Source: Deltaproteobacteria bacterium (GTDB lineage Bacteria; Desulfobacterota; Dissulfuribacteria; Dissulfuribacterales; QOAL01). From it: DNA of 43,465 nucleotides. Position 1 is the stretch's first letter. Every line of letters starts with the position of its first letter. A program made the translations under genes and the position numbers. Of the stretch, positions 1-43,465 are shown piece by piece. The stretch is from contig JALWNK010000042.1 in NCBI GenBank assembly GCA_026995935.1, positions 1 to 43,465 on the forward strand. Reading direction: 5' to 3'. The notes beneath the pieces are model-generated. The model was given only the letters and a program-made list of their open reading frames with translations. It had not been told where the DNA came from and made no database searches.

Positions 1-293
1 ACATCAAACCAAAGTACTACAAGAACCTTGACGAGGTGGTAAAGGTCCTGAAGGCCAACCCAGGGCTCAAGGTGGAGATCCAGGGACATACTGACAACAT
101 TGGCTCTGCCGCCTACAACATGAAGCTCTCCCTGAGACGTGCCCAGGCAGTTGCCAACTACCTTATTAAGCATGGTATCTCTCCATCAAGACTAAAGGTA
201 AAGGGTTATGGGTTTACAAGGCCTGTTGCCTCAAATGATACACCAGAGGGAAGGGCCCTGAATAGGAGAGTTCAGCTAAAGCCGCTTTACTAA
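1..293 (+). CDS. OmpA-family C-terminal domain protein (partial, 5' end outside window)
   Basis: The reading frame is open from the window edge (first full codon at base 3) to a TAA at 291-293. The visible residues form the second half of an OmpA-like peptidoglycan-binding domain: a VEIQGHTDN-type strand, an arginine-containing helix (LSLRRAQAVANYL), GISPSRLKVKGYG, and the terminal NRRVQ. The Asp and Arg in these motifs bind meso-diaminopimelate in characterised OmpA/Pal domains. The protein therefore probably anchors the outer membrane or an envelope complex to peptidoglycan. What lies N-terminal (beta-barrel, lipoprotein or repeats) cannot be seen. A terminator follows directly, so this is the last gene of its transcription unit. 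Confidence 0.88.
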   Translation, partial: IKPKYYKNLDEVVKVLKANPGLKVEIQGHTDNIGSAAYNMKLSLRRAQAVANYLIKHGISPSRLKVKGYGFTRPVASNDTPEGRALNRRVQLKPLY

Positions 294-325
294 TAAGATA
301 AGATATTAAGACCATTTAAATGTAA

Positions 326-360
326 AGGCTGCAGCCACTTCGAAGGCTGCGGCCTTTTTC
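326..360 (+). terminator. Rho-independent terminator after the OmpA-family gene
   Basis: An 11-bp stem (left arm 326-336, right arm 345-355, one G-U wobble) with an 8-base loop is followed at once by a T-rich tract. It starts about 30 bases after the stop codon of the OmpA-family gene. Confidence 0.85.
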
Positions 361-462
361 ATTTTTATAATCCAGCCCATTTTCCCGATTATAAAAATTA
401 TAAGGCCTTTTATATTTCGTGGGTAAAGTTAGTAACTGTTTGACTCAAAAGAGGAGACCTTT

Positions 463-1875
463 TTGGAAATACCCAGGAACCTTGCCAGCGAAATCATCTC
501 CAGGTACAGGCAGGAGGATCTGCCCTGCCTGTCAGACACCCTTTTGAGGCTTTCAAGGCTCAATCCAGAGTCAGAGTCCGCCTTTGAGGAGCTTTCGGGC
601 ATAATACTTGAAGATATGGGTCTTACAGGCAAGGTTATCAGGACAGTAAATTCCGTATATTACAGAAGATGCGGACAGGAAATAACAACCATTACCCAGG
701 CCCTGGTTCTTCTGGGATTTGAAACGGTAAGGAAGATTGCCATGAATATGGCAGTTCTCGATCTTGCGGAAAAGAGCAAGAACGACCCCCTGGTATCATT
801 GATTCTCTCCTCCTTTACTGCTGCATTCCTTGCCCAGGACATTCTCGATCCGGAGGGAGAGTCAACGGGCGAGTCTGTTTTTGTAAGAGGCCTCTTTCAT
901 TGCCTAGGCAGGATCATCTTGTGCCTGCATCAGAGCAAACTCTATGAAGCATTGGCTGCAAAGGAGTCTGAAGGAGAGGAACAAAGAAAGGCCGTGGAGG
1001 CATTCTTTAGTGATTTAGGGCGGGGATTTGGGGAACTGTGGGGGCTACCCCAGTCAATGATTAATTCCATGGAAGGGTCACAAACATTCAGCGATCCTGA
1101 CTCAAAAGTTATTGGCATGTGTCATCTTGCCATCCGATCGGTGTTGACAGACAGCGGCTCCAAGCTATTGTCAGGAGTGATAGATAAGATTGCCAGGGAA
1201 ATCTCCTCATCTACAGAGGGTGTTGTAAAAAAGATAAGCCAGGCCTTTGACGCCTCTTTGTCTTTGTCCCCTGCCTTTAAATCCAGGGCCACACTAAAGA
1301 GGGTAAAGACCATTTCCAAAAGACTCGACAGGTCAAATGGTCACCTGGCCTATCCCCAAGGGGGCAATGGTAACGTGGGAGGGGTATCCAGGTTTCTGGG
1401 GCTTTTAACAAACCTTACATCCATCATGGTTCAGAAACGGTTTGGGCTCGATAAGGTTTACCTGCTGGCGGCAGAGGCCCTTCTGAGGGGAGTGGAAATG
1501 GAAAGGGTGGTCTTAAGCCTCCTAACAGTGGATAAGAGGTGGCTTAGGCCCCGCTACGCCATAGGTAAGGGCACGGAAGGGGTCAAGGCCGGACTAGAGA
1601 TGGCATATCCGCCAAGGAATCAGGATGTGGCCCGCTGTTTTGAACAGAACCAAATCAGAACGCTCAACTGGCATACTGTTACTGGTGAGAAAAAGGCCCC
1701 CAACCAGATACGGCCTCAAGGGCAGGTATGCCTTGCCCCAATAGTGGTGAATCAGAAACCCATTGGCTGTTTTTTGCTGGACAGGCCTGTGTCAAAGGGG
1801 AATATTCTCCCTGAAGATATCCTCATGGTAACCGCCGTAAGGGATTTGGTGGTCCTCGCTACCCAAAACCGTTGA
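463..1875 (+). CDS. HDOD domain protein with C-terminal GAF-like domain
   Basis: The N-terminal ~200 residues match the HDOD fold: an early LPCLSDTLLRL segment, then ILEDMGLTGKVIRTVNSVYY and ITQALVLLGFETVRKIAMNMAV, which resemble the helices of this catalytically inactive HD relative. Residues ~305-465 look like a GAF sensor domain. HDOD proteins act in c-di-GMP, chemotaxis and stress signalling, usually as protein-interaction modules. The ligand of this GAF is unknown. The start is a TTG at 463 preceded by a strong GAGGAGA site at 451-457. The gene stands alone between a terminator and the Hdr operon promoter, so it is probably monocistronic. The HDOD call is firm; GAF is inferred from pattern only. 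Confidence 0.8.
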   Translation: MEIPRNLASEIISRYRQEDLPCLSDTLLRLSRLNPESESAFEELSGIILEDMGLTGKVIRTVNSVYYRRCGQEITTITQALVLLGFETVRKIAMNMAVLDLAEKSKNDPLVSLILSSFTAAFLAQDILDPEGESTGESVFVRGLFHCLGRIILCLHQSKLYEALAAKESEGEEQRKAVEAFFSDLGRGFGELWGLPQSMINSMEGSQTFSDPDSKVIGMCHLAIRSVLTDSGSKLLSGVIDKIAREISSSTEGVVKKISQAFDASLSLSPAFKSRATLKRVKTISKRLDRSNGHLAYPQGGNGNVGGVSRFLGLLTNLTSIMVQKRFGLDKVYLLAAEALLRGVEMERVVLSLLTVDKRWLRPRYAIGKGTEGVKAGLEMAYPPRNQDVARCFEQNQIRTLNWHTVTGEKKAPNQIRPQGQVCLAPIVVNQKPIGCFLLDRPVSKGNILPEDILMVTAVRDLVVLATQNR

Positions 1876-2011
1876 TCCTGGTCTGGATTTGGCCCCTTAA
1901 ACTGCCATGGTTTTAACAGGGAAAGGTCTCATTCAGGGTTTGAAAAATTGAGCATTGGCTCTTAATCGTCATTATCCTTCCTTAATCATCAAAATACGGC
2001 TTGTTACGAAT

Positions 2012-2040
2012 TTGACAAAGTTTTTCATAAAATATAGTTA
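2012..2040 (+). promoter_or_regulatory. Candidate sigma-70 promoter of the Hdr-Flox operon
   Basis: A perfect -35 TTGACA lies at 2012-2017. A -10-like TATAGTTA lies at 2033-2040, giving a spacer of 15 bases to TATAGT or 17 to TAGTTA. It sits about 60 bases upstream of the likely ATG at 2102. A GTTAAT/GTTAAC repeat directly downstream could be an operator, but no known factor can be assigned. Confidence 0.5.
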
Positions 2041-2101
2041 ATAGTTAACAAGGGGTTTTGTGGTTGCTGGTTGCTTTTTGTCCTCACAGGGGTTGCTCAA
2101 A

Positions 2102-3340
2102 ATGGAAAAAGAAATCGTAGACCTTTCATCAATCAGGGCCAGGGTCAAAAGACAGATAGAAAAGGCCGTTCCTGATGCACACATAGATTACTGTCTCACA
2201 TGCGGGCTCTGCGCAAGTGGCTGCCCTGCAAGCGGGATAGAGGGGCTTGACCCACGAAAGTTTTTAAGACTCCTGGTCCTTGGGCAGGATCAGGAAATCC
2301 TTGAAACCAACTGGATTTATTCGTGCACCATGTGCCAAAGGTGCAGGTATGCATGCCCCATGGGTATTGATGTTGGACGGATAGTCTACGAGATAAGGGG
2401 CATGAGGCCCAGGGAAAAAAGGCCAAAAAATCTCCAGCGTTCATGTGATCTCCAGAAGCAGAGCAACAGCACAGGCATACCCAACGAGGATTTCGTTTGG
2501 GTGGTAAATGATGTCCTGGAAGAGGTGAGGCAAAACGAGCCCCAGTGGAAGGATTTACAGGCCCCCATAGACAAAAAGGGCGCCCTATACTACCTGAACC
2601 AAAATGCCAAGGAGCCAACGGTTGAGCCGGAAGAGATGGTTCCTCTTTGGAAGATACTCCATGTTGCGGGCATTGACTGGACCTATTCCTCAAAGTGGTG
2701 GGATGGCGCAAACTACTGCCTCTTTACCGGAGATCCTGAGGACTGGGAGTACACGGTCCGGAAGCAGGCAGAGGTGGTGGATGAGCTCGGATGCCGATAT
2801 TACATAAACACCGAGTGAGGACACATGTTCTACGCAACCCTGGAGGGGTTGCGCCGCTTCAATATTCCCCACAAGTTTGAATTCATAAGCGTAATATCCC
2901 TATATGCCCAGCTCATCCGGGAAGGAAGGCTCAAGGTTGATTCCTCCTGGAACAGGGAGGGGTTGAAGTTTACCTGTCAGGATCCTTGTAAGCTTGTGCG
3001 TCAGGGCCTTGGGGATGTTGTGGCAGATGACCTTCGTTTTGTCATAAAGGCAGTGGCAGGGGAGGAAAACTTCGTGGACAGCTGGCCAAGGCTTTCAAAC
3101 AACTACTGCTGCGGTGGGGGAGGAGGCGCCCTCCAGGCAGGCTTTGTGGAAAACAGGCGGCGCTATGGCAGGGTGAAGTTTGATCAGCTTGCTTCAACCG
3201 GTGCAGACGTGGTCATTACCCCTTGTCACAACTGCCATACACAGATATTGGATATTTGTGACTTTTATGGAGGCAAGTGGAAGACCACCCACTTGTGGAA
3301 CTGGCTTGAAAAGGCCCTTGTGCTTGATGATAAGGCCTGA
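2102..3340 (+). CDS. HdrC-HdrB fusion iron-sulfur subunit, selenoprotein (UGA-Sec at 2816-2818)
   Basis: Two adjacent open frames are one gene in the same frame, separated only by a TGA at 2816-2818. Upstream is an HdrC-like ferredoxin part with two 4Fe-4S motifs, CLTCGLCASGC and CTMCQRCRYACP. Downstream is an HdrB-like CCG domain with CQDPC, NNYCCGGGGG and CHNC. The TGA sits inside TE-X-GHM, where CCG-domain proteins typically carry ECGH, so it replaces a cysteine. A SECIS-like hairpin follows at 2833-2853. Read as selenocysteine (residue 239), the product is about 412 residues. HdrB-type CCG domains bind noncubane clusters that cleave disulfides. ATG at 2102 is preferred over an in-frame GTG at 2060 because AGGGG at 2088-2092 precedes it at good spacing. 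The gene opens the Hdr-Flox operon. The alternatives, a nonsense mutation or two separate genes, are less likely because there is no ribosome site for a restart at 2825 and the frame is kept. Confidence 0.85.
2816..2818 (+). other. In-frame UGA predicted to encode selenocysteine
   Basis: The codons around the stop read GAG-TGA-GGA-CAC-ATG, giving E-U-G-H-M. Family knowledge places Cys at this position (ECGH). It is the only stop between 2102 and 3340, and both flanks encode conserved parts of the same fold. Confidence 0.82.
2833..2853 (+). promoter_or_regulatory. Bacterial SECIS-like hairpin
   Basis: An 8-bp perfect stem (2833-2840 with 2846-2853) closes a 5-base loop TGGAG. The stem starts 15 bases after the UGA (14 bases between) and the loop 23 bases after it, within the range for bacterial SECIS elements. 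The loop has the guanines near its 5' side that SelB recognition requires. The hairpin lies in coding sequence, as expected for bacteria. Confidence 0.75.
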
Positions 3341-3368
3341 AGATAAAGGCTTAAAAGGGAAGGAGCAG

Positions 3369-6300
3369 ATGAGCAGACCCAAAGGTTCGGTACTTGTGGT
3401 AGGTGGGGGAATAGCAGGGGTCCAGGCGGCTCTCGACCTGGCGGACAGCGGCTTCTACGTGCATCTTGTGGAAAGGAGCAGCGCCATTGGCGGAAGCATG
3501 TCCCAGCTTGACAAGACCTTTCCCACCAACGACTGCTCTGCCTGTATCCTTTCTCCAAAGCTTGTGGAGGCAGGCCGCCACCTGAACATAAACCTCATGA
3601 CCTTGAGCCAGGTGCTTGGTGTGGAGGGAGAGCCAGGAAATTTCCGCGTAAGGGTGCGGAAAAATCCAAGGTACGTTGACCCTGAAAAGTGTATAGCGTG
3701 CGGCACCTGCGCCCAAAAGTGCCCCAAAAAGGTGCCAAGCGAATTTGATCTGGGCCTTGGCACCAGAAAGGCCATATATTTGCGCTATCCACAGGCCGTG
3801 CCCTTAAAGTACGCCATAGACGCAGATGCCTGCATCTATATCAAAAAGCCAGGAAGGTGCGGCTTCTGCCAAAAGGTGTGCCCGACAGGGGCAATAAACT
3901 TTGAAGACAGGCCCGAGGAGATAACCCTAGAGGTCGGCTCCGTTATCCTCGCCCTTGGATTCAGGCCCTTTGACCCGTCAGGGCTTGATTTTACAGGCTA
4001 CGGTACACTTAAAAACGTTGTCACCAGCATGGAGTTTGAAAGGCTTTTGAGCCCTTCCGGCCCCTGCATGGGCCACATGGAAAGGCCCTCAGACAAAAAG
4101 GAGCCTGAGAAGATTGCATGGCTTCAGTGTGTGGGTTCAAGGGACGTAAACCGGGCCTGCCACGGCTACTGTTCATCTGTTTGCTGCATGTACGCAATAA
4201 AGCAGGCGGTGATTGCCCGGGAGCACTCTGAATCCGGAAGGCTTTCATCATCCATATTTTTCATGGACATGAGGACCCATGGAAAGGGTTTTGAGGCCTA
4301 CTATGAGAGGGCCAAAAGGGAGGGCATAGACTTTCACAGGGCAAGGGTCCACACCATACTTCCTGCGCCAAATGAAAACTTAAGGCTCCGTTATTCGGGA
4401 GAAGACGGTGAAATAAAGGAAGAGGAGTTTGACCTGGTGGTCCTTTCCGTTGGCCTTGAAACAGACCCGGAGGTCATGAAGCTGTGTCACAGTCTTGATG
4501 TAGAGCTTGATCATGACAATTTCGTCTCCACCTCCCCCTTTACCCCTGTTGCCACCAGCCGACCTGGCATTTTTGTCTGCGGGACCCTTGCCGAGCCAAA
4601 GGACATTCCCCAGTCTGTCATGGAGGCAAGTGCTGCTGCCTGTGGCGCAGGCTCCATCCTTCATGAATCCAGGTGGACAGAGACAAGAAAGAAGGAGTTT
4701 CCACCTGAGAAAAACGTCTATGCAGAGCCTCCAAGGATAGGGGTCTTTGTCTGTTCATGCGGGATAAACATAGCAAGCGTGGTGGATGTTGAAGAGGTCA
4801 CCCAATACGCCAGGACCCTGCCCGGGGTGGTATTTGCACAGAATAACCTCTTTACCTGTTCCCAGGACACCATCAACCAGATGGTGGAGACCATTAAGAA
4901 AGAGGGGCTCAACAGGGTTGTGGTGGCCTCATGCACCCCAAGGACCCACGAGGCCCTTTTCCAGGAGACCTTGCGGGAGGCAGGCATAAACAAGTTTCTT
5001 TTTGAGATGGCAAACATCAGGGATCAGGACTCCTGGGTTCATCAAAAGTGGCCAGACGCCGCAACCAGAAAGGCCAAGGACCTGGTGCGCATGGCAGTTG
5101 CCAAGGTGAGGGGTGATGAACCCCTTCCATACAACCACGTGTCTGTTACAAAGAGGGCCCTGGTGATTGGTGGCGGGGTTGCAGGCATGGTTTCTGCCCT
5201 TTCCCTGGCAGATCAGGGCTTTCCCGTATGCTTAGTTGAAAGGAAGGATAGTCTTGGAGGTCATGCCAGAAAGTTCTACAGGACCTGGCAGGGAAGGCCC
5301 ATGCAGGATTATCTGGAAGAGCTGGTAAGGCGCGTAGAGACCCATCCTGAAATAGATGTCCAGCTTGGCGCAACCATTGAGCATGTGGAGGGCTCAGTGG
5401 GCCAGTTCAGAACGCGCCTTTCAAACGGTTTCGAGGTGGAACACGGCGTTGCAATTGTTGCCGTTGGTGCAGAGTCTTTTAAGCCAAGATCAGGCCCCTG
5501 GAACTATCTCTATGGGAAAAATCCGAACGTCCATACACTCCTTGAGCTTGACCAGCGCTTTATTAGGGATGATGAGGCACTTAAGGGGCTTAGCCAGGCC
5601 GTGTTCATTCACTGCGTTGGTTCAAGGGTCCCTGAACGTCCTTACTGCAGCAGGGTCTGCTGCACCCATGCCATAGATCAGGCCCTTAAGCTCAAGGAGC
5701 TGAACCCGGAAATGGACATCTTCATGCTCTATAGAGACATACGGACCTATGGGAAGAGGGAGTATATCTATCAGGAGGCAAGGGAAAAGGGCATAGTCTT
5801 CATAAGATACGATCTTGACAACCTCCCAAGGGTCAATGAGCAGGACGGCAATATTGTGGTGGACGTGATTGATCCCATCATAGACAGGGAGGTGCGGCTG
5901 CATCCAGACCTTCTGGTTCTTGCCTCTGCAGTAAGACCAAGGGATGACGTTGGAGAGCTTTCAAAGCTCTTTAAGTGCACCATGACAGAGGAGGGCTTTC
6001 TCCTTGAGGCCCACATGAAACTTAGACCCGTTGACTTTGCAACAGACGGGGTGTACCTGGCAGGTCTTTGCCACTATCCAAAGCCTGTTGAGGAGACCAT
6101 TTCACAGGCCCAGGCAGCGGCCTCACGGGCAAGCCTGGTCCTTTCAAGGGATGCGGTGCCAGCAGAGTCTGTAACCGCAGTGGTAAATGTCATGAAGTGC
6201 ACCGGGTGTGCAGTCTGCACCCAGGTGTGTGCCTATCATGCAGTGACCATTGATAAAAATAGCGGAAAAGCAGTGGTGGATACAGGTCTTTGCAAGGGGT

Positions 6301-6401
6301 GCGGGGCGTGTGTGGCAGGCTGCAGAAGCGATGCCATAACCATAAAAAACCTTGGAAACGAGCAGATAATGGCGGCCGTAGAGGCTGCCATGGAGGAGTA
6401 G
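3369..6401 (+). CDS. hdrA: HdrA, double-module FAD/iron-sulfur subunit of heterodisulfide reductase
   Basis: This ~1010-residue protein holds two HdrA-like flavin modules in tandem. Module 1 begins with VVGGGIAGVQAAL (residue ~9). It carries 4Fe-4S motifs CIACGTCAQKCP (~108) and CGFCQKVCP (~163), and the HdrA signature CVGSRDVNRAC...CSSVCC (~253-275). Module 2 has GGGVAGMVSAL (~600) and CVGSRVPERPYCSRVCC (~749). The C terminus holds two ferredoxin clusters, CTGCAVCTQVC and CKGCGACVAGC (~943-985). HdrA is the flavin centre that bifurcates electrons between a ferredoxin branch and the HdrBC disulfide branch. ATG at 3369 has AAGGAG at 3360-3365; longer frames from 3180 overlap the upstream gene and lack homology. 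The cysteine at the position that is Sec in some HdrA proteins (CSSVCC) is a normal Cys here, so Sec is confined to the HdrCB subunit. Confidence 0.95.
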   Translation: MSRPKGSVLVVGGGIAGVQAALDLADSGFYVHLVERSSAIGGSMSQLDKTFPTNDCSACILSPKLVEAGRHLNINLMTLSQVLGVEGEPGNFRVRVRKNPRYVDPEKCIACGTCAQKCPKKVPSEFDLGLGTRKAIYLRYPQAVPLKYAIDADACIYIKKPGRCGFCQKVCPTGAINFEDRPEEITLEVGSVILALGFRPFDPSGLDFTGYGTLKNVVTSMEFERLLSPSGPCMGHMERPSDKKEPEKIAWLQCVGSRDVNRACHGYCSSVCCMYAIKQAVIAREHSESGRLSSSIFFMDMRTHGKGFEAYYERAKREGIDFHRARVHTILPAPNENLRLRYSGEDGEIKEEEFDLVVLSVGLETDPEVMKLCHSLDVELDHDNFVSTSPFTPVATSRPGIFVCGTLAEPKDIPQSVMEASAAACGAGSILHESRWTETRKKEFPPEKNVYAEPPRIGVFVCSCGINIASVVDVEEVTQYARTLPGVVFAQNNLFTCSQDTINQMVETIKKEGLNRVVVASCTPRTHEALFQETLREAGINKFLFEMANIRDQDSWVHQKWPDAATRKAKDLVRMAVAKVRGDEPLPYNHVSVTKRALVIGGGVAGMVSALSLADQGFPVCLVERKDSLGGHARKFYRTWQGRPMQDYLEELVRRVETHPEIDVQLGATIEHVEGSVGQFRTRLSNGFEVEHGVAIVAVGAESFKPRSGPWNYLYGKNPNVHTLLELDQRFIRDDEALKGLSQAVFIHCVGSRVPERPYCSRVCCTHAIDQALKLKELNPEMDIFMLYRDIRTYGKREYIYQEAREKGIVFIRYDLDNLPRVNEQDGNIVVDVIDPIIDREVRLHPDLLVLASAVRPRDDVGELSKLFKCTMTEEGFLLEAHMKLRPVDFATDGVYLAGLCHYPKPVEETISQAQAAASRASLVLSRDAVPAESVTAVVNVMKCTGCAVCTQVCAYHAVTIDKNSGKAVVDTGLCKGCGACVAGCRSDAITIKNLGNEQIMAAVEAAMEE

Positions 6402-6413
6402 GAAGCAGAGCCG

Positions 6414-6863
6414 ATGGAGAAGGCAAAGAAGAATCAGTGGGAGCCCAAAATAATTGCCTTTTTGTGCAACTGGTGCAGCTATGCCGGGGCAGACCTGGCA
6501 GGGGTAAGCCGCTACCAGTATCCGCCGTCAATTAGAATTGTAAGGGTTCCCTGTTCAGGCAGGGTAAGTGCGAACATGATCCTCGATGCCTTGAGATCAG
6601 GGGCAGATGGAGTGCTTGTTTCAGGGTGCCACCCCGGGGATTGCCACTACATAAGCGGCAATCTCTATGCAAGGCGCCGTTTTGCCCTGCTTGAAAGGTT
6701 TCTTGAGTTCATAGGCATAGAGCCAGGACGCGTAAACTTTTCATGGGTTTCCGCCTCTGAAGGGGAACAGTTTGCCAAGGTTGCCCAGGAGGTCACGGAA
6801 CGTGTAAGGCGCCTTGGTCCTGCAAGAAAGCTCGTAAAGGAAATAGATTCATGTCCAGCGTGA
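6414..6863 (+). CDS. mvhD: MvhD/FloxD-type iron-sulfur protein (hydrogenase delta-subunit family)
   Basis: At 149 residues this is the usual MvhD/FrhD size. It begins with AFLCNWCSYAGADLAG and continues with RVPCSGRV and VSGCHPGDCHYISGN, the cysteine set that binds the 2Fe-2S cluster of this family. MvhD passes electrons from a partner oxidoreductase to HdrA. Here the partner would be the Flox subunits, as no hydrogenase is encoded nearby. The gene starts 12 bases after hdrA and overlaps the next gene by 13 bases, so it is translationally coupled. Some members of this family are selenoproteins; this one is not. Confidence 0.92.
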   Translation: MEKAKKNQWEPKIIAFLCNWCSYAGADLAGVSRYQYPPSIRIVRVPCSGRVSANMILDALRSGADGVLVSGCHPGDCHYISGNLYARRRFALLERFLEFIGIEPGRVNFSWVSASEGEQFAKVAQEVTERVRRLGPARKLVKEIDSCPA

Positions 6864-7894
6864 ATGAGAAAATAGCCGGGAAAATCCGCTCCATTGCATC
6901 CTCCCTCTTGGAATCTGGTGAGGTGGCCGCCTTTCTTGGCTACACCACAGGCTCCCTTCCAGGCATGATGCAGCCCTATGTGGCAAGAGATGCCAAGGAG
7001 GCGGAGAATCTTTCCTGGAGCAGCTTTTGCGTAATAAATCTGGCTAACTACCTTCCGGCACTTCTGAAGTCTTTTGAGCCTCCAAGGCGACCCAACGAGC
7101 CGCCTCCCGAAGGGCCCCTTCCCAAGGTGGGTGTTGTTGCCACGGGATGCTGGTCCAGAAACATGGTGGTGCAGATCCAGGAGAACCAGATAGATAGAAA
7201 TCGGGTGGTAATAGTTGGCATATCCAGCCGCGGCATGGTGGACAGGCGCAAGGTGCAAAGGTTCGTTGGAAACAGGGAGATTTTGTCAATGGAAGAGCAG
7301 GCAAACTTCCTGGTGGTGAAGGGAAAGGATTTTGAGGAAAAGATAAACCGCTGGGACGTTGTCAGGGACAACTGCAAGACCTGCACACACCCGGACCCGG
7401 TAATCTATGATGAGCTTGTGGGTGGGCTCAGTGGAAAACGTGACATCCCAGACAGGTTTCGCCAGGTGGATGAAATAGAGGCCCTGGATATAGAGGAGAG
7501 GTGGAAGTGGTTCCAGGAGGAGATAAGCTCCTGCATAAGGTGTTATGCGTGCAGAAACGTCTGTCCTCTTTGTTACTGCCCGACATGCTTTGTGGACGAT
7601 TCAAGGCCCCAGTGGGTTGGCAAGAGCATAGACAGGGTGGATACGGCCCTCTTTCACATTCTAAGGGCCTATCACTGTGCAGGAAGGTGTACGGACTGCG
7701 GCTCCTGTGAAAGTGTTTGTCCCATGGGGATAAGGATGAGGCTATTTACCAAGAAGCTTCAAAAGGATGTGCTTGAGCTTTACGGTTTTGAGCCGGGCCT
7801 AGATGTGGAAACTCCGCTTCCCTTAAGTACCTACAAGGTGGATGACCCGGAGGACTTTATTATTACCAATATCAAAAAAGGTGACAAAAAGTGA
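6851..7894 (+). CDS. Flox iron-sulfur subunit (FloxC/FloxB type, 4Fe-4S dicluster with FrhB-like N-terminus)
   Basis: The 347-residue product has an N-terminal half resembling F420/formate dehydrogenase beta-type regions (GYTTGSLPGMMQPY, VGVVATGCWSRNM) with a CKTCTHPDP cysteine patch at ~175. Two ferredoxin motifs follow: CIRCYACRNVCPLCYCPTC (~227-245) and CTDCGSCESVCPMG (~280-293). In Flox-Hdr clusters of sulfate reducers, such a subunit wires the NAD(P)H-oxidising subunit to MvhD/FloxD and HdrA. The assignment to FloxC rather than FloxB is by order only. The start ATG overlaps the mvhD end, and the stop overlaps the next GTG start by 4 bases (GTGA), indicating tight coupling. Confidence 0.82.
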   Translation: MSSVNEKIAGKIRSIASSLLESGEVAAFLGYTTGSLPGMMQPYVARDAKEAENLSWSSFCVINLANYLPALLKSFEPPRRPNEPPPEGPLPKVGVVATGCWSRNMVVQIQENQIDRNRVVIVGISSRGMVDRRKVQRFVGNREILSMEEQANFLVVKGKDFEEKINRWDVVRDNCKTCTHPDPVIYDELVGGLSGKRDIPDRFRQVDEIEALDIEERWKWFQEEISSCIRCYACRNVCPLCYCPTCFVDDSRPQWVGKSIDRVDTALFHILRAYHCAGRCTDCGSCESVCPMGIRMRLFTKKLQKDVLELYGFEPGLDVETPLPLSTYKVDDPEDFIITNIKKGDKK

Positions 7895-8910
7895 AACCCC
7901 TTGTGGTTGAAAAGGCACAGGCTGAAAAGTGGCTTGAGGAGCTTTGCCGGGTTTTTGATGTCTTTTGCCCTGTAAAGGTCAAGGGGGACCTCTACCAATG
8001 GGGCAGGCTTGGGAAAAAGGGCCTTCCAAGGATTCCAGAGGGTGTACCCAAGACCACCATCAAGACATTCTTTTTTCCGCAACCAGAGGTCCTTTTTGAG
8101 TTTGGGGCACGTCCTGGCCTTAAAGACGCCTTCAGGCTAAAGGAGCCTGTGTGCGAAAAAAGGCCAAGGCTCCTTTTTGGTGTTCGTCCCTGTGACGCAA
8201 GAAGTGTTGTCTTAAATTCCATGCCATACGAAGAGGACCCATACTTTCAAAAGAACAGGGATGAGACCACAATGGTGGGTTTTCTTTGCAAGGATGGCTG
8301 CTCAACATGTTTTTGCACATGGACAGGTGGCTCCCCTTTGGGCATGGAGGGCATGGATCTGGCAGTGGTGGAGCTGGAAGATGGCGCGCTCTTTCTTGAG
8401 CCCATAACGGAAAAGGGCCTTGGTCTTTTAGAGTTTGACTTTTTCAGGGAGCCTACAGAAGAGGAAGAGGTGTTTGTTAAGGGCTTAAGAGAAAAGGTGA
8501 ACAAAGACGCGGAAGAGACTTCTTCCAGGCTCCGTTCAAAGGGCCTTATGGATCTTTACAACGCACCTTTTTGGCAGGAAGTCTCCGATGCGTGCATAAA
8601 CTGCGGAACCTGCACCTTTTTGTGCCCCACCTGCTACTGTTTTGACATACAGGATGAGACCTTAAGGGGAAAGGGGAGACGGATAAGGTACTGGGACTCG
8701 TGCATGTTTCCCCTGTTTACACAACATGCCTCTGGCCACAACCCCAGGGGAGATAAGTTAAAGCGGGTTAGAAACCGCTTCATGCACAAGCTCAAATACT
8801 TTCCAGACAGATTCGGGCCCGTTTCATGCGTTGGATGCGGAAGGTGTGTCAGGGACTGCCCTGTAAACATAGATATAAGGCAGGTACTAGCAAGGATGCT
8901 TGAAGTGTGA
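7891..8910 (+). CDS. Flox iron-sulfur subunit, sulfhydrogenase beta (HydB)-like
   Basis: This 339-residue protein resembles the beta subunit of cytoplasmic sulfhydrogenases. It has FGVRPCDARSVVLNS (~95-109), a cysteine-rich CKDGCSTCFC (~130-140), and C-terminal 4Fe-4S motifs CINCGTCTFLCPTCYC (~234-249) and CVGCGRCVRDCP (~312). In HydBG-type pairs this subunit relays electrons to or from the flavin diaphorase encoded next (8910-9767). The start is a GTG overlapping the upstream stop, and its own TGA overlaps the next ATG (TGATG). It is best read as FloxB of a FloxABCD set; homology alone does not settle the direction of electron flow. Confidence 0.85.
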   Translation: MKPLVVEKAQAEKWLEELCRVFDVFCPVKVKGDLYQWGRLGKKGLPRIPEGVPKTTIKTFFFPQPEVLFEFGARPGLKDAFRLKEPVCEKRPRLLFGVRPCDARSVVLNSMPYEEDPYFQKNRDETTMVGFLCKDGCSTCFCTWTGGSPLGMEGMDLAVVELEDGALFLEPITEKGLGLLEFDFFREPTEEEEVFVKGLREKVNKDAEETSSRLRSKGLMDLYNAPFWQEVSDACINCGTCTFLCPTCYCFDIQDETLRGKGRRIRYWDSCMFPLFTQHASGHNPRGDKLKRVRNRFMHKLKYFPDRFGPVSCVGCGRCVRDCPVNIDIRQVLARMLEV

Positions 8911-9767
8911 TGGCAATGGATAATGAGATAAAAATGAACCCCTATTTGCCTTACCCGGCAGTGATAGATGATATCATCGTAGAGACAGAAGACGGGAACC
9001 TCAAGACCTTTCGGCTGGTCCTTGAAGACGAAAAAGACAGGGAGAACTGGAACCACACACCGGGCCAGTTTGCAATGCTCAGCATTGCAGGAAAGGGGGA
9101 GATTCCCATTGGCATTGCCTCTTCTCCCACGGAAAAGGGAAGCCTGCTTTTTACTGTAAACAGGGCAGGGGTTGTCACCACAGCCCTTCACAAGATGAAC
9201 AAGGGGGATCCAATCGGGGTGAGAGGCCCGCTGGGAAACGGTTTCCCTGTTGATTCCGAACTCAGGGGGAAAAATATCGTTATCATTGCAGGGGGCTTTG
9301 CATTTACCACCTTGAGGGCCACCCTGATCTACATGCTTGAGCACAGGGACAGGTATGGCAAGATCACGGTCATATACGGGGCAAGGACGCCTGGAATGCT
9401 CCTTTACAAGGAGGAACTAAAGGCGTGGCAGAGTAGGGGGGATCTGGACGTCCATATAACCGTGGACAGGGAGGCTCCGGGTTGGGATGGTCTTGTTGGC
9501 TTTGTTCCAAGCATTGCCGGGCAGGTTCGTCCGTCTCCTGAAAATGCAGCGGCCCTCATTTGCGGCCCTCCCATCATGATAAAGTTCACCATGCCGCCCC
9601 TTGAGGAGGCAGGCTGGAAGGACAGCCAGGTCTATCTTTCCCTTGAAAACAGGATGAAGTGCGGTATCGGCATCTGTGGACACTGTAATGTCGGGCCAGT
9701 ATACGTGTGCAAGGACGGCCCGGTATTTACCCGAGAAGAGGTCCAAAAACTTCCTGTGGAATTCTAA
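8910..9767 (+). CDS. FAD/NAD(P)-binding oxidoreductase, FloxA / sulfhydrogenase gamma type
   Basis: A ferredoxin-NADP reductase-like protein of ~285 residues. The FAD-binding barrel shows TPGQFAMLSI and GIASSP (~50-75). The NAD(P) domain shows IVIIAGGFAFTTLRA and a Cys-Gly-Pro-Pro segment (ICGPPIM). A C-terminal 2Fe-2S site lies in MKCGIGICGHCNVG...VCKDG (~250-273), as in PyrK and sulfhydrogenase gamma. It should oxidise NAD(P)H at FAD and feed the iron-sulfur subunits toward HdrA. ATG at 8910 overlaps the previous stop by one base; an in-frame GTG at 8907 is a possible alternative. It ends the tightly coupled part of the operon. Confidence 0.9.
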   Translation: MAMDNEIKMNPYLPYPAVIDDIIVETEDGNLKTFRLVLEDEKDRENWNHTPGQFAMLSIAGKGEIPIGIASSPTEKGSLLFTVNRAGVVTTALHKMNKGDPIGVRGPLGNGFPVDSELRGKNIVIIAGGFAFTTLRATLIYMLEHRDRYGKITVIYGARTPGMLLYKEELKAWQSRGDLDVHITVDREAPGWDGLVGFVPSIAGQVRPSPENAAALICGPPIMIKFTMPPLEEAGWKDSQVYLSLENRMKCGIGICGHCNVGPVYVCKDGPVFTREEVQKLPVEF

Positions 9768-9787
9768 AAGTAATATCCTGGCTGCCT

Positions 9788-9808
9788 CCCCCCCCCCTTT
9801 TTTTGGGG
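9788..9808 (+). repeat. Homopolymer tract C10-T7-G4 between floxA and the NMO gene
   Basis: A run of ten C (9788-9797) is followed by seven T (9798-9804) and four G (9805-9808). CCCC...GGGG could fold over the T run, but no T tract follows, so it is not a normal terminator. It lies about 60 bases upstream of the next start codon. Runs this long are prone to slippage in cells and to sequencing error. Confidence 0.6.
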
Positions 9809-9868
9809 CCTAATAAATTAGCTCAGGCAAAGCTTGACTGACTCCAAGTTGTGGGCTAAAAGTCGTCC

Positions 9869-10996
9869 ATGATTTCAAACAATCCAAATACGGAGCCGCC
9901 TAGTCTCCAGATCGGACATGCCAGGTCCCGTTACCCAGTGATTCAGGGCGGAATGGGGGTTGGTATATCTATGTCCGGACTTGCATCAGCAGTTGCAAGG
10001 GCTGGAGGCATCGGCGTGGTGGCCTCTGTGCTTATAGGCCTTAATGAAAAGGATTTTCATAAGAATCCAAGAGAGGCCACCTTCAGGGCCTTGGATAACG
10101 AGATAAGAAGGGCAAAGGAGCTTTCAGGCGGTGGCCCCATAGGGGTGAACATAATGGTGGCCCTCCAGGACTACCAGGAGATGGTGCGCATATCTGCCGA
10201 GGCGGGTGCGGACATCATCATAAGCGGAGCCGGCCTTCCCCTTAAGCTTCCGGGAATGATTCCAGAAGGCTGTGAGACAGCCCTTGTGCCCATTGTGTCT
10301 TCAGGCCGGGCTGCAGGGCTTTTGTGCAGGCGCTGGAAGGAACATTATGACAGGCTGCCTGACGGTTTTGTGGTTGAAGGGCCAAAGGCAGGGGGACACC
10401 TTGGCTTCAAGGCAGAGGATCTCTTTAAGCCTGAATTCCAGGTGGAAAACCTGGTCAAAGAGGTGATCGAGGCAGTAAAACCATGGGAGGATGCCAATTC
10501 CTGCCATATTCCCGTAGTTGCAGCAGGCGGCATATACACAGGTGAAGACATATACAGGTTCATAAAGATGGGTGCAGCAGGTGTGCAGATGGGCACAAGA
10601 TTTGTTGCAACCCATGAGTGTGACGCCTCAGACGAGTTCAAGCAGGCCTATTTAAAGGCAACTGAGGATGATGTAATGATTATAAAGAGCCCAGTAGGGC
10701 TTCCCGGGCGTGCACTCAAGGGGGCTTTTCTTGAAAAGATGGCCCGCGGGGAAAAGCATCCCAAAAAGTGCGCCTATAAGTGCATCAAGACCTGCCGATA
10801 TCCTGATACCCCGTACTGTATAGGAATGGCTCTGATAAATGCCCAAAGGGGTAATCTGGGTGCAGGTTTCGTGTTTTGCGGAGAAAATGTCCACCGGATA
10901 GACAAGATCGTTTCTGTGCAGGAGCTCATGGACGAGCTCATGGATGGTTACAGGCAGGCTGCAGCCAGGGAGGTTGCCTCGGCTGCAGCCGTATAG
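9869..10996 (+). CDS. Nitronate monooxygenase / FabK-like FMN enzyme
   Basis: A TIM-barrel flavoprotein of the NMO/enoyl-ACP reductase II family (375 residues). Features are PVIQGGMGVGISMSGLASAVARAGGIG at the N terminus (FMN phosphate loop and substrate region), GVNIMVAL, a conserved AGGHLG histidine motif (~175), and VVAAGGIYTG and GVQMGTRFVAT (FMN phosphate binding). The C-terminal ~80 residues carry a cysteine-rich stretch (KCAYKCIKTCRYPDTPYC) seen in anaerobe members of this family and possibly metal-binding. The true substrate in such members is unknown. It lies 101 bases downstream of floxA on the same strand, after the C10-T7 tract, so co-transcription is plausible but unproven. It is convergent with ilvE, only 15 bases away. 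No strong ribosome site was seen upstream of the ATG. Confidence 0.82.
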   Translation: MISNNPNTEPPSLQIGHARSRYPVIQGGMGVGISMSGLASAVARAGGIGVVASVLIGLNEKDFHKNPREATFRALDNEIRRAKELSGGGPIGVNIMVALQDYQEMVRISAEAGADIIISGAGLPLKLPGMIPEGCETALVPIVSSGRAAGLLCRRWKEHYDRLPDGFVVEGPKAGGHLGFKAEDLFKPEFQVENLVKEVIEAVKPWEDANSCHIPVVAAGGIYTGEDIYRFIKMGAAGVQMGTRFVATHECDASDEFKQAYLKATEDDVMIIKSPVGLPGRALKGAFLEKMARGEKHPKKCAYKCIKTCRYPDTPYCIGMALINAQRGNLGAGFVFCGENVHRIDKIVSVQELMDELMDGYRQAAAREVASAAAV

Positions 10997-11011
10997 GCCC
11001 TATAGGCCAGG

Positions 11012-12082
11012 TTATTCAACAAACTCTATCCAGCCAAAGGGATCTTCCCTATCCCCGTACTGAATCCCGGTTATCTCGTCAAAGAGTCTCTGGGCAAGCT
11101 CTCCTGTTTTGCCACCGTTGACCTCAAAACTTTTACCCTTGTAGTAGAGAGAGCCTACTGGAGAGATAACAGCGGCAGTGCCCGTGCCGAAGCACTCCTT
11201 AAGTCGGCCAGATTCTGCAGATTCTAGAACCTCGTCAATGGAAATGGGCCTTTCTTCTGCCCTTATGCCCCACTTCCTGGCCAGGGCCAGAACGGAATCC
11301 CTGGTGATGCCAGGAAGAATGCTTCCTGAAAGGGCTGGTGTCACGAGGGTATCATCAATGAGAAAGAATATGTTCATGGTGCCCACTTCTTCCACATACT
11401 TTCTCTGGGCCGCATCGAGCCAGAGAACCTGGGTAAATCCAAGTTTCTTTGCCTCCTCGGAGGCCATGAGGCTTGCCGCATAGTTGCCCGCAGTCTTGGC
11501 CTCGCCTACCCCGCCCTTTGCTGCACGGACAAACTTGTCGGTGACAAATATCTTTACAGGATTGAATCCCTCCGAGTAGTAGGCCCCAACCGGCGTCAAA
11601 ATTATTGAGAATATATATTCCTTTGCAGGTCTAACCCCCAGAAAGGGCTCAGAGGCGATTATGAAGGGACGAATGTATAGAGAAGTGCCCTTGAGGGATG
11701 GAACCCATCTGGCTTCCACCTTTACAAGTTCCTTGATGGCCTGAATAAATTTATCCTCGTCCATCTCGGGCATGCACATGCGCCACGCTGAGCGGTTTAG
11801 CCTTTTAGCGTTTTCCCTTGGGCGAAAAAGGCGGATCTTCTGGTCCCTTCCTTTGTAGGCCTTAAGGCCTTCAAATATTGCCTGGCCATAGTGGAGTACA
11901 ACTGCTGCAGGATCCAGGTGAAAGTCTCCATAGGGCATGATCCTTGGCCCATGCCATCCCTGGTCCTCTGAGTAGTCCATCTTGAACATGTGGTCCGTAA
12001 AGTGGATGCCAAATCCAAGATTGTTTTCATCGGGAAGCGGCTTCAGGTTTCCCTTGTCCTTTAAAAGTTTTTCGATCTCCAT
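11012..12082 (-). CDS. ilvE: Branched-chain amino acid aminotransferase, type II
   Basis: This PLP fold-type IV enzyme catalyses the last step of Leu, Ile and Val synthesis (transamination with glutamate). It has the length (356 residues) and motifs of the type II, eukaryote-like BCAT group: LHYGQAIFEGLKAY, YIRPFIIAS, and the Schiff-base lysine in GEAKTAGNYA (Lys ~196). Downstream it has LDAAQRKYVEEVGTMNIFF, and near the C terminus ECFGTGTAAVISPVG, which holds the PLP phosphate. The gene is transcribed alone and is convergent with the NMO gene. The start is ATG at 12082; upstream lies an AT-rich region shared with the divergent PEP-CTERM gene. Confidence 0.95.
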   Translation of the reverse strand: MEIEKLLKDKGNLKPLPDENNLGFGIHFTDHMFKMDYSEDQGWHGPRIMPYGDFHLDPAAVVLHYGQAIFEGLKAYKGRDQKIRLFRPRENAKRLNRSAWRMCMPEMDEDKFIQAIKELVKVEARWVPSLKGTSLYIRPFIIASEPFLGVRPAKEYIFSIILTPVGAYYSEGFNPVKIFVTDKFVRAAKGGVGEAKTAGNYAASLMASEEAKKLGFTQVLWLDAAQRKYVEEVGTMNIFFLIDDTLVTPALSGSILPGITRDSVLALARKWGIRAEERPISIDEVLESAESGRLKECFGTGTAAVISPVGSLYYKGKSFEVNGGKTGELAQRLFDEITGIQYGDREDPFGWIEFVE

Positions 12083-12407
12083 TTTTTAAAAGGCCCCTTT
12101 ATTTCCAAGTGTCCCAAATTCATATCATAAGGACAGGATATTACAACCAAAGCCTCCATTATGCCACCGGCTTGTACTTGTTTTGGCTCCACCATGTTGT
12201 TGGTCCAACCTTATTGCAAAGGGGGGAAATTTTTTCTACTCTTTAGTGGAATATTTCTTCCCTTGGTGGAAAATCTTTTCTCTTTTTCAGGTAATGTTAA
12301 GGATTTTTTATGCTTTTCCACTCAAAAGAGGAAAATAATATGAACTTTTGGCATGTAAAAAGCAACTAAAATAGAAAGCATGAAGCTTTTGGTGCCAAAA
12401 AATAAAA
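12083..12407. other. AT-rich divergent intergenic region (ilvE / PEP-CTERM gene)
   Basis: No credible gene is seen in these ~325 bases; a 60-codon frame at 12161-12343 has no ribosome site or recognisable product. The region holds a sigma-54-type promoter candidate at 12349-12364. A pair of inverted GTGGAAAA / TTTTCCAC elements lies at 12266-12273 and 12314-12321, with a related AGTGGAA at 12245. These could be activator sites. Confidence 0.6.
12349..12364 (+). promoter_or_regulatory. Candidate sigma-54 (-24/-12) promoter of the PEP-CTERM gene
   Basis: TGGCATG-N4-AAGCA matches the sigma-54 consensus TGGCACG-N4-TTGCW at the invariant GG (12350-12351) and GC (12362-12363), with exactly ten bases between. 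The TT before GC is AA, so the match is imperfect. It predicts transcription starting near 12375, some 35-50 bases before the start codon. PEP-CTERM genes are often under sigma-54 control through PrsK/PrsR-type systems. Confidence 0.45.
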
Positions 12408-13196
12408 GTGAGCAAAGTAGACATGGAAATGCAAGGGCTTAAAATATCTCAATTTCAAATCAAAATCCTCGTTCTCCTTCTGCTCCTTTCTCCCATGGCG
12501 GCAAAGGCCACGGTTATCGATTTCGAAGACACAAATCCAGGCAGGCTAACAGACGGATACAGTTCCCTTCACTGGAGCAATGTTTTCATTGGGCATTCAT
12601 CCGGGTTGCTTTCTGGAAACGTGGGATACGGCAGCCGTGTATCCATTTATACCGGTCCTTTCGAGTATTTTAACCTCATCTCTTTAGAAATTGCTTCCGA
12701 GTCTGTCCAGACTGTGTGGGTTGAGGCCTATACCTTTTCAGACAGGGTTTTTTTAGAGGCGGTGGATATTGATGAGTTTCAGGAACGGTTACTAGATCTC
12801 AACCTTATGGGTATTACAAGGCTGAACATGTGGGTGGATGGGAACGCCACGTTCTTTATGGACAATATTAAGGTAACGTGGCTTTGTGGCTCTTGTGATC
12901 AGTGCGGTCAAGTGGGAGGACCTGACCATCACGCAGGATCTCTTAACTGGACTCCTACAGTCCATCCTCCTACAAATAACCCGCCTCCTGTGTGGCCGCC
13001 AACTAGGCCGCCAGGTGTTGTAACCCCAAGGTGTCCGCCGCCAGACCATGGTGGAGAAATTATAACACCCATTTGTCCTCCTCCTGAGCCTCCGCCGCCA
13101 GCCCCTGTGCCCGAGCCTTCCACTTGGCTACTTGTGGGGTCAGGGCTTGCACTACTGGCAGGTTTTAGAAAAAAATCAAAAATCCCTTGGGCATGA
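12408..13196 (+). CDS. PEP-CTERM sorting domain surface protein
   Basis: This is an exported protein of up to 262 residues. An N-terminal signal peptide (KILVLLLLLSPMAAKA) is followed by a beta-rich region of about 150 residues (VIDFEDTNPGRLTDGYSSLHW). Next come a short cysteine/glycine segment, a proline-rich linker full of PPP and a C-terminal sorting signal: VPEPSTWLLVGSGLALLAG followed by the basic FRKKSK. Exosortase recognises this tripartite signal; cleavage at PEP attaches such proteins to the envelope or extracellular matrix. The N-terminal domain resembles the carbohydrate-binding-like domains common in this class (inference). The start is unclear: GTG at 12408 or ATG at 12423 or 12429, none with a good ribosome site. 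The exosortase is not in this window. Confidence 0.88.
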   Translation: MSKVDMEMQGLKISQFQIKILVLLLLLSPMAAKATVIDFEDTNPGRLTDGYSSLHWSNVFIGHSSGLLSGNVGYGSRVSIYTGPFEYFNLISLEIASESVQTVWVEAYTFSDRVFLEAVDIDEFQERLLDLNLMGITRLNMWVDGNATFFMDNIKVTWLCGSCDQCGQVGGPDHHAGSLNWTPTVHPPTNNPPPVWPPTRPPGVVTPRCPPPDHGGEIITPICPPPEPPPPAPVPEPSTWLLVGSGLALLAGFRKKSKIPWA

Positions 13197-13212
13197 CCTC
13201 CTTTCCTTCTGA

Positions 13213-13232
13213 ATGGGCCTGCTTTTGCAGGC
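13213..13232. terminator. GC-rich hairpin between convergent genes
   Basis: A perfect 8-bp stem (13213-13220 with 13225-13232) around a TTTT loop lies 16 bases after the PEP-CTERM stop and 24 bases before the end of the convergent minus-strand gene. The following T tract is weak on both strands, so termination strength is uncertain. Confidence 0.5.
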
Positions 13233-13256
13233 CCTATGTTTCCTATGCGCAGGTTG

Positions 13257-13982
13257 TTACAGCAGATTAGAAAACTCCTCCCCGTGCCTTTCATAGGCCT
13301 TTTTACCAAGGTCCTTGAGCTGTCTTTCCACTGACTCAGGTCTGGGAATCTTATCAAGTTCTGGTATTTTGTTGAAGAGTTCATCAATGTTCTGGGAAAA
13401 TCCAAGTTTTTTGTCAAATTCTCCCATTTTTCTGCCTTCAACTATTTTGCCAAGGGCCTTGGATGTACTTTCATTATCAATATAAAGGGTGCGCAGGAAC
13501 TGCATGATTTCGTCCAGGGAGTAGTTCCTGGTGAACTGATCCACCTCTTCCTTGACAATCTGAAGTTCGTCCAGGACTTCCTCCCTGAGTTCATGGTATT
13601 GTTCCCACTCGCGAAAAAGCTGTTTGTAGCTGTCAAGGAGCATGTTGAGAAACCTGCTTTCCTTGAACCATCCGTGGGGTTCAAGCTCCTCAATGAGCTG
13701 GCGTTTTTCAGTGTTACTAAGTCCTAAATATTCTTCCCAAAAGAGCGGGTTTTTTAGACCTGACAGGCTGGCAAATTCCCTTATGAGATCTTCGTCAGAA
13801 AGAAGGACATAAATTCTGAGTATGGCAGGACGGATCCTTTTTTTATAGACATTGTCCAGCCTTTCAAGGAGCATCTTTGCATTTGATGTATCATCTTCGA
13901 TGAGCTTTCTTAGCGCAAAGTATCTTTCTGCAATCTCCTTTTTGAGCTGGTAGGCCAGGGCCTTTTCGATATCATAAGACAT
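13257..13982 (-). CDS. Conserved-looking helical protein of unknown function
   Basis: I do not recognise this 241-residue protein. It is charged, lacks a signal peptide or membrane segment, and appears almost wholly helical. It has a probable coiled coil in the middle (residues ~120-160, EWEQYHELREEVLDELQIVKEEVDQF), preceded by WEEYLGLSNTEKRQLIEELEPHGWFKE. No cysteine motif or nucleotide-binding loop is visible. ATG at 13982 is chosen over a TTG four codons upstream because GGAGG sits five bases before it, inside the longer frame. The gene is convergent with the PEP-CTERM gene and upstream of nothing obviously related, so context gives no function. It is probably cytosolic. Confidence 0.7.
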   Translation of the reverse strand: MSYDIEKALAYQLKKEIAERYFALRKLIEDDTSNAKMLLERLDNVYKKRIRPAILRIYVLLSDEDLIREFASLSGLKNPLFWEEYLGLSNTEKRQLIEELEPHGWFKESRFLNMLLDSYKQLFREWEQYHELREEVLDELQIVKEEVDQFTRNYSLDEIMQFLRTLYIDNESTSKALGKIVEGRKMGEFDKKLGFSQNIDELFNKIPELDKIPRPESVERQLKDLGKKAYERHGEEFSNLL

Positions 13983-14130
13983 GCCTTCCTCCAAGAACGC
14001 TTTTTAAGAATATAAGCAGTCAAGGCCTTGGAGAAAAGGTGCCGGAGATTAGTGGGTATGAAATGGAATCACCAATAGGAAATTTGAAGGAACTATGGGA
14101 GGTTGCCAAAATAGGATAAAGGCAAGGGGG

Positions 14131-14207
14131 TGGTCGGGACGAGAGGATTTGAACCTCCGACCCCAGCGTCCCGAACGCTGTGCTCTACCAGACTGAGCCA
14201 CGTCCCG
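14131..14207 (-). tRNA. tRNA-Pro (anticodon CGG)
   Basis: The complement strand folds into a cloverleaf. The acceptor CGGGACG pairs with CGTCCCG, the anticodon stem CAGCG/CGCTG encloses loop TTCGGGA (anticodon CGG at 14171-14173), and the T-loop is GTTCAAATCC. The terminal CCA is encoded (14131-14133). It reads the CCG codon. Confidence 0.95.
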
Positions 14208-14216
14208 ACGGGTAAT

Positions 14217-14245
14217 CTTATAAACACGGTGTACCTTCTTGTCAA
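14217..14245 (-). promoter_or_regulatory. Sigma-70 promoter of tRNA-Pro
   Basis: On the minus strand a consensus -35 TTGACA (complement of 14240-14245) and a -10 TATAAG (complement of 14217-14222) are separated by exactly 17 bases. The predicted start is near 14210, only a few bases from the mature tRNA 5' end at 14207. Confidence 0.75.
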
Positions 14246-14247
14246 CA

Positions 14248-14287
14248 AAAGAGCAAAAGGGCAACCGAGAGGCCCCTTCTGCTCTTT
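14248..14287 (-). terminator. Hairpin terminator after eno
   Basis: A 14-bp stem with one wobble (arms 14248-14261 and 14274-14287) lies just downstream of the enolase stop on the minus strand and continues into TTTTGTTG. It separates eno from the tRNA-Pro promoter that begins within a few bases. Confidence 0.7.
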
Positions 14288-14297
14288 CAACATTTAC

Positions 14298-15608
<1,311 letters not shown>

Positions 15609-15644
15609 TTATCTTGTGATATGAAACTGGACCCTCCGCAATAT

Positions 15645-15673
15645 TTGGTAAAGTTACCTGATTCAGTTATAAT
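15645..15673 (+). promoter_or_regulatory. Candidate sigma-70 promoter of cooT-thrC
   Basis: TTGGTA at 15645-15650 and a consensus TATAAT at 15668-15673 are spaced by 17 bases. They lie about 45 bases upstream of the cooT start codon in the eno/cooT divergent region. Confidence 0.6.
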
Positions 15674-15719
15674 TTGAGCACTGATTTAGTCAAGAATTAA
15701 TAGCCTGGGAGGCTGCCAT

Positions 15720-15923
15720 ATGTGTCAATCTTCAGTTTTTCTTCTGGAAAAAGACGGTGAAAAGGAGATAAAAAGGGACGTGATACTGGTTGAGCCAGTG
15801 GATGGGGGTGTAAAGATCCAGGGTTTTTTTGAAAGCCCGGAGACCATTCCCGCCCGCATTAAGACCATTGACCTTTTAAAACACAGGATTATCCTTGAGC
15901 CCCTTAAACATGAAAGGGCATAG
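15720..15923 (+). CDS. cooT: CooT-family nickel-binding protein
   Basis: This small (67-residue) protein starts MCQSSVFLL, placing the Ni-binding cysteine at residue 2 as in CooT. The rest follows the family pattern: an acidic central strand (DVILVEPVDGGVKIQGF) and a C-terminal ARIKTIDLLKHRIILEP. CooT helps nickel insertion into carbon monoxide dehydrogenase in Rhodospirillum; wider family members are small beta-barrel proteins found in anaerobes with Ni enzymes. A GGGAGG site sits at 15707-15712. It lies five bases ahead of thrC and is probably co-transcribed with it, which is not an obvious functional pairing. Confidence 0.82.
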   Translation: MCQSSVFLLEKDGEKEIKRDVILVEPVDGGVKIQGFFESPETIPARIKTIDLLKHRIILEPLKHERA

Positions 15924-15927
15924 CGAA

Positions 15928-17334
15928 ATGAAATACATCAGTACGCGTGGTGGCATCTCTCCCATTTCCTTCAGCCAGGCTGTGATGATGGGCCTTGCCT
16001 CAGATGGCGGGCTCCTTTTGCCCAAATTTCTGCCCAGGGCAGACAATGCCCAGGTTTCCAAGTGGAAAGATCTCGACTATCAGTCCCTGGCCCTTGAGAT
16101 AATCTCCCTGTTTTCAGGAGACATACAAAAAGATACACTGGAAGATCTTATCAGGCGTTCATACTTCACCTTTGACTCTAAAGAGGTGACCCCCCTGGTA
16201 AAAAAGGGCGAACTCTTCATATTGGAGCTCTTTCACGGCCCAACCCTTGCCTTCAAGGATGTGGCCCTTCAGCTTCTTGGCAACCTCTTTTCTCTTCTCT
16301 TAAAGGAGCAAGGCTCCTATATGAACATCCTTGGGGCAACCTCTGGAGACACGGGAAGTGCGGCTATTTACGGGGTAAGGGGCAAGGAGAACATAAACAT
16401 ATTCATTCTCCATCCCCACAGGCGGGTAAGCAGGATGCAGGCCCTACAGATGACAACGGTCCCGGATCGTAACTGCTTCAACCTGGCCATTGAAGGCACC
16501 TTTGATGACTGCCAGGCCATAGTAAAGGCCATATTTAATGATCTTGACTTCAAAGACAGATACAGGCTTGGCGCAATAAACTCCATTAACTGGGCCCGGG
16601 TCCTTGCCCAGGTTGTATACTACGTCTATGCATCACTCAGGCTTTACGACCAGGGATATGAACGAATCTGCTTTTCCGTTCCGACAGGGAACTTTGGGGA
16701 CATCTTTGCCGGATATGTTGCCAAGGCCCTGATTGAGCCCCTTATTTACAGGCTCATACTTGCAACAAACGAAAACAACATACTTACCCGTTTCGTTAGG
16801 GAAGGGGTCTATGAAAAGGGTCAGGTGGTACAGACCATCAGCCCCTCCATGGACATACAAATTGCAAGTAACTTTGAAAGGTATCTCTACTATCTCTTAG
16901 GCCAGGATGCCGGGCGTGTAAAAAGGGCCATGGCGGAGTTTGAAAGGGAAGGGGTCTTGAGGTTCTCCCAGGAAGAGATACAAAGGGCAAGGCAGGATTT
17001 TAGTTCCTTTTCCATTACCCAGGAGGAGACAGTCTCAACCATTGGCTCCTTTTTCAGGGAGACAGGCTATGTATGCGACCCGCACACTGCAGTTGGTCTT
17101 GCCGCTGCCAGGAGGTTCATGGCAGAACAAGGCAAGGAGGTTCAGGGGATGCCTGTGGTGTGTCTTGCAACGGCCCATCCATGCAAGTTTCCAGAGGCCG
17201 TTGAAAAGGCAACAGGCAGGTCCCCAGAAGTGCCTGAAAAGGTAAGGGGGCTTGACAGACTGCCCCAGCGTTATGAGGTCATGCCTGCTGATGTGGAAAA
17301 GGTAAAGGCCTATATTGAGGCACACGCTCTTTAA
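15928..17334 (+). CDS. thrC: Threonine synthase
   Basis: A PLP enzyme converting O-phosphohomoserine to threonine, 468 residues, of the longer enterobacterial/yeast-like class. The start MKYISTRGG is the canonical N terminus, so ATG at 15928 is preferred over in-frame starts at 15895 and 15910. The PLP lysine is in FHGPTLAFKDVALQ (Lys ~110). The phosphate-binding loop and substrate region show GATSGDTGSAA and SINWARVLAQVVYY, and the PLP ring is contacted by VPTGNFGDIFAGY. It follows cooT by five bases and is convergent with the MCP gene. Confidence 0.96.
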   Translation: MKYISTRGGISPISFSQAVMMGLASDGGLLLPKFLPRADNAQVSKWKDLDYQSLALEIISLFSGDIQKDTLEDLIRRSYFTFDSKEVTPLVKKGELFILELFHGPTLAFKDVALQLLGNLFSLLLKEQGSYMNILGATSGDTGSAAIYGVRGKENINIFILHPHRRVSRMQALQMTTVPDRNCFNLAIEGTFDDCQAIVKAIFNDLDFKDRYRLGAINSINWARVLAQVVYYVYASLRLYDQGYERICFSVPTGNFGDIFAGYVAKALIEPLIYRLILATNENNILTRFVREGVYEKGQVVQTISPSMDIQIASNFERYLYYLLGQDAGRVKRAMAEFEREGVLRFSQEEIQRARQDFSSFSITQEETVSTIGSFFRETGYVCDPHTAVGLAAARRFMAEQGKEVQGMPVVCLATAHPCKFPEAVEKATGRSPEVPEKVRGLDRLPQRYEVMPADVEKVKAYIEAHAL

Positions 17335-17355
17335 GTGCCTCTTGGCAGCCCTAGG

Positions 17356-19305
17356 TTAGGTGCTCAGCCTTTCTGCTTCCTCAACTGCTTTAATATCCAC
17401 CTGATATCTTGCAACGAACTGGTCAAGCTCCTTTGATGTCTCAAGCACGCCCTGGTGTGTTGACACTATCTGCTCAGCCACATCAGAGAGCTTTTCTGCC
17501 TGGCGATGCAGTTCCTTGGCAGATGCGCTGAGCCTGGAGACCCTGCTGCTGGCGTGCTCCAGCGATTCGTTTATCTCGGCTATGGTGTGATTTTGTTCCT
17601 CTGTTGCGGCTGCTGCCGTGTTTGACAGTTTTGATGCCTCGCTTATGACACCTGTGATGCTGTCTACTGCCTCCACTGACGCCCTGGTATCCCGCTGGAT
17701 ATCCTGGATCATCTCCGTGATTTCATCTGTTGCGTCCCCTGTCTGCTTGGCAAGTTCCTTTACTTCGTTTGCCACCACCGCAAAGCCCTTTCCTGCCTCT
17801 CCTGCCCGTGCAGCCTCAATGGTGGCGTTAAGGGCAAGGAGATTAGTCTGCTCGGATATTCTCTTGATTACCTCTATGATGTCGCTGATTTTCTCAGAAC
17901 TCTTTTCAAGGCCATGGATAATCCTTGTGGTGCTGTCCGCCCTTTCTCTTGCCTCGTTTGAAATCTCTGCGGTCTTCATCACGTTTTCGCTTATTGTCGA
18001 GGCAGAATCCTGGAGTATGCCTGTGGCCTCTTCGATTGTAGAAAGGGCAGAGGTGGCCTGTTCTATTTCCTCGGTCACAGACCTGGCGACTGTATTAAGG
18101 GTAGCGGATTCCTGCTGGAGGGACTCCGTTGCAGATTTGAGGTTGGAGGCCCCTTCCATCAAGGTTTCCAAGTCCTTTTTTACGTGGTAGCAAAACCTGC
18201 CGGTACCAGCCATGACCTTGTTGGCCATTTTGTGCAGGAGTCCAAGTTCGTCCTCAGACCTGAAGCTGGATGCCTTGAGGAATTTTCCCTGGGATAGCTC
18301 CTGCATATAGTCCAAAAGCCAGAAGAGCGGTCTCGTTATCATGCCAATGGAGAAATTGGTGATGATGGCTGAAACCAGAGCTATTGCCACAAAACCTGCA
18401 ACCAGCTTCCATATGGCCCCGTAAAGGGCCTTCCAGTTGCTGCTGTTATCAAGCATAACTGCAACCAAAGCTGTGCCCTTATCTCCATAAAAGGGTAATG
18501 AGATGAGGGATAGGGCTTTTTTGCCTGAGCTTGAGATGACCTGTTTCTGGCCGGCGGCTCCAAGGAGCCCCAACAGGTGGGGATAGGACGTGTCAAAGTC
18601 CTTGGTGCTTCCCCCCATTACCAACTCACCGAAAACGCTGTCCTTATTGATCTCAAGAGACCTTGCCCGTTCCCTGGGAATGAACCAGGCGATTGAAATG
18701 TCCTTTGATTCTCCCTTGAGTTTGGAAAAAACCTGCATCATGGGGATGTTGAATTCTATTATACCTGAGAACATTCCGTTATAGACCACTGGGGAAATGC
18801 ACCTCAAGAACAGCCCTGCCGGCCCTGGCTCAATACCGGAAACAGATTTCTTGGAGGAGATAACCCTGACAAGCATGGGACGAAGCTGAATGGGGTTTGA
18901 GCCTGGCCGGACCTTGGAGCTGGTAGAGAAAATGACATTTCCCTTGGGGTCATAAACCGTAAAGAAGCCGGAAAGCTCCCTAGAGCCTGAAAGGGTCTTA
19001 AGAACCGGATCAATGGAGGTCTTTAATATGGATTTGTCCTTAAGGGCTACGGCGAATTGGAAGTTATTGAGGTTTGCCAGGCTTTCAACCAGCACCTTGC
19101 CTGGAGCGGTTGTGTCCTGGATTTCCACAGGAAGTCGTGCCCCAAGGACTTTTATCTCCTTTGCAAGCCTGTCTTTTTCAGCATCAAGGAGCGTGTTATG
19201 AAGGCATACGGAGATGACAACGGCGAATACGGCAAGGATGAGAACAAAGGGAAGAATGATCTTGGTTTTGCAGGAAAGATTCCGTATGGATTTTAAGATG
19301 GTCAT
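17356..19305 (-). CDS. Methyl-accepting chemotaxis protein
   Basis: A 649-residue receptor. TM1 is at ~15-35 and a periplasmic sensing region of ~260 residues follows (probable double-Cache fold, inferred from size). TM2 is at ~298-320, then a HAMP-like segment ([20 protein letters not shown]). The long coiled-coil signalling domain has the conserved hairpin tip at ~480-520 ([20 protein letters not shown] and [16 protein letters not shown]) that contacts CheA/CheW. No CheR-tethering pentapeptide is visible at the C terminus. Start ATG 19305 follows AAAGGAA. It lies 77 bases after the DUF3365 haem protein on the same strand, so the two are probably co-expressed and may act together as a redox or ligand sensor. 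Confidence 0.93.
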
Positions 19306-19382
19306 TTTCTGGTTCCTTTAGGCTCGAAAAGGCCTTGGCAAATCCCAGGGGCCGCCTTTGCAGCCCCAAGGGTTTTGGATGA

Positions 19383-20111
19383 TTATTTTACCGGGAAGGA
19401 CACACTTATTGCGCCCCTCAACTGCCCAAGCTTGTAGCCCTCTTTCTTGTGTCTTGAGATATCCAAGGCCCCCTTTGGTTCACCATGGCATTTCAGGCAG
19501 GCCTGCCTGATGTAGATGGGCTTGAGGTAGCGGTAACGTCCGTTCTCAATGGCACCGTATCCCTTACCCATGGGGTAGTCCGGGTTTTCGAACATCTTTA
19601 GGACCTTCTTTTCAAAGGCGTCTGGCTGGTTGTATGCGTTTCTGTACTTAAAGGTGGTCTGCTTTATGGCGATGTCGGTTTTTGCCTTTAGGATCTGTCC
19701 TGTCTCCCGTCCAAATACGGCCGGGATATACATCTTGAATCCCTTTCCCTTCTGGTTGATGCGGGCCTGGTTCATCTTTACGCTGAGCTTTGCCGCATCT
19801 ATTACCTCCTTGAGGACCTTTTGGACCTCTGGGTCAAGATCGCTGATATCCTTTCCTGTTATCTTTTTAAAGCTTTCAAGCATCTGCTTTTCAACGTACT
19901 CAGGAGTGAAACCCTTGTTCCCCTTGTTTGGGTCGTTTATCAGGTCCTGGTTCTTGGCAACCACTCCCCGACCGGCAATGATCATGGTGGCAGTGTAACT
20001 TGCTATCTCAGCGGCTTTATCCTTTGGAATAGGTGCAGCAACCGATTGAAATGCACAGAACATTGTGGCAAACAAGAACAAGATTGAAAGAATAATGGGA
20101 CTATTTTTCAT
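19383..20111 (-). CDS. Periplasmic DUF3365 (Tll0287-like) c-type haem protein
   Basis: A 242-residue exported protein with a signal peptide (residues 1-25, ILFLFATMFCAFQSVAAP). The body carries the Tll0287/DUF3365 pattern: long helices, ARINQKGKGFKMYIPAVFGRE, and a single haem attachment motif CLKCHGEP near residue 207 followed by KKEGYKLGQLRGAISVSFPV. In this family one covalently bound haem sits in a PAS-like fold and is thought to sense redox state or small gases. AAGGAGG precedes the ATG at 20111. It is the first gene of a two-gene minus-strand unit with the downstream MCP, and I infer it may supply the stimulus to that receptor. Confidence 0.88.
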   Translation of the reverse strand: MKNSPIILSILFLFATMFCAFQSVAAPIPKDKAAEIASYTATMIIAGRGVVAKNQDLINDPNKGNKGFTPEYVEKQMLESFKKITGKDISDLDPEVQKVLKEVIDAAKLSVKMNQARINQKGKGFKMYIPAVFGRETGQILKAKTDIAIKQTTFKYRNAYNQPDAFEKKVLKMFENPDYPMGKGYGAIENGRYRYLKPIYIRQACLKCHGEPKGALDISRHKKEGYKLGQLRGAISVSFPVK

Positions 20112-20280
20112 TGGAAGGCCTCCTTAACCGGTTTAATTCATCTATTTTTCAAAGTCGGTATAAACACAAATTTCCTTAAACGTCTGCTACCCAAATTTAT
20201 GGCCCCATTTATATGTTTTGACATTCGGGATTCCACTTCATAGACTTGGTCATCACTGTGTTTCAACACTGGGTAAAATC

Positions 20281-22017
20281 ATGGCTTGGCAGAAACAGAC
20301 AGACAATTCAATTCTTGGACGGATAGGCCGACTCATACGCCCCTATGCAAAAAGGGTGGTTGCGGCAGTGGTGTTCAGCCTCCTGGTATCCGGCCTAAAC
20401 GGTGCCATTGCCTGGCTGGTCAAGCCCGCCATGGACCTCATTTTTGTTGAAAAGAGATTTGGCTACATCGTTTATCTGCCTGTAGGTCTTGTTCTTCTTT
20501 ATCTTTTGAGGGGAGGCGCAAGTTTTCTTCAGTCCTACCTCATGCGCACCGCAGGTTTCCAGCTGGTAAGGGACCTTAGAAACAGGTTTTATGAGAGCAT
20601 GGTAAACCTCCCTGTCTCTGTTATTACCCGCCAGACAAGCGGAGACATGGTCTCGCGCCTCATGAATGACATCGGCATCCTGAGCGCCATACTCTCTGAC
20701 AGTTTCCGGACCTTTCTGGTACAAGTGCCCTCCATCCTGGTGCTCATAGGAGTTGCCCTTTACAGGAGATGGGACCTTGCCATCCTTAGCCTGATTCTTT
20801 TCCCATTCATTGGTTATGGGACACGTGTTCTAAGCAAGTACGTAAAAAGGCGCAGAAAAAAGGTGCAAAGGTTCCTGGCGCTTATTACACACAGAATGAA
20901 CGAGACGGTTTCCGGCATAAAGGTCATAAAGGTCTTTGGCATGGAAATGGCCAAGGTTGAACAGTTCAAGAAGGAGAACCAGAATGCCTACAGGCAGTAT
21001 GCACGGGTAGTCAGGCTCAAGGAGGGTACCAAGTACCTTATAGATGTGTGCTCCGGAATATCCGTTGCAATCATCCTGGGCTACGGCGCCACCCTTGTTG
21101 TTAAAGGGGCCATGACATCCGGGGACTTTTTTTCCGTACTCACGGCCATTGTAATGGCCTTCACCCCGCTAAAAAAGCTAGGAAGGGCCTATTCCACCCT
21201 GCAGGAATCCGTTGGCGTCCTGGAGCGGGTGGACAGCTTCCTTGAGCTTGAGCCTGAAAAAAGCCAGGGAAAGAGGGTTGCTGGCCTTTCATCATCCATT
21301 GATTTCAAGGACGTCTCCTTTTCATACGAAAAAAAGGAGCCTGTTCTTAATGACGTCACCCTTACCATCCCAAAGGGCAGGGTGACTGCCATTGTTGGCC
21401 CGAGCGGGGCTGGAAAATCCACCCTGGTGGATCTGATACCGCGCTTCATCTCCCCTACAAAGGGGCGTGTAGAATGGGACGGCAGGGATCTTGAGACCCT
21501 TGATCTTAAATCCCTGAGGGCACAGATTGCAGTTGTAAGCCAGGATGTCGTCCTATTTTCAGACACCATACGCGAGAACATTGCAGCCGGGCGCAGGGAT
21601 GCCACTGATGAAGAGATTATTAAGGCTGCAAGACTTGCCCACGCCCATGAATTCATATCTAAGCTGCCCCAAGGTTATGATACAATACTTGATGAAAGGG
21701 GGCTTAACCTTTCAGGCGGGCAGCGTCAAAGGATCGCCTTTGCACGGGCCCTGTTGAAGGATGCCCCGGTGCTCATACTGGATGAGGCAACCAGTGCCCT
21801 TGATTCAGTATCGGAACAGGCCGTCCAGGAGGCCCTTAAAAACGTCATGAAAAACAGGACAACCATAGTGGTTGCCCACAGGCTCACTACCATAAAGGAT
21901 GCAGACACCATTGTGGTCATGGACAACGGAAGGATTCTTGAGACAGGAAGCCATGAAGAGCTCCTTGGTGCCTCTAGGCTTTATCAGGAACTCTACAGCA
22001 GTTACGGAGAAGGATAA
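20281..22017 (+). CDS. msbA: MsbA-type lipid A / phospholipid ABC exporter
   Basis: A half-transporter of ~578 residues. About six TM helices lie in residues 20-310. The nucleotide-binding domain follows with Walker A GPSGAGKSTL (~372), Q-loop VVSQDVVLFSD, signature LSGGQRQR (~476), Walker B VLILDEATSALD (~496) and H-loop VVAHRLTTI. It flips lipid-linked material across the inner membrane. ATG at 20281 gives the standard MsbA N terminus; the longer TTG start at 20218 adds 21 residues without family resemblance. The stop abuts the ATG of the CarS-like gene, and a PHP gene follows one base later, forming a coupled three-gene operon. Confidence 0.92.
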   Translation: MAWQKQTDNSILGRIGRLIRPYAKRVVAAVVFSLLVSGLNGAIAWLVKPAMDLIFVEKRFGYIVYLPVGLVLLYLLRGGASFLQSYLMRTAGFQLVRDLRNRFYESMVNLPVSVITRQTSGDMVSRLMNDIGILSAILSDSFRTFLVQVPSILVLIGVALYRRWDLAILSLILFPFIGYGTRVLSKYVKRRRKKVQRFLALITHRMNETVSGIKVIKVFGMEMAKVEQFKKENQNAYRQYARVVRLKEGTKYLIDVCSGISVAIILGYGATLVVKGAMTSGDFFSVLTAIVMAFTPLKKLGRAYSTLQESVGVLERVDSFLELEPEKSQGKRVAGLSSSIDFKDVSFSYEKKEPVLNDVTLTIPKGRVTAIVGPSGAGKSTLVDLIPRFISPTKGRVEWDGRDLETLDLKSLRAQIAVVSQDVVLFSDTIRENIAAGRRDATDEEIIKAARLAHAHEFISKLPQGYDTILDERGLNLSGGQRQRIAFARALLKDAPVLILDEATSALDSVSEQAVQEALKNVMKNRTTIVVAHRLTTIKDADTIVVMDNGRILETGSHEELLGASRLYQELYSSYGEG

Positions 22018-22521
22018 ATGGCCATGGAAGAGATACACGTTCTCATTGATGTCAAGCTCCTGCTGCTTCTTGGATGCGCCAATACCATGCCTATTGTGGC
22101 CTTTCACATCTTCAAGGATAGATTCTCTGCACCCATAGACCTTGGCAGAAATTTCATTGACGGAAGACCCATCTTCGGCCCCCATAAGACATGGAGGGGG
22201 CTTGTTGCAAGTGTCCTTGGCACCTGGCTTGCTGCCCTTATCCTGCACGTTGACTTTGCTCATGGTGTACTTTTGGCTCTGTGGTCAATGGTTGGCGACA
22301 TGATTGCAAGCTTTATAAAGAGGAGGCTTGGACTTAAAAGCGGGGCAAGATGTACAGGCATTGATCAGGCAATAGAGTCCCTTTTGCCCCTTGTGATACT
22401 TAAGGGGTCTCTTGGCATCACCTGGCCTGACTGTTTCATTGTTACGGCACTGTTTGTGTTTCTGGAGATTGTCCTTTCTCCATTTTTTTACAAAATAGGT
22501 TTCAGGAAGAACCCATATTGA
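22018..22521 (+). CDS. CDP-archaeol synthase-like (PF01864/CarS family) membrane protein
   Basis: A 167-residue integral membrane protein with four or five hydrophobic segments. Motifs place it in the CarS/DUF46 family: FGPHKTWRG (~56), then GDMIASFIKRRLGLKSGA followed by GIDQAIESLLPL. Archaeal CarS transfers CMP from CTP to unsaturated archaeol; bacterial members are less well studied and may make CDP-activated lipids or polyprenyl derivatives. The N-terminal region is short compared with CdsA. It begins directly after the msbA stop with GGAGAAGGA upstream, so it is co-translated with a lipid flippase, consistent with a lipid-modification role. The substrate is unknown. Confidence 0.82.
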   Translation: MAMEEIHVLIDVKLLLLLGCANTMPIVAFHIFKDRFSAPIDLGRNFIDGRPIFGPHKTWRGLVASVLGTWLAALILHVDFAHGVLLALWSMVGDMIASFIKRRLGLKSGARCTGIDQAIESLLPLVILKGSLGITWPDCFIVTALFVFLEIVLSPFFYKIGFRKNPY

Positions 22522-22522
22522 A

Positions 22523-23260
22523 ATGGCACTATTAAAGGCGGATTTCCATATCCATACCAGCGAGGACCCCAAGGATTTCATACGGTACAGCGCCTGTGAG
22601 CTTATAGACATGGCGCATGGCCTTGGCTACCAGGTCCTTTTCATAACAAACCACGACAGGTGCACCTGGAGCACCTATCTCAGGGATTATGCAAAAGAGC
22701 GCGGCATCTTGTTGATCCCTGGCATGGAGGCCACCATTCAAGGAAAGCATGTGCTTTTGCTGAACTTCGCATTTGAAAGCCTGAGCGTCTCCTCCATTAA
22801 GGACCTTTATGCACTTAAGCGGCAGGGGGGGCTCATTGTGGCGCCTCATCCCTACTATCCAAGCCCTGTGGCCCTTGGAAGGCATTTTACCAGGAACTTG
22901 GGGCTCTTTGATGCCGTGGAGTGGTCACACTTTTTTTGTAATGCAATAAATTTTAACAGGCGCATGGAACGGGTGGCAAAAAGGGCTGGAATACCCGTGG
23001 TTGGGACCTCGGATGCCCATCAGCGCCGCCAGTTTCACACAACCTATTCGCTGGTTGAGGCTGAATTCCATGTAGATTCTGTTATAGAGGCAGTAAAAAT
23101 GGGGAAAGTGAAGGTTAAGACAACTCCTCTTCCCCTTAAGGAGCTTTTGCGGATAAATGCCACCATGGTTTTCAGGAATCTTCTTTTCAAGAAGATGGGT
23201 CTGCCTGACTCGGCAATCTTGCATAAAAGCGGCAATAGTGCCGGTACAAAACCTTCCTGA
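22523..23260 (+). CDS. PHP-domain phosphoesterase
   Basis: A 245-residue metal-dependent phosphoesterase-like protein. PHP motifs appear in order: DFHIHT (residues 7-12), FITNHDR (~39-45), PGMEAT (~66-71), APHPYY (~110) and GTSDAHQRR (~165-173). These supply the trinuclear metal ligands of this superfamily (HisB-type histidinol phosphatases, PolC PHP and others). It lacks polymerase domains, so it is a stand-alone enzyme of unknown substrate. The C-terminal ~45 residues are basic. It begins one base after the CarS-like gene and probably shares its lipid or envelope context. Confidence 0.85.
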   Translation: MALLKADFHIHTSEDPKDFIRYSACELIDMAHGLGYQVLFITNHDRCTWSTYLRDYAKERGILLIPGMEATIQGKHVLLLNFAFESLSVSSIKDLYALKRQGGLIVAPHPYYPSPVALGRHFTRNLGLFDAVEWSHFFCNAINFNRRMERVAKRAGIPVVGTSDAHQRRQFHTTYSLVEAEFHVDSVIEAVKMGKVKVKTTPLPLKELLRINATMVFRNLLFKKMGLPDSAILHKSGNSAGTKPS

Positions 23261-23313
23261 TGCGGTTTTAAAGAGGGTTGTAGGGAACTAAGAACGGGAA
23301 AAGTTGAAAAAAA

Positions 23314-23390
23314 TGGTGGCGGTGCAGGGACTTGAACCCCGGACGCTGCGGATATGAGCCGCATGCTCTGACCAGCTGAGCTACACCGCC
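23314..23390 (-). tRNA. tRNA-Met, elongator (anticodon CAT)
   Basis: The complement folds with acceptor GGCGGTG/CACCGCC, D-arm GCTCAGCTGGTCAGAGC, anticodon stem TGCGG/CCGCA with loop CTCATAT (anticodon at 23354-23356), T-loop GGTTCAAGTCC and an encoded CCA (23314-23316). The acceptor and D-arm resemble elongator tRNA-Met more than tRNA-Ile2 or initiator tRNA; a lysidine-modified Ile(CAU) role is not excluded by sequence alone. Confidence 0.92.
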
Positions 23391-23404
23391 GTTTTGCAGC
23401 TACT

Positions 23405-23432
23405 CTATTAAACATTTTTCGCAGGGTGTCAA
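23405..23432 (-). promoter_or_regulatory. Sigma-70 promoter of tRNA-Met
   Basis: On the minus strand TTGACA (complement of 23427-23432) and TAATAG (complement of 23405-23410) are separated by 16 bases and end about 15 bases from the tRNA 5' end. Confidence 0.6.
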
Positions 23433-23635
23433 GATTTTCTTTGGCACTGGAATTTGGCATGCATAGTAACAACGGCTCCTGCTTCCATAGGGCTCTCGTA
23501 TCTTTGCAAACTTAACAGCTTATGGATTTTTTCAACAGTTATCCTTCTAATGTCCATATCTTCTTGAATTTTCAATGGCTGGCTGATAAAGATAGCCTAA
23601 CAATGTCCACAAAAGGTGCGGACAAGGAGGTAAAC

Positions 23636-24103
23636 ATGCAAAAGACCATAACCAGGGCCGTACCCACAGGGGTTTGGGTAGTGACAGCACGTTCAGGGGA
23701 CAAAATCAACGGCATGACCGCTGCCTGGGCAACCCAGGTCTCTTTTAAGCCAAGACTGGTGGCTGTCTCCATTGCCCCTCCAAGATTTACCTATTCTCTC
23801 ATAAAGGAGTCGGGTTATTTTTGCCTTAACCTCCTCTCTGAGGATCAGATAGAGCTTGCAAACCACTTTGGTTTCAAAAGCGGGAGAAAGGTAGACAAGT
23901 TCAAGGGAGTGGATTACGAAAACGGTCCCAAGGGCTCTCCCATTCTTAAGGACGCGGTGGCCTACGTGGAGTGTGAGCTAAAGGAAACCTTCAAGACAGG
24001 GGACCATGACCTTTTCGTGGGCGAGGTTATTGATGCAGCAGAACTTAAAAAGGATGCAAGGCCTCTCATTTTCAGATGGGAAGACTTTTTCGGGAAAAAA
24101 TAG
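23636..24103 (+). CDS. Flavin reductase-like FMN-binding protein
   Basis: A 155-residue split-barrel flavoprotein. The N terminus AVPTGVWVVTARSGDKINGMTAAWATQVSFKPRLVAVSI is typical of flavin reductase-like domain proteins, and the FxLNLL (YFCLNLLSEDQ) and VECEL strands follow. It probably binds FMN and passes electrons to an unidentified acceptor. The start at 23636 has a perfect AAGGAGG at 23624-23630; an in-frame ATG at 23603 would add a poorly conserved leader containing that site. It precedes the TPR gene by 25 bases and may be co-transcribed with it, though a functional link is not evident. Confidence 0.87.
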   Translation: MQKTITRAVPTGVWVVTARSGDKINGMTAAWATQVSFKPRLVAVSIAPPRFTYSLIKESGYFCLNLLSEDQIELANHFGFKSGRKVDKFKGVDYENGPKGSPILKDAVAYVECELKETFKTGDHDLFVGEVIDAAELKKDARPLIFRWEDFFGKK

Positions 24104-24128
24104 CAATTCTTATATAAGGTGAGGTTTC

Positions 24129-24839
24129 ATGGTGGAAGAAAAAGGCAAGTCAAAAGAGGCAGTAACAGCTCCAGGTCAGCCTTTAGACAACCAGGGAAGC
24201 GAGCAGGAGCCTGAAAAGGACAGGCTCGATGAGCTCTTGGCAGATGTCCCCGAGTGGTTAAGGGGGCCCATTAAGCAGTATTACAGGCAGATCCTTGTAA
24301 CCATTGCCCTTGTACTTGTGGTGTCCTGTCTGCTTAGTGGTTATGCCTACTATGTGAGGCGTCAGGAGACTGCTGCATCTTTCCAACTTGGCCTTGCCAT
24401 GTCCACTACTAACATAGACAAGAAAATAGAAGAGCTTAAGAAGATTCAAAACAGTTTCTCCCACACCAGTGCGGCAAGGTTGGCGGGCCTTCTTATAGGC
24501 CAGGTCTATTTGCAAACGGGGGACTGGGATTCAGCCCTTGATGCCTTTAAGAGGGCAGAAGGCGATTTCAGCGGAATCATGGCAGACACGGCCCACATGG
24601 GTCAGGGATACAGTCTTGAGGAAAAGAAGAGTCTCAACGAGGCGCTGACTCGTTTTAAGGATGTTGCCGCAAGGAAAAATGGTATGGAGGCCGTTGCTAC
24701 CCTTGATGAGGCAAGGGTCTATCAGGAACTTGGAAAAAAAGAGGAGGCCGTCAGCGCCTACGACAGGTACCTTGACCTTGAGCCAAAGTCTCCGCTTCTT
24801 GACTTTATAAGGTTCCAGGTAATGAACCTTTCAAGCTGA
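24129..24839 (+). CDS. Single-pass membrane TPR protein (YfgM-like architecture)
   Basis: A 236-residue protein with an acidic, unstructured N-terminal ~45 residues, one TM helix at ~56-77 (ILVTIALVLVVSCLLSGYAYYV), then a periplasmic helical domain with TPR-like repeats (QVYLQTGDWDSALDAFKRAE, ARVYQELGKKEEAVSAYDRYLDLEPKS). This matches the architecture of YfgM-type proteins that interact with the Sec translocon and periplasmic chaperones. That function is inferred from architecture, not proven. It is preceded by AAGGTGAGG and followed, after 24 bases, by the glycosyltransferase gene. Confidence 0.75.
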   Translation: MVEEKGKSKEAVTAPGQPLDNQGSEQEPEKDRLDELLADVPEWLRGPIKQYYRQILVTIALVLVVSCLLSGYAYYVRRQETAASFQLGLAMSTTNIDKKIEELKKIQNSFSHTSAARLAGLLIGQVYLQTGDWDSALDAFKRAEGDFSGIMADTAHMGQGYSLEEKKSLNEALTRFKDVAARKNGMEAVATLDEARVYQELGKKEEAVSAYDRYLDLEPKSPLLDFIRFQVMNLSS

Positions 24840-24863
24840 TTTTCAACACAGGCTTTAAGATTC

Positions 24864-26030
24864 TTGGCGTCACCCATTGAGGCCACACTCGTCATCTATC
24901 CACCAGTTGAGTGGGGAGGTCTGTTTCAGCGCCCTCAGCATCTTGCCATTTCGCTTTCAAGGTATTTCAGGTCGGTAGTCTACCTTGAACCTGCTGGCCT
25001 TAGAAACCCGCATCTAAAAGATATAAAGAGGCTAAGGGCCCTTTTTGCTAAAAGGAAGGCCTGCTCCACTCCGCTTCCCCGTAATCTCCTTGTAAAAAGA
25101 CTTCCCCTAATCCCCCTTCAAGGGCCGGGTCTTGTGGAAAAATTGAATGCATCCATTTTGGACGCCTTGCTTTCACGGCTGAAAGAGAGGTGTAACGGAG
25201 GGGTGATCTTATGGGTGGGGGCGCCAGCGCCCTTTTTAAGAAAGACTAATGCCCTTTCTGGGGATACTCCACTTGTGTTTGACTGGATGGATGACTACGC
25301 CCTTTTCAGGCAGTTGTCCCAGAGGGTTGTCTCCATGCAGTTTGAACTTCTTCTGCGGGCAGACCTGGTCTTTACATCGTCCAAAAGGCTTTTAGAAGAG
25401 GCAGAGGGCAGGGGGGCAAAGAGGGTTTTCCTGCTGCCAAACGGGGTTGATATTAATCACTGGAGGGCAGGGAAACGGGGCGAATTGAGAGGGAGGCTTG
25501 GGGTGAATGGGCCAATTGTAGGTTACTTTGGCACCATTTCTGAGTGGATGGATGGCGATCTCATACGGGAGATGGCCCTTAAGAGGCCCGGCTGGAACTT
25601 TGTCTTTATCGGGCCAAGGGCAGATGGAGGAAGCCTTGATTATGTCTTCAGGCCCCATAACGTATTTCATGTTTCTCAGGTAAACTATGTCCTGCTGCCG
25701 AGCCTCGCAAATGATTTTGACCTATGCTGGATGCCATTTAAGATAAACAGCCTTACAGAAGCCATAAATCCCGTAAAGATTTACGAATACCTTGCCATGG
25801 GAAAACCTGTGGTCTCTCCGCCTTTTCCCGACCTTTTGGGTCTTGAAGGGCTTGTTCACTTCGCACGCAGTAAAGAGGAGTGGATAAACGGGCTTGAGAA
25901 AGGGCTCTTGGAGGTTAATATGGCAGAGGCAAAAAGGCGGAGACAGGAGGCCATCAAAAGGTTTCAGTGGAGCCATATTGCCAAGGATGCCGCAAGGGCA
26001 CTTTCAGCTTCAGGTTTAGCAAGGTTCTAG
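24864..26030 (+). CDS. Glycosyltransferase, GT-B fold (TuaH-like)
   Basis: A 388-residue GT-B family protein. The N-terminal domain has VEWGGLFQRPQHLA, common in enzymes annotated as TuaH-like (teichuronic acid) or spore-coat transferases. A VFDWMDDYALF acceptor-side motif (~135) and an NGVDINHW linker motif (~195) follow. The nucleotide-sugar site resembles GYFGTISEW...INPVKIYEYLAMGKPVVS (~220-325). The start is a TTG at 24864 with a weak ribosome site, so the exact N terminus is uncertain. It is 13 bases upstream of wecB, suggesting a joint role in surface polysaccharide assembly. The sugar specificity is unknown. Confidence 0.83.
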   Translation: MASPIEATLVIYPPVEWGGLFQRPQHLAISLSRYFRSVVYLEPAGLRNPHLKDIKRLRALFAKRKACSTPLPRNLLVKRLPLIPLQGPGLVEKLNASILDALLSRLKERCNGGVILWVGAPAPFLRKTNALSGDTPLVFDWMDDYALFRQLSQRVVSMQFELLLRADLVFTSSKRLLEEAEGRGAKRVFLLPNGVDINHWRAGKRGELRGRLGVNGPIVGYFGTISEWMDGDLIREMALKRPGWNFVFIGPRADGGSLDYVFRPHNVFHVSQVNYVLLPSLANDFDLCWMPFKINSLTEAINPVKIYEYLAMGKPVVSPPFPDLLGLEGLVHFARSKEEWINGLEKGLLEVNMAEAKRRRQEAIKRFQWSHIAKDAARALSASGLARF

Positions 26031-26043
26031 AGGGGAGGCAGGC

Positions 26044-27159
26044 TTGAAAAAAAAGATTCTGGTTACGGTTGGTACAAGGCCCGAGGTGGTAAAGATGGCC
26101 CCTTTGGTCCACTGTCTTAGGGAAGAGAACCATTTTAACACCATTCTTGTTTCAACTTCCCAGCACAGGCAGATGCTTGATCAGGCCCTCGAGGTCTTTG
26201 GACTAGAGCCTGATTTTGATCTTGACATAATGCAGCCTGGTCAAAGCCTTTGTGCATCAACTGCCAGGGCCCTTGACGGCATGGGTGAGCTTCTTTCAAC
26301 GCTGGCTCCTGATCTTCTCCTTGTCCAGGGAGATACCAACACCGTTCTTGGAGCCTCCCTGGCTGCCCACTACCACAAGGTTCCAGTGGGCCATGTTGAG
26401 GCAGGTCTTCGCACTGATGATCCCTACCTGCCCTTTCCAGAGGAGATGAACAGGCGGCTGACATCACGGCTTTGCGCCCTGCACTTTGCTCCCACAAGGC
26501 TTGCAGTGGAAAATCTTCTTAAAGAGGGGACAGATGAAGAAAGGGTGTTCCTGACAGGAAATACCGTTATTGACGCCCTTTTCTGGACCCGTGATCACTA
26601 TCCGGAAAGGCTTCCAGAGTGTGCCACTGAGATACTTGATAGGGGAAACAGGTTCATTCTGGTAACTGCCCACAGGCGAGAAAGCCTGGAGGGCCACATT
26701 TTCGGCATAATGGAGGCACTTAAAGAGATCGTCCATTCATTTAAGGACGTGGAGATTGTCTACCCGGTGCACCTTAACCCAAGAGTCCAGGAGGCTGCCT
26801 TTTCTGTGCTTTCTGGCGTTGACAGGGTCCATCTCATAGAGCCGGTTCCTTACCCTGAAATTGTGAACCTCATGGACAAATGTTATCTTGTTCTTACCGA
26901 TTCTGGCGGTATCCAGGAAGAGGCCCCAACCTTTGGAAAACCGGTGCTGGTGCTCAGGAAGGTGACCGAAAGGCCAGAGGCCGTAGAGGCAGGGGTTGCA
27001 AGGCTTGTGGGAGTCAGTCCTGAAAAAATCGTTTCCGAAACCTCAAGGCTTCTTGCCTCAAGGCAGGAGTACGACAGGATGGCCGTTGCCGCAAACCCCT
27101 TTGGGGACGGCCTTGCCAGTAAGAGGATTGTTGAGGCAATAGGCGAGTTTTTAAAGTGA
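26044..27159 (+). CDS. wecB: UDP-N-acetylglucosamine 2-epimerase (non-hydrolysing)
   Basis: This enzyme interconverts UDP-GlcNAc and UDP-ManNAc, the first step to ManNAc-containing polysaccharides. The 371 residues carry the family hallmarks: VTVGTRPEVVKMAPLV at the N terminus, QGDTNTVLGASLAAHYHKVPVGHVEAGLRT (~90-125), FPEEMNRRL, VTAHRRES (~210) and LTDSGGIQEEAP (~285). The start is TTG at 26044 with GGGGAGG upstream. It is the last plus-strand gene before the convergent minus-strand polysaccharide locus, which probably uses its product. Confidence 0.95.
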   Translation: MKKKILVTVGTRPEVVKMAPLVHCLREENHFNTILVSTSQHRQMLDQALEVFGLEPDFDLDIMQPGQSLCASTARALDGMGELLSTLAPDLLLVQGDTNTVLGASLAAHYHKVPVGHVEAGLRTDDPYLPFPEEMNRRLTSRLCALHFAPTRLAVENLLKEGTDEERVFLTGNTVIDALFWTRDHYPERLPECATEILDRGNRFILVTAHRRESLEGHIFGIMEALKEIVHSFKDVEIVYPVHLNPRVQEAAFSVLSGVDRVHLIEPVPYPEIVNLMDKCYLVLTDSGGIQEEAPTFGKPVLVLRKVTERPEAVEAGVARLVGVSPEKIVSETSRLLASRQEYDRMAVAANPFGDGLASKRIVEAIGEFLK

Positions 27160-27171
27160 AGGTCTGAGGAG

Positions 27172-29604
27172 CTACCCCTCCCGTTTAAGAGTCCTTTTAA
27201 GTCTTCTGCCCGATTCGATAAGTTTCCAGCCCCTGGAGTTGTATATCCCTTCCAGTTCTGCCTTGAGCCTTGATATTTCACCGCTTAACTCACCCTTTAT
27301 GCGTTCCTTTTCCGCCATTTCCTCAGAAAGCCTCTGCCATGCCTCTGTCAATTGCTGATTAAGTGTCTGTAGCCAAAAGCCTTGACGCTGGCTCTCGTAG
27401 GTCTTTTCAAGGCTTCTTTGTGAAAGCTCAAGGGCCTTTTGGGTGTCATTGAGTCTCTGGTTGAAGTACTCAACAAAGCGGCCTGAAAAATCGATCATGA
27501 TCCTCTGGAAGAGTTCCAAGTAGCCGTTTACCTGGGTCTTGAGATTGTATCTTTCACTCACTATTTTGCGTCCCTGTTTGCCAGCCTGCTTCCATTTTTC
27601 TGGGTTTTGACACACCTCCAGCATGGCTTTAGCGAGGGGATCAACCACGGGATCTTGCTGGATCATGGTATATCTTTCCAGAAAATCTGTATCAAGGTCA
27701 GAGAGCTTTCTAAAAGGCGCAGGCACGGTTATTCCGCAACCTGCTTCAGAAATTGCAGTCCTGGCGCCGGCAACATCTGTCATGATTACAGGGAGTTCGG
27801 CGTACATGGCCTCAAGCATGGATATGGACCATCCTTCTATAAGGGAGGGCAAAACAAAGGCGTCTGCGTGGAAGTACCACCTTGCAGGGTCCTTATCAAA
27901 GGGGTGGATTATAACATTATCCTTCAGCCCAAGTTCCTCCAACAACTTGCGCAGATAGGCGCAAAATGGCCTGTCCACCTCGGGGCCCACAAGCACTGCC
28001 CTGGCATTCTTGCACCTGCTGCGCACCTTAGCCATGGCCCTTATGATCCTGTCCTGTCCCTTTACTCTGCTAAGGGCAGCCGTGGTCAAAAAGACAAAGT
28101 CCCTCTCATGAAGGCCAAGGTCTTTTCTGGACCCCTTGTATAGCCTTTCCTTTTCGCTCCAGAAGGCGAGATCCAGGCCGTTTTCTATGACGCTTATCTT
28201 GTCTTCTGATATGCCAAATTTCAGTGTCATGAATTCCTTGACGTCTTTAGAGACGGCCACATAGTGGCAGACAAGGGGATCTGTCTCCCGGATTCCTTCC
28301 TTGGAAAAGCTTGGGAGCCATGCGTAGATGTTATGCACAGTAGAGACAAAGGGAATGGCACTCCTGAGTGCAAGGCGGGCACCAAAGTTTGAATAGTGGG
28401 AGTTTATGAGTCTGGCACCGGATTCCCTTATTATGGTTTCGTACGCTTGGGTCTTGTCATTCAAGGGGAGGACCTCAATCCGTATCCCCTTATCCCTCAA
28501 TTTGTCCGCAATAAATCCGCCCTCCCTCACGCACACAACAGTGACAGGCACCTTTTGGGCTGAAAGGCCAAGGGCAAGATCGTGAACAACCTGTTCCAGG
28601 CCGCCCTTATCAAGGGATGAAACCTCAAGTATCACGCCAGGCATGGAGGAGTTTGCAGAATATGGAGGGGCAACACGCTTAAGTGTTTGAGCTGGAATGT
28701 CGAGTTTCTTCCTTTTTCTACATAGGGATACGAATTTTTCATCGAAAATGCCGTGAATCTCTTCAAAGTTTGGAGTCGGATTCACAGAGAGGCGTTCATG
28801 AAGGTCTGTTCTGCAAAGGGCGATCACCTCTGGCCTGAACTCCTCCCACAGTTCAGGATACAGATCCGTTATTTCAAGGAGTTTTGCCGCCTTTTCAAAA
28901 ACCCTCCCCCTTTCCTCCTCGGTTTCCTCTGTGGCAGTATATGTAAGATTTTCTCCGTGCCACCTGTAATAGATCAGGGGCCTAGGCAGGATTTTCATGT
29001 CATGGGTCTTGAGTATCCGGAACCACAGATCGTAATCCTGCATGTAGCGGCAACTGGTATCAAAGCCCCCCTTTTCCCTTACAATCTCGGTGCGAAGGAG
29101 CATGGAAGGGGCAGGGACAAAGTTTCTTTCAAGGAGCTTGAGCAGAAAGTCTGGACGGGAAGAGGGGATATATGAAAACCACTCTTCCATGGCCTTGTCT
29201 TCAATGGGGTTCCCGTGGGCGTCAACCAGGGTCTGAAGTCCACCGACTCCGGCAAGGTCCCTGTGGGTGTCAAGAAAGTCCACCTGAATGAGCAGCTTTT
29301 CTGGGTAAAACATGTCGTCAGAGGGCAAAAAGCCAAAATAGTCACCCCTCGCCATCTCCAGTGCCTTGTTGAGCGTGGCGCTAAGGCCCATGTTTTCCTG
29401 ATGAATTACCTGAACCCCTTCATGGTGGGCGAACTGGTCACATACCTGGCCGGTTTTGTCCGTGGAGCCGTCGTTTATAATGATAAGCTCCCAGTTCTTA
29501 TAAACTTGGGCAAGAACGCTCTTTATTGCATCTTTAACGTATCCTTCGTGGTTGTAGGCAGGAATTACAATGGTCACCAAGGGGTCCGTTGTGGAAGTAT
29601 TCAT
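27172..29604 (-). CDS. Bifunctional glycosyltransferase (GT2 + GT4) with C-terminal coiled coil
   Basis: An 810-residue protein. Residues 1-~260 are a GT-A family 2 domain (VTIVIPAYNHEGYVKDAI, IINDGSTD, LPSDDMFYP as the DXD-like motif). Residues ~325-690 are a GT-B family 4 domain (SLDKGGLEQVVHDLALGL, ENGLDLAFW, VLPSLIEGWSISMLEAMYAELPVI). The tail (~705-795) is a predicted coiled coil ending in NSRGWKLIESGRRLK, a motif repeatedly seen at the end of polysaccharide glycosyltransferases. It is likely to add two successive sugars to an O-antigen or similar glycan. It overlaps the next upstream gene (29601-31928) by four bases. Confidence 0.88.
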   Translation of the reverse strand: MNTSTTDPLVTIVIPAYNHEGYVKDAIKSVLAQVYKNWELIIINDGSTDKTGQVCDQFAHHEGVQVIHQENMGLSATLNKALEMARGDYFGFLPSDDMFYPEKLLIQVDFLDTHRDLAGVGGLQTLVDAHGNPIEDKAMEEWFSYIPSSRPDFLLKLLERNFVPAPSMLLRTEIVREKGGFDTSCRYMQDYDLWFRILKTHDMKILPRPLIYYRWHGENLTYTATEETEEERGRVFEKAAKLLEITDLYPELWEEFRPEVIALCRTDLHERLSVNPTPNFEEIHGIFDEKFVSLCRKRKKLDIPAQTLKRVAPPYSANSSMPGVILEVSSLDKGGLEQVVHDLALGLSAQKVPVTVVCVREGGFIADKLRDKGIRIEVLPLNDKTQAYETIIRESGARLINSHYSNFGARLALRSAIPFVSTVHNIYAWLPSFSKEGIRETDPLVCHYVAVSKDVKEFMTLKFGISEDKISVIENGLDLAFWSEKERLYKGSRKDLGLHERDFVFLTTAALSRVKGQDRIIRAMAKVRSRCKNARAVLVGPEVDRPFCAYLRKLLEELGLKDNVIIHPFDKDPARWYFHADAFVLPSLIEGWSISMLEAMYAELPVIMTDVAGARTAISEAGCGITVPAPFRKLSDLDTDFLERYTMIQQDPVVDPLAKAMLEVCQNPEKWKQAGKQGRKIVSERYNLKTQVNGYLELFQRIMIDFSGRFVEYFNQRLNDTQKALELSQRSLEKTYESQRQGFWLQTLNQQLTEAWQRLSEEMAEKERIKGELSGEISRLKAELEGIYNSRGWKLIESGRRLKRTLKREG

Positions 29605-31928
29605 TTCCTGTTCCCTTTTGCCCTCATTTTGTAATCATGTGCAATAAGCTTCATAAGGGCCATGTGCGCCTTTATGTTACTTTTTACCCTGAGCCGTTCA
29701 AATGGCGATAGCACATGGTATCTGGCAAGGTCCTTTATCCAGCTGCCTGTCTTCTTGGCAGCCTCTGAGCCGTTCATCCATCTAGGCATATAGAGATCGG
29801 TCTGCAGCCTGTAATTGACAAGAAGGGCAGACCGTATAGTATTCATTACGTGTTCCTTGGTAAACCTTGAGGGGTCTATGACGTGTAATACCTTGGCCTT
29901 GGGGTTTATTCCAACCTTGTAACCCAGCCTGTGTATGAGGCAGCCTGCAATGAGCTCTTCACCGCCACCAAAGTCGTTTCCCTTTCGACCGTAGCGGCAC
30001 CTGAAACCGCCGATCTCAAGCAGGGCCTTTTTCTTGGCGGTCCAGTTGGCCCCCCAGGGAAACTCCCACCAGTTTTCAGTCCAGGTAATATCATCCACGG
30101 GAGGGTCAAAGTGGCTCCAGTACACCAGTGCCTGCTCCTCCAGCCATTCGGGAGACTCATTAGGTGCGCGCACCACTATCTTTCCTCCCACAAGCCCTGC
30201 CTCCGGTTCATCCTGGTAGGCCCTGTGGATCTCTGAAAGCCAGTCTGGCTGGGCCAGGGCATCGTCATCAAGAAAACAGACAACCTCCCCCCTGGTCTTT
30301 GATATGCCGGCATTTCTGGCATGGGAAAGACCTTTAAAGGGGCAAAGCACGAGTCTCAGGGCAGGTCTGTTTTTGGGCCTGTCAGCCCCTTTAAGCTTGC
30401 TGATAAGCGGGGAAAGGTCGCACTCTGGATCGTTGTTGACCACTAGTATCTCGTAGTCTTCAGGGGGAAAGGACTGGTTGAGGGCAGCTTCCAGGGCCTT
30501 TTTGAGTATGTGGGTCCTTTTGTAGGTGCAAATGACCACCGAGTATTTTAGATGAACAGGTGAAGGCTCAAATATCTCTTTTTCTATCCTTTCAAACTGC
30601 CTCTTCCTGCAAAGGATTTCAGAGGCCGCAAATATGTCCGTGGTTTCTTTTGCGTGGTGCCAGCCCTGAAAGGGGGTGCCAGTTCTTACAGGAGGTTGCC
30701 CCTTGGTGTAGAGCAAAAGGTCCCAGCAGGTGTGAACGTCAGAAGGCAGGGTCTCTTTTCCGGTGTATACCAGGACCTTTATAGAGTTAGAGGGCAGATT
30801 TCTGGAAATATCCTTTGTTGCGTCTGACGCCTTCTCGCTTACCCTTACGTAGCAGCATGGAAACCAGAGGTTTGGCAGGAGGCTTGAAGGCCACTTTTCT
30901 GGATGTTCCAGCAGGTCCGCGCTCTTTTTGGCCATCTGTTTCAGCTCTTTTGCAATATCTTTATCCCCGGTGGCACCATCATCCAGCAGCCAAAGCATGG
31001 GGGTCAGGTTGAAATCCCTTCGGAAGTCATCGAAAACCATGAGGAATTCTCGTTGCTTGAGTATCTGTAGCTCCTTTTCCTTTGATGTCAAGGATGAGCC
31101 GTGAAACCGGTATTCATACACGGTCTCTTTGAAATCCGCGTGATGGATGTCAAAAAACTCGTTTATCTGCATGAAATAGTCGTAATCCTCAATGGTAAAG
31201 CGATAGGGAGAGTAGTCCCTAAGCAGAGAGGCGACCCTTGCCCTGTACATGAATGCCGCCCCTATGTACTGGTTTGGCCATATGTTGAGTTCAAGTGTGT
31301 TTTCAGGCAGATGTATGTGCTGGCTGCCAGGTGGAACCTGATAATTTGAGTACCAATCCGAGTTCCTTAGCGGTTTCCCGTCTTCGCCAATTATGTCCAT
31401 GTTGGCATACACCATATCCCAGTGGGGGTGTCTCCTGAGGCACTCTGCCATTTTTTCAAGGAAATTGGGCTTCAACCGGTTGTCGTCACTGGTCCAGGTG
31501 AGAAATTCCCCCTTGGCCATCCTGAAACCCCTTGAAAGACTCCTTGGAAGCTTCTGATTTTCCTGATGAACAACCTTTATCCTTGAATCAATGGCAGCAT
31601 ATTTATCCATGATTGCAGGCGAGGAATCGGTTGAGCCGTCATCTATGATTATGAGCTCAAAATTTTCATGGGTCTGGGCAAGTATGCTTTTTATGGCCTC
31701 TTCCAGGTGTTTTTCTCCGTTGTAGACGGGTAATACAATGGAAATAAGGCCTCTTTCAAAGGGTGGACAAAGGCCGTCTGGCTTCCATGGCCTTTGAACA
31801 CGCCTTGCCTCCTTGTAGCGGAAAAAGTAATACTGGTACCAGTTGAGCATGGTGGTTTCAGGATGGGGATATCCCAAAAAACGCTGGGCAACCCTTCTGG
31901 CACTGTTTTTAAGGAATCTTTGAACCAT
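29601..31928 (-). CDS. Double glycosyltransferase (two GT2 domains)
   Basis: A 775-residue protein with two GT-A family 2 domains. The first, at ~60-300, shows ISIVLPVYNGEKHLEEAI, IIDDGSTDSS and WTSDDNRLKP. The second, at ~458-700, shows YSVVICTYKRTHILKKAL, LSHARNAGISKTRGEVVCFLDDDA and EFPWGANWTAKKKALLEIGGF, a form close to rhamnosyl- or galactofuranosyl-type transferases. A ~150-residue linker (~310-455) separates them and is not recognised. It lacks TM segments and probably acts at the cytosolic face of the inner membrane. It lies just downstream, on the minus strand, of the PPIase gene and is translationally coupled to the downstream bifunctional enzyme. Confidence 0.88.
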   Translation of the reverse strand: MVQRFLKNSARRVAQRFLGYPHPETTMLNWYQYYFFRYKEARRVQRPWKPDGLCPPFERGLISIVLPVYNGEKHLEEAIKSILAQTHENFELIIIDDGSTDSSPAIMDKYAAIDSRIKVVHQENQKLPRSLSRGFRMAKGEFLTWTSDDNRLKPNFLEKMAECLRRHPHWDMVYANMDIIGEDGKPLRNSDWYSNYQVPPGSQHIHLPENTLELNIWPNQYIGAAFMYRARVASLLRDYSPYRFTIEDYDYFMQINEFFDIHHADFKETVYEYRFHGSSLTSKEKELQILKQREFLMVFDDFRRDFNLTPMLWLLDDGATGDKDIAKELKQMAKKSADLLEHPEKWPSSLLPNLWFPCCYVRVSEKASDATKDISRNLPSNSIKVLVYTGKETLPSDVHTCWDLLLYTKGQPPVRTGTPFQGWHHAKETTDIFAASEILCRKRQFERIEKEIFEPSPVHLKYSVVICTYKRTHILKKALEAALNQSFPPEDYEILVVNNDPECDLSPLISKLKGADRPKNRPALRLVLCPFKGLSHARNAGISKTRGEVVCFLDDDALAQPDWLSEIHRAYQDEPEAGLVGGKIVVRAPNESPEWLEEQALVYWSHFDPPVDDITWTENWWEFPWGANWTAKKKALLEIGGFRCRYGRKGNDFGGGEELIAGCLIHRLGYKVGINPKAKVLHVIDPSRFTKEHVMNTIRSALLVNYRLQTDLYMPRWMNGSEAAKKTGSWIKDLARYHVLSPFERLRVKSNIKAHMALMKLIAHDYKMRAKGNRK

Positions 31929-31990
31929 GAAATTTTAAAGGTTATTTTTGCGCTTTAATGCCTAAGTAGGCCTCATGGCAGATAGATTAA

Positions 31991-32869
31991 TTAGTATTCC
32001 ATGTAGGTTACGTGATATTTTTTTTCAAGGCGCGCTCTTAGTTTATCAAGGCGCGCCTTTTCCCTGGCCTTTTTTGCCTTTTCCATTGCAAGCTCCCTGA
32101 CCCGATCAAAGGGGTCAACTATGGGCTCTCTCCTGTCCGTAAGTTTCACAATGGTAAAGCTGTTTCCTATGGTGAGTATCTTGCTGAGCTCACCTACCTT
32201 GAGCCTTAGTATTTCATCCGTGACTTCTTTTGCCCCAAGGGAGGTTGAGGGAACAAAGCCTATGTCTCCGCCCCTTGAACGGCTTATGGGCTCTTCTGAG
32301 AATTTTTCAGCTACCTTCTCAAAGGGGATGCCTTTTTTAAGCTCTTCCTGTGCCTTTTGTATCTTTTTACGGGCCTTTTCCCTGTTTTTGTCACTGTAAT
32401 AGACCTTTATCTGGGAAAGCCTAAGAAGAAGGGGGGTTGAGAATTCTTCCAGGTGCTTCTTGTAGTACTCTTTTGCCTCCTTTTCTGTAACAGGAGGAAG
32501 GGGTGGAAGGAGTTTTCTTTTGATTCTAAGTACATAAAGGGCCTTATTGTGGTTTGCCGGCTCAGGAATCTTTTGTGCCTTTCCTTCAAGAAGAAGCAGC
32601 CTTTCAAGGACGAGTTCCCGTAAAAGCTTGTCAGGGCCCCCTGGAATCTCAAGAAAACCGTAAAATGCAGGGGAAGACTTGCCAAACTCCACCAGCTCTC
32701 CAAGGGTGATCGGGGTTTCTCCTATCTTCGCAAGGACCATTTTTTTCGCCTCTGGATTGTTTAAATCGATTACCCCCTTTTTTGCCTGGGCACTTATCCC
32801 AGCGTGAAGAGAAAGAAAAAGCAAAGAGATCACGAAAACCCATGTTTTGGTGTAGTTAGTTATCTTCAT
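31991..32869 (-). CDS. Periplasmic peptidyl-prolyl isomerase, SurA/PrsA-like (parvulin)
   Basis: A 292-residue exported protein. The signal peptide (residues 6-28, TWVFVISLLFLSLHAGISAQA) precedes a SurA-N-like helical region (IGETPITLGELVEF; LVLERLLLLEGKAQKI) and a parvulin core at ~150-250 (LLRLSQIKVYY, FEKVAEKFSEEPISRSRGGDIGFV, VGELSKILTIGNSFTIVKLTDRREP). The tail is a charged coiled coil. It should assist folding of secreted or outer membrane proteins. ATG at 32869, preceded by GGAG, is chosen over a TTG nine codons upstream. Its place in a glycan locus is unusual; it may serve export of surface proteins encoded downstream. Confidence 0.85.
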   Translation of the reverse strand: MKITNYTKTWVFVISLLFLSLHAGISAQAKKGVIDLNNPEAKKMVLAKIGETPITLGELVEFGKSSPAFYGFLEIPGGPDKLLRELVLERLLLLEGKAQKIPEPANHNKALYVLRIKRKLLPPLPPVTEKEAKEYYKKHLEEFSTPLLLRLSQIKVYYSDKNREKARKKIQKAQEELKKGIPFEKVAEKFSEEPISRSRGGDIGFVPSTSLGAKEVTDEILRLKVGELSKILTIGNSFTIVKLTDRREPIVDPFDRVRELAMEKAKKAREKARLDKLRARLEKKYHVTYMEY

Positions 32870-32905
32870 TTTGTTTTTCTCCAAATGGTCTTCCAAATAG
32901 TATCA

Positions 32906-33781
32906 TCACCGTTTGACCTTGAATGTGGATAAAAGCCTCTTAAAAAGATTAGGCACTTCTTTGTCATCTTGAACCTGTTGTTCCATAGAATAACTTTTTA
33001 GGAACCAGTTATCACGCTCTTTCATGCCTCTTTCAACCTCATCATCCAGTTTTTCCGTAAGACTATCCCGAGATATTCCCTGGTTAGCGTCTTCTTCCCC
33101 AAAAGGCGCAGCACTTAAAATGAACTGGTAAACAGAGCTGTCTGGACACATGGATATAAACTGCCTTATCCCTTTGGGCAGCCTTTCAAAGGCTTGCTTA
33201 AATTCCGTATACTCAACAGGTACCTCATAGGTTTGCCACTCCTTTATTATAAAGCCCTTTGATCCAAGAAGGCGCCTGAAACTTGGGCCTGTAAAAAAAC
33301 GCATGTGGGTCCTGTCAAGCAGTCCCAGGTCGCTGTAGGGGAAGTCATCAGACATGAGGCTGGCAACAATCCCCATGTAGGCGACATTGGGTATGGAAAT
33401 TACAAGGTAGCCACCTTCCCTTAAAAGGCCCTTCGCCTGCCTTAGAACCCTTTCAGGTTCAATGAGGTGTTCAAGAACGTCTGCCATGACTATGACATCA
33501 AAGGTGCGGTCACCTAAATAACCTGAAAGCTCTGCCCTGTCCAGATCACAACAAATTACCTCCCTGCAGTGTTTTTCTGCCTCCCTTGCCGCCTCTATAT
33601 CCACCTCCACGCCTGTCACCTCACAGCCAAGGTGTTCCTTGAGCACACGCGACATGTGGCCAGGGCCGCATCCAAGCTCGAGCACTTTCTTTCCCCTTCC
33701 AACAAGCCTTACAACCTTGGCTGGAGTGGTGTCTGAATCAAGGTCTATGTGGTATGCGTATTTAAACCTTTTGTCATTCAT
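32906..33781 (-). CDS. SAM-dependent methyltransferase (Methyltransf_23-like)
   Basis: A class I methyltransferase, 291 residues. Motif I is VLELGCGPGHMSRVL (~33-47), motif II GVEVDIEAAREAEKH, and FDVIVMADVLEHLIEPERVLRQAKGLLREGGYLVISIPN covers motifs III-V. The C-terminal ~90 residues are extra and partly charged. Such enzymes in O-antigen clusters methylate sugars or act as chain-terminating modifiers that signal to the Wzt carbohydrate-binding domain; that link is inferred from context. It is six bases downstream of the LpxL-like gene on the minus strand and 36 bases ahead of the PPIase gene. Confidence 0.85.
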   Translation of the reverse strand: MNDKRFKYAYHIDLDSDTTPAKVVRLVGRGKKVLELGCGPGHMSRVLKEHLGCEVTGVEVDIEAAREAEKHCREVICCDLDRAELSGYLGDRTFDVIVMADVLEHLIEPERVLRQAKGLLREGGYLVISIPNVAYMGIVASLMSDDFPYSDLGLLDRTHMRFFTGPSFRRLLGSKGFIIKEWQTYEVPVEYTEFKQAFERLPKGIRQFISMCPDSSVYQFILSAAPFGEEDANQGISRDSLTEKLDDEVERGMKERDNWFLKSYSMEQQVQDDKEVPNLFKRLLSTFKVKR

Positions 33782-33787
33782 AACTCG

Positions 33788-34714
33788 TTAAGGATTTGAA
33801 GGCCCTTCCTTCCACATGGCATTCATATATGGCCACTGCCACCACTGGCATGGGTTTTTCTTGATTTCCTTTTCAAGCTTACTGGCGGCAAGCTCCAGGC
33901 CCTCTTCCCCTATTGCAGGAATCTGTTCTATATTCACTTGAACCCTCCAGCCCGCCCGTGGCCTGACAGCGGCAAAGACAAGGGGTGCCCCGGTCCTTTT
34001 TGATATCCTGGCAATGCCCTGGGGAAGTTTTAGCATCCCTCCCAGAAAAGGGACATTATAAAACCTTTTCAGGGTCTCGGGGTAGGCATCCATTAGAATC
34101 ACCATGATCTTGCCCCTTTCAAGGGCCCTGTAGATGTGTCTTGGACTGTCCTTCAAGGTGAGGCCAGGCCCTCCGGTTACCCGGTAATATTTTTTGAGTT
34201 TCCGTTTAAGGTATATCCTGTCTATCCAGTCGAGATAGGGGTTGTCTTTGTCAACGGACTGGCTGAGTATTCCGTTTTTTATCCCCATGTGGCCAAGGGC
34301 GTAGGCTGTCATGTTAAGCCTTGAGTAGTGGGCCGTAACTATTATCAGCCCCTTTTTTTCTTGAAGTGCGTCAAAAATGTGCTCTGTTCCATTTACAGTC
34401 GCAAGCCTCTTCATCTGCTTTGGAGCAAGACGCGGCACCAGCACTGAGTCAAGGGCCTCCCTGGAAAGCATCTCAAGGTGTCTTCTTACGCAGGCATCCA
34501 GGTTTTCTATTTTTAGACCCTCTCCCGCCTGGGCGCACCTTTTAAGGCCCATTTTCCACTGGTCCATGTATTCCTTCTGAAAGGCCCTGTCCATGGGAGA
34601 AAAAAGGAGGCAGAGCCTGTAGGCAAGCCCCAAGGGAAAAAAGGAGAGGGCAGGGTAGATGAAAAAGAGTTTTAAGGCCTTTAGCGGTTTCCCAAGCATC
34701 CCTTTAACTGCCAA
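33788..34714 (-). CDS. LpxL/HtrB-family acyltransferase-like protein with altered active-site motif
   Basis: A 308-residue protein with the overall pattern of lysophospholipid/lipid A late acyltransferases. It has a single N-terminal hydrophobic segment, [17 protein letters not shown] (~115-131), [12 protein letters not shown]-like and [28 protein letters not shown] (~225-250). The family catalytic HX4(D/E) is here H-YSRL-N: the acid is replaced by Asn (codon AAC). The protein may therefore be inactive as an acyltransferase, use another acid, or belong to a divergent subfamily. It overlaps the hexapeptide transferase gene by 11 bases and precedes the methyltransferase, in the O-antigen operon. 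Confidence 0.78.
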
Positions 34715-35339
34715 GGCCCCTTATGGCCCCCTTTATCCTTTTAAGAAGGCGCAAGAAAACGGAAGGCTTGGGCCTAAAACCTTCCCTCCACTTTATTACC
34801 CGGGCAGGGTTTCCTGCCACCACTGAAAAGGCAGGAACATCCTTTGTCACAACGCTTGCAGCTCCCACAACAGCCCCTTTTCCTACGGTTACACCTTCAA
34901 GAATTGTGGCCCCTGCCCCTATCCAGGCGCCTTTTTCAACCGTAACGGTTCCGTAGGTAAGGCCGTGTTGGTAGATGGAAACCGGTTCGTGGTCGTACTC
35001 ATGGCCTGCGCTAAGTAGCTTGGCACCTGGCCCGATGAGCACCTCGTCTTCTATTTGCAGCCCGCCTTCTCCGGAAAGGTAGCATCCAACGTTTACTATG
35101 ATTCTTGAGCCCATGTGTATAAAGGCCCCCTTGTTGGTGCGCATATCCCCTGTAACAAGGCGTACGTGGTCAAGAAGTATCACGTCATCTCCGAGGACTA
35201 TCCTTCCCCGTTCCTTGTGGGAAAGATCCGTGTACACGGTAACCGTGTCAGATATCCTGCAGCCTGTTCCAACCTTGTCTATGCCAGGGGGGATATTTTC
35301 AGGTACTACCGGGTCTGGAATGCCTATTATGTCAGCCAT
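34704..35339 (-). CDS. Hexapeptide-repeat acyltransferase (left-handed beta-helix)
   Basis: A 211-residue protein with hexapeptide repeats throughout (for example [46 protein letters not shown] near the C terminus) and a HEYDHEP loop containing the catalytic histidine region (~112-117). It belongs to the LbH O-acetyltransferase family (maltose/galactoside acetyltransferase and WbbJ-like) and would acetylate a sugar of the polysaccharide, using acetyl-CoA. It lies four bases downstream of wzt and overlaps the LpxL-like gene. Confidence 0.88.
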
Positions 35340-35343
35340 CTCC

Positions 35344-36564
35344 TTATTGTTTTTCTATTATCCACCTGTGGGGAATATAAATGAGGCACATCTCCTTTGG
35401 GTCAGCCCTTACGGTAAAGGTCAGGATGCCTTCTGCCATGTCAAATACCTGGATGGCATGCTCGTCAAGGAGGTAAACATACCATTTATAGAGGCCAGAA
35501 AGAAGTGGAAGTTCAGGGATTTCAAGGCTTATGGTGGCGTTTTTACACCCTTTTATGGGAGCAATCTCATCCGCCTTTGTTGACGAAAAAAATATCTTGA
35601 GACCATCATCCCTTTCAAGGACCAGGGCAACATGAAATATTGCGTGAGCATCAAGGACCTTGGCCTTTATCTCCAAAAACATCCTTTCATGGGACTGAAA
35701 TTTAAGGGATTCCTGGCCCTTTGCGTTTAGCAGGCGAATCTCTTCAAGCTTTACCGGGGCCGAATCTCCCCCAGTCTGTCTCTGCTCTTCCTGTGTGGGG
35801 ATATTTATTGGAAGCTCATCCTCTTCAAGGCCATTTTTCCTCCGCTGGTACTGTTCGTAGGCGGCTACCACGTTTTCCGTCTCCCCAAAGGCCTCAATTT
35901 TTCCGTCCTTTAGCCAGATGGCCCGCTGGCAAAGGTTTCTTATCTGGTACATGTTATGGGAGCAAAAGAGTATGGTCTTGCCGGCCTTCCTGAAGGACAT
36001 GATCCTGTCGAGGCTCTTTTTCTGAAAGTGTATGTCCCCTACGGATAGAAATTCATCCACCAGGAGAACGTCCGGGTCCGTGCAGGTGGCAACTGCAAAT
36101 GCAAGGCGCACAAACATGCCGGATGAATAGGTCTTTACGGGTCTATCGAGAAAAAGGGGGTCAAGCTCTGAAAACTCGACGATCTCAGGGTATATGGCTT
36201 CCACTTCCCTTTTGCCAAGGCCAAGGATGGCCGCCTGAAGGTACACGTTTTCCCTTCCTGAAAGCTCTGGATGAAAGCTAGAGCCAAGCTCAAGAAGGGC
36301 TGAAACCCTTCCTTTCAGTTTGCACTGTCCAGATGTTGGCCTGAGCGTGCCTGCAAGAATCTTCAAAAGCGTGCTTTTCCCTGCCCCGTTTTCACCTATG
36401 AGCCCAAAGGTCTCTGCCTCCTTTACATTAAAAGAGATGTTGTTAAGGGCCTCAAAATCCACGTGAAAGGGCCGCCTCAGTATGATCTCCTTAAGTCTGT
36501 CCGCAGGCCGCTTGTATAGCCTGTAGACCTTTTTAAGCCTTTCTACTTCAATTGGGTATTCCAC
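35344..36564 (-). CDS. wzt: O-antigen ABC exporter ATPase with C-terminal glycan-binding domain
   Basis: A 406-residue ATPase. The nucleotide-binding domain has Walker [15 protein letters not shown] (~56-70), the signature as [12 protein letters not shown] (~146), Walker [13 protein letters not shown] and H-loop FCSHNM. After ~265 a Wzt_C-type beta-sandwich follows ([29 protein letters not shown] onward), which recognises the modified end of the finished glycan in ABC-dependent O-antigen systems. With the Wzm permease upstream it forms the exporter. The C-terminal domain implies that chain-end modification (by the methyltransferase or acetyltransferase nearby) licenses export. Confidence 0.94.
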
Positions 36565-36582
36565 AACTCTTGATCAAGTGTC

Positions 36583-37371
36583 TTACAGTTCGTCTGTGAT
36601 GCCAGGCTTTAAAAGGGAAAACACTGTTGAGCCTACAAGAAAAATTATCACCGATAATATAATCGATACTGCCAAATCCTTTAAGTTTACATGGCCGCCT
36701 ATGAACATCTTTTGATAACATCTTGTAAGCCATGTCAAGGGATTGCAAAGGAGTATCCACTTGAACCTGGCAGGCACCATGGATTCCGGATAGAGGATGG
36801 GTGTTACGTAGAACCAGAGCTGGAGTCCCACGTTTATTATCTGGACAAAGTCTCTGTAAAGGGCGCAAAGCGCGGCAAAGAGGTAGCCAAAGCCCGCAGT
36901 CATTACCACTTGTGCCAAAAGTACTGCTGGCAGATACAAAAGGCCCGCAGCCTTTAGGCACTTAAATTTCCAAAGAAGACCAATATAAATGATGGTTCCA
37001 AAGATCTGGGGCAAAAGAGAGGTAAATACCGGTACTGCAGGGAGTATTTCCAGGGGAAACACAGTCTGCTTGAGAAGGGCAGACTGGCTTATAAGGGAAT
37101 TTGCAGAAAGGTTCAGTGCCTCGGAAATACTTATCCACGGCAGAAGGCCTGCCAAGAGGTAAAAGAAGTAGCCTGCGGTTGTAGGAAGCTCTGGAATCTT
37201 GACCTTTAGTACCAGTGCAAAAAAGACATAGAAGATGGCAATGGTGGCTATTGGAAGGATAAGGGTCCAGACAAGGCCAATTACCGAGCCTGCATACCTG
37301 GCCTTGATGTCTCTTTTTACCCACAGGGCAAGAAGAAAACGGTTTTTTATCAAAATACGCAGAACATTCAT
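36583..37371 (-). CDS. wzm: O-antigen ABC exporter permease
   Basis: A 262-residue ABC-2 type permease with about six TM segments; NRFLLALWVKRDIKARYAGSVIGLVWTLILPI at the N terminus is characteristic of Wzm/TagG-type proteins. Other marks are LLAGLLPWISISEALNLSANSLI and the re-entrant-type ILYPESMVPARFKWILLCNPL. It moves undecaprenyl-linked polysaccharide across the inner membrane together with Wzt, encoded 18 bases downstream. It is the first gene of the minus-strand polysaccharide operon. Its start (37371) lies in a 118-base gap that also holds the terminator of the upstream unit; no clear promoter was picked out. Confidence 0.93.
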   Translation of the reverse strand: MNVLRILIKNRFLLALWVKRDIKARYAGSVIGLVWTLILPIATIAIFYVFFALVLKVKIPELPTTAGYFFYLLAGLLPWISISEALNLSANSLISQSALLKQTVFPLEILPAVPVFTSLLPQIFGTIIYIGLLWKFKCLKAAGLLYLPAVLLAQVVMTAGFGYLFAALCALYRDFVQIINVGLQLWFYVTPILYPESMVPARFKWILLCNPLTWLTRCYQKMFIGGHVNLKDLAVSIILSVIIFLVGSTVFSLLKPGITDEL

Positions 37372-37409
37372 ACCGTCAGAACCAGAATAACAGTCTAATT
37401 ACCAATAAA

Positions 37410-37452
37410 AATTAAAAAAAAATAAAAAAAGCGGGAGGTTTAAACCCCCCGC
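37410..37452 (-). terminator. Strong Rho-independent terminator after the 37490-38395 gene
   Basis: On the minus strand an 8-bp GC-rich stem (arms 37431-37438 and 37445-37452, one mismatch) with a 6-base loop is followed by a long T-rich tract (complement of the A run at 37410-37430). It separates the exported-protein unit from wzm. Confidence 0.88.
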
Positions 37453-37489
37453 TTCTACTAGTTCAATTGGGCTTTATTATACTAATGAA

Positions 37490-38395
37490 TTAGTATCCAG
37501 CGCCTGTACAACCACAACCTGGCTGGCTAGCCTGACGTTCTTCTCCGTTACATTCAGCAGCCAACAGTGTCTGCTGTGCACCGAAGAGTGTGCTGCTGAT
37601 GTAGGAGTATGCCATTCCGTCTATTGAGCTTGGAGTGGCAGGGAACGTCCACTGTATGAAGCCGTCTATATAGTCAAGAGGCATACCAGGAATGTTGCAA
37701 GGTATGATCTTATTTAACTCTAGAGGCATGTTGATATTTACAGACTTTGATTCTTCCTCATCGTTGTAAACGAGAACAGTCTGTGCATTAGCTGGATCTG
37801 TAAGCCATACAACTACGGTTGTAGCAGCGTTATATGTTGGGTCTATCCAGTAACGCATATCAACAGTGGTGCCACCGCGGATACCATAAGTAAGTTGATA
37901 AAGGGTGCTTGCTGTCATGGCCCTTGGATCGAAGCCTGCCTGGAAATCATTTATACTCAGGGGTACAACAGGAATGAATATGGCATCCTTCCTTGCTGTA
38001 TCAACCAGAAACGCATTGGCACTGATTGTCATATTCCGATTGTTGGGATCGGCAACGAATACCAGGTAGCCATCTTTGTCGTTGAGCCCTCTACCGGAGT
38101 TGGCCTTCCAGGAAAATCCATAAAGGTCATCGTCGGTACAGGTAAATGTTCCGTCTGTTACGTGCGTAGAATTAGTAGCAAAGAAAGTCCAGTAAACGGT
38201 TCCTGAAGCGGTTGCATTATGATCTGTACAGTTGAATTCACAAAGGATACCAACCACTGTATCAACAGTGCTTCCGTTGTGGTAGACGGAAGGTACAAGT
38301 GCACCCTTTTCATAAATGCCTAGTGTTACTGCCTGTGCCTGCACTGCCAGCAGTATCAGGCCCATAAATGCAAGAAATCCTGTTAACTTTCTCAT
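37490..38395 (-). CDS. Exported protein of unknown function, cysteine-rich C-terminus
   Basis: I do not recognise this 301-residue protein. It has a clear Sec signal peptide (MRKLTGFLAFMGLILLAVQAQA). The rest appears beta-rich and low in charge, with many Asn/Thr/Ser residues and several N-X-S/T sequons (HNGS, FNCT, HNAT, TNST, RNMT). The end is ECNGEERQASQPGCGCTGAGY, with paired cysteines and no PEP-CTERM or LPXTG signal. AGGAGAGAAATT gives an excellent ribosome site, and a strong terminator follows, which suggests high expression and a structural surface role (inference). It is the last gene of the minus-strand exported-protein unit. Confidence 0.8.
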   Translation of the reverse strand: MRKLTGFLAFMGLILLAVQAQAVTLGIYEKGALVPSVYHNGSTVDTVVGILCEFNCTDHNATASGTVYWTFFATNSTHVTDGTFTCTDDDLYGFSWKANSGRGLNDKDGYLVFVADPNNRNMTISANAFLVDTARKDAIFIPVVPLSINDFQAGFDPRAMTASTLYQLTYGIRGGTTVDMRYWIDPTYNAATTVVVWLTDPANAQTVLVYNDEEESKSVNINMPLELNKIIPCNIPGMPLDYIDGFIQWTFPATPSSIDGMAYSYISSTLFGAQQTLLAAECNGEERQASQPGCGCTGAGY

Positions 38396-38480
38396 AATTT
38401 CTCTCCTTTTCTGTTTTTGATTTTTGAAAACTCCCTTAGATGTTACTCTTACGCCTAAATTTTATTTACCTCCCTTTCCA

Positions 38481-38948
38481 TCACCTCCTTTCCTTTAGTG
38501 TTTTTTTATGCCCTGTTTCTGAACCATTTTTTTCTGGTACATGATACCATTCAGATCCGATTTTTTTCCACTTATCCTTCACTTCTGATGGAAAAACATG
38601 CTTGCTACCGAGCGCTGGAATGAAATATTTTATGTCTACCGTGACAGTAGCATTATCGTCACTGATGTTAATGTCCTTGATTTTTACTTCCTTGAATACC
38701 AACGTCCCTGTTCGCGTATATACACTTATTGGGACCTTTTCTCTGTAGTCAGGCTCTTCTAATTGATAGCAGGTAATCATGTCCCCTGTCAACTTTGAAT
38801 TCCAGTATTTTTTGGCCCTTTCCCTCAATATCTTGCTGTCGTCCTGACCGAACAACCAACCATACGAAACGCCTCTACCCATTAGAAGGATAAGCACTGC
38901 CAGTGTAACGGCCAGCCTGCCGTGTTTACTTCTCAGTTTACTTCTCAT
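38481..38948 (-). CDS. Small exported protein of unknown function
   Basis: A 155-residue protein with a basic N terminus and a hydrophobic segment (LAVTLAVLILLMGRGVSYGW, ~12-31) that may be a signal peptide or anchor. The mature part (ILRERAKKYWNSKLTGDMITCYQLEEPDYREKV, then alternating strands) has an NTF2-like or cystatin-like size and pattern, but I cannot name a family. It overlaps the upstream gene by 11 bases, the ATG lying inside the last codons of that gene, so the two are translationally coupled. It is 85 bases ahead of the gene at 37490-38395. Confidence 0.72.
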   Translation of the reverse strand: MRSKLRSKHGRLAVTLAVLILLMGRGVSYGWLFGQDDSKILRERAKKYWNSKLTGDMITCYQLEEPDYREKVPISVYTRTGTLVFKEVKIKDINISDDNATVTVDIKYFIPALGSKHVFPSEVKDKWKKIGSEWYHVPEKNGSETGHKKTLKERR

Positions 38949-39912
38949 TTTCAGCCTCAGCTTCCCTTTTGGCGTCTATATCTTCCTGTGTGAGCAGCAA
39001 GGGATAATCCTGCCATAGAATGCCCTCTTTTCTTTGACTCAAGAGTATGTTGTATATCGTGTAATTCTGGACAAAAGGAAACGACTCGATAAAAAGGGTC
39101 CACTCGTCTTTTGGCCGTCTGAAGCAGTACTGTCCGCTTCCAAGTGTTTTGGCCAGGAGTGTGCCATTATCGTCGGTCATAAGCACATCTTCAAGGCCCT
39201 CCCCTGGATCGTACAGGTTGTTGTTGTTGATGTCGTAATAGACGTGTCCACATTGAATCCATCTTGGATTGGGCCCCTGTGGCCTTGCAAGGATTAAGAC
39301 AAGCATGTATATGTTGGCTTGCTGCGTGTCGGTCAGCTTTGCAACGCCTCCACAGTATCCAACACCCATTTCCACATACTGGTTATCAAAAAAGGCCTGC
39401 CTATTGTTTCTCGAAAGTCCATTATCAATGGAACGACTAATATTCTTAAACAGGAGATCGGCGCCCTGCATTGGGTCTATATATTCTCTCATTATTACCC
39501 CGGAACTCTCAACGTGAAGGCTTTCAGGGATGTAGCCCTTGGCCTCAAGGGCAAGTCTAGTGTTATTTGCGCCTAAGGCATCCAAGGTTCCTGAAATGGC
39601 ACTGTCGCAAAGTGTTTGAGCCACTGCGTCCAGTGTATCGTTTTCCAAAAGAGGCAGTATGTCGGTATAGGCCTCGGCGATGGTGCCATTTGTGCTAAAT
39701 ATCTGTTGGTCGTCAGATGTTTTTAAGTCAAAAGGATGCGATCTAAGCCTCAATAGGGAGGCCTTAATAAATTGGCGTGCCTGGGCTATCTGATCCTTTT
39801 CTCTGTTTTTAGAATTGGAATTGGCCTGTGGGGCCAGACTATTGTCTGCAAAAGCCACACCTTGAAAGGCCAATAAATATAAAAAAACTGTGAGAAGAAG
39901 TTTAGTACGCAT
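38938..39912 (-). CDS. Exported protein with SdrD-B/dockerin-like calcium-binding segment
   Basis: The real start is probably ATG at 39912, which gives a normal signal peptide (MRTKLLLTVFLYLLAFQGVAFA); a longer frame to 40230 overlaps the neighbouring gene with unlikely sequence. The mature ~300 residues begin with a low-complexity Gln/Asn segment, then helical regions. Near the end (~225-270) is YYDINNNNLYDPGEGLEDVLMTDDNGT...GQYCF, which resembles Cna-B/SdrD-B domains with their DxNxNxxxDxxE-type calcium loop. No anchor is visible, so it may be periplasmic or secreted. Together with the small protein downstream it forms an overlapping pair. The family is not recognised beyond this segment. 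Confidence 0.72.
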   Translation of the reverse strand: MRTKLLLTVFLYLLAFQGVAFADNSLAPQANSNSKNREKDQIAQARQFIKASLLRLRSHPFDLKTSDDQQIFSTNGTIAEAYTDILPLLENDTLDAVAQTLCDSAISGTLDALGANNTRLALEAKGYIPESLHVESSGVIMREYIDPMQGADLLFKNISRSIDNGLSRNNRQAFFDNQYVEMGVGYCGGVAKLTDTQQANIYMLVLILARPQGPNPRWIQCGHVYYDINNNNLYDPGEGLEDVLMTDDNGTLLAKTLGSGQYCFRRPKDEWTLFIESFPFVQNYTIYNILLSQRKEGILWQDYPLLLTQEDIDAKREAEAENEK

Positions 39913-40069
39913 CAAGTATCTTATCGCAAATTGGATGCCAATACAGCATGAGTTTTTTTTGGAGAATGCATGGAACGGCTGCTGTTTTTTTGGGTAAGAA
40001 ATATGATTCAAAACCGGGCCTGGCCAATTTTGTGCACGGCTGTTTATTATTGACCATGTATCTAAGAGG

Positions 40070-41260
40070 TTAAAAAGGCCCGAATAATAGGCCGATTGTT
40101 GAGCCCGCATTGTTGGCAAAAAGGAGATCAATGGCCCCGTCGCCATCAATGTCCACGAAGGAAAAGTCCCTAGGAAGGCTGCCAGCAGGTTTTTGGGCAA
40201 GTTGCCAGCCATTGGCATTCCTTTTTGCAATGAAGAGTTTCATTTCCTCTCCAAGGGCAAGCATTGCCGGGTGTCCTGGCCCCTTTCCCATGGCTGCAAG
40301 ACCGCTAAATCCCCAGGAAGGGGCTGGTATTTTGTCTGTGTACTGGATTCCGCCTTTACAGTCCCCGTAAAAGATCATGCACGCCTTGCCTACCTCTAAG
40401 GATACAGCGGCATCAACGCATCCGTCACCGTTGAGGTCGGCAAGTTTTACGTATTCGGGGCCGTCTTTTACCATTCCACGCGGTGTCCCAGGTTTTTTAA
40501 TATTAACCTTCTTGAATCGTCTGTGTCCCATGTTTATGGCTGCAACTACAGAGCCGTTTCTTTTCTCCACCCAGAAGATATCCGTCTGTCCGTCGCCGTT
40601 CCAGTCGCCTAGTTCTACGTTTTCTGTTAGGGGACGGGCCTTTATCTTTTGGCCGGTGAATTGGAAAAAGCCCTTTCCTCCCCATAGTACAAGCACGCTG
40701 TTTCCCTGGTGCCCTGCAAGTACTATATCCTTTCGCCCGTCACCATCTATGTCACCGCACTGTATGCTTTTTGCGTTTAGCCAAACCTTGAAAGATGCCT
40801 TCTTGATAAACCCATCTCCACTATTCTCCCAGTACTGTACCTGAAATATTCCCTCGCAGGCAAGTAACAGGTCAGGTCTTCCGTCATGGTTCCAGTCAGT
40901 TACAGTAATCTTCCCGGGATGATAACCAACCTGTTCCTTGCCATATACAGGCCCCGTCTTGAAGGTTCTGTTGGGGCCGCCCCAAAAGATTTTGAGCTGG
41001 CTCTTTCCATGGCTCACAACAGCTATATCCTTATAGCCATCGCCATTGAAATCTACTGCTACAGGCGACAATGGGCAGTCCCCTGATTCCAGAGTGATAT
41101 ATGGGCTGCTTTGAGCTTTTGGGGCCACTGATTTTGCCTTAAGCCCGCTGGATTTGTCGTGGCTGGCATTCATGTGTGTTGAACATCCAGATAAAACCCA
41201 GATTATTGCAATAAATACAGCCAAAAACGTCAAGCCAGGTCTTAATTTTTTTCTATTCAT
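40070..41260 (-). CDS. FG-GAP/VCBS-repeat lipoprotein
   Basis: About 396 residues. The signal peptide ends in a lipobox (VLSGCS), so the mature protein should be lipidated and membrane-anchored. Five or more FG-GAP/VCBS repeats follow with Asp-rich calcium loops: DFNGDGYKDIAVV, DWNHDGRPDLLLA, DIDGDGRKDIVLA, DWNGDGQTDIFWV, DLNGDGCVDAAVS and DIDGDGAIDLLFA. Together they would make a beta-propeller with a Ca ion per blade, typical of integrin-like adhesion or interaction proteins. ATG at 41260 with GAGG upstream is preferred to a GTG at 41281. It lies 157 bases upstream of the coupled pair ending at 38481. Confidence 0.88.
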   Translation of the reverse strand: MNRKKLRPGLTFLAVFIAIIWVLSGCSTHMNASHDKSSGLKAKSVAPKAQSSPYITLESGDCPLSPVAVDFNGDGYKDIAVVSHGKSQLKIFWGGPNRTFKTGPVYGKEQVGYHPGKITVTDWNHDGRPDLLLACEGIFQVQYWENSGDGFIKKASFKVWLNAKSIQCGDIDGDGRKDIVLAGHQGNSVLVLWGGKGFFQFTGQKIKARPLTENVELGDWNGDGQTDIFWVEKRNGSVVAAINMGHRRFKKVNIKKPGTPRGMVKDGPEYVKLADLNGDGCVDAAVSLEVGKACMIFYGDCKGGIQYTDKIPAPSWGFSGLAAMGKGPGHPAMLALGEEMKLFIAKRNANGWQLAQKPAGSLPRDFSFVDIDGDGAIDLLFANNAGSTIGLLFGPF

Positions 41261-41337
41261 TAGGAGCCTCTTTTTTAGCACTTTTGCTATTTAAACATGG
41301 ATAGTAAAACAGCATAGGATGATTGGAAAGGGTGCAA

Positions 41338-41907
41338 CTACAGGCCGGCGATTTTTTGGGCAGCCATGATGCAGACGATTCTATCCTCGTTTTTCAGGTC
41401 TCTGCTTTTTAAAAGGGCCTTTTGGTATCTTTTGCAGCTTCCGGCCTCTTGGGCTAGGCCTGATTTGTCAAGAACCTCTGCCAGGCCTTCAAAGGCACTT
41501 GAAAGGTAGGGATGATAATGGAGGGCCTTCAACAACATTTTGGCAGATTCAGGGTAGTTGAGGTTGAGGTTTTCCACGGTAGCCGCCTGGGTGTATCCGT
41601 TAAAAATCATGGGCCAATATCCCAATGGCCTCAGAAAGGCCTGTTTTTCAGCAAAAAGTATTGGAATGGCCGCTTGAACTATGGCGTGTTTTGCTTCGTA
41701 AGCCCTTGTATGGATAATGGCATTTTTCAAGACTCCCACCAGTATGCCAAGCTTGTTGCAGTGATAGTTTTTTTCCATGTCTTGCACGAAAAAATAAGAT
41801 GAAAGAATTAACATGGTAAAAGAAAAGCTAACAATCAAGACGCTGCTAATCTTTAGTTTATTCATTTCAGCAGACCATTTCTTCAAACTCTGACTTTTTA
41901 TTGTCAT
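41338..41907 (-). CDS. Single-pass membrane protein with TPR-like tail, unknown function
   Basis: The start is uncertain: ATG at 41907 is used here; ATGs at 41973 and 41865 are also in frame and none has an ideal ribosome site. The product has one TM helix near its N terminus (ISSVLIVSFSFTMLILSSYFFVQ) and an extracytoplasmic helical region. In that region NLNYPESAKMLLKALHYHPYLSSAFEGLAEVLDKSGLAQEAGSCKRYQKALL resembles a pair of TPR units. The family is unknown. It is the first gene of the minus-strand exported-protein cluster and is divergent from the GEVED gene. TPR membrane proteins of this size often help assemble surface structures (inference). Confidence 0.65.
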   Translation of the reverse strand: MTIKSQSLKKWSAEMNKLKISSVLIVSFSFTMLILSSYFFVQDMEKNYHCNKLGILVGVLKNAIIHTRAYEAKHAIVQAAIPILFAEKQAFLRPLGYWPMIFNGYTQAATVENLNLNYPESAKMLLKALHYHPYLSSAFEGLAEVLDKSGLAQEAGSCKRYQKALLKSRDLKNEDRIVCIMAAQKIAGL

Positions 41908-41973
41908 CCCATAATCTATCTTCTCCTTTTCTTTTTTACAAGCTTCATGTCCTGGCCTGTGGAGCATAATCAT

Positions 41974-42329
41974 GTGTTGGTGTGATTTAAGACAATAGCT
42001 CAGCTCATCCCAAAAGGCCCTTTTGTAAAAGCCCCTCTAAAGGGTGAAACAGCCGCAACGCCTCTGGAGAATGTGTGTGGTGTCATGAATTTTAGAAGGT
42101 GAAGGAAAATACATACGTGAATGAGGCTAGAAAGGTTCTAGATAGGATGGAACTGGCGAGTTTTATGTTTTAACGAACTGATTTAATTAAAAAAAACTGT
42201 AATGGCATAAAACTGGCATGTCTCAAGAGTTTCAGAAAGTAGTGTCTTGTCCAAAAGGAGGCACGCTGGTTGCTCATTAGAAAGACAATACTGGAAAGAT
42301 TCAATTTTTTTATATGGAGGTAATTCCAA
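41974..42329. other. Divergent intergenic region upstream of the GEVED gene
   Basis: About 350 bases with no convincing gene. It contains a sigma-54-type promoter at 42259-42274 and a ribosome site GGAGG at 42316-42320 for the plus-strand gene. A second, weaker GG-N10-GC match lies at 42203-42218. I looked for a c-di-GMP riboswitch and did not find its conserved core. Confidence 0.6.
42259..42274 (+). promoter_or_regulatory. Sigma-54 (-24/-12) promoter of the GEVED gene
   Basis: AGGCACG-N4-TTGCT matches the consensus TGGCACG-N4-TTGCW at every position but the first, with GG (42260-42261) and GC (42272-42273) ten bases apart. Transcription would start near 42285, about 45 bases before the ATG. 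Confidence 0.72.
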
Positions 42330-43465
42330 ATGGCCAAATTTTTTCCTGTTATTTCAATAAAAAAGGGTTTCATAAGCACCCTTTATAGAGGAGGCCATCT
42401 CAGTAAAAAGATTTTTAATTCACCAAAAAATATAAAATTATTTACAATGGCAGTCCTTGTCTTTTTGGCTGGTAGTATGGGCATAACAGAGGCAGCCCTT
42501 GCTGCCAAGGTAACACTTTCATGGCAGCGGAACCAGGAGCCTGATATTGCAGGTTACAAGATATATTATGGCACTAAGTCCCATGCCTATACGAATTCCC
42601 TTACCATTAATGATACTGCCAAAACGCCTATCCAAATATCCCATGTCGTAACGGGTCTGTCCGAAGGCAAAACCTACTATTTTGCAGTAAAGGCATTTGA
42701 TCTAGCCCATCAGTTTAGTGATTTTTCAAAAGAGGTATCTGTTCATATTCCTGTTTCAGGCGGAGGTTCTGGCAGTGGAGGAGGAACAGGTGGCGGAAGT
42801 GTAAATTACTGCAGTTCCCAAGGAGGGAGTCAGAAGTATGAGTGGATAAGCCGAGTACAGGTAGGAAGTTTTGTGAACAGTTCAGGAGCGACCGGGTATG
42901 GTAATTTCACATCCAAGACTATAAGCCTTTCAGCTGGGCAGAGTGTGGTATTGCGGCTTACACCAGGATTTTCGGGCAAGGCATACAATGAGTACTGGCG
43001 AGTATGGATAGACTACAACCGCGATGGAGACTTTAATGATGCAGGAGAGTTAGTGTATTCTGGGCATGGAACAGGGGCCATATCAGGAAGTTTCAAGGTT
43101 CCTGGTTCAGCCAGTGGTGTAGCGCGTATGCGCGTGTCCATGCAGTACAAGAGCTATCCATCCTCTTCCTGTGGAACAGTGAAATATGGTGAGGTAGAAG
43201 ACTATACGGTGTCATTTGGTAGTTCAGGAGGTTCTGGCAGTGGAGGAGGAACAGGTGGCGGAAGTGTAAATTACTGCAGTTCCCAAGGAGGGAGTCAGAA
43301 GTATGAGTGGATAAGCCGAGTACAGGTAGGAAGTTTTGTGAACAGTTCAGGAGCGACCGGGTATGGTAATTTCACATCCAAGACTATAAGCCTTTCAGCT
43401 GGGCAGAGTGTGGTTTTGCGGCTTACGCCAGGATTTTCGGGCAAGGCATACAATGAGTATTGGCG
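42330..43465 (+). CDS. FN3-GEVED repeat surface protein (3' end outside window)
   Basis: The frame is open from ATG 42330 to the window edge (378 codons). The N terminus has a long basic leader of ~40 residues before a hydrophobic core (MAVLVFLAGSMGITEAALAA), so it is either an extended signal peptide or the true start is the ATG at 42447; GGAGG at 42316-42320 favours 42330. Residues ~60-143 are a fibronectin type III-like domain (VTLSWQRNQEPDIAGYKIYYG...GLSEGKTYYFAVKAFD). A Gly/Ser linker follows, then a GEVED domain at ~155-297 (WIDYNRDGDFNDAGELVYSG... GEVEDYTV). A second linker-GEVED unit begins at 43227 and is cut by the edge. GEVED domains occur in large secreted adhesins and matrix proteins. 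It is probably exported, and regulated by sigma-54. Confidence 0.87.
   Translation, partial: MAKFFPVISIKKGFISTLYRGGHLSKKIFNSPKNIKLFTMAVLVFLAGSMGITEAALAAKVTLSWQRNQEPDIAGYKIYYGTKSHAYTNSLTINDTAKTPIQISHVVTGLSEGKTYYFAVKAFDLAHQFSDFSKEVSVHIPVSGGGSGSGGGTGGGSVNYCSSQGGSQKYEWISRVQVGSFVNSSGATGYGNFTSKTISLSAGQSVVLRLTPGFSGKAYNEYWRVWIDYNRDGDFNDAGELVYSGHGTGAISGSFKVPGSASGVARMRVSMQYKSYPSSSCGTVKYGEVEDYTVSFGSSGGSGSGGGTGGGSVNYCSSQGGSQKYEWISRVQVGSFVNSSGATGYGNFTSKTISLSAGQSVVLRLTPGFSGKAYNEYW
42762..43465 (+). repeat. Tandem repeat, 465-bp unit (GEVED domain plus Gly-Ser linker)
   Basis: Copy 1 spans 42762-43226 and copy 2 starts at 43227, running off the window after 239 bases. Over the shared 239 bases I count three differences (A/T, A/G and C/T), all at third codon positions and all synonymous, so the encoded residues are identical. 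The unit length is 155 codons exactly. Confidence 0.92.

Follow-up and report, generated by a model that had tools for sequence, protein, structure and literature searches.

What is encoded by a gene that runs off the end of a contig in the middle of a repeat, why are the copies of that repeat so alike, and what might an array of them do? The questions are posed by the last ORF of a 43,465-nucleotide stretch of deltaproteobacterial DNA (hereafter the window), which is the entire contig C42 of a 79-contig assembly (genome G000) and ends inside the second copy of a repeat. The ORF (42330–43465, forward strand) encodes a repetitive secreted protein of which 378 amino acids are visible; its 3′ end is open, cut by the contig end.

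A GEVED repeat cut by the contig end

Read by eye, the translation starts with a leader (42330–42506, forward strand) that has a Sec-type signal peptide, a hydrophobic stretch followed by ALA-A, and that holds an internal methionine at 42447 as an alternative start. A fibronectin type III (fn3) domain follows (PF00041; 42507–42701, forward strand, residues 60–124; E = 6.5e-7, 29.9 bits against a cut-off of 25), and this domain and a linker make up the region before the first repeat; NR2 was not among the Pfam matches, the presence of its model in the library being unconfirmed. Repeat unit 1 (42762–43226, forward strand; 465 bp, 155 amino acids) consists of a Gly/Ser-rich linker and a GEVED domain of ~137 amino acids (42807–43217, forward strand). 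With 68.5 bits against a gathering cut-off of 24.4 (PF20009, E = 9.3e-19), the domain is a clear member of its family, and it carries two invariant cysteines, a DxNxDG loop and, near its end, the GEVEDY motif (KYGEVEDYTVSF), whose G, both E and D are 97–100% conserved in 69 sequences. Unit 2 (43227–43465, forward strand) is truncated after its first 239 bp. The linkers between GEVED domains comprise ~18 Gly/Ser-rich residues. NCBIfam profiles gave only partial matches below cut-off on the window protein, and a sequence search of solved structures with this single protein returned matches to fn3 and the linker only. The contig end cuts a gene for a secreted protein of nearly identical, glycan-binding-like domain copies.

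A repeat search of the window found one family of 239 nt, a direct repeat with a spacing of 465 bp, in which 236 of 239 bases are identical between 42762–43000 and 43227–43465. This in-frame identity of 98.7% over 239 bp is far beyond chance. The left edge of the repeat lies at 42762, with no leftward extension. Only 1.5 copies are visible, so that 'tandem' here means one full unit and half a unit; Tandem Repeats Finder, with a longest period of 500 and fewer than two copies present, reported nothing in the window. The sequence-only reading had counted three differences, all synonymous, between protein repeats that it took to be identical. Codon comparison agreed on both points: the copies differ at exactly three third positions, all silent (copy 1/copy 2: GTA/GTT at 42950/43415, ACA/ACG at 42962/43427 and TAC/TAT at 42995/43460), and the 79 residues common to them are 100% identical. 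Of random single changes in the 239-bp region, 24% would be silent, which gives ~1% as the chance of three out of three. The first 188 bp are the same in both copies; all three differences fall in the last 51 bp, a clustering with little statistical weight (longest tract, codon-shuffle P = 0.06).

A false duplication or a strain chimaera made by the assembler could likewise put copy 2 at the contig terminus, with every difference in its last 51 bp. We consider such an artefact very improbable. Random errors would yield three silent differences only ~1% of the time, and the start and end of the contig share no 25-mers, which shows that they are not redundant and that copy 2 is not the overlap of a circular contig. 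Moreover, the independently assembled genome of a relative in the same genus, G001, has three GEVED copies within one contig, and the contigs of G000, G007, G011 and L030 (see below) all break inside GEVED arrays, which is what the assembly of near-identical repeats from short reads should produce.

The missing last copy and the arrays of relatives

DNA and protein searches of the G000 assembly found no repeat copies beyond the two. Among relatives fetched by protein was L030, a 3,040-bp contig (WFZT01000006.1) binned in a WOR-3 MAG, at one end of which 283 bp match copy 1 at 95%. Its GEVED copy closes with VSFK and a stop codon, followed by a hairpin and a T run (a terminator), and the last GEVED of G007 has the same VSFK-stop ending. 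At the three sites that distinguish copies 1 and 2, L030 carries the copy-1 bases, so its copy is not copy 2; the array therefore probably has at least three copies, if all of these come from one strain. Judged from these comparisons of sequence, L030 carries the missing last copy of the window gene, and its source is this species or one very close to it. The comparison of the G000 and G007 arrays across a species border gave a dS above 1, which makes L030 by far the closer of the two, at the least. With the protease genes of L030 and L066 differing at a dS of 0.27, L030 may represent a sister strain or sister species; part of the divergence would then not lie between paralogous copies.

Between copy 1 and its L030 counterpart, 13 codons differ, one of them with an amino-acid change (H to R); protein identity is 98.9%, dN 0.009 and dS 0.21. 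Without selection, the chance that at least 13 of 14 changes would be silent is ~1.6e-7. These values bear out the selection on the protein that had been proposed from the window, and the open frame at the contig end, with a separate last copy and its stop codon in L030, confirms that the array goes past the window. Differences confined to silent sites, as proposed, are what the 239 visible bases show, but the L030 copy, with its H to R change, departs from this. A recent duplication had also been proposed, and this is upheld only in part: about one silent site in five distinguishes copy 1 from the copy in L030, and some of this divergence perhaps arose between strains or sister species.

L030 (1–3040; WFZT01000006.1, WOR-3 MAG) and L027 (1–5871; JALVJU010000095.1, Marinilabiliaceae MAG) have genes nearly identical to those of deltaproteobacterial relatives of the window, and by this likeness both contigs look mis-binned. 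On the reverse complement of L030, intergenic stretches at 388–575 and 819–927 match G000 contigs C18 and C23; we rejected these contigs as the continuation of the array, as the matches look like old, decayed remnants of transposases or insertion sequences. Contigs C22 and C26 were rejected as well. They hold the G000 versions of genes that lie downstream of the array in G007 (CvpA side) and G001 (ftsZ side), with other neighbours and no GEVED end, which indicates a lack of conservation downstream. In L066 a Wzz gene precedes the protease gene, and nothing in G000 matches it.

A complete gene is found in G001 (L070:7133–8983, contig C165), where it is convergent with the adjoining ftsZ; the ftsZ of G000 has a different neighbour. 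It encodes 616 residues with fn3 and exactly three GEVED domains, the only Pfam domains above cut-off, and has no anchor domain, other modes of attachment being possible. The MAGs compared, which we take to come from deep-sea hydrothermal vents, provided one genome per species for the comparison of arrays. The three G001 repeats are 85–88% identical among themselves and at most 62% identical to the G000 repeats. In a repeat tree, all four arrays group by gene with the minimum of 3 changes, a number as low as which was reached in 0 of 200 shuffles. Between G001 repeats 2 and 3, dS is 0.06 in codons 1–80 and 0.93 in codons 81–136, with an identical tract of 127 bp (codon-shuffle P = 5e-5). Sharp-edged identical tracts of this kind, silent sites included, are seen in three arrays, those of G001, G014 and G011 (P = 0.01 to 5e-5), while the signal from the window copies is no more than suggestive (P = 0.06; 0.03 against L030). 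Such patchiness in the arrays of relatives is the signature of gene conversion or of unequal exchange, and recombination between the window copies, as in the gene conversion first proposed, is likely.

GEVED fold and the modules behind the fn3 leader

We know of no ligand for GEVED. An alignment of 69 GEVED domains, in which the two cysteines are invariant, was used to obtain an AlphaFold2 model (mean pLDDT 95.9), and the predicted fold is a beta-sandwich. The loop D-x-N-x-D/N-G-x-F and the Glu that follows resemble an EF-hand-like Ca loop, which suggests that this loop may bind Ca. The best solved match to the model was domain IV of Endo HS-alpha (PDB 9x1i; Z = 16.4, rmsd 2.4, 143 residues, 20% identity), with which GEVED also has a weak profile match (E = 1.5e-4). 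In this GH85 enzyme the domain is a single ancillary one, whereas here it is a repeated unit without an enzyme. Its authors proposed that domain IV recognises N-glycans; the known sugar-site residues are not conserved there (PMC12961652). The next folds, RhoGDI (the best of these) and the Wzt carbohydrate-binding domain, scored Z = 8–10; we rejected kinship as the meaning of the RhoGDI-like matches (Z ~10) and took them to reflect the common beta-sandwich.

The fn3 leader was sought in 46 genomes of the order and turned up in 20. Similar leaders are followed by GEVED in G000, G001 and G007; an AGA-YXIM galactose-binding-like module with PKD in G016 and, by sequence similarity, in G014; an H-type lectin (H_lectin) in G027 and, with more distant leaders, in G012 and G017; a weak CBM_4_9-like module, below cut-off, in G012, with G013 and G034 similar in sequence; and DUF4214 in G029. 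Near-identical intragenic duplicates were present in G027 (98.8% over 330 nt), G012 (92.5% over 429), G014 (85.7% over 496) and G016 (82% over 384). Seen against these genes, the window repeats are one case of a family trait. In the fn3 and H-type lectin array of G027 (L104:1327–3153, contig C104), the second copy matches the first at 98.8–100%, with a run of N inside.

The structural match of the GEVED model, together with the lectin and galactose-binding-like modules that take the GEVED slot in relatives, suggests by analogy that GEVED binds glycans; that in some relatives DUF4214 or PKD, rather than a lectin, occupies this slot counts against it. Our favoured reading, held with moderate confidence, is that the gene encodes a secreted multidomain protein whose GEVED copies are homogenised by recombination under purifying selection, and that this protein is most likely a multivalent binder of surface or matrix glycans. 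It would comprise a signal peptide, one fn3 and a series of units, each a flexible Gly/Ser linker with GEVED, that number two at the least and probably three or more; no anchor would follow the last of them. Intragenic recombination, by gene conversion or unequal exchange, would keep the copies alike and could change their number, while purifying selection would preserve the protein sequence and silent sites would drift between exchanges. Each GEVED would be a glycan-binding beta-sandwich, perhaps stabilised by Ca, and weak binding at single sites would add up across identical copies. The protein may be released outside the cell, the G000 genome having a gene above cut-off for the type II secretin GspD.

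Alternatively, the GEVED units could be a spacer whose number sets the reach of an N-terminal head, with recombination altering the length, as in the Periscope Proteins, which are surface proteins of variable length. The window protein resembles these in its long, near-identical tandem domains and likely recombination: its 155-aa repeats, at 99–100% identity (100% over 79 residues; 98.9% to L030), are longer than 50 residues and at least 80% identical, as required of such repeats, most of which are Ig-like beta-sandwiches (PMC8201768), the fold type predicted for GEVED. GEVED was also classed as a stalk domain in the paper that defined it, which describes it as a partner retained in fibrillar adhesins and of unclear role (PMC10952558). 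What speaks against Periscope-like reach is that the protein stops directly after its last GEVED, with no anchor there in G001, G007 or L030, and that its N-terminal part is a lone fn3 rather than a recognised binding head. The ~18-residue Gly/Ser-rich linkers, moreover, suggest beads on a string and not a rod. We regard a plain stalk as doubtful, if by some way the most serious competitor, and prefer the multivalent glycan binder mainly because most of the swapped modules are of glycan-binding types.

Neighbouring genes and related systems

Upstream of the array gene, a block on the reverse strand (33788–41973) encodes an acyltransferase, an acetyltransferase, a Wzt/Wzm-type exporter, secreted proteins (two of them without a Pfam match), an FG-GAP repeat lipoprotein (40070–41281, reverse strand), which the neighbourhood comparison places in a conserved setting, and a 211-aa membrane protein (41338–41973, reverse strand). 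The last of these is the divergent neighbour of the array gene and has no Pfam match; in G007 and G001, too, the fn3 gene has a relative of it as a neighbour. The block is collinear in G007, at 56–83% identity. A setting among Wzm/Wzt-type export genes favours the glycan-binding reading.

In L030, the array gene and a reprolysin-like metalloprotease gene, the product of which has its own GEVED, are convergent neighbours. It is conceivable that array and protease work together, the array docking or presenting the substrate that both recognise, and GEVED-bearing reprolysin-like proteases are also encoded in G004, G011 and G014, in the last ~20 kb from the fn3 gene. Yet no such protease was found beside the array in G001 or G007, nor anywhere in the G000 assembly, and common domains need not mean common substrates, which together make this partnership improbable.

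GEVED (PF20009, IPR045474) was first named from streptococcal CshA and its relatives. In the window protein, unlike CshA-type proteins, GEVED itself is the tandem unit behind fn3, and no CshA_NR2, other stalk repeats or anchor were seen. Secreted metalloproteases that bear GEVED (reprolysin-like M12 in relatives; the M4 protease EK4-1, PMC10178186) share the domain with it and sometimes repeat it, as in G004 and G014, which have three; a protease domain, by contrast, is found neither in the visible window protein nor in its complete G001 counterpart. The window gene is an unambiguous, if rather unremarkable, representative of a known type of repetitive secreted protein and no new kind of system.

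For the order as a whole, we tentatively propose a broader scheme, in our view rather unlikely, in which the conserved signal peptide and fn3 leader would be a fixed socket. Modules of glycan-binding type (GEVED, H-type lectin, galactose-binding-like and CBM-like) would be exchanged behind it between species and then duplicated and homogenised within each gene, giving an evolvable set of secreted lectins that are multivalent and linked to the surface-polysaccharide region. The case shows how short-read assemblies fail at arrays of identical domains, the very places at which surface and secreted proteins vary. For the family, a near-identical GEVED array and lectin-type modules in the same slot offer a concrete, easily tested hint that GEVED binds glycans.
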